Shown here piece by piece: positions 1 through 54,481 of a DNA stretch of 54,481 nt. The position numbers and the translations under genes were made by a program. Position 1 is the first letter of the stretch, and each line of letters starts with the position of its first letter. The stretch covers positions 1 through 54,481 of the forward strand of contig JALCBQ010000004.1 in assembly GCA_028066335.1 (NCBI GenBank). Direction: 5' to 3'. The notes below the pieces were generated by a model. It did no database searches. It saw only the letters and a list, made by a program, of their open reading frames with translations, and was not told the origin of the DNA. The DNA is from Pirellulaceae bacterium (GTDB lineage: Bacteria > Planctomycetota > Planctomycetia > Pirellulales > Pirellulaceae).

Positions 1-385
1 TCTCTAGTCTCTAGAGGATTAGATTTCTCCCGTTATAAATTAAAGGGTGTAATCCGTTATGCGAGATCTGTCACTCAGTTTTGAAATCGTTCTTTTGTTT
101 TCTATATCTCCCGAATTACCCAAATTGGTATGTGATAAAAATGACCCTTTAAAAATTGTCCGATCGTCACCGAAATTTCACAGAGAGAGGTCATTTGGGT
201 GTAATCTGGGGCAAAAAAAGAACCATTTTCGCCAAAAATCGACCTGTTTTTCTACCCATATCAGGGTAAAGAATAACCTCTCCCTTAGGGGTAGATGATC
301 TCTCTACATTACCGAAGAGTCACCGATTCGTTATTTTGCCATTGGGCTTAAGGCGGAATAGTCCCCCTAGGGGAGTCGTGCCATC
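1..385. other. Gene-poor left edge with short palindromes
   Basis: No convincing gene is visible. A 79-codon open frame on the plus strand (59-298) has no recognisable motif and no clear ribosome site. The sequence holds a short hairpin (TACCC at 252-256 with GGGTA at 263-267) and a perfect 10-bp palindrome CCCCTAGGGG at 364-373. A related string, CCCTTAGGGG, lies at 282-291. None is followed by a T-run in the direction needed to be a clear terminator for the minus-strand gene that ends at 386. Confidence 0.4.
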
Positions 386-682
386 TTAAGAAATATCTAC
401 CTCTGTACCGGTATCTAACATCTTTTGAAAGTCATAAGGATGGTATTTCTGAACCAGTTGTGGTGGAACTTTGACAAACGAAAAATCGACAAGAAAAGAA
501 CCGTCCTCTTGTGGTTCGGGGGTAACCCAAGCCATCCGAAGGGTTTTGGGTGGATGATCTAGAAAGGGCTCTTTATTAATAGCCCCGAGGTAGCGGGCCA
601 AACGTTCGTGATCTAAATCGTCGAAGTGGTACCTTAGTTTGATCGATTTGGTATACTCGTCAGCCGATAATTTTTTGGACAT
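386..682 (-). CDS. Small hypothetical protein (98 aa)
   Basis: A 98-residue soluble protein that I do not recognise. It is hydrophilic, has no signal peptide, membrane segment or cysteine, and is rich in aromatic and charged residues. An Asp/His-rich stretch (HFDDLDHERL, about residues 19-28) comes near the start, followed by a Pro-rich segment around residues 43-58. The start is an ATG at 682 with only a weak purine-rich ribosome site. It is transcribed away from the pyruvate phosphate dikinase gene, so both share an upstream region of about 530 bp that carries an extended palindrome. Codon use looks ordinary and the composition is not repetitive, which is why I take it as a real gene. No function can be assigned. 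Confidence 0.6.
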   Translation of the reverse strand: MSKKLSADEYTKSIKLRYHFDDLDHERLARYLGAINKEPFLDHPPKTLRMAWVTPEPQEDGSFLVDFSFVKVPPQLVQKYHPYDFQKMLDTGTEVDIS

Positions 683-777
683 GATAATTTTTTAGAATCT
701 TGTGTATACTCTTGAAAATAAGGGATAAAGTGTGTTGTTGAGCATGTGAAACAGGGCGAAATTTCTCTAAAGATAGC

Positions 778-825
778 CTCCGCCATAATGGTTAGGCTGT
801 CAAGGTTCTATCCAAAATGGCGGGG
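778..825. repeat. Extended imperfect palindrome in divergent leader
   Basis: An inverted repeat that can fold into one long hairpin. CCGCCAT (780-786) pairs with ATGGCGG (817-823), an AA/AA internal loop follows, then TGG (789-791) pairs with CCA (812-814). After a T/T mismatch, TAG (793-795) pairs with CTA (808-810). Outer C-G and T-G pairs extend it to 778-825. No T-run follows on the plus strand, so it is not an ordinary terminator. It sits between two divergent genes and could be an operator or a structured RNA; that role is inference. Confidence 0.55.
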
Positions 826-909
826 CAAAAACAGGGGAGATTGTGTAGAAAAATAGAAACGAGAAGTCATAAATTAAAAAGTTTTTTTATTGAAACGAAC
901 CGATGTGAA

Positions 910-938
910 TTGACGGTAACTTGGTCGCTCGTTACACT
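910..938 (+). promoter_or_regulatory. Likely sigma-70-type promoter for ppdK
   Basis: TTGACG (910-915) and TACACT (933-938) are separated by exactly 17 bases, matching 5 of 6 and 4 of 6 of the vegetative consensus. Transcription would start near 945, giving the dikinase mRNA a leader of about 270 nt before the ATG at 1213. It is the best promoter match I found in the window. No other gene lies between it and the dikinase. Confidence 0.55.
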
Positions 939-1212
939 TTGTGGATTGTTAGACATTTTATGAATGTCAAAATTGTGTCGAAGCAAGGCCGTTTTGGCCA
1001 CGATCGGACTTCGGACGACGATTCCCACCCCATGTACAATACCGTCGGTTTAGCCCCCTCCTGTTTTGTACTTTTATGGTCCTTATTGACCTTTCTCTGT
1101 GCCGATCGCGTTGATTCAGCAATTCGTTTCTAATCGTCGAGCCTCCTTATTAGCTAGAGGTAAATGGCGTGTTATTCAATACGAAAAAATCGTAAAGAAG
1201 GGAGAGCCAGAA

Positions 1213-3894
1213 ATGGCAAAAGCCAAGACAGGTAAAAAAACTAAATACAAAAGCGTCTACTACTTCGGTAAAACAAAGACCGAGGGCAAAGGGGTGCCAC
1301 GAGCAATTGTAGGGGGAAAAGGACTGAATCTTGCCGAAATGACCCAAATTGGTCTCCCTGTCCCTCCAGGGTTTACGATTACGACCGAAGTTTGTGACCA
1401 ATATATACAAGGGGGAGATAAGCTCCCTAACGGTATAATGGACGACGTTCGAAAGAATATTCGGATCCTTGAACGAGAACTCTCCAAGAAATTTGGTGAC
1501 GACAGAAGCCCTCTCCTCGTTTCGGTTCGTTCTGGGGCTGCCGTCTCTATGCCTGGGATGATGAATACAATTCTCAATTTAGGTCTCAATGATCAGGCGG
1601 TATTGGGTTTGGCCAATGCGACCAATAACAAACGATTCGCCTACGATGCCTATCGACGACTGATTAATATGTTCGGCGACGTCGTTATGGGAGTCGACCA
1701 TCATCTCTTCGAAGCGGCCTTTGCAACGATAAAAACCAAGTACAATGTCACCGACGATGCCGATGTTCCGTCTTCAGGAATGGTCGAACTGTGTAATGAG
1801 TATAAGGCCGTTTACAAAAAGCACACAGGTGAAGCATTTCCACAAGATCCTTATGTTCAGTTATCAAAATCGATTGAGGCCGTCTTTGGTTCATGGAATA
1901 CTCCACGGGCGATTCGCTATCGAGAGGTGGAGAATATCAGGGGGCTTTTGGGGACAGCTGTAAACGTTCAGTCGATGGCCTATGGGAATATGGGAGCCGA
2001 TTCTGGAACTGGGGTCGCCTTTACAAGAAACCCTTCAACGGGTGAAAATAAATTTTATGGTGAGTTCCTCGTAAATGCTCAAGGGGAAGACGTCGTTGCT
2101 GGTATTCGTACCCCACAACCAGTCGCCGAGATGCCTAAATGGAACCGAAAAATCCATAGTGAACTTCTTGGGATTAAGAAAATTCTGGAAGACCATTACA
2201 CAGATATGCAGGATATCGAGTTTACCATTGAAAAGGGCAAGCTCTTTATGTTGCAAACCCGAAGTGGAAAACGGACAGGTGCCGCTGCAGTCAAAATTGC
2301 TGCTGACATGGTTAAAGAGGGGCTGATTGATGAAAAGACTGCTCTTTTACGTATTCCGGCGAACGATTTGACACAGCTTCTCTTGCCAAGCTTTGACCCT
2401 ACTGCGAAAAAGTCGGCCGAAGTCCTCACCCATGGCCTGCCAGCCTCACCAGGTGCTGCTGTTGGAAAGCTCGCCTTTAGTGCTGACGAAGCTGTTGAAC
2501 GGACCCATAACGGTGAAAAAGTACTTCTTGTTCGTAAAGAGACCTCTCCGGAAGACATTGATGGAATGCACAGCGCTGTCGGTATTTTGACCAGTACCGG
2601 TGGGATGACCTCGCACGCTGCCGTCGTTGCCCGTGGCTGGGGGCGATGTTGTGTTGCAGGTGCTGGAGAAGTGCTCATTAATGCAAAAGCTCGAAAAATT
2701 ACAGTCAATGGAAAGACCTTCACCCACAAAGATACCCTCTCGCTTGATGGTTCTACAGGTGAAGTGATTGCAGGTGACCTGGCGACCAAAGAGCCCAAGC
2801 TCTCTGGAAGCTTCAATAAGGTTATGAGTTGGGCCGATAACTATCGGACTTTGGCTATTCGAACAAATGCCGACACACCAACAGATTCGAAGCGGGCACG
2901 TAGCTTTGGTGCTGAAGGGATTGGCCTCTGTAGAACTGAACATATGTTCTTTGAGGAAGATCGTATTCTCGCTATGCGAGAGATGATTTTGGCCGAAGAA
3001 GAGCCGGCTCGTCGTGCAGCTCTTGCAAAGTTACTGCCACATCAACGAAAAGATTTTGCAGGCATTTTCACCGCGATGAAGGGGTTGCCAGTTACGATTC
3101 GTCTCCTTGATCCACCTTTGCATGAATTTTTACCACACGACACCAAAAGCCAGAACGAGTTGGCGACCCTTCTAGGTGTCAAGCCGGCTGTCGTAAAACA
3201 ACGGGTTGCTCAACTGCACGAAATGAATCCTATGTTGGGCCATCGTGGTTGCCGATTGAGTGTGACCTATCCTGAAATCCTTGAAATGCAGGTTCAGGCT
3301 ATCGTCGAAGCAATGATCGCTTGCAAGAAGAAACGAGTCGATGCTAAACCCGAAATCATGATTCCGCTCGTCGGCACAGCAAGTGAGCTTAAAATGTTGC
3401 GGGCCAAAGCTCAGGCGACAATTGACAAAACAATTAAAGCCAAAAAGTACACAGGAAAGCTTGATATTTCCATTGGAACAATGATCGAAATTCCTCGTGC
3501 TGCTTTGACTGCAAATGAAGTCGCCGAACACGCCGACTTCTTTAGCTTTGGAACGAATGACCTCACTCAAATGGCGTTTGGCTATAGTCGTGACGACATT
3601 AGCACCTTCTTGCCTGATTATCTTCAGCGAGAGATCCTGTTGGTCGATCCATTCGTTTCACTGGACACCACCGGCGTCGGTCAACTCGTCGAGATGGGGG
3701 TTGCTAAAGGGCGAAGTGAGAAGAAAAAGCTTAAAGTCGGTATCTGTGGTGAGCATGGTGGTGACCCGGCAAGTATCGAGTTTTGCCATCAGACAGGGCT
3801 CGACTATGTGAGCTGCTCTCCTTTTAGAGTTCCAATTGCTCGGCTCGCTGCTGCTCAAGCTGCCTTAAAAAATGGTAAACCTAAACGGAAGTGA
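1213..3894 (+). CDS. ppdK: Pyruvate, phosphate dikinase
   Basis: Interconverts pyruvate + ATP + Pi and phosphoenolpyruvate + AMP + PPi in the cytoplasm, giving a reversible, PPi-linked step between glycolysis and gluconeogenesis. The 893-residue length fits the family. The order is an N-terminal ATP-grasp nucleotide-binding domain, a central phosphohistidine swivel domain with GGMTSHAAVVARG (catalytic His at about 468), and a C-terminal TIM-barrel PEP/pyruvate domain ending in GICGEHGGDP (catalytic Cys at about 845). I chose the ATG at 1213 because a GGGAGAG ribosome site precedes it and a typical N-terminus follows; the frame is open to 1099 but the extra residues look unlike the family. It has its own promoter and stands as a single transcription unit. 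All key residues seem intact. Confidence 0.97.
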   Translation: MAKAKTGKKTKYKSVYYFGKTKTEGKGVPRAIVGGKGLNLAEMTQIGLPVPPGFTITTEVCDQYIQGGDKLPNGIMDDVRKNIRILERELSKKFGDDRSPLLVSVRSGAAVSMPGMMNTILNLGLNDQAVLGLANATNNKRFAYDAYRRLINMFGDVVMGVDHHLFEAAFATIKTKYNVTDDADVPSSGMVELCNEYKAVYKKHTGEAFPQDPYVQLSKSIEAVFGSWNTPRAIRYREVENIRGLLGTAVNVQSMAYGNMGADSGTGVAFTRNPSTGENKFYGEFLVNAQGEDVVAGIRTPQPVAEMPKWNRKIHSELLGIKKILEDHYTDMQDIEFTIEKGKLFMLQTRSGKRTGAAAVKIAADMVKEGLIDEKTALLRIPANDLTQLLLPSFDPTAKKSAEVLTHGLPASPGAAVGKLAFSADEAVERTHNGEKVLLVRKETSPEDIDGMHSAVGILTSTGGMTSHAAVVARGWGRCCVAGAGEVLINAKARKITVNGKTFTHKDTLSLDGSTGEVIAGDLATKEPKLSGSFNKVMSWADNYRTLAIRTNADTPTDSKRARSFGAEGIGLCRTEHMFFEEDRILAMREMILAEEEPARRAALAKLLPHQRKDFAGIFTAMKGLPVTIRLLDPPLHEFLPHDTKSQNELATLLGVKPAVVKQRVAQLHEMNPMLGHRGCRLSVTYPEILEMQVQAIVEAMIACKKKRVDAKPEIMIPLVGTASELKMLRAKAQATIDKTIKAKKYTGKLDISIGTMIEIPRAALTANEVAEHADFFSFGTNDLTQMAFGYSRDDISTFLPDYLQREILLVDPFVSLDTTGVGQLVEMGVAKGRSEKKKLKVGICGEHGGDPASIEFCHQTGLDYVSCSPFRVPIARLAAAQAALKNGKPKRK

Positions 3895-4026
3895 GTTGCC
3901 AAAGACTAAATACTCCACTAACAAAATCGCGGCAAGCTTTAGGGCACTTCACTACACCCCCTAAAGAGGCGGAGAACATTTTATAATCTGAAATATTCGC
4001 TATTTTAGAAATAGAGTCTGTAAACG

Positions 4027-4070
4027 AGAGGTAGAGCAAACTAGGATAGAATCTACCTCTTTGTTCGTTT
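4027..4070 (+). terminator. Possible terminator after ppdK
   Basis: AGAGGTAGA (4027-4035) and TCTACCTCT (4052-4060) form a perfect 9-bp stem with a 16-base loop, followed by a T-rich run (TTGTTCGTTT). The T-run is interrupted, so the call is tentative. It lies about 130 bases after the ppdK stop and 40 bases before pepP, so it could also be a leader element of the latter. A second hairpin without a T-tail (CTTTAGGG at 3937-3944 with CCCTAAAG at 3959-3966) lies upstream. Confidence 0.4.
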
Positions 4071-4106
4071 AGAAAATTCTCTTTTACAAATAGGATTTCT
4101 TACTCT

Positions 4107-5471
4107 ATGCAGCGCTACACTTTTTTCTCCGCAGTCTTGTTTTTAAGCTATGCTACATTCCTTTCTGGTGGTACTGTCCTGCCGGCAAAAGGTCAAGAGC
4201 GTCTAGCCGATCAGACTCCCAAAACTGATGAACGTCTTCGAAAAGATCTTGTTGAGCGTCGGGAAAGAGTTTTCGCTCAAATGGAAGACGACTCAATCTT
4301 AATTGTTCGTGGGAATCACTCGAAGGGCCACTTGCGAGGCATCTTTCGGCAGTTCGATAATTTCTATTATCTTACCGGGATTAACGACCCCGGTGGGGTT
4401 GTTCTCCTCAAGAAGGCCGCAGGAGAGACAAGTTCGCGTCTCTATTTCCCTAGGCAGAACAAGGAAAAAATTCTCTGGGATGCTCAAACGCTCGGTGTCG
4501 ATGGGGCGAGGCAGGTTTCTGCAATTGACGACACTCGAGACGAAGTTAGCTTTCAACGAGAGTTTGAGCCACTTCTCGAAAACGTAAAGACCGTCTATTA
4601 TGATTCAGAAGAGAACCACGATGAGTTTGGTGAACGGCTAGAGGGACTTGCATTGTCCCTCAAACCGGCTAGTCGTATTGTCCATAGTCTAAGGCGGGTT
4701 AAAACAGCCTACGAAGTTGACCTTATTCGACGGGCGGCAATGATTTCTTGTGAAGGTCATAAAGAGCTTATGCGAAGCGCCAAACCAGGGCTGAACGAGT
4801 TCGAATTGCAGGCGATTCTCGAGTATGTGTTCCGATTCAACGGCGCACAAGATACGGGTTATAGTTCAATTGTCGGGTCAGGACCGAACAGTTGTATTCT
4901 GCATTGGTCTCGAAATGATCGCTACACGCGTAACAATGAAGTCGTCCTTGTCGACGCTGGTGCTGAGTACAAAAATTACACGGCCGACGTTACCCGAACC
5001 TTTCCAGTTAACGGGAAATTCACAGAACGACAGCGGGAAATTTACGCGATTGTTCTCAAGGCAAATACGGAGGCGACCAAATTGGTCAAACCGGGTGTTT
5101 CAACAGGGGAGGTCTTTGCAAAAGCGAATGACGAAATTTTTAAGGGACTTAAAGAGCTTGGCATGGTAGAGACTCGTCGAGAAGTTCGTCGTTTTCTTAT
5201 GCACGGTATCGGACATTCAGTTGGCCTTAATGTTCACGACGTCGGTGGCTTGGGGGTGCTTGAAGAAGGAATGGTCATAACAATCGAGCCTGGTATTTAT
5301 ATCGCTAATGAAGCGATTGGAATCCGCATAGAAGATAATATATTGGTAACCAAAGATGGTTATGAAAACCTCTCAATTAACCTGCCAAGGACTGCTGATG
5401 AGGTCGAAGACCTAATGAAAGAAGAGGGGATGAGATTTTCGCGTTACATGATAAATAATGTTAATAAGTAA
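4107..5471 (+). CDS. pepP: Secreted Xaa-Pro aminopeptidase (M24B)
   Basis: A metallopeptidase of the aminopeptidase P type that removes an N-terminal residue ahead of proline. The 454-residue protein begins with a hydrophobic leader of about 28 residues consistent with Sec export, then an AMP_N (creatinase-like) domain and a pita-bread catalytic domain. The five expected metal ligands are visible in order: Asp in VLVDAGAEY, Asp in TADVTRTFP, His in HGIGHSVGL, Glu in ITIEPGIYI and Glu in IRIEDNILV. Export is less usual for the family, whose best-known members are cytoplasmic, and suggests periplasmic peptide turnover. It stands alone, closed by a strong hairpin terminator. I am confident about the family; substrate preference is inferred. 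Confidence 0.93.
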   Translation: MQRYTFFSAVLFLSYATFLSGGTVLPAKGQERLADQTPKTDERLRKDLVERRERVFAQMEDDSILIVRGNHSKGHLRGIFRQFDNFYYLTGINDPGGVVLLKKAAGETSSRLYFPRQNKEKILWDAQTLGVDGARQVSAIDDTRDEVSFQREFEPLLENVKTVYYDSEENHDEFGERLEGLALSLKPASRIVHSLRRVKTAYEVDLIRRAAMISCEGHKELMRSAKPGLNEFELQAILEYVFRFNGAQDTGYSSIVGSGPNSCILHWSRNDRYTRNNEVVLVDAGAEYKNYTADVTRTFPVNGKFTERQREIYAIVLKANTEATKLVKPGVSTGEVFAKANDEIFKGLKELGMVETRREVRRFLMHGIGHSVGLNVHDVGGLGVLEEGMVITIEPGIYIANEAIGIRIEDNILVTKDGYENLSINLPRTADEVEDLMKEEGMRFSRYMINNVNK

Positions 5472-5500
5472 ACACTATCAATTGTAAAGAGTGGCCGTAG

Positions 5501-5537
5501 AGCGTTTTTTCTCGAAAGAGGGAAAACGCTTTTTTAG
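5501..5537 (+). terminator. Intrinsic terminator after pepP
   Basis: A 13-pair stem (5501-5513 with 5518-5530, including two T-G pairs) closed by a GAAA tetraloop and followed directly by a T-run. It starts about 30 bases after the pepP stop. Confidence 0.85.
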
Positions 5538-5807
5538 TAGGTACCTTGCAGGTATCTTTGAGATATTGACTGAGAGGTTTATTGAAAGCCTAGCCCTTTA
5601 ATTCCTATTTTTAGAGGGTACAAACCGAGATGTGTCGCCCGACTTTCTTTATTCCGCTTCTCTTTATATTTGAATGTTAAAAAGCAAAGGGAAAAGAACT
5701 TGTCATCCTCTCTTTTCGAAGGGGGAAGAGGCCCTTACAATAATCAAGGCATGAAACAATTTTTTTATAGGTTTGATTTCCGTTTTTTTAACAGGTAACC
5801 TCAAGTA
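5538..5807. other. Leader region of tyrS, no clear element
   Basis: About 270 bases without a gene, upstream of tyrosyl-tRNA synthetase. I see no T-box-like specifier/antiterminator arrangement, no convincing -35/-10 pair (a TTGTCA at 5700 and a TACAAT at 5736 are 30 bases apart), and no tRNA. A promoter for tyrS must lie here, but I cannot place it. Confidence 0.3.
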
Positions 5808-7091
5808 ATGAGCAATCTTTTTTCCGATTTGAATTGGCGTGGTCTGGTCCATCAGACAACTGACGAGAAAAATTTTGGCTCATGGTTAAACGAAGAAAAA
5901 AGGACCCTTTACATCGGTTTTGACCCGACAGCAGATAGTCTTCATGTCGGTTCGTTATTGCAGTTAATGATGCTCAGACGGTATCAGCAGGCGGGGCACC
6001 GCCCCATTGCTCTTGTCGGTGGAGCAACTGGTATGATCGGTGATCCAAGTGGAAAAAGTCAAGAGCGAAACCTCTTAAGCGAAGAGGCTTTACAACATAA
6101 TGTCGAGTCGCTTAAAGTTCAAATGGCCCGTTTTCTTGACTTTGAATCGGGAGATAACAGTGCCATACTCGTGAACAATTACGATTGGATGGGCGGTCTT
6201 TCGTACCTCCATTTTCTACGTGATGTTGGAAAGCACTTTCCGGTGAACGTCATGATGGCCAAAGAATCAGTTAAGAATCGACTTGGTCGAGAAGATGGAG
6301 GGTTAAGTTATACCGAATTTAGCTACATGTTGCTTCAGGCATACGACTTTGTTCATCTTCAAAAAGAATACGACTGCCAGCTACAATGTGGTGGAAGTGA
6401 TCAGTGGGGGAATATTACCGCCGGTATTGATCTAGGTCGCCGCATGGGAGGTGGCCAGCTTTATGGCATGACATGCCCATTATTGACGAATTCGGAAGGG
6501 GCTAAAATGGGAAAGACCGAACAAGGAACGGTCTGGCTCGATCGGACCAAAACGAGCCCCTACGCTTTCTACCAATATTGGATTAACGTCGCGGATGTTG
6601 ATGTGGGTAGATGTCTACGATTTTTAACCGAACTCAATCAAGAAGAGATCGTTGCTCTGGATGCCTCTCGCGAAAATGAGCCTTATCGTCGTGAAAGCCA
6701 GAAACGGCTTGCCCAAGAGATGACCGAGTTAGTCCATGGAAAAGATGGCCTTTCGGGGGCACTGCGAGCGACTGAAGTATTTTTTGGGGCCGAAATTAAT
6801 GATCTCTCCGAAGAAGAGCTACGCGAAATTTTCGCAGAGGTGCCAAGTCAGGAACTTTCAAAAGAAGAGCTTTCGGGAGAGGGCCTTGAATTAACAATGG
6901 CCATGGTTGAAGCTGGATTGGCAAAATCGAAAGGAGAAGCACGGCGGATAATTTCTCAAGGAGGTGCTTATGTCAATAATCGACGAGTTGCCGAGCAAGA
7001 GGCAAGGGTTACAGGAGATCACCTTATTGCAGGTGGAACGGTTATCCTACGAAGTGGAAAAAAGAAATACGGATTGCTTCGTTTCGTCTAA
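5808..7091 (+). CDS. tyrS: Tyrosyl-tRNA synthetase
   Basis: Charges tRNA-Tyr with tyrosine in the cytoplasm. The 427-residue protein is a standard bacterial class I enzyme. A Rossmann catalytic domain carries the HIGH-type signature LHVGS at residues 45-49, after GFDPTADS. The KMSKS-type loop is KMGKT at about 233-237, a variant common in this family. A C-terminal S4 RNA-binding domain (about 360-427) includes AKSKGEARRIISQGGAYVN. The start is the ATG at 5808. A membrane-anchored unknown follows about 100 bases downstream and may be co-transcribed, as no terminator is seen between them. Confidence 0.98.
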   Translation: MSNLFSDLNWRGLVHQTTDEKNFGSWLNEEKRTLYIGFDPTADSLHVGSLLQLMMLRRYQQAGHRPIALVGGATGMIGDPSGKSQERNLLSEEALQHNVESLKVQMARFLDFESGDNSAILVNNYDWMGGLSYLHFLRDVGKHFPVNVMMAKESVKNRLGREDGGLSYTEFSYMLLQAYDFVHLQKEYDCQLQCGGSDQWGNITAGIDLGRRMGGGQLYGMTCPLLTNSEGAKMGKTEQGTVWLDRTKTSPYAFYQYWINVADVDVGRCLRFLTELNQEEIVALDASRENEPYRRESQKRLAQEMTELVHGKDGLSGALRATEVFFGAEINDLSEEELREIFAEVPSQELSKEELSGEGLELTMAMVEAGLAKSKGEARRIISQGGAYVNNRRVAEQEARVTGDHLIAGGTVILRSGKKKYGLLRFV

Positions 7092-7188
7092 GTCGATAAC
7101 TTGAAGTCTGAGTGTAATAAGGAGATAACCCATCGTGGCTAATCTCCGTGAAATTTTTGAGCCTTCCCTATAGCAGATAGGAAATCCG

Positions 7189-7956
7189 TTGTTAGATTCA
7201 CCATTTAAAAAAAAGCTGTTTCTCGGGATTCTTATCGCTTCGAGCTGTCTCTCGTTGACTGTCTACTCGGTTTATCGTGCACTGACATTTCAAAGACGAG
7301 AGTACTACGAAGTCATTAATCAGAGTGAAGAATACCAGCTTAAGAACGGTCATGAGTTTGAACGCAAAGTTCTAGAGCTTCAAAATAATGCCCGACTCTC
7401 AGAGGATTGGGCAGCCGAGTTTACCCTGGATGAGATAAATGGCTGGTTAGCGACACAGTACCTCAAAAGAAATGAAAACAAAAAAATGCTCGGGCAAGAG
7501 ATTAAAAGGCCACGCCTTCTGGCTTATCGAGAAGGGTTGCAGCTTTATACGCAGTACCATGGCAGTGTCGGTGCCGATCTCATGATTAATTTTCAGGTGA
7601 GTATGACCGATGAGCCGAATCAGTTGGCTCTCTCCATCACAGGAGTCTATGCTGGAATGTGGCCTCTTTCCATGGAGAAAGTAACTGCCGAAATTACGCG
7701 GATTTGCCAAGAGATGAAGCTTCCCCTTAAGTGGAACAAGGAGGGCGAACATCCGGTTGCCTTAATTACGTTACCGACCGAGTACCAAGCATTACCTGGA
7801 CGGAAAATCTGGTTAAATGTAATCGAACTTCATGAAAGCGAAGAGAAACTCGTCCTTGTTAATGTCTATAAAGAGGGAAAAGAGACTCAGGAAGAACATT
7901 CTCAAAAAGAATATAAGATCGTTTTACAAGGAACGACCTCCCTCATAAACGAGTAA
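7189..7956 (+). CDS. Membrane-anchored hypothetical protein (255 aa)
   Basis: I do not recognise this protein. One hydrophobic segment at residues 10-30 follows a Lys-rich N-terminus, which predicts an uncleaved anchor or signal with the rest outside the cytoplasm. The remainder is a mixed charged and hydrophobic domain with no cysteine pair or catalytic motif visible. A segment around residues 70-85 (FTLDEINGWLATQYL) resembles the helical start seen in other planctomycete anchored unknowns; that comparison is from memory. The predicted start is a TTG at 7189, and there is no better ATG near the membrane segment. It may follow tyrS on one transcript. It converges with the minus-strand gene ending at 7962, leaving only 5 bases between stops and no room for a separate terminator. 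Confidence 0.7.
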   Translation: MLDSPFKKKLFLGILIASSCLSLTVYSVYRALTFQRREYYEVINQSEEYQLKNGHEFERKVLELQNNARLSEDWAAEFTLDEINGWLATQYLKRNENKKMLGQEIKRPRLLAYREGLQLYTQYHGSVGADLMINFQVSMTDEPNQLALSITGVYAGMWPLSMEKVTAEITRICQEMKLPLKWNKEGEHPVALITLPTEYQALPGRKIWLNVIELHESEEKLVLVNVYKEGKETQEEHSQKEYKIVLQGTTSLINE

Positions 7957-7961
7957 GGCAA

Positions 7962-8375
7962 CTACTCGGTACTCCTTTCTCCTGTTGAGTGGAGCCGATC
8001 TTTAGGACTCTCAGAAAATGCCATGATCCAGCCCCTTTTTTCCGTGACAAAAAAAAGCTCGGCATAACAGTTAAGCTCTTGCCCAAAGAGAAGGAAACTT
8101 TTTCTTTCCTCTTCCCAAACCTGAGGAATATAGTGCCCTGTTTCTTGCAATGTGACTATTCCTTGGCTTTCAGAGAGTAAGCCTGAATAAGACAAGTAAC
8201 GTTGACGATGGGCCGACAGTGGAAGAGCTGAAACGTGGGTGCCGACTTTAGGCCGGGCATCTAGAGCCCAAGTCAGTAGGGTAGTCGTTGTAGTTTGTTC
8301 AAGAAAGAGATCCCAATGACTTGCACGGGGCGAGTTAAGTGGGGTCTGGTGATAACTTAGGGCAAAGCGAAGCAT
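7962..8375 (-). CDS. Stand-alone LigD phosphoesterase-like protein
   Basis: A 137-residue protein resembling the 3'-phosphoesterase (PE) domain of LigD (DNA polymerase ligase N-terminal domain). The core SHWDLFLEQ (about residues 19-27) corresponds to the HYDFRLE motif of LigD PE. It is followed by a strand ending in LLTWALDARP and then a segment HRQRYLSYSGLLS, in the place of the LigD DYADFEG region. His9, His20 and Asp22 are candidate metal ligands. In LigD the domain trims 3' ends during end joining; here there is no ligase or polymerase domain attached and none nearby, so the role is inferred from fold similarity only. An ATG at 8375 is preceded by a GGAGG-like site. The gene may share a transcript with the DUF11 lipoprotein upstream (36 bases apart). 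Confidence 0.65.
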   Translation of the reverse strand: MLRFALSYHQTPLNSPRASHWDLFLEQTTTTTLLTWALDARPKVGTHVSALPLSAHRQRYLSYSGLLSESQGIVTLQETGHYIPQVWEEERKSFLLFGQELNCYAELFFVTEKRGWIMAFSESPKDRLHSTGERSTE

Positions 8376-8410
8376 CGTCTTAGAAGGATCCTCCTATTGA
8401 GGGCACTCTT

Positions 8411-11002
8411 TTACTTTGCAAGGATTGTAATAACATCTTTTGCGCCGATTGCTTGTTGTTGTCGTGAGCTAATGGCATTGGCCGTAAGTTCTAGCTGCCC
8501 AACTTGTTTAGGCGTTAATTCTATTAGAAAACTGTAGGGGTCTTGAGGGCCTAAACGCAAAATAGGGGCCAGTTCACAAGTCGCTCCGGCTTGAGGTGGA
8601 TTGAGGGTACTTGCACCAATGATTTTTGGTTCCAAAACAGAGTCTGGAAAATGAAACTGAATTCTAACAGCTTCATCTTCTTGTGTGCCAATATTATTGA
8701 TGGTAACCCGATAACGGGCAACTTGCCCAACAACGACTGGATCAGTCAAGGCAGCTAGTGAAAGGGTCAGTACTGGGTTTGTTTCCGGCAATGTTCCTTG
8801 CCCAGCATCGCCTGTAGGCGGCTTTTCTGAAATATTGATTTGGGAAGTCGCCGATTTCTGGGAGAGCTCTTTAGAACCGAGGGTAACGATGTTCTCTGCA
8901 GGTGTTGCTACGGATTGGCAACGACACTGAATTGTCCACACTGCTCGAATTTGAGGATTAATTTGGGGAACAGACCACTGCAAAAAGGTCGGTTCTGCGA
9001 CAAAATTTGGTGTTGCATTTACAGGGAGTAGATGCGGGCCAAAGGTATTCGTCAATACAACCTCTGTAAGTGGAACATTCCCAATATTGTCGACAGTTAC
9101 AGTAAAGGTAACAACTTCGCCAACAACACCATTGGAAGGGCCATCAATTTTCATCGTATAATTTGGTTGCGGGACAACGGCAGGCATCGTTGCCGTTAGG
9201 CAGCTATCTTTTTGTGTTTGATAACCACTGTTGTTTGTAACCTGAAGGCGGTGACATAACGTCCCTTCTTTTGTCACCTTAAAGGTAATGCCAATTCGCT
9301 CAGTCGCACCGGGTGCCAATGGGCCAAGTTGACGCTCAATCGGGCTGTTGGCCGAGCTATGCTCAAGACCACTGTCAAAAGTATCTGTAAGGAGAAGGTT
9401 CGTTTCGGTCTGCTGGCCAAGATTTGTTATTTCAACTTGATATTGAACCGTTTGGCCAACTTCGGCCGTCGTTGGCCCATTCATTTTGAGCTCAATTTTT
9501 GGAGCGGTTATTCGAGTTCTTTTGCAACTTTGGCTCTGCTGCCCTTGAGCGCTTTGAATATTTACACAGTGCTGAATGTCCCCCGGTTCGGTCGGTCGAC
9601 AACTGAGTACAATTTTTTGTTGTGATTGAGCTGGCAGGTTGGTGATTTTCCATTTTTGTTGTGTTCCGAACGTTTCAGCTTCAGGATAACTTTCAACAAG
9701 TTGAAGTGCTGGAGGCAGGTTATCTATAACTTCGATATTCGTTGCTGGTAACGTACCGTGGTTTTGCAGAATAATTTCATAGGTTGCAAGCCCACCAACG
9801 GTCGCCGTTTCTGGTCCCCTCATTTCAACCTGTAGATTGGGCGCAGACCATTGAACTTGGAGTCTCTGCGTTGCTAGACTTGCCCCTTGAGCCTGACTGC
9901 CGGCTACACGAAACAGGTCAATTTGGATGTCGGTAACACCACCTTGATTTGTCGTTGGCAGAAGTTGTGCCGTAGCTTTACCATCTGAGTCACTAGTGAT
10001 ATCTATTGCTTGGCTTCCTTGAGGGTTCCACGCGGCAGCAGATCCACCCAATATTTGATACCGAACAGCCCAACCGGAAAGAGGAAGGTTATTACTGTTT
10101 CTACTAAGAACAGTGGTCAATGGGTACGGTTTACCAGAAGTGGTTTTGGCCGAAGAGGGAAATTGCCACTTGGCATCCACCCAGTGGATTGTCGTTGTTT
10201 GTTGAGAGTGATAGTTTGTATTGAGCTTTGGAGTCGAAGCGGTTACATAGCTAGCCCCTTCGGTAGGCGAACTCAGGCTAATCCAGGTATGAGAAGGAGG
10301 AACCCATATGTCATCATGGCGAGAGGGGGTGTTTCGTGTAAGTAGTTGTCCACTACCAACTGTTTCTGAAATGGCAAAGCCAGCGCCCCGCCGGCCATTT
10401 TTTTCTTTCCCTAACCAATTTCCCAAAAGGGAGTAGCCACGTTGGTCAATATGGATAAAATTCCCAACTGATTCTTGGGAAAGGACCCACTCGATTTTTT
10501 TATTGTTGGCATATCGTCCACCAGCTCCTTGAATCCCTGAGAGCAAAATAACCTCGCTCCCGACAGGAGCAACGACCTTCGGAGGAGTTAAAACGACTTT
10601 AGCGTTTTGAAATGGAGTAGGGTTGGTAACGACTGCAGGTTGATATGTTGAAATTGGCTGAGGTGTTTGTAGGAGAGGTGGACTGAGTCTTCCCGGAGGT
10701 ATCTCTAAAATCGGTTGAGAGACAGGATAGTGCCCCGGCAAGTAAGTCGGTGTGCCTAGCACCGGAGATGATTCAATCAAAAAAGGGTCGGGAAGTTCAC
10801 AGTAGGGTGCCGGCTCAAGAAAAGCGGGTTCAACAGGGAAGGGGGAGATCAAAACGGTAGATTGATTCGGTGAAAATACTTGATTTCCCGAAGGGTCAAT
10901 TGCTGGAAGACGAAACTGCGCACAACCTGTCAACAGAAACGTTAAGAGTATCTGAAAGAATAGGAAGTAATGTAGGGTTCGAATTTTCTCGCTGGCAGAC
11001 AT
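8411..11002 (-). CDS. DUF11-repeat outer lipoprotein (863 aa)
   Basis: A large exported lipoprotein. The N-terminus carries a signal peptide ending in a lipobox, LLTGC, with the lipidated Cys at residue 27. A Pro-rich linker (about 40-140) comes next, then an Ig-like/invasin-like middle region (about 140-390). Four tandem DUF11-type repeats follow at about 391-502, 503-614, 615-744 and 745-863. Each begins with a Gly-Pro or similar strand and a VGxxxxYxxxxxNxG pattern, and the repeats differ enough to be old duplications. Such repeats form beta-sandwich surface modules in bacterial cell-surface proteins; their partners are unknown. The start at 11002 is chosen because the signal peptide begins there. 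Its function is probably structural or adhesive, by inference from architecture. Confidence 0.85.
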   Translation of the reverse strand: MSASEKIRTLHYFLFFQILLTFLLTGCAQFRLPAIDPSGNQVFSPNQSTVLISPFPVEPAFLEPAPYCELPDPFLIESSPVLGTPTYLPGHYPVSQPILEIPPGRLSPPLLQTPQPISTYQPAVVTNPTPFQNAKVVLTPPKVVAPVGSEVILLSGIQGAGGRYANNKKIEWVLSQESVGNFIHIDQRGYSLLGNWLGKEKNGRRGAGFAISETVGSGQLLTRNTPSRHDDIWVPPSHTWISLSSPTEGASYVTASTPKLNTNYHSQQTTTIHWVDAKWQFPSSAKTTSGKPYPLTTVLSRNSNNLPLSGWAVRYQILGGSAAAWNPQGSQAIDITSDSDGKATAQLLPTTNQGGVTDIQIDLFRVAGSQAQGASLATQRLQVQWSAPNLQVEMRGPETATVGGLATYEIILQNHGTLPATNIEVIDNLPPALQLVESYPEAETFGTQQKWKITNLPAQSQQKIVLSCRPTEPGDIQHCVNIQSAQGQQSQSCKRTRITAPKIELKMNGPTTAEVGQTVQYQVEITNLGQQTETNLLLTDTFDSGLEHSSANSPIERQLGPLAPGATERIGITFKVTKEGTLCHRLQVTNNSGYQTQKDSCLTATMPAVVPQPNYTMKIDGPSNGVVGEVVTFTVTVDNIGNVPLTEVVLTNTFGPHLLPVNATPNFVAEPTFLQWSVPQINPQIRAVWTIQCRCQSVATPAENIVTLGSKELSQKSATSQINISEKPPTGDAGQGTLPETNPVLTLSLAALTDPVVVGQVARYRVTINNIGTQEDEAVRIQFHFPDSVLEPKIIGASTLNPPQAGATCELAPILRLGPQDPYSFLIELTPKQVGQLELTANAISSRQQQAIGAKDVITILAK

Positions 11003-11186
11003 GGAAGGTCGTCGATTGGTCTCAAACTGATCGATCTAAAAAATACTTATTTTGCGCACTGACAAAAGTATTCAAGCGTACCACCCCCTTTGGCATGTTT
11101 CCAAAAAACAACATGCAATGTTTAGAAAAAACAACAAAAGCTTTATTGTTGTAGCGGCTATTCCGGTTGCTTTGGCTGTAAGGTTT

Positions 11187-12101
11187 TTAAGGAGTGCCCC
11201 TTTTGGCAAATATTCCGGTGGCGTACCAGATCCCGTTCGAACCCCTCTTCATGTCGTAGCCAAAATATTTTTGTTGACCACGGACGGCCTCCCAGTGGCC
11301 ACTCGATTGCCGCCAGCTAGAGACACATTCGAGAGCCGCCGTATAGAGATCTTCACCAGGCCAACTTTCAGCACAAACTTCTTGCGCTAGCATGCCCGGG
11401 GGGAGAGAGGCGTTAAATTCATGGAACCGCCGGTTCCAGTTATGATGGCCCTGTAGGCGGATTCTTGCTTGGTGGTTACTGTGTTTCTCGGCACCATCGA
11501 AAAGGACTTCTAGAGGTTCCCCCGAAGTACTGCGTGGGTTTTCAGGGTGAATTCTTACTGCAAAAACTAAAGTCCGTTGGGTGAGAGTTCCATCAGGAAG
11601 AAGGAGTAATGTCTTGAAATGCTCGTCAGACGGAAGCCCCTTCTGAAAAGGATAGATGCTAATCGTTTTTTCATAAGTCGACGATTTCGCATTTCGAAAA
11701 TCAAGTATGGCTAGCCCTGGCTTCTGGTGAAGATGCGTAAAAGGTTCAGTTTTAAGGAGGATTTTCGGCCGTTTTTTTGATACTTCTTTTTGTGTTTGAG
11801 TTAGGTGGTCAGTTGGCAGGAAGACAGAGGTAACAGCAGGCATCGATTTTGGTGAACGATCAATTTCTTTTTGTAGTTTAGCAAAATGGTCGATCGTTTT
11901 TGCTTTTTGATCTTTAGGGTAAAAAACGACTAGAAGCAGCTCGTTTTTCTCCGTGGCATTTTTTTTTGCCTCGGCATAGTCGGTAAAAATCTGGTGGGCA
12001 GGTACTTGAGCCGCCTTCAGCTGAGGTAACAGCAACAGGCAAATCGTGAGGCTCAAGTGAGCAGCAAAAAAGGGGCGCAGTGAAGGGGGGCTGTAAGGCA
12101 T
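11187..12101 (-). CDS. Exported protein with CAP/SCP-like C-terminus
   Basis: A 304-residue protein using the ATG at 12101; the frame stays open to 12347, but the downstream start gives a proper signal peptide (hydrophobic segment ending near LPQLKAAQ). The N-terminal part (about 30-180) is an unrecognised alpha/beta region. The C-terminal part resembles a reduced CAP (SCP/PR-1) domain: a His-rich stretch near HSNHQARIR, then SWRQSSGHWEAV (about 262-273), KYFGYDMKRG and WYATGIFA, which match the W-S-GH, G-G and Y-T-F pattern of the family. CAP proteins are secreted and non-enzymatic or sterol/lipid binding in other systems; no role is known here. The N-terminal Cys-His set of classical CAP domains is incomplete. 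It is transcribed toward the DUF11 lipoprotein. Confidence 0.6.
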   Translation of the reverse strand: MPYSPPSLRPFFAAHLSLTICLLLLPQLKAAQVPAHQIFTDYAEAKKNATEKNELLLVVFYPKDQKAKTIDHFAKLQKEIDRSPKSMPAVTSVFLPTDHLTQTQKEVSKKRPKILLKTEPFTHLHQKPGLAILDFRNAKSSTYEKTISIYPFQKGLPSDEHFKTLLLLPDGTLTQRTLVFAVRIHPENPRSTSGEPLEVLFDGAEKHSNHQARIRLQGHHNWNRRFHEFNASLPPGMLAQEVCAESWPGEDLYTAALECVSSWRQSSGHWEAVRGQQKYFGYDMKRGSNGIWYATGIFAKRGTP

Positions 12102-12537
12102 TTTGTGGCTTCCTAGAGTAAATAAGGGGGACGGAAATAGAGAGAAGGCCTCATGCCACGGATAAATCCAATTGCTCAATGATATTTGAGTGGAACGTAT
12201 TGTACGGTGAGTTTCGTCGCTGGCAATAAGGTGGTCGAAAAACTCTTTTAGAGGGGGAATTGCCCGGAATATGATCGCCATAAGTTCAATAAAACCGAAA
12301 ATATCTACCAAGTTTTCCGAAAAAGAGGGAAATTTTAAATAACACAACTTGAAAGACTGGGGAAAATAGGGGATTATGGTTATCTGGGATTATCACCAGA
12401 ACAGGTAAATTTTCTGAATTTTCGGTTACGTAGATTTCTCTTGAGAGACTGCCGACTTTGATTTGGCATACACCACAAGATTGCTCTGGCAGTTTTGTAC
12501 ATCAACTATTTTTGCACGTTACAAGGAGCAAGATTCA
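12102..12537. other. Divergent intergenic region with 8-bp direct repeat
   Basis: 436 bases between two divergent exported-protein genes. GGGATTAT occurs twice, at 12370-12377 and 12386-12393, 16 bases start to start, a spacing that could place two protein subunits on nearly the same face of the helix. Otherwise I see no gene. Open frames entering from both sides (minus to 12347, plus from 12463) run on upstream of the chosen starts and are probably not translated. Confidence 0.35.
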
Positions 12538-14655
12538 ATGCAGAGAATGTGCTTTCACAAGAGGAATAGCCGTAAGCTATTGCTACTTCAATTATTTGCT
12601 TTTTCTCTCCTCTTTCAGCCGATGATCTTGTGGGCGAATACTGAATCCTCTGACGAACTCTCTGATTTGCTCGTCGAAGATGTTGCAAAACTCGAGACTT
12701 GGATTGATGAAAATCGTGATAGAAGTTTTGCTGAATACCTTCTTATAGAAGATATTCACGAACAAATTGAGCTTGGTAGCTCGGCAGATCTTAAAAAAGT
12801 GAACCAAATCATCGCCCGTTTTGAGAGTGGTGAACCGGGCCTTGAAGAAGAAACTTGTGTCCGAGTCGCCGAAACACTCCAGGTTTGGCATGATAAAATG
12901 GCGGCCGAACAATTGGCTAACTTATTGGCCATGGCTGAAAAAGCTAAGGGCGAGTTTTCGCCAATTACCCCAGAAATTGTTGCCGACTATAAAAAAGAAG
13001 CTGTCGCAGCACTTGGTGAACTTGACACTTACTTAAAATTAACCACCGAGGAGGAAGAGGCAAAGTGGAGGGAATACCTTGAGTGGGAAGTTCTCAGCAG
13101 TGGGCTTCTATCTGAAAACCCTGACCTCCGTGAACTCAGTCGTTTGCAAATGAAATTAACTGCAAACGAGGAAGGTCTGGAAGGAGCTCCTTTCTTGGCA
13201 TTGCAAACCTCTTTACGGCAATATTGGGATCGTGCTGTTTTTGCCGCCGACACCGATGGTGAAAAGACTTATCAAACACAGCTTACCGAATTTATAGGAC
13301 TTCTCAAAAGCTTTGAAAGCGACCCAACTCTTGAAGTCACGACTGGAATTGGCCGAAAACTTGGCTGGTTTACTCGTACCGGGCAGGCTGAAAAGCTTGT
13401 TGCCCAAGCCCGTAAGCAACTTTCCCGTCCAAACCTGTTTTTCCGAGCTTCCGAAGCTCTTTTGACTGAAGCAGTTAAAAGAACCGACAGACGAGAGGTT
13501 GATATTAACGAGTTTGTCCTAGGAGCCTCAATTACTGGCCAGGGAATGAGCACAAGTAACGTTTCCCTAAACCTTAAACCAAACAACAATCGGGCTGTTT
13601 TGGCTGTTACTGTTGATACCCAGGTCCAATCGGAGAACACCAGCGTTGCTCGTCGTGTAGTAGTCTACTCCAGTGGCAAAACCTCAATCACTGGTGAGCA
13701 GGAGGTTTTTCTTACTAAAGAGGGCCTTCATTCTAAGGAGTTAACCGCTTCTGCCAAGACAAAATCGATAGTTACTGGTATTTCGGCACCACGCCTCATG
13801 TACCGTGCGGTAAAAGGGCAGGTCGATTATAAAAAACCCAAAACCGAATACCTTTTGGCGCAGCGAGCCGCTGACCGCCTTAAAGGAGAAGTCGCTTCTG
13901 AGTTAGCACCAAAACTTGCAGAGGCGAATCAAAATTTTGTTTCAAATTTTCAAGCTCCATTGGTTCGGCGTGGCCAATTCCCTGAAAAACTCCAATTTCG
14001 AACGACCGAAGAACGTCTCTATGCAATCTGGTTACAAGCTAATAGTTTTCAGTTAGGTGCTCCTGGACTACCTGAAAAGCTACCTGCAGGCAAGAGTGAT
14101 CTCGTGGTTCAGCTTCACGAATCATATGTCGTTAACCTTCTTGAGAGTCTACTCGGTGGTGTCACTCTAACTGACGAAGAATTGGTCCAGATGTTAACTG
14201 ATGCCAAACAAGAAATTCCAGAAGAGCTTGAGATTACTCAAGAAAAAAACCCATGGGAGATCACTTTTGCGGCAAACCAGCCGGTCGGTGTCCAGTTTGA
14301 CAACCAGGCAATCCAGTTTTCTCTTAAGGGTACCCGCTTTAAGGATGGTCGACGGGTTATCCGTGAGGAGATCCTTATCACTGCGGGCTATAATGTTGAG
14401 AAGACCGAAGAGGGTACAACGCTTACCCGTGAGGGCGAAGTGGAGGTATTTTTCCCAAAAGTCGAGCGACTTGATGCGGCTCAGGTTGCCATTAAAACTG
14501 CTATTCAGAAAAAGTTCAGTTCCCTTTTCAAAGACGAAATTCAATCAAAAGGAATACGCCTACCTGAAAAATGGAATTCTGACGCTTCGTTGCAGTCAAA
14601 TTTTATGAATATTCAAAATGGCTGGTTTTCAGGAAGCTGGATTTTAGAAGAGTAG
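12538..14655 (+). CDS. Large exported hypothetical protein (705 aa)
   Basis: I do not recognise a family with known function. The ATG at 12538 follows an AAGGAG ribosome site at good spacing, although the frame is open from 12463. A Lys/Arg-rich N-terminus and hydrophobic stretch (about residues 8-34) form a signal peptide. Residues 35-270 are acidic and helical, rich in Leu, Glu and Ala. The middle (about 300-470) looks beta-rich with Ser/Thr-rich strands and contains TSNVSLNLKPNNNRA and a nearby STGKTSITGEQE-type segment. The C-terminal third is mixed. No Cys pair, zinc motif or repeat stands out. A strong terminator follows, so it forms its own transcription unit. It may be one of the large conserved periplasmic unknowns of planctomycetes; that is inference. 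Confidence 0.75.
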   Translation: MQRMCFHKRNSRKLLLLQLFAFSLLFQPMILWANTESSDELSDLLVEDVAKLETWIDENRDRSFAEYLLIEDIHEQIELGSSADLKKVNQIIARFESGEPGLEEETCVRVAETLQVWHDKMAAEQLANLLAMAEKAKGEFSPITPEIVADYKKEAVAALGELDTYLKLTTEEEEAKWREYLEWEVLSSGLLSENPDLRELSRLQMKLTANEEGLEGAPFLALQTSLRQYWDRAVFAADTDGEKTYQTQLTEFIGLLKSFESDPTLEVTTGIGRKLGWFTRTGQAEKLVAQARKQLSRPNLFFRASEALLTEAVKRTDRREVDINEFVLGASITGQGMSTSNVSLNLKPNNNRAVLAVTVDTQVQSENTSVARRVVVYSSGKTSITGEQEVFLTKEGLHSKELTASAKTKSIVTGISAPRLMYRAVKGQVDYKKPKTEYLLAQRAADRLKGEVASELAPKLAEANQNFVSNFQAPLVRRGQFPEKLQFRTTEERLYAIWLQANSFQLGAPGLPEKLPAGKSDLVVQLHESYVVNLLESLLGGVTLTDEELVQMLTDAKQEIPEELEITQEKNPWEITFAANQPVGVQFDNQAIQFSLKGTRFKDGRRVIREEILITAGYNVEKTEEGTTLTREGEVEVFFPKVERLDAAQVAIKTAIQKKFSSLFKDEIQSKGIRLPEKWNSDASLQSNFMNIQNGWFSGSWILEE

Positions 14656-14740
14656 GCTTTTAGAATAGCTGGTAATTGGGGATTGAGTTTTTGTTAAAAT
14701 CTCCTGCTAGTTTATATGAAATTGTAGTGAAATTCGAAAA

Positions 14741-14774
14741 AGGCCCCAAGCTTTAATGCTTGAGGCCTTTTTTT
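14741..14774 (+). terminator. Intrinsic terminator
   Basis: AGGCC-C-CAAGC (14741-14751) pairs with GCTTG-A-GGCCT (14758-14768) across a six-base loop, ten pairs with one C/A mismatch, followed by seven T. It ends the gene for the 705-residue exported protein. Confidence 0.88.
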
Positions 14775-15004
14775 GTTTTTATGTAGAAAATATTCACAAC
14801 AGAGTTAATGTTTGCGGCTTAGGGTGACGATGATGAGTTTGACGGTTGGTTTGTCTAGTTAGAAATCAGTGGCAGATCAGTCCGCAGGGGGACAATTAAC
14901 ACGATGAATTCACGCTTGGGGTGTGGATTATTGGTTGTTGTTGCCTCCCTCGTCGGTTGAATGCGATAGGGGCGGCCTAATGATTATATTAGGAAATTCA
15001 TTCG
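14775..15004. other. Leader of TolC-like gene
   Basis: 230 bases without a gene. A TTGACG at 14839-14844 could be a -35 element, but the nearest -10-like string (TAGAAA at 14860) is only 15 bases away, so I do not call a promoter. No strong hairpin is seen. Confidence 0.3.
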
Positions 15005-17329
15005 ATGAGCTTATTGACCATTTCTGGCGTCCTTCCCCGATTTTTGAGTTGGAATAATTATCGCCTAACAGGGGAAATCTCTCTATTGCCCGTGTTTTGT
15101 GCAGCCATCTTGTTTTTGACAGGTTGCCACCCAACCCAGCCTTTTTATCTTCGCGACGATGGAGATCTCTCCTACTACCTCGATACGGCGACCGATATTG
15201 AATATCCCGATGTTGAGATGGTTAGCCTCGAAGAGGTTACCGAAGCTCAGGCCCCGTTAGTCCTTACCGACCCAAAAGATGTCGACATGTGGGACTTAAC
15301 TCTTGAAGAAGCAGTTCACACCGCCATGCATAACAGCAAAGTTATAAGAAACCTAGGGGGGTCGGCCAGTTCGGGGGCACCGGATGGTCTTCTAAGCTTC
15401 GCTGACGGTTCTTCAACTGTCTATGACCCGTCGATTGTTTCTAGTGATTCCTTTGGTGTTGAAACTGCCCTTTCAGAATTCGATGCTCAGTTTAGTACAA
15501 AGGCGTTCTGGCAGACGACCGATCGTCCACAAAACGTGACCCTCTTTGGGTCTGTCTCAGCTCAAGACACAGGAACTGCTGACTTTGAGTTAAGTAAAAA
15601 GAGTGCTACTGGTACGACCTTTATTGCTCGAAATAAATATGCTTACAGTGCTAGCAATAGTACCTTTCAGGCCCTTAGAAGCGCTTGGACAACTGAATTG
15701 GAGGCCGAGGTTAGGCAGCCATTGATGCAAGGGGCGGGAACTCAAGTCAATCGTGCTCCTGTTGTTTTGGCCCGTATTCGCGAAGATATCAGTCTTGCTG
15801 ACTTTGAGGGAGCTGTTCGAAATCTTGTACGGGATGTTGAAAATGCGTACTGGGACCTAAGCTGTGCCTATCGTAACCTTGAAACGACAAAAGCTGGGCG
15901 AGATTCAGCAATGGTCACTTGGCGAATTGTGCACGAAGAGTGGAAAGGGGGGGTTAAGCCTTCACAAGCCGAGGCCCAAGCTCGTGGCCAATATTTTCTA
16001 TTTCGTGCCCAAGTCGAGACTGCTCTCAAGGGGGTTTATGATTCAGAAAATCGCCTCCGATGGTTGCTAGGTCTCGCTGCGACCGATGGGCGTCTTATTC
16101 GGCCAATTGACGAACCGACGACGGCTCAAATTGTTTTCGATTGGAATGAGATCCACGCCGAAGGATTGGCCCGATCGGTCGAACTACGCCGACAGAAATG
16201 GACAATTAAACAACATGAGACTGAAATGATTGCGGCCCGTAACAAATTATTACCGCGAGTCGATGTTACCGCACTTTACCGCTGGTTAGGCGTGGGGGAT
16301 CAGTTAATCGCTTCAGAGCGAAAAGGGCTGAACTTTCCAGCGGACGGTTCACAGGCATGGGACGAGCTAACCGAAGGGCGTTATCAAGAGGTTCGAATTG
16401 GTCTTGAGGTCACTCCGCCGAAGTTTGGTCTTCGAGCAGAGCTAGCAGGCGTCCGCAATGTCGAACTAAAACTAGCCCGAGCCTATGCTCGCCTTGAAGA
16501 TATGGAGCTTAACCTTTCCCACTCACTAACGATGGACATTCGAGCATTAGATAGCCATTATCAACTAGCAAAGACGAATTTTAACCGAATCGTTGCTGCT
16601 GAGAAAGAAGTTGAATCGGTGCAGGCTCTTTACAACAACGGTAAAGCGACACTTGACCTTGTTCTGGACGCTCTACGTCGTCAAGCAGATGCGAGGATTT
16701 CATATTACCGGGCCCTCTGTGATTACAATAAAGCGATCACAGGAATTCACTATCGTAAAGGCTCCCTTCTTGAGTACAATAATATTTACCTTTCAGAAGG
16801 GCCTTGGCCTGACAAAGCGTATTGGGATGCCGAAGAAAATTCCCGTCGTCGCTCAGCAAGTCGAGAAATCAACTATGGCTGGACACGACCAGGTGTCATT
16901 AGCCGAGGTGTCGTTCCTCAGGGTGTTGAAGATGAACTTCTCGGTGGTACCATTCCCGGAGAAATTGAGATGGCGCCAATTCCAACGCCTGCTATTGATT
17001 CACCAGATGATAAAGGAACCCCGCCAGCAGTTTTGCCAATTTTACCAGACCCTGTTGTCGAGGAAAACCTATCTACCCCTCGACGGATTGCCTTGGCAGT
17101 ACCTGATGCGGACCGATCAGTATTACTAAAACCACAAAGTCTGTCAGTAGAAGAAAAAGAGGCTACCAAGTATTCTTGGGGAAACATGCAGCTGGCAGAA
17201 CCGGGTAAAGAGGTAAAATTACTTCCAAATTTAGACAACCATGAGAAGGGGCTCAATGAATCTCGACCGAATCAGTCGTCTCGTCAAACTACTCGGGGCA
17301 CTACAGGGTGGCAGGGGGTACACCGCTAA
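15005..17329 (+). CDS. TolC-like outer-membrane efflux protein
   Basis: A 774-residue outer-membrane factor that would form the exit duct of a tripartite efflux or type I secretion system. A lipobox-like LTGC sits at about residues 38-41, after a hydrophobic segment, so it may be lipidated. Two OEP-type halves follow (about 80-330 and 350-600) with long amphipathic helices. Recognisable elements are RQPLMQGAGTQVNRA, VRDVENAYWDL, YNNGKATLDLVLDALRRQADA and YYRALCDYNKAI, matching the conserved helix ends of the family. A Pro-rich tail of some 150 residues follows the barrel/coil region, which is longer than usual. No membrane-fusion protein or inner-membrane pump lies next to it. Its 3' end overlaps the start of the WYL regulator in a different frame. 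Confidence 0.9.
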   Translation: MSLLTISGVLPRFLSWNNYRLTGEISLLPVFCAAILFLTGCHPTQPFYLRDDGDLSYYLDTATDIEYPDVEMVSLEEVTEAQAPLVLTDPKDVDMWDLTLEEAVHTAMHNSKVIRNLGGSASSGAPDGLLSFADGSSTVYDPSIVSSDSFGVETALSEFDAQFSTKAFWQTTDRPQNVTLFGSVSAQDTGTADFELSKKSATGTTFIARNKYAYSASNSTFQALRSAWTTELEAEVRQPLMQGAGTQVNRAPVVLARIREDISLADFEGAVRNLVRDVENAYWDLSCAYRNLETTKAGRDSAMVTWRIVHEEWKGGVKPSQAEAQARGQYFLFRAQVETALKGVYDSENRLRWLLGLAATDGRLIRPIDEPTTAQIVFDWNEIHAEGLARSVELRRQKWTIKQHETEMIAARNKLLPRVDVTALYRWLGVGDQLIASERKGLNFPADGSQAWDELTEGRYQEVRIGLEVTPPKFGLRAELAGVRNVELKLARAYARLEDMELNLSHSLTMDIRALDSHYQLAKTNFNRIVAAEKEVESVQALYNNGKATLDLVLDALRRQADARISYYRALCDYNKAITGIHYRKGSLLEYNNIYLSEGPWPDKAYWDAEENSRRRSASREINYGWTRPGVISRGVVPQGVEDELLGGTIPGEIEMAPIPTPAIDSPDDKGTPPAVLPILPDPVVEENLSTPRRIALAVPDADRSVLLKPQSLSVEEKEATKYSWGNMQLAEPGKEVKLLPNLDNHEKGLNESRPNQSSRQTTRGTTGWQGVHR

Positions 17330-18323
17330 GAAACTTGCCCAAGAATGTGGGGTGAGTTCCCGAACAATGTTCCGCGATTTAGCAACTTTAAAAGAGGCAG
17401 GTGTTCCCCTTTTTTGTGATCCAGAAACGGGGAATTATTGTGTACCAGGGACTTATTTCTTACCGCCGACAAACTTCACCACTGAGGAAGCTTTGGCGGT
17501 AATTGTTTTATGCCATGAACTTGGGGATCAAGAAAGCCTGCCCTTCTATGAGGCAGCGAGCGCGGCGGCTATCAAACTGGAAAATGTTCTTCCAAAACGT
17601 CTTCGGGATTATCTTAGACGGCTGACAGACCGTGTGCATATTCAGCTTGACACAACGAACCCCCTGAAGGGAAAAAAGCGGACTTACGCACATCTAATGC
17701 GAGCTGTTGGAGAGAGAAAGATGATTCGTATTTCCTACGACAGCTATACTGACAATCAAGTACTCCAGACAAAACTTGCTCCTTATTCGCTCCTTTTTAG
17801 TCGACGGAGCTGGTATGTCATTGGGCGATCTTCACTCCATCAAGAGGTTCGAACCTTCAACGTAGGTCGGATTCTCAATCTGGAAATAACCTCTGAGAAA
17901 TTTCAGCGAATCAAAGGCTTTACCGTTGAAAAATACCTTGGAAACGCATGGAGTATTATTAACGAAAAGCCTGTCTCCTCAATCGAAATTGAGTTTAGCC
18001 CATTGGTTGCCCGTAATGTTTCTGACGTCCTTTGGCATAAAACCCAAAAAATTATCGAAAGAAGAGACGGTTCAATCCTTTTCCAGGCTAAGGTTGCCGG
18101 CTTCAATGAAATTGTTTGGTGGATACTGGGGTATGGTGGCCATGCAAAAGTTCTCAAACCCAAGGCTCTACAGAATATGGTTGCCCAAGAGGCACAAAAA
18201 ATGGTTACACTCTATGGTTTCGACACCGAGCTAAAAACGAATCTTGAAAAAACATCAAAAAAAACTACCCCTAAAAGTCCTAAACGCTTATCAAAGGGCT
18301 CTTCGAAAAGTACCAAAGGGTAA
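17256..18323 (+). CDS. WYL-domain transcriptional regulator
   Basis: A 355-residue DNA-binding regulator. An N-terminal winged helix-turn-helix (HTH_11 type, about residues 1-60, with YTAKKLAQECGVSSRTMFRDL in two overlapping parts) is followed by a linker and a WYL ligand-sensing domain (about 140-220, with RMIRISYDSY-like and SWYVIGRSS strands), a C-terminal extension (WCX-like) and a Lys/Ser-rich tail. WYL regulators often sense nucleic-acid or nucleotide ligands in stress pathways; the target here is unknown. The ATG at 17256 is preferred because an AGAAGGGG site precedes it; an in-frame ATG at 17241 is an alternative. Either way the gene starts inside the last 74-89 bases of the TolC-like gene, in another frame, so the two are probably translated from one mRNA. 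Confidence 0.9.
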   Translation: MNLDRISRLVKLLGALQGGRGYTAKKLAQECGVSSRTMFRDLATLKEAGVPLFCDPETGNYCVPGTYFLPPTNFTTEEALAVIVLCHELGDQESLPFYEAASAAAIKLENVLPKRLRDYLRRLTDRVHIQLDTTNPLKGKKRTYAHLMRAVGERKMIRISYDSYTDNQVLQTKLAPYSLLFSRRSWYVIGRSSLHQEVRTFNVGRILNLEITSEKFQRIKGFTVEKYLGNAWSIINEKPVSSIEIEFSPLVARNVSDVLWHKTQKIIERRDGSILFQAKVAGFNEIVWWILGYGGHAKVLKPKALQNMVAQEAQKMVTLYGFDTELKTNLEKTSKKTTPKSPKRLSKGSSKSTKG

Positions 18324-18424
18324 GGTTGCAGATAAGAGAGGCTTTGCCATCCGTTTCAGGGGCTTTTTTTTCTTACCGTCTCCCTTAGAATATCTTGAAG
18401 AGGGGTTCTATTTTTGAGGTTGGT

Positions 18425-19045
18425 ATGTTTATTAGTTTTGATGGTATTGATGGTTCGGGTAAATCAACACAGCTTAGGCTCTTTTCCGATTGGCTAAAAG
18501 CGACGGGGAAAACCCCACTTCTTTGCCGAGACCCTGGATCGACACCTTTGGGTGAAAAAATACGCCATCTGTTGCTTGATACCAATGAGGCCTCAATAGG
18601 ACGACGTGCTGAAATGTTTTTATACATGGCGGCTCGCGCACAGATGGTCCATGAAATTATCCGACCAGCTCTTGAGGCGGGCAAAATAGTTGTCGTTGAC
18701 CGATTTTTGTTGGCAAATATTGCCTATCAAGGCTATGGCGGCTATCTTGACGTTAAAAAACTTTGGGATATTGGAAGATTTGCAACAGAAAGCACTTCTC
18801 CTGAATTGACGTTTGTCTTTGACCTCTCACCAGAAGTGGCTGCTGAGAGAATCTCACGGCCAAAAGATCGTATGGAGCAACAGGGGCTCTCTTTTTTTCA
18901 AAGAGTGAGTGAAGGGTACCGAATAGAGGCAAAAAAGCATCCCGGGAAGTTTTTTTTGATTCAGGCTGATCGTCCAGAAGAGGCAATAGCTGCTGAAATA
19001 CGGGAACTTTACCAGGAAAAAGAGAAGAGTATGGTACCCAAATGA
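18425..19045 (+). CDS. tmk: Thymidylate kinase
   Basis: Phosphorylates dTMP to dTDP with ATP for dTTP synthesis in the cytoplasm. The 206-residue protein shows the P-loop FDGIDGSGKST near the N-terminus, the DPGSTPLGEKIR motif, the VDRFLLANIAYQG substrate-binding segment and a short lid with basic residues (SRPKDRME). The ATG at 18425 is chosen because GAGG lies just upstream and the P-loop begins at the usual distance; the frame is open to 18395. The stop overlaps the holB start (ATGA), a translational-coupling arrangement common for tmk-holB. Confidence 0.96.
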   Translation: MFISFDGIDGSGKSTQLRLFSDWLKATGKTPLLCRDPGSTPLGEKIRHLLLDTNEASIGRRAEMFLYMAARAQMVHEIIRPALEAGKIVVVDRFLLANIAYQGYGGYLDVKKLWDIGRFATESTSPELTFVFDLSPEVAAERISRPKDRMEQQGLSFFQRVSEGYRIEAKKHPGKFFLIQADRPEEAIAAEIRELYQEKEKSMVPK

Positions 19046-20088
19046 TCTGGAATGAATTACTTGGCCATCAAGGAAACGTCGATTTTTTTCGAAGAGGTTT
19101 AGCAAACAATCGGCTTGCCAGTACTTACTTGTTTGTGGGGCCCTCTGGTGTTGGAAAAGGGCTCTTTGCCCGCCTATTAACACAGGCCTTGATATGTGAA
19201 GAAGTTGAGGGGCTCAACGCATGTGGTCAGTGCTCTTCTTGCCAGCAGGTTCATTCAGAGAGTCACCCTGATGTTCAGGTCATTCGCAAACCGGCTGAGA
19301 AGAGCTTTTTGCCAGTCGAGAAATTTATTGGTGACCGAGAACATCGAATGCGTGAAGGATTATGCCATTTTATCTCCTTAAAGCCATCTGGCCGCTACAA
19401 AGTGGGAATCATCGAGGACGCAGACTATTTAAATGCTGAAGGGGCAAACTCGCTGCTTAAAACGCTCGAAGAGCCCCCTGCTCAAGCCCTCTTAATTCTC
19501 TTAAGCAGTAGTGAACAGAAACAGCTTCCGACAATTCGCTCTCGCTGTCAAATAGTTCGCTTTGGCGAACTTAGAAAATCTGAGATTGAACAACTACTTT
19601 TAAAATACAAAAAAGCAGATCCTCAAACGGTAGCAAGGATTGCTTGTTATGGGAACGGAAGTATGGCGCGTGCCGAGCAACTTTTAGATGAAGAAGTGTT
19701 AGAGTTTTATGAAGAATTTTGGAAATTGCTTGAAAAAGTGGGAGGGAACCGGGACTCAACTATTAAGCTGGTAGGTCATTTCTGTGAGCAGGCTGGCAAA
19801 GAGTCGAGCCGGCGCCGAGAACGTATGATCATGGTTTGCGATTTTGCCGCCGAGCATTTTCGAATGCGTTTAACACGGCTCGTTGAGAGAGGGCATTCAA
19901 GTCGGGAATTGTTAGAAGAGTACCAAGACCGACTTCTAGCCTGCATAGAGAGGACATTTGAGGTAATCGACCAAGTGCATGCAAATATCAATCAGTCAAC
20001 TTTACTCGAATGTTGGATTGATGAGCTAATTTTGCTCCTTTCTGGTCTACCCTTGCCTCCATCACTTGTTTTACCGACGATTGAGTGA
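19042..20088 (+). CDS. holB: DNA polymerase III delta' subunit
   Basis: The delta' subunit of the clamp loader that places the sliding clamp on DNA. The 348-residue protein has an AAA+ domain with a Walker A-like GPSGVGKGLFARLL, a zinc-binding Cys set (CEEVEGLNACGQCSSC, about residues 53-68), the LLKTLEEPP motif and the sensor-like RSRCQ. The C-terminal collar helices are less conserved, as usual. The start overlaps the end of tmk by four bases, so the two are expected to be translated as a pair. A weak hairpin with a downstream T-run lies at its stop. Confidence 0.93.
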   Translation: MIWNELLGHQGNVDFFRRGLANNRLASTYLFVGPSGVGKGLFARLLTQALICEEVEGLNACGQCSSCQQVHSESHPDVQVIRKPAEKSFLPVEKFIGDREHRMREGLCHFISLKPSGRYKVGIIEDADYLNAEGANSLLKTLEEPPAQALLILLSSSEQKQLPTIRSRCQIVRFGELRKSEIEQLLLKYKKADPQTVARIACYGNGSMARAEQLLDEEVLEFYEEFWKLLEKVGGNRDSTIKLVGHFCEQAGKESSRRRERMIMVCDFAAEHFRMRLTRLVERGHSSRELLEEYQDRLLACIERTFEVIDQVHANINQSTLLECWIDELILLLSGLPLPPSLVLPTIE

Positions 20089-20117
20089 ACCTTTGGTCAC
20101 TGACACTCTCTTTTTAT
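20084..20117 (+). terminator. Weak terminator candidate after holB
   Basis: AGTGAACC (20084-20091) can pair with GGTCACT (20095-20101) with one bulged A, and a T-run comes about ten bases later. The gap between stem and T-run makes this only a candidate. Confidence 0.35.
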
Positions 20118-20234
20118 TGGCTTTTGGGGTAGGAGAGACCAAGAAGGCCGCCGTTCTAGGCGAGAGATATAGGGCTGTGGACAAGAATCTTTCCTCAAAA
20201 ACTGAAAATTGTTAAAATAGGGAAAGAAAAAAGG

Positions 20235-20395
20235 TTGACTTCATTTATGTTGTGTAAATAATAAGTCGACGACCAATCACGAGCTATTTTTTTAAAAGAA
20301 GCGAGCGATTTCTCCCCTTTTTATGAATATTTCAAGGGGACTGGTCGTATATAAAGCATAAATACTGTAGTTTTCTACAGATACTTTTAATTTGT
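20235..20395 (+). ncRNA. Possible structured small RNA
   Basis: Part of an 850-base stretch without a convincing gene. Several stems nest. GACTT-c-ATTTA (20237-20247) pairs with TAAAT-AAGTC (20255-20259 and 20263-20267). ACGACCA (20269-20275) pairs with TGGTCGT (20342-20348) and encloses TCCCCTT (20313-20319) paired with AAGGGGA (20334-20340). CTGTAG (20365-20370) pairs with CTACAG (20375-20380) around TTTT, followed by a T-rich run. TTGACT at 20235-20240 could be a -35 element. I do not recognise a known RNA family; signs of SRP RNA, tmRNA and RNase P RNA were looked for and not seen. Strand and ends are inferred. Confidence 0.35.
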
Positions 20396-20935
20396 GTGAG
20401 TTTTTTTAGTCCACCTTTTGCTAAGTAACGGTAGAACTTTGTGAGATGCAACTGGCGTTGTGTTTTTATCGCCTTCTGTGTATACAAGGTTCTCTTTCCG
20501 CTGTGTAGGAGGGGGGAATGATGCGATAGTGGTTAATCGCCATTTTTCGCCAGTACAAATTTTTGGGGCGGCTCTAACGTCGAAATATCTTTCGTCTGTT
20601 TTCGCAGTAAGCGAACGGTGGGCCATCCTGAGCTTGGATACTGATTTTATTTTCCCCGTAAATCGCTTAGTTACTCAAAATCTGCTAAAGATAAAAGGCT
20701 AGGAATCGAAGAGAAGCAGAAGTGCAGAGATGGTTGAGTGGCGAATGTCAAAAGCCTGTACACATAAAGCAGTATGTTCCACATGAAGATGGCAACTGCA
20801 ATGGGTAGGTGATGCTTGGGCGATTTTGCAAGTGTGTCGCAAGGTTCTGTTGAAAGCGACAGGAAGGCCAAAAGGCAGTGTGAAAGGTTAGGGCTATTTG
20901 TGTATAGTCAATTTTGAAGAATATTGGAGATAACG
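20396..20935. other. Gene-poor stretch upstream of small unknown gene
   Basis: 540 bases with only short overlapping open frames on both strands (for example 20460-20702 plus and 20387-20626 minus), none with a ribosome site or a protein-like composition. The stretch around 20725-20745 resembles a serine-tRNA D-arm at first sight, but no acceptor or T-arm follows. Its content is unknown. Confidence 0.3.
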
Positions 20936-21160
20936 ATGGAAAGAGTGCAGAACGTATTTGAAGCGATTATCAAATTTGGGCATGATGAAGATTTTAGTCC
21001 TCAAAGTTCTGATGAGTTCAAGGGGACAACTGCCCCTGCTGGTTCAAAGGCTAAAATTGAAGAGCTTCGCCGACGTGTTGAATTAGGATTGCCTTTGTGG
21101 CACGGTGAAGACCGTATGGACTATACTGCTCAGTTGAAATCAATTCGGCCTGAGTGCTAG
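20936..21160 (+). CDS. Small hypothetical protein next to csrA (74 aa)
   Basis: A 74-residue soluble protein with no known domain that I can name. The N-terminus (ERVQNVFEAI) is helical, a Ser/Thr/Pro linker follows, and the C-terminal half contains AKIEELRRRVELGLPLWHGEDR, read in overlapping parts, then YTAQLKSIRP. The LPLWH-x-x-DR string recalls small planctomycete proteins, from memory. The start is ATG 20936 with a GGAG ribosome site; an in-frame TTG at 20924 is less likely. Convergent with csrA and separated from it by a bidirectional terminator. A link to CsrA, for example as a small antagonist, is only a guess from position. Confidence 0.65.
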   Translation: MERVQNVFEAIIKFGHDEDFSPQSSDEFKGTTAPAGSKAKIEELRRRVELGLPLWHGEDRMDYTAQLKSIRPEC

Positions 21161-21222
21161 TCTAGAGGGCCTCTCTTGGAGCAATCTTATCGGTGGCTAG
21201 TCAGTTGCCCATTAAACTGGAA

Positions 21223-21264
21223 AATAATAAAAAAACCCGAGTAAACTCGGGTTTTTTTATTATT
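21223..21264. terminator. Bidirectional intrinsic terminator
   Basis: Perfect inverted repeat with 19-bp arms (21223-21241 and 21246-21264) and a four-base loop TAAA. The GC core CCCGAG/CTCGGG is flanked by seven A on one side and seven T on the other, so it should stop transcription from the small plus-strand gene and from csrA on the minus strand. Confidence 0.93.
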
Positions 21265-21319
21265 GTTAAAACGTAACCTTTTCAAACGAGTCAGAGCAGT
21301 AACTGAGACGAGGCCATGT

Positions 21320-21511
21320 CTACGAAGCAAGAGGTAAAGGTAGCGGGACAGACTTTTCTTCGTGAGGTTTGAGCTCATCTCGTAAAATAAGGACATTCTT
21401 CGGGGCTTCAATACCTAGCCGAACCTTGTCACCAGAAATTTGGATTATGGTTAAAGTGACATCGTCACCTAGTTTAATACGTTCAGTTTCTTTCCTAGAA
21501 AGAACAAGCAT
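21320..21511 (-). CDS. csrA: Carbon storage regulator CsrA
   Basis: A small RNA-binding homodimer that controls translation by covering GGA motifs in mRNA leaders, typically of flagellar and carbon-metabolism genes. The 63-residue protein starts MLVLSRKETERIKLG and contains VRLGIEAPKNVLILRDEL; the conserved Arg of the RNA-binding surface is present in the last strand. A Pro/Leu tail ends it. The ATG at 21511 follows a strong GGAGG site; the frame is open to 21562 but the extra residues are not csrA-like. The ribosome site reads ACACGGAGGT, which itself looks like a CsrA target, so autoregulation is possible. Confidence 0.95.
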   Translation of the reverse strand: MLVLSRKETERIKLGDDVTLTIIQISGDKVRLGIEAPKNVLILRDELKPHEEKSVPLPLPLAS

Positions 21512-21641
21512 GAGAACCTCCGTGTTTAATGTTGTAAAGTTTATGAGTAGAACAAGTAACAACGATCCATGTCGTTAATTGCAGGGTAAATAATAAGTAA
21601 CAATAGGTATTTGTTTCAGTTGTTATTGATTCCCCCAATGG

Positions 21642-21932
21642 TTATGCGTTTTCAAGTGATGGCGCTCCCACGAGAACCGACTTGAGTTCTCTTTCTCCGG
21701 TGGAACCATAGAATAGTATGGTGTTTCTCTCGGTTTCCCATATCGCATTTAGTCGGACTGAGCGCGGTCCGTGCATACAAAAATAAATGCCGCATGGTGT
21801 TCCCGAACGGGTTAAGATGCTCTCGACAACAGGAAAAGCACCTAATTCAAAATCATTCAATTCACAAAGCATTTGATAGACATAGTTTTTTAGATCTTTA
21901 AGGTTTCGGAATGAGGATCCTTGATGAACCAT
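21642..21932 (-). CDS. Small hypothetical protein upstream of csrA (96 aa)
   Basis: A 96-residue soluble protein without a function I can assign. It has a compact alpha/beta look: an N-terminal helix (FRNLKDLKNYVYQML), a middle with GAFPVVESILTRSGTPCG, and a strand pair ending in RLNAIWETERNTILFYGSTGE. The string HGPRSVRLNAIWE looks highly conserved in planctomycete proteins as I remember them. ATG at 21932 with a GGAG ten bases upstream. It lies 130 bases upstream of csrA on the same strand and may be in one operon. It could act in the same regulatory pathway; that is inference from position alone. Confidence 0.75.
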   Translation of the reverse strand: MVHQGSSFRNLKDLKNYVYQMLCELNDFELGAFPVVESILTRSGTPCGIYFCMHGPRSVRLNAIWETERNTILFYGSTGERELKSVLVGAPSLENA

Positions 21933-22148
21933 TTAAAGAGCACTCCTTGCTATTGGTGGCCTAGGTAAACTTGAAAGTCTGCGTAAACAAGCAATAACTT
22001 AGTAATGGAGAGTATCGGAAGTCTAGGCTAAATGCTTAAGCTGTAAATATTGTTAAGTATAAGAAAAATGAAAAGCTTTTGCGGTGCGCGCAAATTTGCA
22101 ACAAAGGGCAAAGCTTTTTAAGAAAATTCTTTAAAAGAGACAACAAAA
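21933..22148. other. Intergenic region with AAAAGCTTT inverted repeat
   Basis: 216 bases between two minus-strand genes. AAAAGCTTTTGC at 22071-22082 can pair with GCAAAGCTTTT at 22108-22118, leaving one base bulged. On the minus strand the second arm is followed by TCATTTTTCTT, so it may be a terminator for the gene ending at 22149, but the T-run is broken. Confidence 0.4.
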
Positions 22149-22898
22149 TTATTTTTGTTGTAAATATTCTGAAAGTTTCATTTCTCTAAACGAGGCGGCA
22201 TAATTGTTTGCCGAAGAGATCCTCTTAGAATCGGTCGAAAGAATTTTATAGTCGACTAGATGTGTGCTACGTACAATCTGCTTTTGGTTATTTGGTAGTA
22301 TTTCTACACGTTGGATCTGTTTTGGAAATAACCCTTCTGCCGCTAATTGATCATTGAGCTGGTATCTTGCAAAAGGGGCAATTTGGAACTGAACTGCATT
22401 AATGCGAGTATGCCAGTCTGAGAACTGTCGGTATTTTTCAGCGAGTTCCTCAGAAAGAGGGCGAATGCCCGAAATTTCATAGGTTAAGCTTGGGTTGCTT
22501 AGAGTTATTTCAGTAGCCGTTTTTTTTTCAACCGATAGTCTGGTCGGACTGTTCCAATCGGATCTTTCGACTTTACTCGACATGTGGGTGCGAATACTTG
22601 CCATTGAGTTTTCCAGATATTTTGTCGAAACGGTCGATTTGATCTTCTTTTCTACGTTAACCAATATCAAACGAGATTCTTTCAGATCCAATATGGTCAC
22701 TTCGGCCGTTTCCGATTGCCGAAAATTATAAAAAAGACCATCTTTGTAAAGCAAAAGGTGTCGTGCGACCGGATTTTTTGCGCTCCCTTGAAATACTTCA
22801 GTCTCCATTCGGAAATCTTGTTGCCCCCAAAGGGACAACGGCATGACAGGGAGAAGAAATAGAGCTACGAGTAGTCGAAGTATCATTGGGATTTTCAT
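22149..22898 (-). CDS. Exported hypothetical protein (249 aa)
   Basis: A secreted protein I do not recognise. The N-terminus is a clear signal peptide (Lys, then a hydrophobic run, with a likely cut after SLWGQ, about residue 26). The mature part starts with beta-strand-rich sequence (RMETEVFQGS and KDGLFYNF) and continues into a charged helical half with ITLSNPSLTYEIS. No catalytic motif or Cys is present in the mature part. The pattern of a short periplasmic beta protein with YKDGLFYNF-type strands is often seen in planctomycete unknowns, from memory. It is a single gene; a possible weak terminator follows. The start at 22898 fits the signal peptide exactly. Confidence 0.75.
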   Translation of the reverse strand: MKIPMILRLLVALFLLPVMPLSLWGQQDFRMETEVFQGSAKNPVARHLLLYKDGLFYNFRQSETAEVTILDLKESRLILVNVEKKIKSTVSTKYLENSMASIRTHMSSKVERSDWNSPTRLSVEKKTATEITLSNPSLTYEISGIRPLSEELAEKYRQFSDWHTRINAVQFQIAPFARYQLNDQLAAEGLFPKQIQRVEILPNNQKQIVRSTHLVDYKILSTDSKRISSANNYAASFREMKLSEYLQQK

Positions 22899-23215
22899 GT
22901 AAAAAGAGAGCGAAAGAAGTTTTCAGACCTCAGGTTTACATAATTGCCCTTTTTTGTCTAGATGAATTTCTTGTCCTACGGAGTACGGTAAAGGAGAGTA
23001 CTCCAGATTTAGATCCAATATCTTTTATGTCGGATCTCCAAGAAAGGGAGTTAATCACTTTTGCTTGGGGAACATGCTTGTTTCACTCTACGCTTTAAGG
23101 GGAAGGCTTGAAAAAGAGCATTTTTGGCATTAGGTATGTTATTCACAGAAGGAGCAATTAGAATGTAACACGACTCATGGAGCTCACTTCTTTCTTAAAA
23201 TAGAGTAGAAAAAAT
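22899..23215. other. Divergent intergenic region
   Basis: 317 bases between the exported unknown (minus) and the sugar dehydrogenase (plus). A short open frame at 22886-23098 has no supporting ribosome site. A TTGAAA near 23108 with weak -10-like strings downstream could drive the dehydrogenase, but no pair is good enough to call. Confidence 0.3.
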
Positions 23216-24535
23216 ATGGATCGGCAGTTATCGGAAAATCTTAAGAATAAAACAGCAAAAATCGGGGTTATTGGCCTTGGGTATGTTGGCCTTCCCCTCA
23301 TTCAAGCATTTATTCGGGCCGGTTATTCAACAGTCGGCTTTGATGTTGATCAATCCAAGGTCAATCAACTTCTTTCAGGAGAAAGTTATATTGGCCATAT
23401 TCAAGCCGATTGGATTAAAAAATATACAGCCGAAGGACGTTTTGTACCGACGACTGACATGAACAAACTGGCCGAGGTAGAGGTCATTCTTATCTGCGTT
23501 CCTACTCCTCTTGGTGAGGGGCGCACCCCCGACCTCTCTTATGTTGAACAGACGACCCGCGAGATTGCACAACGTCTTAAGCCGGGTCAATTGATAGTTC
23601 TTGAAAGCACGACCTACCCAGGTACGACGCGCGATGTCATGTTGCCTATTCTGTCTACAACGGGACTAAAGGCTGAAGAAGATTTCTTCCTTGCTTACAG
23701 CCCAGAACGGGAAGACCCAGGAAACCCCGATTTTTCAGCGAGCCGTATCCCCAAGGTCGTTGGTGGTCTCGGAAAAAAAAGTAGTGCTCTAGCCGTTGAA
23801 CTCTATTCTGCAGCAGTTGTCGAAGTTGTTCCCGTTTCGACTTGCGAAGTTGCAGAGGCGTGCAAAATTTTGGAGAATACTTATCGTTCAATTAACATCG
23901 CTATGGTGAATGAGCTCAAAATCCTTTTCGATAAATTAAACATCGACATTTGGGAGGTTATTGACGCCGCCAAGACAAAACCATTTGGCTTTGCCCCCTT
24001 TTACCCCGGTCCGGGGCTCGGAGGCCATTGTATACCAATCGACCCCTTTTACTTGTCATGGGTCGCCCGCAATCACGAAATGTCAACGCGGTTTATCGAG
24101 CTTGCAGGAGAAATTAACACCTCAATGCCACAGTACGTTGTTGAACGACTTGGTGAAGCGTTGAACCAACATGAAAAGCCGATCAAAGGTAGCAAAATTG
24201 CCATTTTGGGTGTCGCCTACAAAAAGGATGTCGATGATCCACGCGAGAGCCCTTCATTCAAATTGCTTGAGCTACTTGCAGCACGTGGTGCTGTTATTAC
24301 TTATAATGATCCCTATATTCCTGTTCTTCCGAAAATGCGTAGCTTCTGCGTTCCAGAACTCGGTAGCAAAGAGTTAACAGAAGAATATTTGCAAAATCAA
24401 GATTGTGTTCTCATTGCGACCGATCATTCCTGTTATGATTATCCGTTCATTGTTGAGCACTCTGACTTGGTTGTCGACACTCGAAATGCTACAGTAGAGG
24501 TTACGGTCGATCGAGAGAAAATTATTAAGGCCTAA
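23216..24535 (+). CDS. Nucleotide-sugar dehydrogenase (WbpA-like)
   Basis: An NAD-dependent enzyme that oxidises C6 of a UDP-sugar to the uronic acid in the cytoplasm. The 439-residue protein has an N-terminal Rossmann domain (KIGVIGLGYVGLPL, about 15-28), the VPTPL and LESTTYPGTT loops, SPEREDPGN, a central helix KILENTYRSINIA and the catalytic Cys272 in GPGLGGHCIPIDP, then a C-terminal UDP-binding domain. These signatures match the WbpA/WecC/TviB branch (UDP-GlcNAc or ManNAc 6-dehydrogenase) better than the classical UDP-glucose dehydrogenase branch. The neighbour downstream is a UDP-glucuronate decarboxylase, which argues for UDP-glucose as a possible substrate. The two genes are 65 bases apart and probably co-transcribed. 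Confidence 0.9.
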   Translation: MDRQLSENLKNKTAKIGVIGLGYVGLPLIQAFIRAGYSTVGFDVDQSKVNQLLSGESYIGHIQADWIKKYTAEGRFVPTTDMNKLAEVEVILICVPTPLGEGRTPDLSYVEQTTREIAQRLKPGQLIVLESTTYPGTTRDVMLPILSTTGLKAEEDFFLAYSPEREDPGNPDFSASRIPKVVGGLGKKSSALAVELYSAAVVEVVPVSTCEVAEACKILENTYRSINIAMVNELKILFDKLNIDIWEVIDAAKTKPFGFAPFYPGPGLGGHCIPIDPFYLSWVARNHEMSTRFIELAGEINTSMPQYVVERLGEALNQHEKPIKGSKIAILGVAYKKDVDDPRESPSFKLLELLAARGAVITYNDPYIPVLPKMRSFCVPELGSKELTEEYLQNQDCVLIATDHSCYDYPFIVEHSDLVVDTRNATVEVTVDREKIIKA

Positions 24536-24600
24536 AGAGTTGTTCGATCCTGCAATTGTTTCAATAAGCAGACACTCTCTATTTTCGCAGGGAAAAAATA

Positions 24601-25578
24601 TTGACAGTGGTTAAAAGAATTTTGGTAACAGGTGGAGCTGGTTTTTTAGGGGCACGACTTTGTGAAAAGCTTGTCGAACAGGGGCATGATGTTATTTGTC
24701 TTGATAACTTATTCACCAGCCAAAAACTAAATATTAACCACCTTCTACCTTGTGAAAATTTTGAATTTATCCGACATGATATTACATTGCCTATATGGCT
24801 TGAAGTTGATGAAATATACAATCTTGCCTGTCCCGCCGCTCCAGGTCATTATCAATATAATCCAATTAAGACTTTAAAAACATCAGTCCTTGGAGCAATT
24901 AACACCCTCGGTTTGGCAAAACGATGTCGTGCTAAGATATTGCAAGCCTCAACAAGCGAGGTTTATGGCGACCCCAAAGAGCATCCACAAAAGGAGTCAT
25001 ACTGGGGTAATGTGAATCCAATCGGGCCAAGGGCCTGCTACGACGAAGGGAAAAGGGCAGCAGAGACTCTCTTTACCGAGTACCAACGAAACCACCATGT
25101 TGACGTTAGGATTGCACGAATTTTCAATACCTATGGCCCGACAATGCACCCTTTTGATGGGCGAGTTGTCTCTAACTTTATCCGACAAGCACTTGCTGGA
25201 GAACCTTTGACTCTCTTTGGCAAAGGAACTCAAACACGGTCTTTCTGCTACCGAGATGACCTCATTGAGGGGCTAGTTCGTTTAATGGACCATCCTGAGG
25301 AGTGTTCGTCCCCTGTTAATCTTGGAAATGACCAAGAAACAACTGTTGCCCAACTGGCCGACCTTATCCTCGAAGTGACGGATTCTTCTTCTAAAGTTAG
25401 GCATGAGCCGCTGCCAGCCGATGATCCGATTTGTAGGCGACCTGACATTTCCAAGGCTAAACAGTTGCTGTTGTGGGAGCCGACGACACCACTACGCGAG
25501 GGAATCCTTCAGACAATTGACTGGTTTAAGACAATCGATCAAAACCAGTACCACCCTCCAACACCTAATTATTGGTAA
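24601..25578 (+). CDS. UDP-glucuronate decarboxylase (UDP-xylose synthase)
   Basis: A short-chain dehydrogenase/reductase-type enzyme that converts UDP-glucuronate to UDP-xylose using bound NAD. The 325-residue protein has the GGAGFLG NAD-binding motif (about 11-17), SEVYGDP with the active Ser/Thr region (119-124), and YDEGK with catalytic Tyr147 and Lys151. It also has the [11 protein letters not shown] segment and VSNFIRQAL further on, all typical of UXS proteins. The start is a TTG at 24601 behind an AGGG site; a GTG at 24607 is an alternative. Downstream of the sugar dehydrogenase, it likely supplies xylose-type residues for surface polysaccharide; no glycosyltransferase lies nearby. Confidence 0.92.
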
Positions 25579-25626
25579 CCAGCTTCCATTTTATATCAAG
25601 GTTTGGTCGATTCTTTGAGGAACTCG

Positions 25627-25656
25627 CCAAAGGCCAGCGGAGGCCGTTGGTTTAAT
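25627..25656 (+). terminator. Weak terminator candidate after UXS gene
   Basis: CCAA-A-GGCC (25627-25635) pairs with GGCC-G-TTGG (25642-25650), eight pairs with one mismatch, then TTTAATCC. The T-run is short. It lies between convergent genes. Confidence 0.35.
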
Positions 25657-25671
25657 CCAATAATTCTTAGG

Positions 25672-26130
25672 TCAGGTTTCTTCAGGCGTTGGTTGAAAAT
25701 AGAACGAAAAGAAAGAACGTTTTCGAAAAAGCAGCACCGCTACCTGAAAACAGGTTAAACCAAGAAGACTACCGGCGAGGTCTGCGTACCAGTCCAAAAT
25801 ATCGGGTCTACGGCCAGGAATTGGAAATTGTGATAGCTCATCAATTACACCATAGACTGCCGTAATTGAAAAAACGACAATCGGTAGATAGAACATGATT
25901 TTTGGAGAAGGTTTTCCTTCTGATCGAATTAAGTATCGAAAATGGAGAACGGCTGATAGTAAAAATGCAAGGCCTGCATAGCCTGCAAAATGGGCCATTT
26001 TGTCGAAACCAGATACGGGAGGCCGAAAGCGGGCATAGTGTGGGTAATGAGAACCGACGAACATAGCTAGCCAGTAACCGACAAGAAGAAGCGAAAAGAA
26101 AGTCAGTAAAGACTTTGTTTTTTTACTCAT
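25672..26130 (-). CDS. VanZ-like membrane protein
   Basis: A 152-residue integral membrane protein with four hydrophobic segments (about 5-25, 50-68, 82-102 and 125-145) and a central acidic loop with YGVIDELSQFPIPGRRPDILDWYAD. This loop pattern (D-E-x-x-Q, then R and D) is the VanZ family signature. VanZ proteins occur widely; one reference member gives low-level teicoplanin resistance, but the biochemical role is unknown. I prefer the ATG at 26130; the frame is open to 26148 with a TTG. Ends 94 bases from the convergent UXS gene. Nothing next to it suggests an antibiotic-resistance operon. Confidence 0.85.
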   Translation of the reverse strand: MSKKTKSLLTFFSLLLVGYWLAMFVGSHYPHYARFRPPVSGFDKMAHFAGYAGLAFLLSAVLHFRYLIRSEGKPSPKIMFYLPIVVFSITAVYGVIDELSQFPIPGRRPDILDWYADLAGSLLGLTCFQVAVLLFRKRSFFSFYFQPTPEET

Positions 26131-26569
26131 AGAGTTAACAAACAGCAAAAAAAGTCAATTGGTGTAACATCCTGTTGAGAATATCCTTTGCTTCGCATGG
26201 AATTACTATACAGAGATGTCTATCAGCAAAACCTGAAAATGCGATGGGGCAAAGGAAAGCAAACGTTGGTCGAACAAAACTACAGTTAATCGCAAAGTAA
26301 ACTTGGAAGAAATCGTTAACCATCGTCGAGTAAAGTTACCTGTACAATTTATTGTTAGTAAAAGTGTCCTATGGTCAAGAAAAAGATCGTTGAAAATAGT
26401 TAAAAAAAAGAAAAAGAGTTCCGCTAATGCTATTTCTACCTCTTAGATTCCCGTAGAATGAAAGGGGTTAGGCTTGCATTGGCGAATAAAGCCCTCCCGG
26501 AAAATTGTAGCATAGAGCTGGTTGGTAGTGAAAACTTGCTTTCGAAACTAAAGAACTGGAAATTAAACG
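26131..26569. other. Divergent region, possible promoter near 26454
   Basis: 439 bases without a convincing gene between VanZ-like (minus) and the TIGR03790-like gene (plus). TAGAAT at 26454-26459 lies inside TTCCCGTAGAATG, a 13-base string almost identical to one at 31447-31459. No good -35 element precedes it. A 71-codon frame starting at 26458 overlaps the next gene and is probably not real. Confidence 0.35.
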
Positions 26570-28768
26570 ATGCGTTGGATACTATCTCCTCTATCTATAA
26601 TGATGACTTTTTCATTTTTCCTTTTGCCGAATACTGCCTTGGCGGGGGCAGAAAATGTTTTTGTTGTTGTTAATGCGCGTAGTTGGGCCTCTATTACTGT
26701 TGCAAACCAATACTGTCGTTTGCGTCAGATTGACGATAACCACGTTTTTTACCTTGATTGGCCTGGTAGTTGGGAAGGAACGGATATTGTAACTTTTCGG
26801 CAAAAATTACTTCACCGAATCACTGCTGAAATCGACCGACGCCGTCTTGCCAACCAAATCGATACGATCCTTTATTCGAGTGACTTTCCTTTTAAAATCG
26901 ATTTTTCAGCTGATCGAAACCCACAGGCGGTTCGGACGGAAAACCAGAAAAAACTCGAGGGAAATTTTGGCTCTTTAACGGGAATGACTTACCTATCTCA
27001 AGCCGTTGCGCAAAAATCCATTCCGGCCTACACGAGCCTTAGGAGCAATTTTTATTACCGTGCGTTAGTCGACGGGGTTCAGAAAGAGCCGACTCGCCAC
27101 CTGAGTTCACGCTATGTTTGGGGGGTAAATGGGGAAAGGCGACTCGACCGCCAAGGTCTAAGATATATCGGCTCTGCAATGCTCGCCGTTACCAGTGGGC
27201 AAGGAAATTCATTAGCTGAAGTTTTTGGTTACCTCCAATCGGCAAAAGAGGCCGATGGAACAAAGCCAGAGGGAACTATCTACTTTCTAAAAAACGATGA
27301 TCTTCGATCACGGACGCGGTCTCCTCTTTTTGAAGGAGCTGTTCAAGAACTGAAGAAGTTAGAGATACAAAGTGAGGTTGTCAGTGGGGTCGTCCCTAAA
27401 AATAAAAATCAGGTTGCCGGAGCGATGTTAGGAAAGGCAAATATTAACTGGGGCCAATCAGGTTCTACTCTTTTACCCGGTGCTTTTTGTGAAAATTTAA
27501 CAAGTTATGGCGGCATTTTGACCGAGGGGCATGGGCATACTGTCTTTCGTGAGTTTTTGGGATACAAAGCGGCTGGGTCATCAGGGACAGTTGTTGAGCC
27601 TTATGCCATCGTTGCCAAGTTTCCTCACCCCATGTTTCACGTCCACTATGGACGAGGAGCAACCCTTGGTGAGGCATTTTATCAGTCGGTAGCCTCACCT
27701 TTTCAGCAGCTGCTTGTTGGGGATTACCTTTGCCAGCCATGGGCAACGATCCCACAGGTTGAGTTGGAAGGCTTGGAGAGTGGGCAAACTGTTTATGATA
27801 AATTGACCCTGGCTCCGAAAGCGATAACTGCTCAAGGGGAAGAGATTAATCGGTTTGATATTTATCTTGATGGAACGCTTATTGCAAGAATGGCTCCCGG
27901 AGAAAAGAAAATACTCGACCTTAAAAATGTCGCTTCAGGACACCATGAGCTGCGAATTGTCGCCATAGATAGTTCACTTCTTGAAGTGAGTGGCCGTTTA
28001 GTTATTCCTTTTCTTCTCTATAAAAGTGAGCTTACAGAAAAAGAACAAACGCTGGACTTGCAAGTTGATCCTAAGGAGACAATTCGATGGGATGAAGATC
28101 TTTATGTTAAAGTCGAGGCAGGCGAGCCAGAAGCGATCCAAGAGATCCGAATTTATCATAGAATGCGGCTACTGGCAACGATTCAAGGTGGCTCTGGAGA
28201 GAGCGTTTTAGATCCGTCAATGTTTGGTCTAGGTGAAGTTGACCTTTATGCAAAAGCAATTTCTAAAACAACAAAAAAGGTATCGATCTGTTCTAAACCT
28301 GTGACAATTCGTGTCACTTCAACTTTTCCTGCAGAGCCAACGTTTACAAAAAAAGAAATCGCGGACCTCAGGGATGGTCTGGAGTTTCAACAGGGAAGTG
28401 ACGGAGTCAAAAAAGTGGTCATGTCAACCCGATCTACTCAATGGTTCCAAGAAGCTGGCGGTAAAAAAGGAGAACGTTTTTCACTTTCAGGGTTTGTCTA
28501 TGTCGACCGGGCTGGAGTCTACCAGTTTCAGGCTATATATACGGGAAACTTGCGGGCAAGCCTTAACGGAGAAGAAATTTTTTCAAACAGCCATTTTCAA
28601 AATGAGATGATCTATAATTCGCTTCCCCTAGCGGCTGGATGGCATAAACTGGAAATCAGTGGTATTCTTACTAAAGAACCGACAGATGAAGAACCAGCTC
28701 ATTTTTACTTTGGACAAAGAGGGACTTTACATCTCGGCTCACCATTATTTCGTCATTTGAGTTTGTAA
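26570..28768 (+). CDS. TIGR03790-like secreted protein (732 aa)
   Basis: A large exported protein with a Sec signal peptide (about residues 1-25, cut near NTALAG). The mature N-terminus has ENVFVVVNARSWASITVAN and, later, DTILYSSDFPFKIDF. These match the start of the TIGR03790 family (the 'y4' type family of planctomycetes and related phyla), whose function is unknown. The middle carries GHGHTVFREFLGYKAAGSSGT (about 322-343, in overlapping parts), LTEGHG, and an EPYAIVAKFPHP stretch. The C-terminal half is beta-rich with PA14- or galactose-binding-like strands (GVYQFQAIYTGNLRASLNGEE). RBS GGAA precedes the ATG at 26570. The His/Gly-rich centre could bind metal; that is inference. Single gene, upstream of tadA. 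Confidence 0.8.
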   Translation: MRWILSPLSIMMTFSFFLLPNTALAGAENVFVVVNARSWASITVANQYCRLRQIDDNHVFYLDWPGSWEGTDIVTFRQKLLHRITAEIDRRRLANQIDTILYSSDFPFKIDFSADRNPQAVRTENQKKLEGNFGSLTGMTYLSQAVAQKSIPAYTSLRSNFYYRALVDGVQKEPTRHLSSRYVWGVNGERRLDRQGLRYIGSAMLAVTSGQGNSLAEVFGYLQSAKEADGTKPEGTIYFLKNDDLRSRTRSPLFEGAVQELKKLEIQSEVVSGVVPKNKNQVAGAMLGKANINWGQSGSTLLPGAFCENLTSYGGILTEGHGHTVFREFLGYKAAGSSGTVVEPYAIVAKFPHPMFHVHYGRGATLGEAFYQSVASPFQQLLVGDYLCQPWATIPQVELEGLESGQTVYDKLTLAPKAITAQGEEINRFDIYLDGTLIARMAPGEKKILDLKNVASGHHELRIVAIDSSLLEVSGRLVIPFLLYKSELTEKEQTLDLQVDPKETIRWDEDLYVKVEAGEPEAIQEIRIYHRMRLLATIQGGSGESVLDPSMFGLGEVDLYAKAISKTTKKVSICSKPVTIRVTSTFPAEPTFTKKEIADLRDGLEFQQGSDGVKKVVMSTRSTQWFQEAGGKKGERFSLSGFVYVDRAGVYQFQAIYTGNLRASLNGEEIFSNSHFQNEMIYNSLPLAAGWHKLEISGILTKEPTDEEPAHFYFGQRGTLHLGSPLFRHLSL

Positions 28769-28842
28769 CTGGTGGGTTATCAAAGGCAATGTTGGTTTCA
28801 TAAACTATTTGTAAAGTCTGAATTAAGGGGAGTGACAAGGGT

Positions 28843-29340
28843 ATGGTAGCACCACAAGGTGAGCCGGTTGGTCTTGATGCCGACCACCCTCTCTTTATGC
28901 ATAAGGCAATCCGATTAGCCAAGCAGGCGGAACGCGAAGGAGAAGTTCCTGTTGGAGCGGTTATTGTTCGGGAAGGAAAGGTAATTGCTGCTGCATATAA
29001 TCAAAAAGAACAACTCCACGACCCGACCGCACACGCCGAAATTTTGGCAATTACTCAAGCAGCCAGCTTTCTAAATAATTGGCGTCTGGTCGGTTGTACC
29101 CTTTATGTTACTTTGGAACCGTGCTCAATGTGCGCTGGTGCAATCGTGCAGGCGAGAATTCCACAGGTTGTCTACGGTACCCCCGATCCAAAGACAGGGG
29201 CGGCCCACTCTCTTTTTTCGCTCATGACTGACCGTCGACTGAATCATCAAGTTAAACTTGTTTCGGGTGTTCTCCAGACGGAGTGTAGCGAGATTTTAAA
29301 GCGGTTTTTTCTTCAGCAGCGGCAGCTCGGAAAAAAGTAA
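28843..29340 (+). CDS. tadA: tRNA-specific adenosine deaminase
   Basis: Deaminates the wobble adenosine (A34) of tRNA-Arg to inosine, which is needed to read all CGN codons. The 165-residue protein shows the zinc and proton-shuttle motifs: HAE at 64-66 and PCSMCAGA with Cys94 and Cys97, plus VPVGAVIV and GTPDPKTGAA. The C-terminus (ILKRFFLQQRQ) is the usual helix. An AAGGGGAGTG site lies upstream of ATG 28843; the N-terminus is about 15 residues longer than E. coli TadA, and M19 is a possible alternative start. It lies 74 bases after the TIGR03790-like gene and 56 before the antiporter gene. Confidence 0.95.
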   Translation: MVAPQGEPVGLDADHPLFMHKAIRLAKQAEREGEVPVGAVIVREGKVIAAAYNQKEQLHDPTAHAEILAITQAASFLNNWRLVGCTLYVTLEPCSMCAGAIVQARIPQVVYGTPDPKTGAAHSLFSLMTDRRLNHQVKLVSGVLQTECSEILKRFFLQQRQLGKK

Positions 29341-29396
29341 ATAATCCTTTCAATGAAACCTCACAACATGCTTTATAAGGAATAATTGCTGAGTCT

Positions 29397-31328
29397 ATGG
29401 AAAGCTACTATCTACTTTACCTTGCGGGGGTTCCTTTTCTCGGAATCTTAGCGCAGTGGCTTGCTTGGTACCTTCGAATTCCGGCAATTTTACTGTTGTT
29501 GGTACTGGGGCTCTCTCTTGGTACTTTTATCCACCCAGATATGCAACTTGCTGAATTGATCGGCCAGAAAGGTAACCCTGAGATTGGTATTACCCTCATG
29601 ACGCCCCTTATCTCTTTAGCGGTTGCGGTAATCTTGTTTGAAGGGGGATTAACGTTAAAGTTCAGCGAGTTACAAGATGTCGGAAATGTCGTTTTTCGTC
29701 TCTGTTCGGTCGGTGTTGTCGTTTGTTGGGGGCTTACTGCATGTCTGGCAAACTTGCTTCTGGGTTTTGATTTTTCCATGGCGGCCCTTTTAGGGGCGAT
29801 ACTAGTCGTTACCGGTCCAACAGTAATATCTCCTCTTCTACGGTTTATTCAGCCGGCCCGCAAATTGGGGTCGATTGTCAAGTGGGAAGGTATTGTCGTC
29901 GATCCAGTCGGTGCGCTTTTAGCCGTGTTGATTTTTCAAGTGATCGCTCAGCCAGCCGGAAGTACCGGTTTTGAGCTTGTTTCAATTTTGTTCCATACTG
30001 CTTTCATAAGCGTTTTTTATAGTTGGCTTGCGGGCGCAATACTTGTTTACTGTGTTAAGCGGTACTGGGTCCCGGACTATTTGCAGGGGGTTGTGTTTTT
30101 GACGGTCGCTTTAGCAATTTTTGCCCTTTCAGATATGTGGCAAAAAGAGGCTGGCCTGGCTACAGTGACGCTCTTTGGAATTTACCTCGCCAACCAAAAA
30201 GATGTCTCATTAAAGCATGTTCTCGTCTTTAAAGAACATTTGGTCGTTTTGTTTATTTCTTGTTTGTTTATTGTTTTAGGGTCTCGGTTGAATGTTTTGG
30301 ATCTTTGGAAGATGGATTCCGGAGAGCTGTTGAGAGTTGGTGGAAGTGGGATTCTCTTCTTACTACTGATGATATTTCTAGTTCGACCAATCTCTGTGAT
30401 CGTTGCGACAATTGGAACACCGCTGACCATCAAAGAGAGACTCTTTGTCTCATTTCTGGCTCCCCGTGGGATTGTCGCTGCAGCAGTTGCCTCAGTCTTT
30501 GCTCTCGAAATTTCACACCTTGCCCATGACCACGAAGGCATGTCTGATATTGCTGATCAGGCCGCACAGCTCGTTCCAATTACTTTTTTGGTGATCATTG
30601 GAACGGTTGCGTTTTATGGTTTGGCATCGGGGCTAATTGCACGAAAACTAGGAGTTGCTTTGCCGAATCCTCAAGGATTATTAATAGCCGGTTCGGATGA
30701 TTGGGTCCGCTCTTTTGCAAAGCTACTCGACAATGAAGGGTTGCCAATCTTACTAATCGATACAAACCATCGTCATGTTTCAGAGGCAAAAATGGCGGGG
30801 CTTCAGGCTCATTGTGCCAGTATCTTATCTGAATATGTTCATGAAGAGCTTGACCTTGCCGGTATTGGTAAGATGGTTTTATTGACATCCAATGATGAGG
30901 TGAACTCACTTGCACTTCAAGAAGGGCGGCATCTCTTTGGGACGGAAAATGTCTACCAAATTACACCTTGGGATAGTGCAACAGGACGTCGCGAGTCGGT
31001 AGCTGATCGACTCAAAGGACGATTGCTGTTCAAGCAAGGATACAACTATTACCACTTTAAGGAATTATTTGCCAAGGGTTACCGTTTTAAGCGGACACAA
31101 ATCACGGAAGAGTTTTCCTATGAAGCGTTCCAGAAACAGTACGAAGAGGAGGTGATTTTATGTTTTGTAATTGAGGAAAATCAAAAATTACTTCTCAATA
31201 CGGTTGAACGGCAAATTGAACCCAAAGCGGGGCAAGTTGTCATCACAATGGTTCCTCGAGAGATCGATAGTCCTGAACAGAAAGAGGAGTTACAAAACTC
31301 TCCTTCCAGTTCCTCAGAAATAAGCTAA
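29397..31328 (+). CDS. CPA1-type cation/proton antiporter with RCK-like tail
   Basis: An inner-membrane Na+ or K+/H+ exchanger. The 643-residue protein begins with 12 or so hydrophobic segments (about 1-420) that carry the family's typical core: LLVLGLSLG, VILFEGGLTLKF, LGAILVVTGPTVISP (the discontinuous-helix region) and FLAPRGIVAAAVASVFALE. The cytoplasmic tail (about 425-640) folds like a TrkA-N/RCK domain, with LLIAGSDDWVRSFAKLLDNEG and a following ILLIDTNHRH strand. The usual GxGxxG of RCK domains is degraded (GSDDW), so nucleotide binding may be lost. Ion specificity cannot be read from the sequence. Ends 315 bases before the next gene, no terminator seen. Confidence 0.92.
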   Translation: MESYYLLYLAGVPFLGILAQWLAWYLRIPAILLLLVLGLSLGTFIHPDMQLAELIGQKGNPEIGITLMTPLISLAVAVILFEGGLTLKFSELQDVGNVVFRLCSVGVVVCWGLTACLANLLLGFDFSMAALLGAILVVTGPTVISPLLRFIQPARKLGSIVKWEGIVVDPVGALLAVLIFQVIAQPAGSTGFELVSILFHTAFISVFYSWLAGAILVYCVKRYWVPDYLQGVVFLTVALAIFALSDMWQKEAGLATVTLFGIYLANQKDVSLKHVLVFKEHLVVLFISCLFIVLGSRLNVLDLWKMDSGELLRVGGSGILFLLLMIFLVRPISVIVATIGTPLTIKERLFVSFLAPRGIVAAAVASVFALEISHLAHDHEGMSDIADQAAQLVPITFLVIIGTVAFYGLASGLIARKLGVALPNPQGLLIAGSDDWVRSFAKLLDNEGLPILLIDTNHRHVSEAKMAGLQAHCASILSEYVHEELDLAGIGKMVLLTSNDEVNSLALQEGRHLFGTENVYQITPWDSATGRRESVADRLKGRLLFKQGYNYYHFKELFAKGYRFKRTQITEEFSYEAFQKQYEEEVILCFVIEENQKLLLNTVERQIEPKAGQVVITMVPREIDSPEQKEELQNSPSSSSEIS

Positions 31329-31429
31329 CTCTACGGGAACGTTTCAACCAGAGATGTCTCCTAAGAACATTAAGTGATTTACACCAGAATGGGGTTTGTA
31401 AGGGGATAAATCCTCTACCCGTTTAGTCG

Positions 31430-31458
31430 TTGTTTATTGCTCTTTCTTCCCGTATAAT
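31430..31458 (+). promoter_or_regulatory. Likely promoter for DCC-family gene
   Basis: TTGTTT (31430-31435), a 17-base spacer, then a perfect TATAAT (31453-31458). Transcription would start near 31465 and leave a leader of about 180 nt before the ATG at 31644. The -10 lies in TTCCCGTATAATG, shared with 26448-26460. Confidence 0.5.
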
Positions 31459-31643
31459 GTAGCGTTTCCTAAAATGGGGAGTAGAAAATTAGGACGGGCC
31501 AGAAAGGAGGGAGAGTTAAGTATTTTCTTTTTTTTCGGTTGCGTTTATAGAAAGCAACAAAGGAATATAGCGTGAATTCTTTAAAACCAATGTCGTTAAG
31601 GTTCATTTACGCTCCGGTTTTACGCCTTTAATTTCATAAGTTT

Positions 31644-32099
31644 ATGCCAAACTCGTCTATCCATACTGTACTCTACGATGAAAAATGTGCCTTATGCCGT
31701 TTTAAAATTGCCCTTCTTTCGTGGCTTGACTGGTTTGGTTGTGCCCGTTTGGTTCCTCTCTCTGATCCTCTCGCTGCCAAGCTGGCCCCTAATCTAACCC
31801 GGCAAGATCTACTCGCCGAGATCCATTGTGTTTCGGCCGAAGGAGATATCTATCGGGGGGTCTATGCATTACGCTTTCTCGGGATGCGGATTCCTCTGTA
31901 TGTGCCGCTAGCCCTTTTTTTATGGCTTCCTGGGGTTATAGGACTTGCCAGTCTTGTTTACCGATTTGTCAGCAGGCATCGGTACCTTATTAGCCGCCTC
32001 TTTGGCTGCAAAACGGCGTGCCAGTGGGTTCCGCCTAAACAAGAGGCCAAGACTTCAAAGCAGTCAACAAGCTCGAACAATTCTGAGCAGAGCGTATAA
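31644..32099 (+). CDS. DCC-family thiol-disulfide oxidoreductase (DUF393)
   Basis: A 151-residue protein of the DCC family, with the YDEKCALC motif near the N-terminus (Cys15 and Cys18), LVPLSDPLA, and a membrane-like segment at about 88-110 (PLYVPLALFLWLPGVIGL). DCC proteins resemble thioredoxin-like oxidoreductases and the family name comes from the D-x-x-C-x-x-C string. No substrate is known. The C-terminus is short and Ser/Lys-rich. Its start (ATG 31644) has no strong ribosome site but is the only one that keeps the motif at the usual position. It has its own promoter candidate 200 bases upstream. Confidence 0.85.
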   Translation: MPNSSIHTVLYDEKCALCRFKIALLSWLDWFGCARLVPLSDPLAAKLAPNLTRQDLLAEIHCVSAEGDIYRGVYALRFLGMRIPLYVPLALFLWLPGVIGLASLVYRFVSRHRYLISRLFGCKTACQWVPPKQEAKTSKQSTSSNNSEQSV

Positions 32100-32274
32100 A
32101 CCTTATTTTCTCATTATTTATCTTCTTAGAATAAATGATTATAAGGGTCTTAGGAATCAAAATAAGTCTTTTGTCCTTTATCTTGTTCACTTTGATAGCG
32201 TTCTAGAAAATATCTGCTCTATCCTTTCAAAGATAACCTAGACTTTTATCGCGGGGTATCTAATTAGTTTAGGG

Positions 32275-32934
32275 ATGGTTATGTTGAAAAAGACGTTTCT
32301 CCAGTACTCTGGAGCTGTCATGACAATTGCACTTTTTCTGTCGGTGGTCCTTCTGCTTGAAATCTATTATGGCGTGACAGGTACCTACGAAATAATGCGC
32401 AAAAATTGGGAGAAACATAGAGTCGAGAAAAAACTCGAGCAACGGGAAATAGAGCTAATAAGAACTAAAACAGAATCCCCTAATAACCAGATGGGTGAAA
32501 ACAATCCGCTACTAGAGTATGAGCGAGGATCAAGAAGGCCTGAGCAGTCATCGGCACGTACCAAGATCAAGAAATGGGAAGACTATCGGATAAAAAAAAG
32601 AAATGTAGACCCTCGTGTTATGTATAACGGCCTTAAAGAGCTTCAAGAAATTTGGGTTCAGATAGAGCCTAATGGCGAGGGGATCCCAACGCGTGAACAA
32701 CTCGAAAATTTGACAGAGCAATTGCAAGACACACGTTTTTATGAGCTGAAGGTCTATTTCTTTTTGCCAGACATGGAAATTTACGAAGAACCGTGGGGGA
32801 TTGGCTATCTGAAAAATGGGAAAAAGAGTGAGGTCAAAATGAATAATAATCAACTTTCCGAACGACACATAATGTTCTTCTCTTCAAGTCAACGGAAGAA
32901 AATAAAACAACGCAGAAATAATAGTACTTTATAG
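32275..32934 (+). CDS. Single-pass hypothetical protein (219 aa)
   Basis: I do not recognise this protein. One membrane segment at about residues 14-33 follows a short basic N-terminus; the rest is a highly charged region (many Lys, Arg and Glu, about 40-110) and a compact alpha/beta part with ELKVYFFLPDMEIYEEPWG and a very basic end (KKIKQRRNN). It is probably anchored in the inner membrane with a coiled-coil-like stalk. An ATG at 32275 or 32281 could start it. It is closed by a strong terminator and converges with the TlpA-like lipoprotein gene. Nothing in the neighbourhood gives a function. Confidence 0.65.
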   Translation: MVMLKKTFLQYSGAVMTIALFLSVVLLLEIYYGVTGTYEIMRKNWEKHRVEKKLEQREIELIRTKTESPNNQMGENNPLLEYERGSRRPEQSSARTKIKKWEDYRIKKRNVDPRVMYNGLKELQEIWVQIEPNGEGIPTREQLENLTEQLQDTRFYELKVYFFLPDMEIYEEPWGIGYLKNGKKSEVKMNNNQLSERHIMFFSSSQRKKIKQRRNNSTL

Positions 32935-32935
32935 A

Positions 32936-32972
32936 AAAGAGGCTTCCGGATATGGAAGCCTCTTTTTTTATT
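32936..32972. terminator. Terminator between convergent genes
   Basis: AGAGGCTTCC (32938-32947) pairs with GGAAGCCTCT (32954-32963) around GGATAT; seven T follow on the plus strand. On the minus strand only a four-A run flanks it, so it acts mainly for the plus-strand gene. Confidence 0.88.
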
Positions 32973-32987
32973 AGGTTTGGGTAAAGT

Positions 32988-34661
32988 TCATTTTTTTGAG
33001 AACTTCTTTTCGAGAAGGCTGGTGAGCGTGTCACCGACGGTGTGAATATGTGAAATATTTCCATGACGATCGAGCAATATGGCAAAGGGGAGGTGCGAAA
33101 TACCAAATTCTTCGGCAAGATCAGGAAGGTTACCTGTCCCTTTTTGATCATAAGTTAGATAAGTTTTCCATGGCAGATCCTGCGTAGTAAAGAAATCATC
33201 GACAGCTAGCTTTTGGCGATCAAAATTAACCCCTATAATCTCGAAATTGTCGGAGGAATATTTTTCGTGGAGTTCGTGAAGGGCGGGAAACTCGTGAAGT
33301 GAGTTGGGGCTGGTCGTGCTCCAGAAATAAACAAGAGTTACTTTGCCTAGTAGCTGTTTTGTGGAAAACGGTTTTTGGTTCAGACTGTTGGCAGTTAATT
33401 CAAAGGGTTGGCCAATAAGTTGATTCCGGGTTAGCCCCGCTTTTGAATTTATTTGAGCTAGCTTGTATAGTGCTGGTGTTGTTTCTTGTTTCGAGAATTG
33501 CTTTTGCAAAATACTGAAAAGCTTTAGAGCCGTTTGGCTATCGCCAGTAAGTTCAAAGAGATTTGCTCCGTAAAAGCTGGTGTCAAAATAGTGTCGGGTC
33601 GGTTTATGGCTTTGAAAGTAGTCCTCCAAAAGAGCAATAACTTTCTCTTTGGAATACTCGTCGCCTCTTAACCCTTGTTCCAAAAAAGTCGTGTAATTGG
33701 TTTTTAAAAAATATTGATGCGACTGCATCTCGCTGAGGGCATCGGTAGAAACGAGGTCTTTTGTTTCAAAAATTGGTAGTGCCGTTTCATAAAGAACAAG
33801 CGCCTGATCAGGCTGCTCAAGATGGTCGAGTATCTGGGCCGCCTGCCAGCAGAGACCTGCCTCCGAAACGGTTAGGTCGTCGTATGCTAAAATCTTCTTT
33901 AAATGTTTAAAAAGGGGCTCAGTATTGGTGTGTTGTTGTTGCTCAAGTTGATCAAGGTGTAATAAAACTTGTGCTGTGTGGCCTAAACGGGCGAGTTGCA
34001 AATTTTGGTCGTCTGAAAGGGCTTTGGTATATTGGGAGAAATGGACTTTAGCCTGCATATTCTTTTGCTCGATTAACCTGCCAAGGGCACTCATTTTGTA
34101 ATGTGCGGCCTTGAGGCGGGCCGGTTGATCCTCTTTCTGATTAAGGACATCCTCTGCTGCGGTTATGATTGCAATACATATCTTCTCTAAATCCATCTTC
34201 CACGTTTCGCTGCCGACTTGACCACGAGGAGTTAGCCCCTCGGTACGTTTACAGAAGGCAAGGAGATCTAGGGGCGACCCTTCAGGTACAAGAAGAAGTT
34301 CTTCAAAGCTTTTCTGGATGTTGTTTTGATCTGTTCGGGTAAAACTGGCCTGTTCAACGAGTTGAGTATTACTAGGATCGTCCTTGAGCCGTTGATTTTT
34401 TTCTTGTTTGGCGGTTTGATATTCTTCTAGGGGCGTCCCGACAAATTGACTAAGGTCGACAAGTGGCGGCTGACCGTTTACCGGTTGCAAGGGCCGTGAC
34501 TCTTGTGATTTGCTTTTGGGTTCAGGTGAGGGGGTTTGAGAAAGCGCAGGCGAAGAGGCATTTGATGCCACCTGTTCGCCTTGCTCGGGAGAACACCCAA
34601 CAGAACAGAACGCGAGTAAGACAAAGAGGCTAAACAAATAGGCGCGGTTGTAATTATTCAT
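32988..34661 (-). CDS. Lipoprotein with redox-dead TlpA-like domain
   Basis: A 557-residue lipoprotein with a signal peptide and lipobox (FCSVGC, start at ATG 34661; the frame is open to 34715). A Ser/Pro/Gln-rich linker is followed by a long helical region (about 100-420) of probable TPR-like repeats. A TlpA/AhpC-type thioredoxin domain lies at about 425-557. Its strand VTLVYFWSTTSPNS aligns with the usual VNFWATWCGPC, so the two catalytic cysteines are Ser451 and Ser454. The cis-Pro loop (SHLPFAILLD) is kept. The domain should fold but cannot do disulphide chemistry. No cytochrome maturation genes are adjacent. Likely periplasmic, outer- or inner-membrane attached; role unknown. Confidence 0.85.
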   Translation of the reverse strand: MNNYNRAYLFSLFVLLAFCSVGCSPEQGEQVASNASSPALSQTPSPEPKSKSQESRPLQPVNGQPPLVDLSQFVGTPLEEYQTAKQEKNQRLKDDPSNTQLVEQASFTRTDQNNIQKSFEELLLVPEGSPLDLLAFCKRTEGLTPRGQVGSETWKMDLEKICIAIITAAEDVLNQKEDQPARLKAAHYKMSALGRLIEQKNMQAKVHFSQYTKALSDDQNLQLARLGHTAQVLLHLDQLEQQQHTNTEPLFKHLKKILAYDDLTVSEAGLCWQAAQILDHLEQPDQALVLYETALPIFETKDLVSTDALSEMQSHQYFLKTNYTTFLEQGLRGDEYSKEKVIALLEDYFQSHKPTRHYFDTSFYGANLFELTGDSQTALKLFSILQKQFSKQETTPALYKLAQINSKAGLTRNQLIGQPFELTANSLNQKPFSTKQLLGKVTLVYFWSTTSPNSLHEFPALHELHEKYSSDNFEIIGVNFDRQKLAVDDFFTTQDLPWKTYLTYDQKGTGNLPDLAEEFGISHLPFAILLDRHGNISHIHTVGDTLTSLLEKKFSKK

Positions 34662-34830
34662 CGGTCTCAAGTAAAAGCCAAAAAACAATAAAGCAAAAGA
34701 AACTTCTTCAGTCAATAGCTGCCGAAAATAATCAATTTTTAATATAAGAGCAAGGCCATTTAGGGGCGGACTTTACTCGGGTTTGCGATTTAAAAACGAA
34801 CACTCTACGATTACTAAGAATACCCCATTA
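34662..34830. other. Short A/T-rich gap
   Basis: 169 bases between two minus-strand genes, with no clear terminator or promoter. Confidence 0.3.
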
Positions 34831-35967
34831 CTAAGAATGCCGCTGTGGTTCAAGCTGTTTTAGTTTTCGGCTAATTTGATAGAGAAGGTCTTTATCCTTT
34901 TGTGAAAGGTTAGAAAGACCATGTTTAGAGAGCTTTTTGAGAATGTCGTCAAGCTTTGCTTGCTCGTTTGGTGGCAAAGCCGAGGATCGGCAACTTTGCG
35001 ATTGTTCACGTCGGTAAAGCCAATGTTCAAAAGGATCATCTTCTGGGATTTCTTCTTCAAGGAGGTCATCAAGACAAAGCTCATTTTCGGGTAACGGCTC
35101 AAAAAGCGAGTTTTTAAAAATCTGTTGTTGATAACTCCGTTGTGCGTTGAAATAGATTAAAACCGACAACAACGTTAAAACCAGCCAGGGTGGAATCGGA
35201 GAAAACTCGATGAAACGCGTTTGCCAAGCGGCAATAAGGCATATCAAAGAAAAAATTTGTGCGACTCGGGCAGTCGCCAAGGTCGTCTGTTCTTCGTTCG
35301 CATGAGGCCACCAACGAGAGAAAGAAAGCCGAAGGATCGGTTGCCCGTCAAATGGAAAGATCGGTAAGATGTTAATGACGACTAAGGAGGTGTTGATCCA
35401 GATAATCGCTTTTAGGCAGATAACAATCGTCGAGCCTTCGGTTAAAGTTGCTGGGTTTAGTGGGTTAAATATTTGCAAGGTTGCCGCATGGCCAGCTGGA
35501 AGAAGTAGGGCGGTCGCAGTCAAGGCGATCAATAAATTGGCAAAAATACCGCCAAGAAAAAAAAACGTTAGATACCCACTCGCTTTATTTTTGGGAGAGG
35601 CCTCTTCGTTTTTTTCATTGGGAAACGCGTCAGGATCCTCGCTGTAGGTTGGAGGGTCAAGATTGCCAAAAGGCCATAAAGTCAACGAGGTATAGACAAG
35701 TGAAGCGAGATACTGTCTGTAATAAAAATAGAATGCTAAATGGCCCAGTTCGTGAGCTAACACAGAGAGAAATAAAAAGAGAAGGCAGCTCGGCAATAGC
35801 CAGCCCAAGCGTCCCTCACCAAGGAGGTGAGCACTCTCCTCGTACTGAGTGTCCATCCAGCCAAGATACAAAGTCATTAGGACAAAAAGAAAGAAGCTGA
35901 CATGTATATTCAGCGGTTTCTCTCGATAATGACTAATCGTTAGTGACCAAAATGATCGCAGTGGCAT
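34831..35967 (-). CDS. Site-2 protease-type M50 metallopeptidase
   Basis: An intramembrane or membrane metalloprotease of the M50 family. The 378-residue protein has about six hydrophobic segments in residues 20-265. The zinc motif HELGH lies at 72-76 within LSVLAHELGHLAFYF, and the third ligand Asp207 lies in NILPIFPFDGQP, the expected N-x-x-P-x-x-P-x-D-G pattern. The C-terminal 110 residues are cytoplasmic, acidic at first (LCLDDLLEEEIPEDD) and then basic, with a short helix that could regulate or bind a partner. Substrates are not predictable; the family releases membrane-bound regulators or cleaves signal peptides. Transcribed alone on the minus strand; a HEAT-like exported gene lies upstream. 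Confidence 0.92.
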   Translation of the reverse strand: MPLRSFWSLTISHYREKPLNIHVSFFLFVLMTLYLGWMDTQYEESAHLLGEGRLGWLLPSCLLFLFLSVLAHELGHLAFYFYYRQYLASLVYTSLTLWPFGNLDPPTYSEDPDAFPNEKNEEASPKNKASGYLTFFFLGGIFANLLIALTATALLLPAGHAATLQIFNPLNPATLTEGSTIVICLKAIIWINTSLVVINILPIFPFDGQPILRLSFSRWWPHANEEQTTLATARVAQIFSLICLIAAWQTRFIEFSPIPPWLVLTLLSVLIYFNAQRSYQQQIFKNSLFEPLPENELCLDDLLEEEIPEDDPFEHWLYRREQSQSCRSSALPPNEQAKLDDILKKLSKHGLSNLSQKDKDLLYQISRKLKQLEPQRHS

Positions 35968-36170
35968 AGTGACAAAGGTTTATATTCCGAAATATTCAAA
36001 TTGAAACAGAAAGCAAGGCGGTACTTACTCGTTGAGAACGCTGTTTAGTACGCAAAATAGAAAGCAAAAGTTTTAACTTGCCACCCATTATATGAAATTT
36101 GGTGCAGCAGATCGCCAAGAATTACACCACTTTTGAAAAAAATTTGGGTATTCGGTACTTAAGAAGAGTA

Positions 36171-37232
36171 TTATTTTATCTCTTGGCGTAGCTTTTCCAG
36201 TTGGCTAATGCGAATAAGGAGAGCTGCCTGAGGGTCGAATTGAACAGAATTTTCTGGTCGGAGTTTCTGAAGGTAGTCGTACGCTATAACTCGAGATGAT
36301 GCCTCTGGCGAAGAGAGGAGCGAAACCCAAACCTGAGGATCATGCCGGAGCCACTGCGCAATTTGGTGGGGGCTCTCGATTTTTTGTTGAGTCAGGGAGG
36401 TTTTAAGGTTCCGAATCCGGAGGCGTTGTTCCGAATCAAAATCGCTAAGATTTAGTTCTAATAAGAAGGGAAGAATACTAGGCCCCTGGGCATAAATATT
36501 TTGAGTTGCTGCAAGTCGTTTGCTATACGAAGAATGTCCTAGATCGGCAAGCCACTCCCCCCATTTTTTTCTATCTGGTGGATTATGAGTCCGGGTACTG
36601 GCTAGTAACTGTAGTTTAATTTCTTCAAATTGTTTTGTTAACGCCCATTTTGGATTGAGGAGATGCAGTATTGGCAATAACTCTTCTTTAGTTTCTTGAG
36701 GATGAGCCAGCCATAGATGCCAGAAACTTTTGTAAGTCGTTGCAGAAATTTTGTTCGTGTTCCCTTTTTCTGAATCTCCAAGGCGAAAAGAGACTGTTTC
36801 TCCCTTTTGGTCGTAGAGAAGGTAGGGGACTGCTTGGGGCACCGTTGGGATTCGTTCGATTCGAACCTGATTTTTGTTTTTGACCATAATAGTTAAGGTA
36901 TGGTCGGCTTTTGTCAGATGATAGATTATTTGTGGATTCTTGGTTTTGGTAGCTTTTACAGTCAACTGATTGGGCTGTGTCTTATCTTCCGTTTTCAATG
37001 CCCTTTGTTGTTTACCATGTATTTGAGCATTAAGGTTCGGTTGTACCGTTAGATAACCATTTCTGATTGTGTATGAGAACCAATGAGCCTGGACTGGAGA
37101 AAATTCGGAGGGTACCTGAGAACCTTGTCCATAAAGGCGAGTCGCCAGACAAAAGGAAAGAAGGCTAAACAGAACGATGAAAATAAGTCTGCGTGCCGAA
37201 ATGCTCCCGCGAATAAAGTGTAGATTTCCCAT
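36171..37232 (-). CDS. Exported protein with HEAT-like repeats
   Basis: A 353-residue exported protein; start chosen at ATG 37232 because GGAGACGG precedes it and a signal peptide (ISARRLIFIVLFSLLSF region, cut near RLYGQG) follows. The mature N-terminal half is beta-rich with HLTKADHTLTIMVKNKN and PTVPQAVPYLLYDQ. The C-terminal third is helical with a HEAT-like cadence: ADLGHSSYSKRLAATQNIY, GPSILPFLLELNLS, and RVIAYDYLQKLRPEN. These helical pairs resemble the solvent-exposed HEAT elements found in planctomycete exported proteins. No enzyme motif is seen. It has a possible promoter at 37268-37295 on the minus strand. Confidence 0.7.
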   Translation of the reverse strand: MGNLHFIRGSISARRLIFIVLFSLLSFCLATRLYGQGSQVPSEFSPVQAHWFSYTIRNGYLTVQPNLNAQIHGKQQRALKTEDKTQPNQLTVKATKTKNPQIIYHLTKADHTLTIMVKNKNQVRIERIPTVPQAVPYLLYDQKGETVSFRLGDSEKGNTNKISATTYKSFWHLWLAHPQETKEELLPILHLLNPKWALTKQFEEIKLQLLASTRTHNPPDRKKWGEWLADLGHSSYSKRLAATQNIYAQGPSILPFLLELNLSDFDSEQRLRIRNLKTSLTQQKIESPHQIAQWLRHDPQVWVSLLSSPEASSRVIAYDYLQKLRPENSVQFDPQAALLIRISQLEKLRQEIK

Positions 37233-37267
37233 AACACCGTCTCCTCGTGTGGATATGCAAAACGTAC

Positions 37268-37295
37268 ACAATACGATATTGGTAACGAATCGCAA
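37268..37295 (-). promoter_or_regulatory. Possible promoter of HEAT-like gene
   Basis: On the minus strand TTGCGA (complement of 37290-37295) and TATTGT (complement of 37268-37273) are 16 bases apart. Each hexamer matches four of six consensus bases. The start would be near 37261, 30 bases upstream of the ATG at 37232. Confidence 0.35.
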
Positions 37296-37553
37296 TTAAA
37301 ATTAGACCACTTATGGTCGGCCAACTACTCTATGGAGCGACCTTTGATACCGCAAATGTCGGTTGGATGGATTTATGGGAAGCTCAAAAGAGCGCTTCTA
37401 TGTGCAAGATAATGTCGAGAGAAGGGCCAGGGTATGGGCCTTTTCACCTTAATTCTATGGCGGCAAAACTTCTCTCGCCAAGGGTTAAAATTCGGCACGC
37501 CCACTTGGCAGAGCCACTTTTTCCCTCAATTTTTTCAAAATAGGAGGGTTATG
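37296..37553. other. Intergenic region, one doubtful ORF
   Basis: 258 bases between two minus-strand genes. A 76-codon plus-strand frame (37313-37543) has no ribosome site, no promoter and no recognisable motif; I do not call it a gene. The stop of the apbE-like gene follows directly at 37554. Confidence 0.35.
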
Positions 37554-38612
37554 CTAGAGAGTTCTCTCAAATGAATCAACGTTAATTACAACAATTTCGG
37601 GTGTCGATTTTTTAGGTCTCTGCCGGCTAAAAATTGCCCCGATTTCGGGATTTTTTTCACAATAGAGAGCTGCCTTCTCAAAGCCCATAATGAAAAAGGC
37701 AGTTGCAAGGGCGTCTGCTTCGGTAGCGTCTGGTGAGACGACGGTTACCGAAAGAAGGTCATTACTGACGGGGTAGCCAGTCCTGGGATCAAGAAGATGA
37801 CCATATCGTTCACCCTGATGGTAAAAGAACTGAGTTTGGTTATTCGAGGTTGCCAATGCTTTATTATAAAGACGCATTTTACCTTGTAGTTGTTGTGGTT
37901 TTCGTGGGTGTGGAATCCCAATTTCCCAACCGGGTGGCCCTTTGCTTTTGGCATAATTCGGGTGGCTACCTTGTGCCAGAAGGCTGCTTGTTCCACCGTG
38001 TAGAAGGTAGTTTTGAGCCTGATTTTCAAGGAGATACTCACTCGCTTTATCAAGGGCAAATCCTTTGCCAATACTGCCAAGGTCGACTTCGACCTCTTTC
38101 TGGTTTCGGCCAACGGTGAAGTACTTTTCATTAAAGTCCAAGCCCTCAATTCCTGGTGAGTTTCGAGCACTTAAGATCGATGACTCCAAAGGGATTTCAC
38201 GAGACTTTTGGGCCTCCTTCCAAAGCAATTTTAGCCGGTTTGTCGTAATATCAAAGAGACCATCCGTTGCCAAAGAGAGTTCAACAGCCCGCCTTAAAAG
38301 GAAAAAAATAGCTGGTGGGAACTTTATATAACTACCTACTGGCGAATGGTTTAGGCGAGAAACCAGGGTGTTGGAACGAAAGATAGAGAGCTGGTCTTCG
38401 AGGTCGGCAATAATCTGAAAAGCTTGATCGGCAACAAGAGAGGTCTCCTTATCTTTGCTGCCGCAGTAAAGAGAGAATTCGCACCCCATCGCCTTTTGTG
38501 AAAAGTGTAAAAGGAAATCCGAAAATAGTCCTTCTGGGTGGGTGCCATTATCGCTGATATCAGTAGAAAAAGGGGCCCGTTTTTCAATGATATTAGGTCG
38601 TTTATTGGACAT
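37554..38612 (-). CDS. apbE: FAD:protein FMN transferase (ApbE family)
   Basis: Transfers FMN from FAD to a Thr residue of target proteins, for example Na+-translocating quinone reductase subunits; usually exported or membrane-linked. The 352-residue protein shows the family core: DQLSIFRSNTLVSRLN, DGLFDITTNRLKLLW, VDLGSIGKGFALDKA, LLHGGTSSLLAQGS, GHLLDPRTGYPVSNDLLSVTVV and EADALATAFFIMG, each in the usual order. The metal site with Asp and Thr near the C-terminus appears intact. No signal peptide or lipobox is visible at the N-terminus, which starts with about 45 charged residues; export is therefore uncertain. No flavin-modified target gene (Rnf/Nqr) is in the window. Confidence 0.93.
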   Translation of the reverse strand: MSNKRPNIIEKRAPFSTDISDNGTHPEGLFSDFLLHFSQKAMGCEFSLYCGSKDKETSLVADQAFQIIADLEDQLSIFRSNTLVSRLNHSPVGSYIKFPPAIFFLLRRAVELSLATDGLFDITTNRLKLLWKEAQKSREIPLESSILSARNSPGIEGLDFNEKYFTVGRNQKEVEVDLGSIGKGFALDKASEYLLENQAQNYLLHGGTSSLLAQGSHPNYAKSKGPPGWEIGIPHPRKPQQLQGKMRLYNKALATSNNQTQFFYHQGERYGHLLDPRTGYPVSNDLLSVTVVSPDATEADALATAFFIMGFEKAALYCEKNPEIGAIFSRQRPKKSTPEIVVINVDSFERTL

Positions 38613-38708
38613 TTTGCCAATTATTTGCGAAAATAGAGACCGAAATAGCTATAAAAAGACTTTAGGGGGCAATTGCAAGTTTACCTATTTTAAAAAGAAA
38701 AAAAATAA

Positions 38709-39707
38709 ATGCGAGTACCAAGTTTTTGGGGACAAATGGCACTAAGTGGTTGTTGTTTTTTATTAGCCGGCTGTACTTTGTGGGGGGCATGGAATCAGAT
38801 CCGTCAGGCAACCAAAAGGGCAAAGCCACCAACCTTTACCGAAGAGCAAAAGGCAATTTTCTTTCGTGATGTTTTCAAAGAGGCACTCGTCGGTGAACGC
38901 CCCAAAAAAGGAATGCTTTTGCCTTTGGTTGACCTGATGGGAGAGAACAATCATCAAGCCAATCGTGAAGGAGATCCGGGGGGTAATGAACAGGGTAACG
39001 CAGATAGCGTAACCTGGGCTTCGATGATCTCGGTAGAAACTCTTGAAGATAGCATCAAAGCAGGAAAAACAAGGTTGGACCAATTGGTTACAACACCCAA
39101 AAAATTCACCTCCGGTGGATACCGCCAGGCACAACTGGAACTCGCAAAGCTAGCATTCTACTTTGCAATTATTGAAAATTATGAAGAGAGCGAGATTCGT
39201 TTTAAAGAGTCGGCCCCGCTAGCGCGCCAACGGTTTGCACAAACGGCACGAGCTGCTCGAAAAGGCGACCTGGCTGCATTTAATGAGATTAAAGAACGCA
39301 AACTCGATTTGGCCGATCTTTTACAAGGGCAGACGCTCTCAGGAACACTGGCCAAGGAAACGGTGGAAAACTGGAGCCACCTTCTTACTCGAACTGACAT
39401 CATGCGACAATTCGAGGCTGTCTATGATGAAGGACTCGCCCCACTCATTGCTGGAGAAGAAGAGTTTCAGGGGAGCCAGGAAGAGATAGCTGTCTATACA
39501 CAACAGCTAGCTGTTTTTGCCCATGTTCTTAAGAAAAAAGGGATGCCCGACATAACGGATGAAGATTATTTATTCTCGGTTGATCAGATTCTTTCGGCGA
39601 CGGGCAAAATTCAGGAAGGTATCAAGCTCAACGATTTCTCTGCTTTGGAGAAGGCAAACGCAAATATATTTCAGGCGTGTCTTGAGTGCCACGAATACTA
39701 CCGATAG
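38709..39707 (+). CDS. Cytochrome c'-like lipoprotein
   Basis: A 332-residue lipoprotein. The N-terminus is a signal peptide with a lipobox-type LLAGC (about residue 22). Most of the protein is helical and charged. The last residues carry the c-type haem motif CLECH (Cys324, Cys327, His328), followed only by EYYR. A C-terminal CxxCH after four helices is the hallmark of cytochrome c' / c-556-like proteins, and the last 45 residues (ILSATGKIQEGIKLNDF onward) have that helix pattern. It would bind one covalent haem in the periplasm and could act in gas binding or electron transfer. Methionine or other distal ligand is not visible. Its haem-attachment genes are not nearby. Confidence 0.7.
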   Translation: MRVPSFWGQMALSGCCFLLAGCTLWGAWNQIRQATKRAKPPTFTEEQKAIFFRDVFKEALVGERPKKGMLLPLVDLMGENNHQANREGDPGGNEQGNADSVTWASMISVETLEDSIKAGKTRLDQLVTTPKKFTSGGYRQAQLELAKLAFYFAIIENYEESEIRFKESAPLARQRFAQTARAARKGDLAAFNEIKERKLDLADLLQGQTLSGTLAKETVENWSHLLTRTDIMRQFEAVYDEGLAPLIAGEEEFQGSQEEIAVYTQQLAVFAHVLKKKGMPDITDEDYLFSVDQILSATGKIQEGIKLNDFSALEKANANIFQACLECHEYYR

Positions 39708-39793
39708 TTTTTTTAAAGCCGAAAATCGGTAAAATGTGTGTCGCTCAAGAGATTTTCAAAAGTTCTCAAACCAGGTGCCCTTTTTTGAAAGCC

Positions 39794-41161
39794 CTATTTT
39801 TCAACGTGAGGAACACGATAGAGCTCTGTCGGGTTTGCCGGGTTAAAGGGCTCGAGGTAGTAGTACTTGCCGCTGCGGTAGACTTCAAAAGGTCTTCCCG
39901 TCAAAGGGTTTATCATAGGGGCTTCACGAGGGATTTGGAGACTTCTTTCAAGTAAAGCGACCCATGCCATCGTACGACTTTTTTCCTGAGTAAGGTTGTG
40001 ATAGGCCGTCTCCAGTTCGTCTAGGAACAACAAGTCAAAGACTAGGGGGTAGCTTCCTTTTTTGTCGGCTTGCTCTAGTTCGTTGTGGATGAGGTCAAAA
40101 AAATCAGCCCGAAGGTGGTAAGGCTTTTCTGTGATTTCCCTTTGAAGATTGCGAATTGTTTTTAGGAAAAAGTATTCGTCATCGTCGAGGCTGTTTTTGA
40201 CATGACTTGAAAAAGAGAGGATTTTTCGTGCTTTGCGTAAATTTTCTAGCTCGTCGTCAGAAAGAAGAGACATTAAGTGGCCATCTCGGATCATTTCGTA
40301 AGCGTGCAACCCTTTTGCCCGTTCACTGACAAAAGGAGGGTATTCGTCTGGCCAGTTTTTTAGTTCTTTTGTGAATTGACGATGGATCGCCTCAAGTGCT
40401 GGTCGGTTCATATCTGGTCTATTCATCAGTTGTTGAAGAACAACAGAGGCATCCTCTCTGGCATAAGCTGCTGCGAGGCGACATTCAAGATGAGGTGCCT
40501 GTCGGAGCAAGGAGCTGCTACGGAATCGATACCGAAGAGTAACCAGTATTTGAGGTAAGTCGTTGTAATGCAGGTGGATTTGGATGAGAAGTCCGTCGAG
40601 ACGATTCCCTAATTTGACCGCATCTAGGAATGGGATCGATTCTTCGAGAAACCCTTTGTCGAGTTCAATTTTGATTTTACACTGAGGGCGTTCGAGCGCC
40701 TCACGGTAACGCTTTTTGAGGGGTTCGTATTCTTGTTGTAGTTGACGAATTGTCTGAATCTGGTGAGTTGTTAGTGGGAGCGAATCAGGGAATTCGATCG
40801 AATCAAGTTGTTCGCTTAGTCTTTGTGTCGTTTCTGGAGTGAACAGTTTTCGTATTTCTGAATCGACATTCTCTTTGAAAGGGATCGGATTTTTGAATTG
40901 TTTTGCTTGTAATTGTAGTGGCGTATGGCCATCACTGAGAAGTTGTTTTAATTCTTCTTGAAGTCCTGTATGTGGTCGATGCTTTAACCAGGAAAGAGAG
41001 GCGTAGTTTTGTTGTTTTTGAGCCTCTTGTTCCTCAAGGCTCGGTTTGTCAGAGCACCCTGAAACAAACAGAAAAAGAGACAACATAAAGAGCCCACGTG
41101 GAAGCGGGTTCTTTAAGAGGCTTGGAAATAGTTTGTCGAAATAGGCGGAGCGTTTTTTCAT
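39794..41161 (-). CDS. Lipoprotein of unknown function (455 aa)
   Basis: A lipoprotein, because the signal peptide (MLSLFLFVSGCSD) ends in a lipobox VSGC. The ATG at 41161 adds 24 basic residues before the hydrophobic run; starts at 41230 or at the internal Met before MLSLFLF are possible. The mature part is helical and rich in Leu, Glu, Arg and His (HTGLQEELKQLLSDGHTP, then several long amphipathic helices). No catalytic motif is visible. The end (EAPMINPLTGRPFEVYRSGKYYYLEPFN) is a beta hairpin-like C-terminus with aromatic residues. It follows the permease gene on the minus strand at 90 bases and may be in one operon; a role in envelope function is inferred. Confidence 0.65.
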   Translation of the reverse strand: MKKRSAYFDKLFPSLLKNPLPRGLFMLSLFLFVSGCSDKPSLEEQEAQKQQNYASLSWLKHRPHTGLQEELKQLLSDGHTPLQLQAKQFKNPIPFKENVDSEIRKLFTPETTQRLSEQLDSIEFPDSLPLTTHQIQTIRQLQQEYEPLKKRYREALERPQCKIKIELDKGFLEESIPFLDAVKLGNRLDGLLIQIHLHYNDLPQILVTLRYRFRSSSLLRQAPHLECRLAAAYAREDASVVLQQLMNRPDMNRPALEAIHRQFTKELKNWPDEYPPFVSERAKGLHAYEMIRDGHLMSLLSDDELENLRKARKILSFSSHVKNSLDDDEYFFLKTIRNLQREITEKPYHLRADFFDLIHNELEQADKKGSYPLVFDLLFLDELETAYHNLTQEKSRTMAWVALLERSLQIPREAPMINPLTGRPFEVYRSGKYYYLEPFNPANPTELYRVPHVEK

Positions 41162-41252
41162 CGGTCTATAAACGATAAGGTAGTAAATAGGGCCTCTTTG
41201 AGGTCCAATACCTGTCGAGATAGCCGCCAAAGTATAGCTCTTGTCTGGTGGT

Positions 41253-42431
41253 CTAGCTTTTGAAAGTCGCCCACTTTTTCCAATAGTTTTTGAAAAGAGG
41301 GTATTTTAATGAAAAAACGGCCAAAACTAAGACTGCAAAACAGGCATAATTCACCCAATATATCGGGTGGTCATGTCGGTTTTGAACGATCGAGTTGATT
41401 GGCAGGTTCCACCACTCAACGAGAAAGTCGATTCCAAGGCCAAGTATCAATGAAATGACCATGAGAGCAAAAACTGAAACGAGAGCGATTCGTCGGCCGA
41501 GTTCTTGTTGTAAAATTCCAAAGGTGCTCACGTTGGTTGCAGGGCCAGCAAGAAGAAAAAGAACGACCGCACCCGGGGAAACACTGGCGGCTAAAAGGGA
41601 AGCAGCAATCAGGGTCGAGGAGGTCGCACAGACATACATCGGAATTCCGATTAACAACAGGGCGAGCATCGCCCAGATTCCACTTAGGTGTTGAACACTC
41701 TCAGGGGGTAGCAATACCTGAATAAGTGCAGCTAACACGAGGCCCACAACGAGCCAGAACAACAGGTCATCCAACAGGGTGCCAAACGCATAACGGCCAA
41801 TGGTAGAAAAATTCTGCATTAGGGTTTGGGGCTTTTTTGCAGATGAATCGGTAATACAACAAGATTCCGTCTTGGGAGGTAGAGTATCAGCTTGGGGTGG
41901 TGTGTTAAGAATCGGAAGGAGAGGGGAGGGGGCCGGAGAATGACACGATGATTCATTTGAGGTATTCGATGAGTCGGGATCGGGCGATGTTTGTGGGGGA
42001 AGAATTTTGGGAAAACACCGCTCAAGAAGGTAGACGAGGGTTCCAATGGTCAATGCCGAAAAAACGGCACAAATTGGCCGGAAAATCGTAACGACAGGCC
42101 CTAAAAAGGCATAAGAGACGGCAAGAGAGTCGACCCCTGTTTGGGGTGTAGAGATAAGAAATGAGATGACTGCACTACGGGAGGCCCCTTGTTTGCGTAA
42201 ACCGACAGCGACAGGCAACACCGAGCAAGAACAGAGAGGAAGAGGGACTCCAATTAGTGCGGCCCATAATGAGCTCAAAAAACCTTCTTTCCCCAAAACC
42301 TTTGAGACCAGAGCCATCGGCATAAAGACTTTTAAAAGACCGGCTGCAACAAGGCCCAAAACGAGCCAAGGACTAAGCTCTAGGGTAAAATACCAAAGGG
42401 CGTCCAGAAATTTTATGAGGAATGTATACAC
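41253..42431 (-). CDS. SO_0444/YraQ-type permease (metal efflux family)
   Basis: A 392-residue inner-membrane permease with about ten hydrophobic segments in two halves. The first half has WAALIGVPLPLCSCSVLPVAVGLRKQGASRSAVISFLISTPQTG, read here in parts: the PLCSCSVLP motif (about 61-69) and SFLISTPQTGVDS. The second half repeats the pattern with GIPMYVCATSSTLIAASLL. The Cys-rich re-entrant motifs and the Ser/Pro/Gly pattern match the DUF318/YraQ/SO_0444 family. One member is described as a Cu/Zn efflux transporter, but substrates differ. A Ser/Pro-rich, acidic cytoplasmic loop (residues 150-215) lies between the halves. Start is a GTG at 42431; I see no better ATG. Confidence 0.88.
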   Translation of the reverse strand: MYTFLIKFLDALWYFTLELSPWLVLGLVAAGLLKVFMPMALVSKVLGKEGFLSSLWAALIGVPLPLCSCSVLPVAVGLRKQGASRSAVISFLISTPQTGVDSLAVSYAFLGPVVTIFRPICAVFSALTIGTLVYLLERCFPKILPPQTSPDPDSSNTSNESSCHSPAPSPLLPILNTPPQADTLPPKTESCCITDSSAKKPQTLMQNFSTIGRYAFGTLLDDLLFWLVVGLVLAALIQVLLPPESVQHLSGIWAMLALLLIGIPMYVCATSSTLIAASLLAASVSPGAVVLFLLAGPATNVSTFGILQQELGRRIALVSVFALMVISLILGLGIDFLVEWWNLPINSIVQNRHDHPIYWVNYACFAVLVLAVFSLKYPLFKNYWKKWATFKS

Positions 42432-42738
42432 GAACTTATCTCGATGGGTCAGTTTGGGGAATGAGAGACCGATTTATTTTCAGTTTAGTTTAGGGGGACA
42501 CGAGAGCAGAGAAAATAGGAGATTTTGTGCGAAACTCTCCAGGTCGCCCGAAAAAACGTAAAATTAATTATTTGATGTGGTCGTAAGTACTTACTTTAAG
42601 GGGACTTAGGGTATTTTGTGGGTTCCGGGGTTCCCATTAGCGTGAATAAGAGTTGTAAGCTATAATTATCGAGCTTGGGTGTAAGGGATGTGATGACATC
42701 GACTTGCCCTGCCTATTTCTCCCTTTATTTTAAAATCG
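42432..42738. other. Divergent region with promoter candidate for phoH
   Basis: 307 bases between the permease (minus) and phoH (plus), no gene. TATAAT at 42661-42666 with TTAGCG 18 bases upstream is annotated separately. A G-rich stretch (GGGTTCCGGGGTTCCC, 42619-42634) precedes it. Confidence 0.35.
42637..42666 (+). promoter_or_regulatory. Possible promoter for phoH cluster
   Basis: TTAGCG (42637-42642), 18-base spacer, perfect TATAAT (42661-42666). The -35 element matches only three of six bases. Start near 42673 gives a leader of about 65 nt before ATG 42739, and could drive the phoH-to-folP run. Confidence 0.45.
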
Positions 42739-43695
42739 ATGTACGAAGCGACAATCAAAGTTTCCTCCGAAATATTACGTCTGTTGTTTGGTCCTAAAGA
42801 CCAGTTCTTACGGTATATTTCCTCTCGAATACCGATCAAGGCAACCTACCGTGACAACAAGATTCGAATCGTTGGAAACAAGGCTGACGTCAAGCAGGCT
42901 ACCCTCATTTTCGAGCAAATGAAGGAGCTTGCCGAAAAGCGGGGAACGTTGCTTCTTTTTGAGGTCGAACGTCTCTTCAGTGAACATAGTAACGGGCAGG
43001 AAGTCTACACCCAAAAAGAGCCTGTCTCTATCAAAGAAGGTCATATTCGTATCAAGCCACGATCCAAAAAACAGGCCCATTATATCGAAGAGATTCGTTC
43101 TCACGATATGGTCTTTGCCAAGGGGCCAGCAGGGACTGGAAAGACCTACCTTGCTGTTGCTTTAGCACTCGAAGCTTTGGAAAAGCAATACGTTCGAAAA
43201 CTGGTTTTTGTTCGGCCGGCTGTCGAGGCTGGTGAAAGTTTAGGTTTTTTGCCTGGCGCTCTTGAAGACAAAATCAACCCGTACCTCCGACCATTGCTCG
43301 ACGCGATGCATGAAATGTTACCGGCTGAAAAGTTGGCTGCTCTTGAAGAGAGAAAATTGCTTGAGCTCGTTCCTCTGGCTTATATGCGTGGTCGGACACT
43401 TAATCACGCTTTTGTCGTTTTGGATGAAGCACAAAATACAACCATAGATCAGATGAAAATGTTCCTTACCCGATTGGGGGAGGGGTCCAAGATGGTCATT
43501 TGTGGCGATGCAACTCAAACGGATTTACCACGCAATACGACGAGTGGTCTCATCGACGCGATTGACCGCCTGTCGTCTATTGACGAAGTCTCTGTTGTCG
43601 AGCTGGAAAAAGAAGATATCGTTCGCCACCCTCTTGTCCAGAAGGTGGTACAGGCTTATGAGGAGCCCGAGTCATCAAACGAAGGACTTTTGTAA
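42739..43695 (+). CDS. phoH: PhoH-family ATPase
   Basis: A P-loop ATPase linked with RNA metabolism. The 318-residue protein has an N-terminal KH-like part (ISSRIPIKATYRDNKIRIVG, overlapping parts), then the ATPase core with Walker A GPAGTGKT (129-136) in AKGPAGTGKTYLAVALALEA, Walker B HAFVVLDEAQNTT, and FVRPAVEAGESLGFLPG and MKMFLTRLGEGSKMVICGD. All signatures are intact. In many bacteria phoH sits directly upstream of a 7TM-HD phosphodiesterase and ybeY, as here; its cellular role (RNA helicase-like or ribosome-linked) is not settled. A promoter candidate lies about 75 bases upstream. Confidence 0.95.
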   Translation: MYEATIKVSSEILRLLFGPKDQFLRYISSRIPIKATYRDNKIRIVGNKADVKQATLIFEQMKELAEKRGTLLLFEVERLFSEHSNGQEVYTQKEPVSIKEGHIRIKPRSKKQAHYIEEIRSHDMVFAKGPAGTGKTYLAVALALEALEKQYVRKLVFVRPAVEAGESLGFLPGALEDKINPYLRPLLDAMHEMLPAEKLAALEERKLLELVPLAYMRGRTLNHAFVVLDEAQNTTIDQMKMFLTRLGEGSKMVICGDATQTDLPRNTTSGLIDAIDRLSSIDEVSVVELEKEDIVRHPLVQKVVQAYEEPESSNEGLL

Positions 43696-43763
43696 AGCAA
43701 AAAGACCGAAGCTTTACCTCCTTTACGATTTTGCCTGTATCAATTTAAAAATACAAGTTATTT

Positions 43764-46400
43764 ATGAATGGTAATGGTAACGGGAAGCGGACCCGTTTAG
43801 AAAGAGTTGCCGCACTTGAGTTGCCGCCGAATCGACTTCAGAAGTTGTCTGAAGGTTTACGGGATCGTCGTCACATTGTGCGTTTGGTACTTGTCCTTCT
43901 TTCCCTTATAGTAATGTGGGGTATTAATAGTGGGTGGAAACCACCTTTTCCATATTACATCGGCTATACTTTTGAACGGGACCTTCTCTCCAGAACGGAC
44001 TTTGAGGTTTTAGATCTTAAAGCGAATCGAATTGCCGAACAAAAAGTACGGCAACAAACTCGCTATCTTTACGAAAACGATTCAACCCCACTTTTAAAAC
44101 AACGCCAAGAGGTCGTTTTAAAACTTGAAAAATTATTGATGCTGGAAGAAGGGGCAGACTCAGGAGAAGTTTGGGATCAATTTTATTCAGAAAAGATTTT
44201 TCCTGATATTTCAAAAAATGAGGCCTACTCGAAATTTCAAAGACTCACTTCCAAGTATAAGCTCACCAAAGAACAGTACGAGCAGATTCTCCATCAAAGC
44301 CTTTTACCTTTGGTCGAACAAGGGGTTTTTCATCGACAGGAACATTCTATTGATGAGGGAAATCAGGTCGAAATCTCTACCTATGTTGGTAGTGAACCGG
44401 CGAACACCCAAAAGGTTAAAATCAATGAGGTGATGGCAAGTTATGCCGGAGATATCTTGCGAAAGCGAATTGAGAAGGCACTCGTTACTTTCAAACTCGG
44501 AGACAGTGACCAAGTTTCCCCTGAAATGCCAGTAGACGAGAATGCAGATCATAAATTGCAAAACAGAGGGGGCACCGAGAGAGCAACTGCTGATATTGTG
44601 GAGGACCTCAAAGGAGAGGTGCCGAATGCAGGGCATCCATTAACTTTTGAGAATAAGGCTCTCTTTTATTATTCTCAGGAAGGGAATAATGAAAACAATA
44701 AGGGCAAGGTAAAGAGACGCTCGGACGACGGGACTCCGCTTAACGAGTTATTGCCGGAAGAAACTATCGTTAGTCAAGATTATGAATCGCAGCCAATCCC
44801 TTCTCGACAATTAAGTGACGAAAATCTTCTTGGCGAAACGGTCGTTATAGAGAGAGAGGAGGCTGCTTTCCTGGCCAGCTGCCTCTATCAAGGGATGTTA
44901 CCTCTACCAACGACATTACATTGGAATGAGGTAGAGACCGAACGAAAAATAAATACAGAAATTTCGAATATTTCACAGAAGAAAATGCTCTATTCTCGTG
45001 GTGATCGGCTTCATGGGATTGAAGGAAAAAAACCATTAACGGCATCGGATTTAGAACTTCTGAAAGCTGAGTACGAGGCGTTACTTTCAAATCAATCGTG
45101 GCTCCATTTCTTAAGGTACTCTTTTGCGAATTTTGGCATGTATCTTACTATGGCCGCTATTTGTGGGGCTTATGCTTATGTGAGGAACCCCAAGATTCTT
45201 TCAGATGACCGGGCATTGTTTACCCTCATAGGGTTTATCTTTTTCGTTTTGATTGGCTGCCGAGTTGGTGCGTTATTTTATCACTGGAGTGTCGAAATCA
45301 TTCCATTGTTGTTGTTCGCAATGATTTTAGCGATTGTTTATCAACACGAAATGGCTCTCCTTTTGTCAGCTGTTTTGATTTTGATCGTTGGTTTGGCGCT
45401 TGGCCACCCCATTACTTTTTTTGTTGTCTTTGCCGTTACCCTGTGTACAGCTATATTGCTTATTGAAAGAATTCGTAGTCGAGCAACGCTATTATATGTC
45501 TCGTTGATTGTCGCAGTCGTTGGTAGTGCGACTTATGTTGGAGTCGCCTCTCTACGCGAAGTCTCTACAATACAACAGTTGTTGGGTGAGGCTGCCTGGT
45601 TCGGTTTCTATATTTTCACAGTCGGAATGTTTTTGACAGGTGTTTTGACGGTCGTGGAGAGAATTTTTGACGTTCAAACAGATATTCGATTGTTAGAACT
45701 TGGTGATGTTTCACATTCGTTGTTACAAGAACTCATGCAACGGGCGCCAGGGACTTATAACCATTCGATGAATGTTGCTTCATTAGCCGAGGCGGCGGCT
45801 GAGACAATCGGTGCCAACGGGCTGCTTGTTCGAGTCGGTGCCTATTTTCACGATATTGGCAAGATGCTTAATCCGACCTATTTCATTGAGAATCAAAGTG
45901 GCAAAGATCAACATCAACTGTTAGCCCCCGAGATGAGCACCTTAGTGATTATCGCTCATGTCAAAGATGGGGCCGACCTGGCAAGGCAGCACCATTTGCC
46001 CAAGGCGATCATTGATTTTATTGAACAACATCATGGAACAACATTGGTTGAGTATTTTTACCAGCAGGCGAATAAACGGCGTGGCGAACATGATGACGAA
46101 AATCATGTCGACGAAAGTACGTTTCGGTACCCTGGTCCAAAGCCTCAAACTCGCGAGACTGCCGTTTTAATGATGGCAGACGCAGTCGAGTCGGCTTGTC
46201 GCACGCTACGTGAACCAAAACCGGCAAGAATAAAAACCCTCGTTCACGAAATCATTATGAAAAAATTGCTCGATGGGCAGTTCGAAGAGTGCGACCTTAC
46301 TTTTTCGCACATACGTAAAATCGAAGAGAGCTTGGTAAAATCGCTCAACGCTGTCTACCACGCGAGAATCAAGTATCCTTCCGATAAGCACACGGTTTAA
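43764..46400 (+). CDS. pgpH: 7TM-HD phosphodiesterase (PgpH type)
   Basis: A membrane protein with an extracytoplasmic 7TMR-HD-type domain and a cytoplasmic HD phosphohydrolase, predicted to degrade c-di-AMP. The 878-residue chain has one membrane segment at about 37-56 (VRLVLVLLSLIVMWG). A large soluble 7TMR-HD extracellular region follows (about 60-450, helical and acidic), then seven membrane segments (about 450-645). The HD domain follows at about 655-860, with YFHDIGK (His696-Asp697) and HHGTTLVEYFY. A Gln/Asp-rich insertion (about 250-340, VDENADHKLQNR onward) is acidic. The gene lies between phoH and ybeY, as in many bacteria. No other c-di-AMP gene is visible. Confidence 0.93.
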   Translation: MNGNGNGKRTRLERVAALELPPNRLQKLSEGLRDRRHIVRLVLVLLSLIVMWGINSGWKPPFPYYIGYTFERDLLSRTDFEVLDLKANRIAEQKVRQQTRYLYENDSTPLLKQRQEVVLKLEKLLMLEEGADSGEVWDQFYSEKIFPDISKNEAYSKFQRLTSKYKLTKEQYEQILHQSLLPLVEQGVFHRQEHSIDEGNQVEISTYVGSEPANTQKVKINEVMASYAGDILRKRIEKALVTFKLGDSDQVSPEMPVDENADHKLQNRGGTERATADIVEDLKGEVPNAGHPLTFENKALFYYSQEGNNENNKGKVKRRSDDGTPLNELLPEETIVSQDYESQPIPSRQLSDENLLGETVVIEREEAAFLASCLYQGMLPLPTTLHWNEVETERKINTEISNISQKKMLYSRGDRLHGIEGKKPLTASDLELLKAEYEALLSNQSWLHFLRYSFANFGMYLTMAAICGAYAYVRNPKILSDDRALFTLIGFIFFVLIGCRVGALFYHWSVEIIPLLLFAMILAIVYQHEMALLLSAVLILIVGLALGHPITFFVVFAVTLCTAILLIERIRSRATLLYVSLIVAVVGSATYVGVASLREVSTIQQLLGEAAWFGFYIFTVGMFLTGVLTVVERIFDVQTDIRLLELGDVSHSLLQELMQRAPGTYNHSMNVASLAEAAAETIGANGLLVRVGAYFHDIGKMLNPTYFIENQSGKDQHQLLAPEMSTLVIIAHVKDGADLARQHHLPKAIIDFIEQHHGTTLVEYFYQQANKRRGEHDDENHVDESTFRYPGPKPQTRETAVLMMADAVESACRTLREPKPARIKTLVHEIIMKKLLDGQFEECDLTFSHIRKIEESLVKSLNAVYHARIKYPSDKHTV

Positions 46401-46446
46401 ACAGAGCAACTCTATAAAGAAGGGATAAAAAGAAAGAACGCTCTCT

Positions 46447-46872
46447 ATGATCGAGATTCATTTTTCCAACGAGCACCCAACGGCAACTGTTCTCTCTGAA
46501 CCGTTTATTGCCGCTGTCGAATATATCTTAAAAGACAAGAATATTACCAGAGGAGAAATAAGCCTAGCCGTCGTCGACGACAAGAAAATCCATGAGTTGA
46601 ACCTCGCTTATCTCGACCACGATTACCCGACCGATGTCCTGAGCTTTGCTCTAGAAGAAGGAGATAATTTTCTGGAGGGTGAGGTCATCGTCAGTTACGA
46701 CACAGCGAAGCAGAAGGGGGTTGAATATGCTTGGCCACCTGAGCAGGAATTACTTCTTTACGTTATCCATGGGACTTTACACCTTGTCGGCTACGATGAC
46801 AAAGAAGAGAATGCACGGCTAGAAATGCGGCAAAAAGAGACCGAGGTCTTGCGAAGACTTGGCGCTATTTAA
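46447..46872 (+). CDS. ybeY: Endoribonuclease YbeY
   Basis: A small metalloendoribonuclease involved in 16S rRNA 3'-end maturation and ribosome quality control. The 141-residue protein has VDDKKIHELNLAYLDHDYPTDVLSF (overlapping parts, typical N-terminal core), and the metal-binding loop HGTLHLVGYDDKEE. The usual motif is HGxLHLxGYDH, so the third ligand, His in most members, appears here as Asp (in GYDD). The first two His are kept. Metal binding may be altered or use Asp as ligand. ATG at 46447 lies 46 bases after the HD gene, in the phoH-pgpH-ybeY cluster. Confidence 0.94.
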   Translation: MIEIHFSNEHPTATVLSEPFIAAVEYILKDKNITRGEISLAVVDDKKIHELNLAYLDHDYPTDVLSFALEEGDNFLEGEVIVSYDTAKQKGVEYAWPPEQELLLYVIHGTLHLVGYDDKEENARLEMRQKETEVLRRLGAI

Positions 46873-46984
46873 CACGAGAAATAGGCAGGGAAAGCAGCTG
46901 GCCCGTTTTCCTCTTTGCAATTATAAAAAAAATCGATACATTACAGGCAATCCATTTCGCCTCTAATATTCAGAAGGAAATAGT

Positions 46985-48289
46985 GTGTCCCCCTTTTTGT
47001 GGTTGGGCTTGTCGGCGGTCGCCGCTTTTTTAACTTGTTTCGCTTCGCTTGGAAACAAGATTCTTACACAGTTTTCTCCCCATGAGTTGGAACAGTTTTG
47101 TCGTCGGAAACAACGGCTTTCGTTGTTCGATACGATCTTGGAAGAACACGAGGGGAGCTCACTTGCCGCTGAATCACTCCGTGTGATAGGTGTCACACTG
47201 TTTCTCGTTTTTGGCTGTTGGGGATACATCGACTTTCTTATTCAAGAGGGCCATTCGGCAGGGAAGGGGCTCTATGAGACAGGTGAGGAAGAACGGTGGG
47301 CCGTTTTGCGAATGGTCGGCCTTCTTGGTGCACTTTTGTTAGTATTCAATACATGGGTACCATGGGCTCTTGTTCGAGTTACACCGGTGAGTGTTCTTTA
47401 TTACACTTGGCCATTCTGGCGAGTCAACTATTGGCTTATGTGGCCATTGGTTGCTGGTGTTGCTGTTTGTGATTCGTTTCTTAAGCGACTTGCTGGTTAC
47501 AACGATGAAGCGATTGACGAGGAGGAGGCTTTTGAGGACGATGTCCTGAGTATTGTTTCGGCTGGGGAGCGAGAAGGCTTTTTAGAAAAAGAGACACGAA
47601 ATATGATCGAAGGGGTTATGGAGCTCGGCGATGCCGATGTCTCAGATGTCATGATGCCTCGATCAAAAATTGACGCCATCGATATTAATTCACACTGGGT
47701 AAAAGTTGTTCAGGCGGCGATCGAATCAGGGCGGACACGATTGCCCGTATTTGAAGAAAATCTTGATCATGTCGTTGGGGTTTTGTATGTCAAGGACCTT
47801 CTCGCCGAACTGGCAAACCCTGAGAAAAAATCTCCAGAGCTTCTACGAAAACTACTGCGGCAACCTTGGTTTATCCCAGCGACCAAACCACTCAATGAAC
47901 AGTTAAGAGATTTTCTCAAGACAAGGACTCATATGGCAATTATCGTCGATGAATACCAGACTGTCGTCGGTGTTGTAACGATAGAAGATGTCCTGGAAGA
48001 AATTGTCGGTGAGATCGTCGATGAGTCAGATAAGGAGGAGGAAGCTGATATTCGACAAATAACCGAAAAGCAGTTTGAAATCGATGCCCAAATTCACATT
48101 GACGAGGTCAATCAACAGTTAGGACTTAATCTCCCAATTTCGGAACAATACGATAGTGTTTCTGGAATGTTGGTCACTCATTGGAAGAGAATTCCTCAGG
48201 AAGGCGAGGAGGTCAAAATCGGCACGGTTCACTTTACTGTGATTGAGGCAACAGCCCGATGTGTTGTTCGTGTCCGAATTGAGTTGTAG
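46985..48289 (+). CDS. CNNM/CorC-type membrane protein (hemolysin-like)
   Basis: A DUF21-CBS-CorC_HlyC protein, a family tied to Mg2+ or Co2+ transport and once named hemolysins. The 434-residue protein has N-terminal hydrophobic segments (about 1-160, DUF21-like), then GFLEKETRNMIEGVMELGDADVSDVMMPRSKIDAID (linker and start of CBS 1, shown in parts). Two CBS domains follow at about 225-355: RTRLPVFEENLDHVVGVLYVKDLL and then MAIIVDEYQTVVGVVTIEDVLEEIVGEI. A CorC_HlyC domain lies at about 365-434. The start is a GTG at 46985. It sits between ybeY and recO, a typical position. Confidence 0.93.
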   Translation: MSPFLWLGLSAVAAFLTCFASLGNKILTQFSPHELEQFCRRKQRLSLFDTILEEHEGSSLAAESLRVIGVTLFLVFGCWGYIDFLIQEGHSAGKGLYETGEEERWAVLRMVGLLGALLLVFNTWVPWALVRVTPVSVLYYTWPFWRVNYWLMWPLVAGVAVCDSFLKRLAGYNDEAIDEEEAFEDDVLSIVSAGEREGFLEKETRNMIEGVMELGDADVSDVMMPRSKIDAIDINSHWVKVVQAAIESGRTRLPVFEENLDHVVGVLYVKDLLAELANPEKKSPELLRKLLRQPWFIPATKPLNEQLRDFLKTRTHMAIIVDEYQTVVGVVTIEDVLEEIVGEIVDESDKEEEADIRQITEKQFEIDAQIHIDEVNQQLGLNLPISEQYDSVSGMLVTHWKRIPQEGEEVKIGTVHFTVIEATARCVVRVRIEL

Positions 48290-48354
48290 GTGCATCAGTT
48301 CCAAACTGAGTTGTTTCCGGTCTATGCTAGAACCGAAAGAGAGCCAAGCTTGAG

Positions 48355-49125
48355 ATGTCCAGTGAGAAATCGGCAGCAATTGTTCTAAAAAACGTTGATT
48401 TCAGTGAAACGAGTAGTATCGTTACGATCTTTACAGAAGAATTAGGCAAAATTCAGGCCCTTGCAAAAGGGGCACGCCGCCCAAAAGGGCCATTTGCCAA
48501 CTCGCTTTGCCTTCTTAGCCTCGCGAATGTGGTGTTTATTCATAAATCCTCTGATTCCCTCGACCTTTTAACCGAAGCGAAACTTGAACGGTACTTTCGT
48601 GGTGCCGATTTTTCACTGCTCCAACTCTACACCGGTTACTATTTGGCTGAGCTGGTCCAAACAATGACCGATAACGGTGATCCCCATAAAGAACTCTTTG
48701 GACATCTTCGCACTTGCCTTGAAGTACTCGGCTGCCAAAAATGTGATGCCAGCCAGGTTGCCCTCTATTTCGAAATACAAATTCTAGATGAACTTGGATA
48801 TTGGCCAGTTTGGGAAAGTTGTGCCTCTTGTGGGACACCATTACCTGATGAGGACCGGTCGATGTTTGGTATTTTGGAAGGAGGTGTTCTCTGTGCTCCC
48901 TGTCGGGTTGGCAGAAGGAATGTTGTTAAGGTCTCTTCAGCGGCATTGAGCCTTCTTAAACTCTTCCAAAATAGTACACTACCCGAGTTATTACGATGCC
49001 CTGAATTCCCCGAAGTTCCTGAGCTGCGCCGACTACTCGGTCGCTATATCTCCCATATTCTTGGACGACCCCCTCGAATGTTCCAGTATCTGCCCCTTTT
49101 TACACAAATTAAAGATCTCTCTTGA
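48355..49125 (+). CDS. recO: DNA repair protein RecO
   Basis: Part of the RecFOR pathway that loads RecA on SSB-coated DNA. The 256-residue protein has an N-terminal OB-fold (ETSSIVTIFTEELGKIQALAKGARRPKGPF), a helical body and a zinc-binding set (CASCGTPLPDEDRS plus VLCAPCR, four Cys at about 160-186). ATG at 48355 is preceded by GAG; spacing to the upstream gene is 65 bases. It is common to find recO after ybeY and CorC-type genes. A C-terminal region ends with a typical LGRPPRMFQYLPL. Confidence 0.94.
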   Translation: MSSEKSAAIVLKNVDFSETSSIVTIFTEELGKIQALAKGARRPKGPFANSLCLLSLANVVFIHKSSDSLDLLTEAKLERYFRGADFSLLQLYTGYYLAELVQTMTDNGDPHKELFGHLRTCLEVLGCQKCDASQVALYFEIQILDELGYWPVWESCASCGTPLPDEDRSMFGILEGGVLCAPCRVGRRNVVKVSSAALSLLKLFQNSTLPELLRCPEFPEVPELRRLLGRYISHILGRPPRMFQYLPLFTQIKDLS

Positions 49126-49139
49126 CCTGTTTTTCATAG

Positions 49140-50534
49140 TTGAATACGATTCCCACCCTGACAATTCGGCAAAAACCGGGTTGTCGCAGAAAATTTCCAA
49201 ATTTGGACGATAAACAATCAGCGTTATTGTTGGGGAATACATTGACTACTGAGATAAAAACTCGTTGGCCTTTTGTTACAGGGATCTTTTTTTTCTGTTT
49301 GTTGACTACCTTTTTTGGTTGTCAGTCGAGCCTCGATTCGATGCTTCGCTCACCCAATCCTCAAATAAGTTCGGGTGAAGTTATCTCAGACGATGAAGGC
49401 CTGCCTTTAGGAAAAATCTTCCAAGACCCCACTATTATTTTGACAGGTGCTTCTTCTGACACAGACAATTCGAAGACCGCCACGGCCGATTACATGGGGC
49501 AAGGTACGACAGGAGAAGAGTCCCTTATGCAAAAAGGTGAGCGTATTTATCAAGAGGCGTTATCGGCAACAGGAGAGAAGAAAAAAGAGCTTTTTATAAG
49601 TAGCGCCAACTATTTTGAACAAGCTGCAGCAAAAGAGCCCGGAACCCTTGTCGAGCAGAGGGCCTTATTCCATCAGGGCGAGGCTCTCTTTTTCGCCGAT
49701 CACTACGACCATGCCAACAAGGTCTTTTCTCGTTTATTAAAGAAGTACCCTAAGTGCCGGTTTGCTGATATCGCTAATGCACGACGGTTTACAATTGCAA
49801 AATATTGGGAAGAACGTCATCAGAAAGAACCGTTGCCACCCTATATGATGAATCTTTTTGACCCTGCTCGACCAATTAACGATATGTACGGAAATTCAAT
49901 ACGAACGTTTAATCATATTCGGCTAGATGATCCTACAGGAGAGCTAGCCGACGACGCAACTCTTGCCGCTGGGAATGCCGCCTTTGCCCAGAAAGACTAT
50001 TTTATGGCTGATCGATATTATGGCGATCTTCGAGATAACTTTCCTGATAGTGCGCATCAATATACGGCGCACCTTCTAAGTGTCAAAACGAAACTCAAAC
50101 TTTATCGTGGATCGGAATATTCAAGCGATCCACTCGTGCAGTCTAAAAGTCTCATTGAGAAAATGATCAAGCAATTTCCAGAGAGGGCACAACAAGATCA
50201 AGAATACCTCAAACGTGCCTACGCCGAGGTTCGGTATCGTCTGGCAGAGCGAGAGTGGAAAATGGGCCAGTATTATGGTGGCCGGGCCGAGTACCGAGCC
50301 GCACGGATTTATTATGAAAAGATTATTGAAGAATACCACGATACTCCTTTTGCGGCAAAAGCGAAGGCTGAAATGGATCAACTTGTAGGGAAGGCCGACG
50401 TTCCTTCACAAAAGCTTAAGTGGCTTGTTGATATTTTTCCAGAAAGTGACGAGCTTAACGCCACCCCGAAACGATCTCGAAAGAGTGTCTATGATCAAGT
50501 AAACCATTGGTTTACTAACCCGTTTGGTGGATAA
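49140..50534 (+). CDS. BamD-like TPR lipoprotein
   Basis: A 464-residue exported protein with a lipobox-type TFFGC after a hydrophobic segment (about residues 45-59). It is therefore likely a lipoprotein, with an unusually long pre-region if the TTG at 49140 is the start; internal starts are possible. The mature part is helical with TPR-like repeats: LFISSANYFEQAAAKEPGT, LFHQGEALFFADHYDHANKVF and YYGDLRDNFPDSAHQY resemble the BamD/YfiO pattern, where lipoprotein helices assemble outer-membrane proteins. A BamA gene is not in the window. It is followed after 11 bases by the LptE-like gene, consistent with an outer-membrane biogenesis operon. Confidence 0.75.
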   Translation: MNTIPTLTIRQKPGCRRKFPNLDDKQSALLLGNTLTTEIKTRWPFVTGIFFFCLLTTFFGCQSSLDSMLRSPNPQISSGEVISDDEGLPLGKIFQDPTIILTGASSDTDNSKTATADYMGQGTTGEESLMQKGERIYQEALSATGEKKKELFISSANYFEQAAAKEPGTLVEQRALFHQGEALFFADHYDHANKVFSRLLKKYPKCRFADIANARRFTIAKYWEERHQKEPLPPYMMNLFDPARPINDMYGNSIRTFNHIRLDDPTGELADDATLAAGNAAFAQKDYFMADRYYGDLRDNFPDSAHQYTAHLLSVKTKLKLYRGSEYSSDPLVQSKSLIEKMIKQFPERAQQDQEYLKRAYAEVRYRLAEREWKMGQYYGGRAEYRAARIYYEKIIEEYHDTPFAAKAKAEMDQLVGKADVPSQKLKWLVDIFPESDELNATPKRSRKSVYDQVNHWFTNPFGG

Positions 50535-50545
50535 TATAAGGGCAA

Positions 50546-51103
50546 ATGATGAAAAACACCCGCTTTTACATAGCCCTTCTGGTCACACTTTTATTCTCCG
50601 TCCAAAGTGGCTGTGCTGGATATCGCCTAGGGCTCCGCTCCCTGTATCGAAACGATATCCGTACCGTTTATGTGCCGATTTTTCAGTCGGAAAGTTATCG
50701 ACGCCAGCTCTCAGAGCGTTTAACAGAAGCCGTTATAAAAGAGATCGAAAACAAGACTCCTTACAAAGTTATTTCAGACCCAACTCGGGCCGACCTGATT
50801 CTTGATGGCCGGCTGGTTTGGGAGAAGAAGCATCTTCTTGCTGAAAATGCAACCGATGAAGCACGTGAGGTCGAAGCTCAGCTTGCCGTTCAAGTTCAAT
50901 GGCAATTTCAAAACCACTCTATCGCTGGAGAAGGCTATCATTGGTCGCAGCCGGTAACAGTCAGTGTCGATCCTGAATTTACCAGCTATATAACTGCCGA
51001 AAGCTATATTCCAGAGACAGGCCAGTCGTTAACAACGGCTCAACAAAAAGCTTTTGAAAAAACAGCTCGCCTGATCGTGGCTCATCTGGAGCAACCTTGG
51101 TAG
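50546..51103 (+). CDS. lptE: LptE-like LPS-assembly lipoprotein
   Basis: A 185-residue lipoprotein with a lipobox-like SVQSGC (about residues 18-23) and the LptE-type core: GYRLGLRSLYRNDIRTVYVPIFQSE, RRQLSERLTEAVIKEIENKTPYKV, and ADLILDGRLVWEKKHLL. In the LPS transport machine LptE plugs the LptD barrel and helps deliver LPS to the outer leaflet. LptD and the other Lpt genes are not in the window. ATG at 50546 or 50549; only 11 bases separate it from the previous stop. Homology is moderate; family assignment is by pattern of strands and helices. Confidence 0.8.
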   Translation: MMKNTRFYIALLVTLLFSVQSGCAGYRLGLRSLYRNDIRTVYVPIFQSESYRRQLSERLTEAVIKEIENKTPYKVISDPTRADLILDGRLVWEKKHLLAENATDEAREVEAQLAVQVQWQFQNHSIAGEGYHWSQPVTVSVDPEFTSYITAESYIPETGQSLTTAQQKAFEKTARLIVAHLEQPW

Positions 51104-51109
51104 TTACCA

Positions 51110-52030
51110 ATGATAAATGAAACCGTCGTTCGTGAACGTTATTTGCGTCTTGGTGAAAAGTTCCCGTTACGTCTTTCTCACTGGGAACTACGTACTTCGT
51201 GGCTAACCTTCGATCGCCCTTGCTTTATGGGGATTCTAAATGTTACTCCCGACAGTTTTTCCGATGGTGGTCAGTTTTTTTCTCCTCAAAAAGGTGTTGA
51301 TCATGCATTGCAGCTAATTGATGATGGGGCATTGATTTTAGACATTGGCGGACAAAGCACCCGACCGGGGGCAAAAGAAGTTTCCGTTTCAGAGGAGCTT
51401 CGTCGTGTTCTGCCTATCCTTCAAAAGTTAAAAACGATTACTAAAATCCCTCTCTCCATTGATACCTCCAAGCCAGAAGTTGCTAAGGAGGCGCTTGAAG
51501 CCGGGGCCGATATTATCAACGACGTCACCGGATTTGCTTCTGAAAAAATGTGCCAGGTTGTTGCTGATTATTTGCCCGGGGTCTGTGTGATGCACATGCA
51601 GGGGGCACCCGAAACGATGCAAAAGGCACCGACTTACAACGAAGTCGTCTCTGAAATAGAGATGTTTCTTCGGGAGCAAGTCGATAAACTTGTTCGTTAT
51701 GGACTTGAGCGAGAGCAGATATGTATCGATGTTGGGCTCGGCTTTGGAAAGACGCTAGACCATAATCTTGAGTTAATTACCCGTTTGGGAGAGTTTCATT
51801 GTACAGGCCAGCCGTTGCTCGTAGGTCACTCCCGAAAGAGTTACCTTGGAAAACTATTGGGGACACAAGATAACCCGAAAGCCCGGGAAATGGCAACGCT
51901 GACGGCGACCTTGGCGATGTTACATCAGGGGGTTCAAATATTTCGCCTTCATAATGTGAAGGCGGCCAAAGAGGGAGTTGATATCTATTTAACTCATCTT
52001 GGTGATTTAGCCTCTCCAAACGATCCTTAG
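51110..52030 (+). CDS. folP: Dihydropteroate synthase
   Basis: Makes dihydropteroate from p-aminobenzoate and dihydropterin pyrophosphate in folate synthesis; the target of sulfonamides. The 306-residue TIM-barrel protein has MGILNVTPDSFSDGG, LILDIGGQSTRPGA, SIDTSKPEVAKEALEAGADIINDVTG (in overlapping parts), GLGFGKTLDHNLEL and VGHSRKSYLG, all in the usual order. An N-terminal extension of about 35 residues before MGILNVT is longer than in E. coli. It starts six bases after the LptE-like stop. It ends about 140 bases before fliM. Confidence 0.95.
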   Translation: MINETVVRERYLRLGEKFPLRLSHWELRTSWLTFDRPCFMGILNVTPDSFSDGGQFFSPQKGVDHALQLIDDGALILDIGGQSTRPGAKEVSVSEELRRVLPILQKLKTITKIPLSIDTSKPEVAKEALEAGADIINDVTGFASEKMCQVVADYLPGVCVMHMQGAPETMQKAPTYNEVVSEIEMFLREQVDKLVRYGLEREQICIDVGLGFGKTLDHNLELITRLGEFHCTGQPLLVGHSRKSYLGKLLGTQDNPKAREMATLTATLAMLHQGVQIFRLHNVKAAKEGVDIYLTHLGDLASPNDP

Positions 52031-52172
52031 TAACAAAGAGAATTGGAACTGAAATTGACAATATTTCTGAATTGTAGTACCTAATGGCATAGATTTTTAC
52101 AGACCCTTTTTCCTTTTGTAAAGGCCGGGAAAGAGAGCGAATTGAGAATCACTCTAGAAAATTGATAAAACG

Positions 52173-53228
52173 ATGTCCGATGAAGTTTTAAGTCAAGCCG
52201 AGGTCGAAAGTCTTCTGAACGCAATGGAGGTAACAACCGCCGTTCCTTCAGGGACTGATACGGGGGGAGCTGCGCAAACCAGTCGCGTTAAAGAAAAGAT
52301 CACTCCATATGACTTTAAGCGACCGGAACGAGTCGGTAAGGAACAGATGCGTGCGTTACAGTCATTGCACGAGGGGTTCGGTCGAAATTTTAGTGTGGCG
52401 ATCTCTGCTTTGTTGAGATCAATCGTTGAGGTAAAGCTAACGAGTGTTGATCAGCTAACCTATAGCGAATTTGTCTTTAGCCTTGAGAATCCAACTTGTT
52501 TTAATTTGTTAAAGGTAGAGCCTCTAGATGGCAAGCTGATTTTGGATATTAATCCTGGCGTATTGTATCCTATTATTAACCGTTTGCTTGGGGGAGGGAC
52601 CGAGAACACACCACCTGCCAGACGCCCCCTAACTGAAATTGAGTTACGCCTTGTAACCAAAGTAACCGACCTGTTCCTAAAAGAAATGAAGGATGCCTGG
52701 AAAGGGGTCGTCGATCTTGAACCAACTGTCGAACGCGTCGAAAGTAACCCACAACTTGTCCAAATTGTCCCACCGAATGAAGTGATCATTCTTGTCAGTT
52801 TTGAGCTGACAATTGGAGAGATTCGTGGCATGATGAATCTTTGTATCCCTTATAATTCAATCGAAAGAATTGGGAGCAAATTACAAGCTAATAGTTGGAC
52901 GAATTATGGGCGCACCGAAGATACCGTTGAATCAAAGGGGCAAATTGGCAAACAGCTAGAGAAAAGTATCGTTGAGGTCGTTGTGACATTAGCAGAGTCG
53001 TCGATTACAACGAGTGACCTTCTTAGTTTGCGAGTCGGAGATATTATTACAACAGAAAAAGATATTCACGCTCCTCTAACGGTTAATGTTCAGGGATGTG
53101 CAAAGTATCATGGAACGGCTGGCGCATTTAAAAATCGGAAAGCAGTCCAGATTGACAAAATGATTGCGGCCGAAGAAGAGCCTCCTTCACAGGAATCAGT
53201 CGGTAACGTTGTTGATCAGGCTGGCTAG
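52173..53228 (+). CDS. fliM: Flagellar motor switch protein FliM
   Basis: Part of the C-ring that sets rotation direction and binds phospho-CheY. The 351-residue protein has the N-terminal CheY-P-binding helix (LSQAEVESLLNAME, residues 5-18). The FliM middle domain follows (about 50-240, with FKRPERVGKEQMRALQSLHEGF, TYSEFVFSLENPTC, ILDINPGVLYPIINRLLGGG and FELTIGEIRGMMNLCIPYN), then a C-terminal SpoA domain (about 260-330). A TTGACA at 52055-52060 upstream has no good -10 pair at standard spacing. No other flagellar gene is in the window. A hairpin overlaps the stop codon. Confidence 0.95.
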   Translation: MSDEVLSQAEVESLLNAMEVTTAVPSGTDTGGAAQTSRVKEKITPYDFKRPERVGKEQMRALQSLHEGFGRNFSVAISALLRSIVEVKLTSVDQLTYSEFVFSLENPTCFNLLKVEPLDGKLILDINPGVLYPIINRLLGGGTENTPPARRPLTEIELRLVTKVTDLFLKEMKDAWKGVVDLEPTVERVESNPQLVQIVPPNEVIILVSFELTIGEIRGMMNLCIPYNSIERIGSKLQANSWTNYGRTEDTVESKGQIGKQLEKSIVEVVVTLAESSITTSDLLSLRVGDIITTEKDIHAPLTVNVQGCAKYHGTAGAFKNRKAVQIDKMIAAEEEPPSQESVGNVVDQAG

Positions 53229-53254
53229 TTTTTCCCTTAAAAACTAGGGTCTTT
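53225..53254 (+). terminator. Hairpin at end of fliM
   Basis: CTAGTTTTT (53225-53233) and AAAAACTAG (53239-53247) make a perfect 9-bp stem overlapping the fliM stop codon. The T-run after it is short (GGTCTTTC), so terminator function is uncertain. Confidence 0.45.
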
Positions 53255-53291
53255 CAAGATAAAACTGTTCATTTTTCAAGCCTGTTCTTTT

Positions 53292-54077
53292 TCAATCGCC
53301 TCCACATCCACCGCCGCAACTACTGCAGCCACTGTCAGAAGTATCCCCTAAGTCGATACCATCTTCTAAAGAGGTGTGCGAGGTGCATGTGTTATCTCTA
53401 GAAATCGTATCACGTTTACTATTTCCCGAAGAGTTTTTGTCCGAGTAGCTCCCATCATTGACCATGGGAAGTCTCATACACCGAATGTTAATCGCAGAAA
53501 ATCGGTTCTTTTGGTGTTCTTGGTCGCTGGTCGCCTCATCGTTTTCAGTAAGGCTATAGAAATATCCTCCTTCGACGTCAAGGTCTGTATCTATCGAAAA
53601 AAGAGGGGGAAGTCGGGTCGGCAAAATAGGGTTAATCGAGTGAAGACGGCAAGAGTAAGCCCAGGTCCGTTGCAGCGTTTCTTGGGCACGACGCGGTTTG
53701 GCCATCCCTTCAGACGGGGTGTGGTGTTGGAACCTTCCGAACCCTTTTTCACAGAATAACTGATATTCTCTAGTGAATAGAATAAACTCGTGCCAGGCTT
53801 GGTCAACGACCTTTGAAGGCATTGCAACAGGAGCCGAGTCAACTCGATCACAGATAAGGAAAAAATGTTTGAGCGTTTCAAAAATATAGCAGAGCTGTTG
53901 CTCATTGTACTGCGGGTAGATTTTAGAAAATTTTTGCAAAAGCCCGCTAGGGAAACGATAGTTCTTTAGGAAATTAGTTTTTTTCTCACGAAGATAGGGG
54001 AGGTAGAATTGATAATACCCATAAGCGGCCCCGCCAATAAGGGAGAGTACCGTAAAAATAATTATAGGTAAGGGCAT
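53292..54077 (-). CDS. Glycine-rich-domain-like protein with Cys/Gly tail
   Basis: A 261-residue protein with one N-terminal membrane segment (about 5-25) and a domain (about 35-150) resembling the glycine-rich domain-containing proteins: KVVDQAWHEFILFTREYQLFC and RFQHHTPSEG match the D-x-W-H-x-x-x-x-x-x-x-Y and HH-x-P pattern. The last 65 residues are low-complexity, Ser/Asp-rich, and end in GCSSCGGGCGGD, a Cys/Gly cluster that could bind metal or be disulphide-bonded; membrane topology is not resolved. It lies two bases after the CstA-like gene on the minus strand and is likely in the same operon. Function unknown. Confidence 0.7.
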   Translation of the reverse strand: MPLPIIIFTVLSLIGGAAYGYYQFYLPYLREKKTNFLKNYRFPSGLLQKFSKIYPQYNEQQLCYIFETLKHFFLICDRVDSAPVAMPSKVVDQAWHEFILFTREYQLFCEKGFGRFQHHTPSEGMAKPRRAQETLQRTWAYSCRLHSINPILPTRLPPLFSIDTDLDVEGGYFYSLTENDEATSDQEHQKNRFSAINIRCMRLPMVNDGSYSDKNSSGNSKRDTISRDNTCTSHTSLEDGIDLGDTSDSGCSSCGGGCGGD

Positions 54078-54079
54078 TA

Positions 54080-54481
54080 TTATTCGTTCTTGTTCATGTG
54101 AGAGGGAGGGGAAGCGACCGTTTCGAGGAGGCGGCGAGCCTTGGGCCAGGCAAGGGCCCCTTCAAAAATCATCCAAAACTGCAATAACAATATACCGATT
54201 GCAATACAGATATGAACAAGGTTTCCGCTGGGCCCCCATGTGTAGTAGAGGCTATGGATCATCGCCCACGCTGGCATAATCATCATAAGGATCATGGGGA
54301 TCACAGCAAACCAAAGAGGTTTCTTGCGTCGTAAAAGATAGAAAACAATTACCAAGAGGGCCAAACCTGCTAGCAACTGGTTTGTAGCACCAAATAGTGG
54401 CCATAACATAAAACCTCCTTGTCCGGGTGCCAGTTTTCCATCCACAGGCATAAAGAGTGCAATCGCTAAAGCAGTCGCAAG
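54080..54481 (-). CDS. cstA: CstA-type carbon starvation/peptide transporter (partial)
   Basis: The C-terminus of a large membrane transporter cut by the right window edge. Reading in from 54481, the frame has no stop before ATG 54451, so the gene continues outside. The visible 134 residues contain three hydrophobic segments (about 35-52, 58-78 and 88-108 in the visible part) and the motif LWPLFGATNQLLAGLALL, which is the conserved C-terminal signature of CstA proteins. CstA imports peptides or pyruvate under carbon starvation. The final residues (MNKNE) are cytoplasmic. It ends two bases before the gene at 54077. Confidence 0.85.
   Translation of the reverse strand, partial: LATALAIALFMPVDGKLAPGQGGFMLWPLFGATNQLLAGLALLVIVFYLLRRKKPLWFAVIPMILMMIMPAWAMIHSLYYTWGPSGNLVHICIAIGILLLQFWMIFEGALAWPKARRLLETVASPPSHMNKNE

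Follow-up and report, generated by a model that had tools for sequence, protein, structure and literature searches.

The locus between holB and csrA

The window, which is the whole 54,481-nt stretch of planctomycete DNA that was analysed, contains a gap of 835 bases (20089-20923) with holB on one side and a small conserved gene on the other, and the candidate stretch sits in this gap (Table 1). Past the small gene lies csrA on the opposite strand, ~1 kb from the candidate stretch, with a 96-codon gene beside it. The source genome is 2.9 Mb in size, is split into 208 contigs, and is ~96% complete; absences of genes or RNAs from it therefore carry uncertainty. The small gene encodes 73 aa and is present in 57 of the 60 genomes searched (its own included), and the second half of its product may resemble FlgM, as judged by eye. 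The 96-codon gene has 49-61% identity in relatives where tblastn detected it. Between the converging small gene and csrA there is a strong hairpin, AAAAAAACCCGAGTAAACTCGGGTTTTTTT, at 21217-21252, which looks like a shared two-way terminator.

Table 1. Features of the gap and of its flanking genes (positions are those of the window).
Feature	Position	Strand	Basis or remark
holB-like gene (DNA polymerase III delta prime)	19042-20088	+	PF13177; TIGR00678 below its cut-off
Promoter-like site, TTGACT-16-AATAAT, inside the first predicted stem (20234-20241/20263-20270)	20235-20262	+	Consensus match (10/12), putative
Core, predicted three-way junction closed by ACGACCA/TGGTCGT	20269-20348	+	Fold energy, pair probabilities
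Third arm: ATC/GAT, C-G, GA/AG mismatches, GCT/AGC	20276-20309 (20276-20285/20300-20309)	+	Standard pairs 0.88-0.99 on the plus strand
Arm TCCCCTT/AAGGGGA with long AT-rich loop	20313-20340	+	Fold and pair probabilities
Weak terminator-like hairpin (20356-20397; inner CTGTAG/CTACAG, 20365-20380), then GAG and T7 (20401-20407)	20356-20407	+	-9.0 kcal/mol
Alternative minus-strand RNA: same three-way junction, then weak hairpin (20234-20270) and TTTTTT	20225-20349	-	Better fold than plus strand
Small conserved gene (73 aa), downstream of the gap	20936-21160	+	No Pfam or NCBIfam match
96-codon gene beside csrA	21642-21932	-	No Pfam or NCBIfam match

The original prediction held that the stretch encodes no likely protein, and the reading frames bear this out. 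The list of open reading frames has none of at least 60 codons in 20089-20386, and the three ORFs of the gap, with 80, 79, and 66 codons, match no Pfam family at E 1, show a flat GC content by codon position, and have no similar protein at the syntenic loci of relatives. The candidate stretch is not protein-coding.

Pairing and folding of the candidate stretch

All stems listed in the original prediction were recovered where it had placed them, and all are part of the minimum-free-energy fold. ACGACCA (20269-20275) pairs with TGGTCGT (20342-20348) with inner pair probabilities of 0.99-1.0, TCCCCTT (20313-20319) pairs with AAGGGGA (20334-20340) with C-G pair probabilities of 1.0, and the CTGTAG/CTACAG stem has a pair probability near 1.0. 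The first two stems had been described as stacked on each other; they are present, but a third arm had been missed, which makes the core a predicted three-way junction with linkers of 0, 3, and 1 bases. The stems had also been said to coexist. This is so for the fold as a whole, except that the first stem, whose true span is 20234-20241/20263-20270, competes with the ACGACCA stem for positions 20269-20270, and the first two pairs of the latter drop to 0.07 and 0.13 when the first stem is included. If the plus-strand reading is right, the first stem would more probably be part of the promoter DNA than of the RNA. At the other end, the hairpin at 20365-20380 is real, whereas the T run that was thought to close it lies further on, as seven T beyond the coordinates originally given.

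The pairing potential is real and exceeds that of shuffled sequences. On the plus strand, 20235-20395 folds at -36.5 kcal/mol (z -3.0), which was equalled by 4 of 1,000 dinucleotide shuffles, and the core alone at -22.5 kcal/mol (z -3.0; 9/1,000 shuffles as good). The corresponding minus-strand values are -40.0 kcal/mol (z -4.9; 0/1,000) and -24.7 kcal/mol (z -4.15; 1/1,000), and minus-strand 20234-20348 reaches z -4.3 with none of 1,000 shuffles as good. A smaller run of 200 shuffles gave z -2.86 (plus) and -5.16 (minus) for 20235-20395. The original prediction did not consider the minus strand, whose fold is at least equally good. For the predicted plus-strand transcript, 20269-20407, a single shuffle in 1,000 folded as well.

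The locus was also compared with the other intergenic DNA. In a scan of 14 intergenic stretches with 238 windows of 161 bases (119 positions on two strands, 40 shuffles), the minus strand at 20239 ranked first (z -6.71), and the best plus-strand window, at 20269, ranked tenth (z -3.46). A coarser scan in fixed register covered all 54,481 nt with 1,088 windows of 130 bases; here the best value of the locus was -2.67 (20301, plus strand), at rank 30, and its absence from the top indicates that the rank depends on the register.

Homologues, gene order, and known RNA families

A model was built from the one available sequence for each strand (R1, minus; R2, plus), and Infernal with its stricter filters matched these models only to the source genome among 241 genomes of the family, with no homologue in the other 240. 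None of 42 syntenic loci around the small gene matched at E 10; such models reach only close relatives, and these results are thus weak evidence of absence. The genus is represented by one genome. DNA similarity searches with the gap in 60 relatives returned nothing better than E 0.06 apart from the gap itself. Phages and plasmids matched the stretch in short pieces only (best E 0.7 and 2), and a 16-base exact pattern had seven matches in viral contigs, which we took for chance on a rough estimate of the collection size.

The proposal that the stretch might be conserved next to holB and csrA holds for the gene order but not for the stretch itself, where relatives have yjbQ instead. The order tmk, holB, yjbQ (on the opposite strand), small gene, csrA, and 96-codon gene recurs partly or wholly across the order. 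With the locus of the window excluded, yjbQ lies upstream of the small gene in at least 31 of 42 loci (on the opposite strand in 30), holB precedes the small gene in the same direction in at least 13 of 42, and the arrangement holB plus, yjbQ minus, small gene plus was seen in at least 13 of 42; these counts are lower bounds, as most of the loci extend only ~1.5 kb upstream, and a few loci share a genome (L062 and L063; probably L028 and L057). A search of genome contigs with the small gene gave 13 loci, which were used for gene order; the HolB query found no relative in the search of genome contigs. The slot product is YjbQ according to NCBIfam (one protein tested) and is named thiamine-phosphate synthase. 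Neither tblastn nor a profile search on six frames found a yjbQ remnant in 20089-20923, so the stretch is no recognisable debris of that gene, and the sole yjbQ relative in the genome (30% identity) is on another contig, C128.

The stretch also belongs to no RNA family in Rfam 15, which gave no match in the whole window at the gathering threshold, none over 20080-20950 with E up to 5, and none in the 20 syntenic loci searched from relatives. RNase P RNA, tmRNA, and SRP RNA were rejected as identities, each being found above cut-off elsewhere in the genome (RF00010, RF00023, and RF00169 on contigs C110, C134, and C187). 6S RNA (RF00013) was not found anywhere in this genome, which leaves its slot open, and among 36 genomes of the family and order (own included) nine had a match at E 0.001, three of them above cut-off. 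The candidate stretch has no 6S match even at E 5, however, and the three best 6S loci are on contigs other than that of the small gene (genomes G045, G001, and G009). Furthermore, 6S RNA is a long rod, whereas the core is a predicted three-way junction.

With csrA at a distance of 1 kb, a sponge of the CsrB/RsmY type was also considered. RNAs of this type have several GGA motifs, mostly in loops; 20269-20407 has only one, in the arm AAGGGGA, and this identity was rejected. The meeting of three helices in the core, with a GAAA beside one arm on the minus strand, recalls the hammerhead ribozyme and the TPP riboswitch; the latter was considered because of the name given to YjbQ. Neither has an Rfam match here, and the CUGANGA that a hammerhead ribozyme carries is absent from the candidate.

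The closest likeness is to a class rather than a family. Like the independently transcribed intergenic small RNAs of bacteria that carry an intrinsic terminator, the candidate is intergenic, has a predicted length of ~139 bases, and has a promoter-like site, a structured 5' part, and an end hairpin followed by a T run; unlike them, it has no homologue among the genomes searched, its putative terminator is weak, and Hfq was not found in this genome. A literature search turned up little on the small RNAs of planctomycetes and, among the titles listed, none devoted to them. The table of one small-RNA review gives 8 for the PVC group (PMC9029176), and the Rhodopirellula-1 motif is listed in Proteobacteria and Planctomycetes, with no RF number in the table concerned (PMC2864571).

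Putative transcription signals and possible roles of the stretch

The promoter-like site ends six bases before 20269, so that the expected start, ~20269, falls exactly where the closing helix begins. It is the sole site of at least 10/12 in 5,596 bases of intergenic stretches, against an average of 1.65 in shuffles, and 16% of gap shuffles contain at least one; taken alone, the site is within chance. In the same genome, the 60 bases upstream of rnpB, ssrA, and ffs contain no promoter match of at least 8/12, which means that the sigma-70-like consensus is uncalibrated here and may not be the organism's own. Of the terminator-like hairpin, the inner stem is sure and the outer helix is formed at a probability of only ~0.3; with its T run it has z -1.7, and 60 of 1,000 shuffles were as good. 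Terminators were called with the strict version of the scan, the lax one having listed far too many sites.

A promoter-like site of at least 10/12 followed 60-250 bases on by a same-strand terminator of -8 kcal/mol or better arose in 37 of 3,000 gap shuffles, with both thresholds picked after the site was seen, and the unit is the only one of its kind on either strand across the 14 intergenic stretches. Laxer cut-offs raised the number to 248/3,000 (9/12, -8 kcal/mol) or 73/3,000 (10/12, -6 kcal/mol).

The best single reading is an orphan intergenic small RNA gene of ~139 bases on the plus strand, to which we give a probability of about 0.4. Transcription would start at ~20269 from the sigma-70-like promoter, the RNA would fold into the three-way junction, which may protect its 5' end, and it would end at the weak intrinsic terminator. 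It might act in trans by base-pairing with target messages, either through AU-rich loops or through the link at 20349-20355, which is single-stranded; since Hfq was not found, such action would be Hfq-independent or rely on a different chaperone. We infer its transcription, strand, ends, targets, and function from the sequence. The fold excess over shuffles, the placement of the promoter-like site, the promoter-terminator unit, the lack of a coding signal, and the lack of a match to a known RNA argue for this reading; the missing homologue in 240 genomes, the better minus-strand fold, the poorly formed outer terminator helix, the post hoc thresholds, the absence of Hfq, and the uncalibrated consensus argue against it. 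The original prediction of a small RNA consequently stands in part: the folding, the coding analysis, and the flanking signals agree with it, but no homologue was found in the genomes and loci searched, and the evidence is split between the strands. A narrower version is doubtful, namely that the slot of the lost yjbQ beside csrA, in a reduced planctomycete genome, gave rise to or was taken over by a genus-specific RNA that is built around the three-way junction and works without Hfq. If confirmed, a small RNA in a lineage without Hfq would offer a good opportunity to test how small RNAs act in the absence of that chaperone.

Almost as likely as a small RNA gene is a meaningless spacer, an AT-rich remainder of yjbQ loss whose hairpins are chance products or weak stops between convergent or neighbouring genes. 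The occupation of the slot by a minus-strand yjbQ in relatives and its absence here fit such an origin, as do the lack of conservation among the relatives searched and a promoter-like site that is by itself unexceptional. The spacer is harder to reconcile with a fold excess that is the strongest of the 238 intergenic windows, unmatched by any of 1,000 shuffles on the minus strand, and with a gap free of recognisable yjbQ debris.

An RNA read from the minus strand is less likely than a spacer and, in our view, improbable. It would be ~125-170 bases long and convergent with holB, would begin near 20349 or 20390, and would have 20234-20270 as its end hairpin, with TTTTTT after it. Fold energy favours this strand, and the promoter and terminator signals favour the plus strand. 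The strand-specific pairs likewise point both ways: in the third arm, the minus strand can form a G-U pair (G-T in the DNA, pair probability 0.97) at a place of an A-C mismatch on the plus strand, and G-U pairs in a hairpin at 20352-20388 also suit the minus strand, whereas the first stem, which would be the end hairpin of a minus-strand RNA, has U-G pairs on the plus strand that become C-A mismatches on the minus strand. That end hairpin is weak (-5.0 kcal/mol; 47/1,000 shuffles as good), and there is no promoter-like site nearby on the minus strand. We lean towards the plus strand.

Least probable is a role as attenuator or long 5' leader for the small gene, in which transcripts from 20235-20262 would stop at 20401-20407 unless the junction were remodelled: the strand is the same, and a hairpin and T run lie downstream of the junction, which is the layout of an attenuator, but the small gene starts 529 bases past the T run, has its own promoter-like site (20880-20908, 9/12), and is preceded by no riboswitch or leader family in Rfam, and the upstream regions of relatives do not match R1 or R2.

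Elsewhere in the window, the intergenic stretch 14656-15004 folds strongly whichever strand is taken (z -4.96 and -4.56), and a strong terminator-like hairpin with a T run at ~14739-14776 (-21.4) accounts for at least part of this folding.
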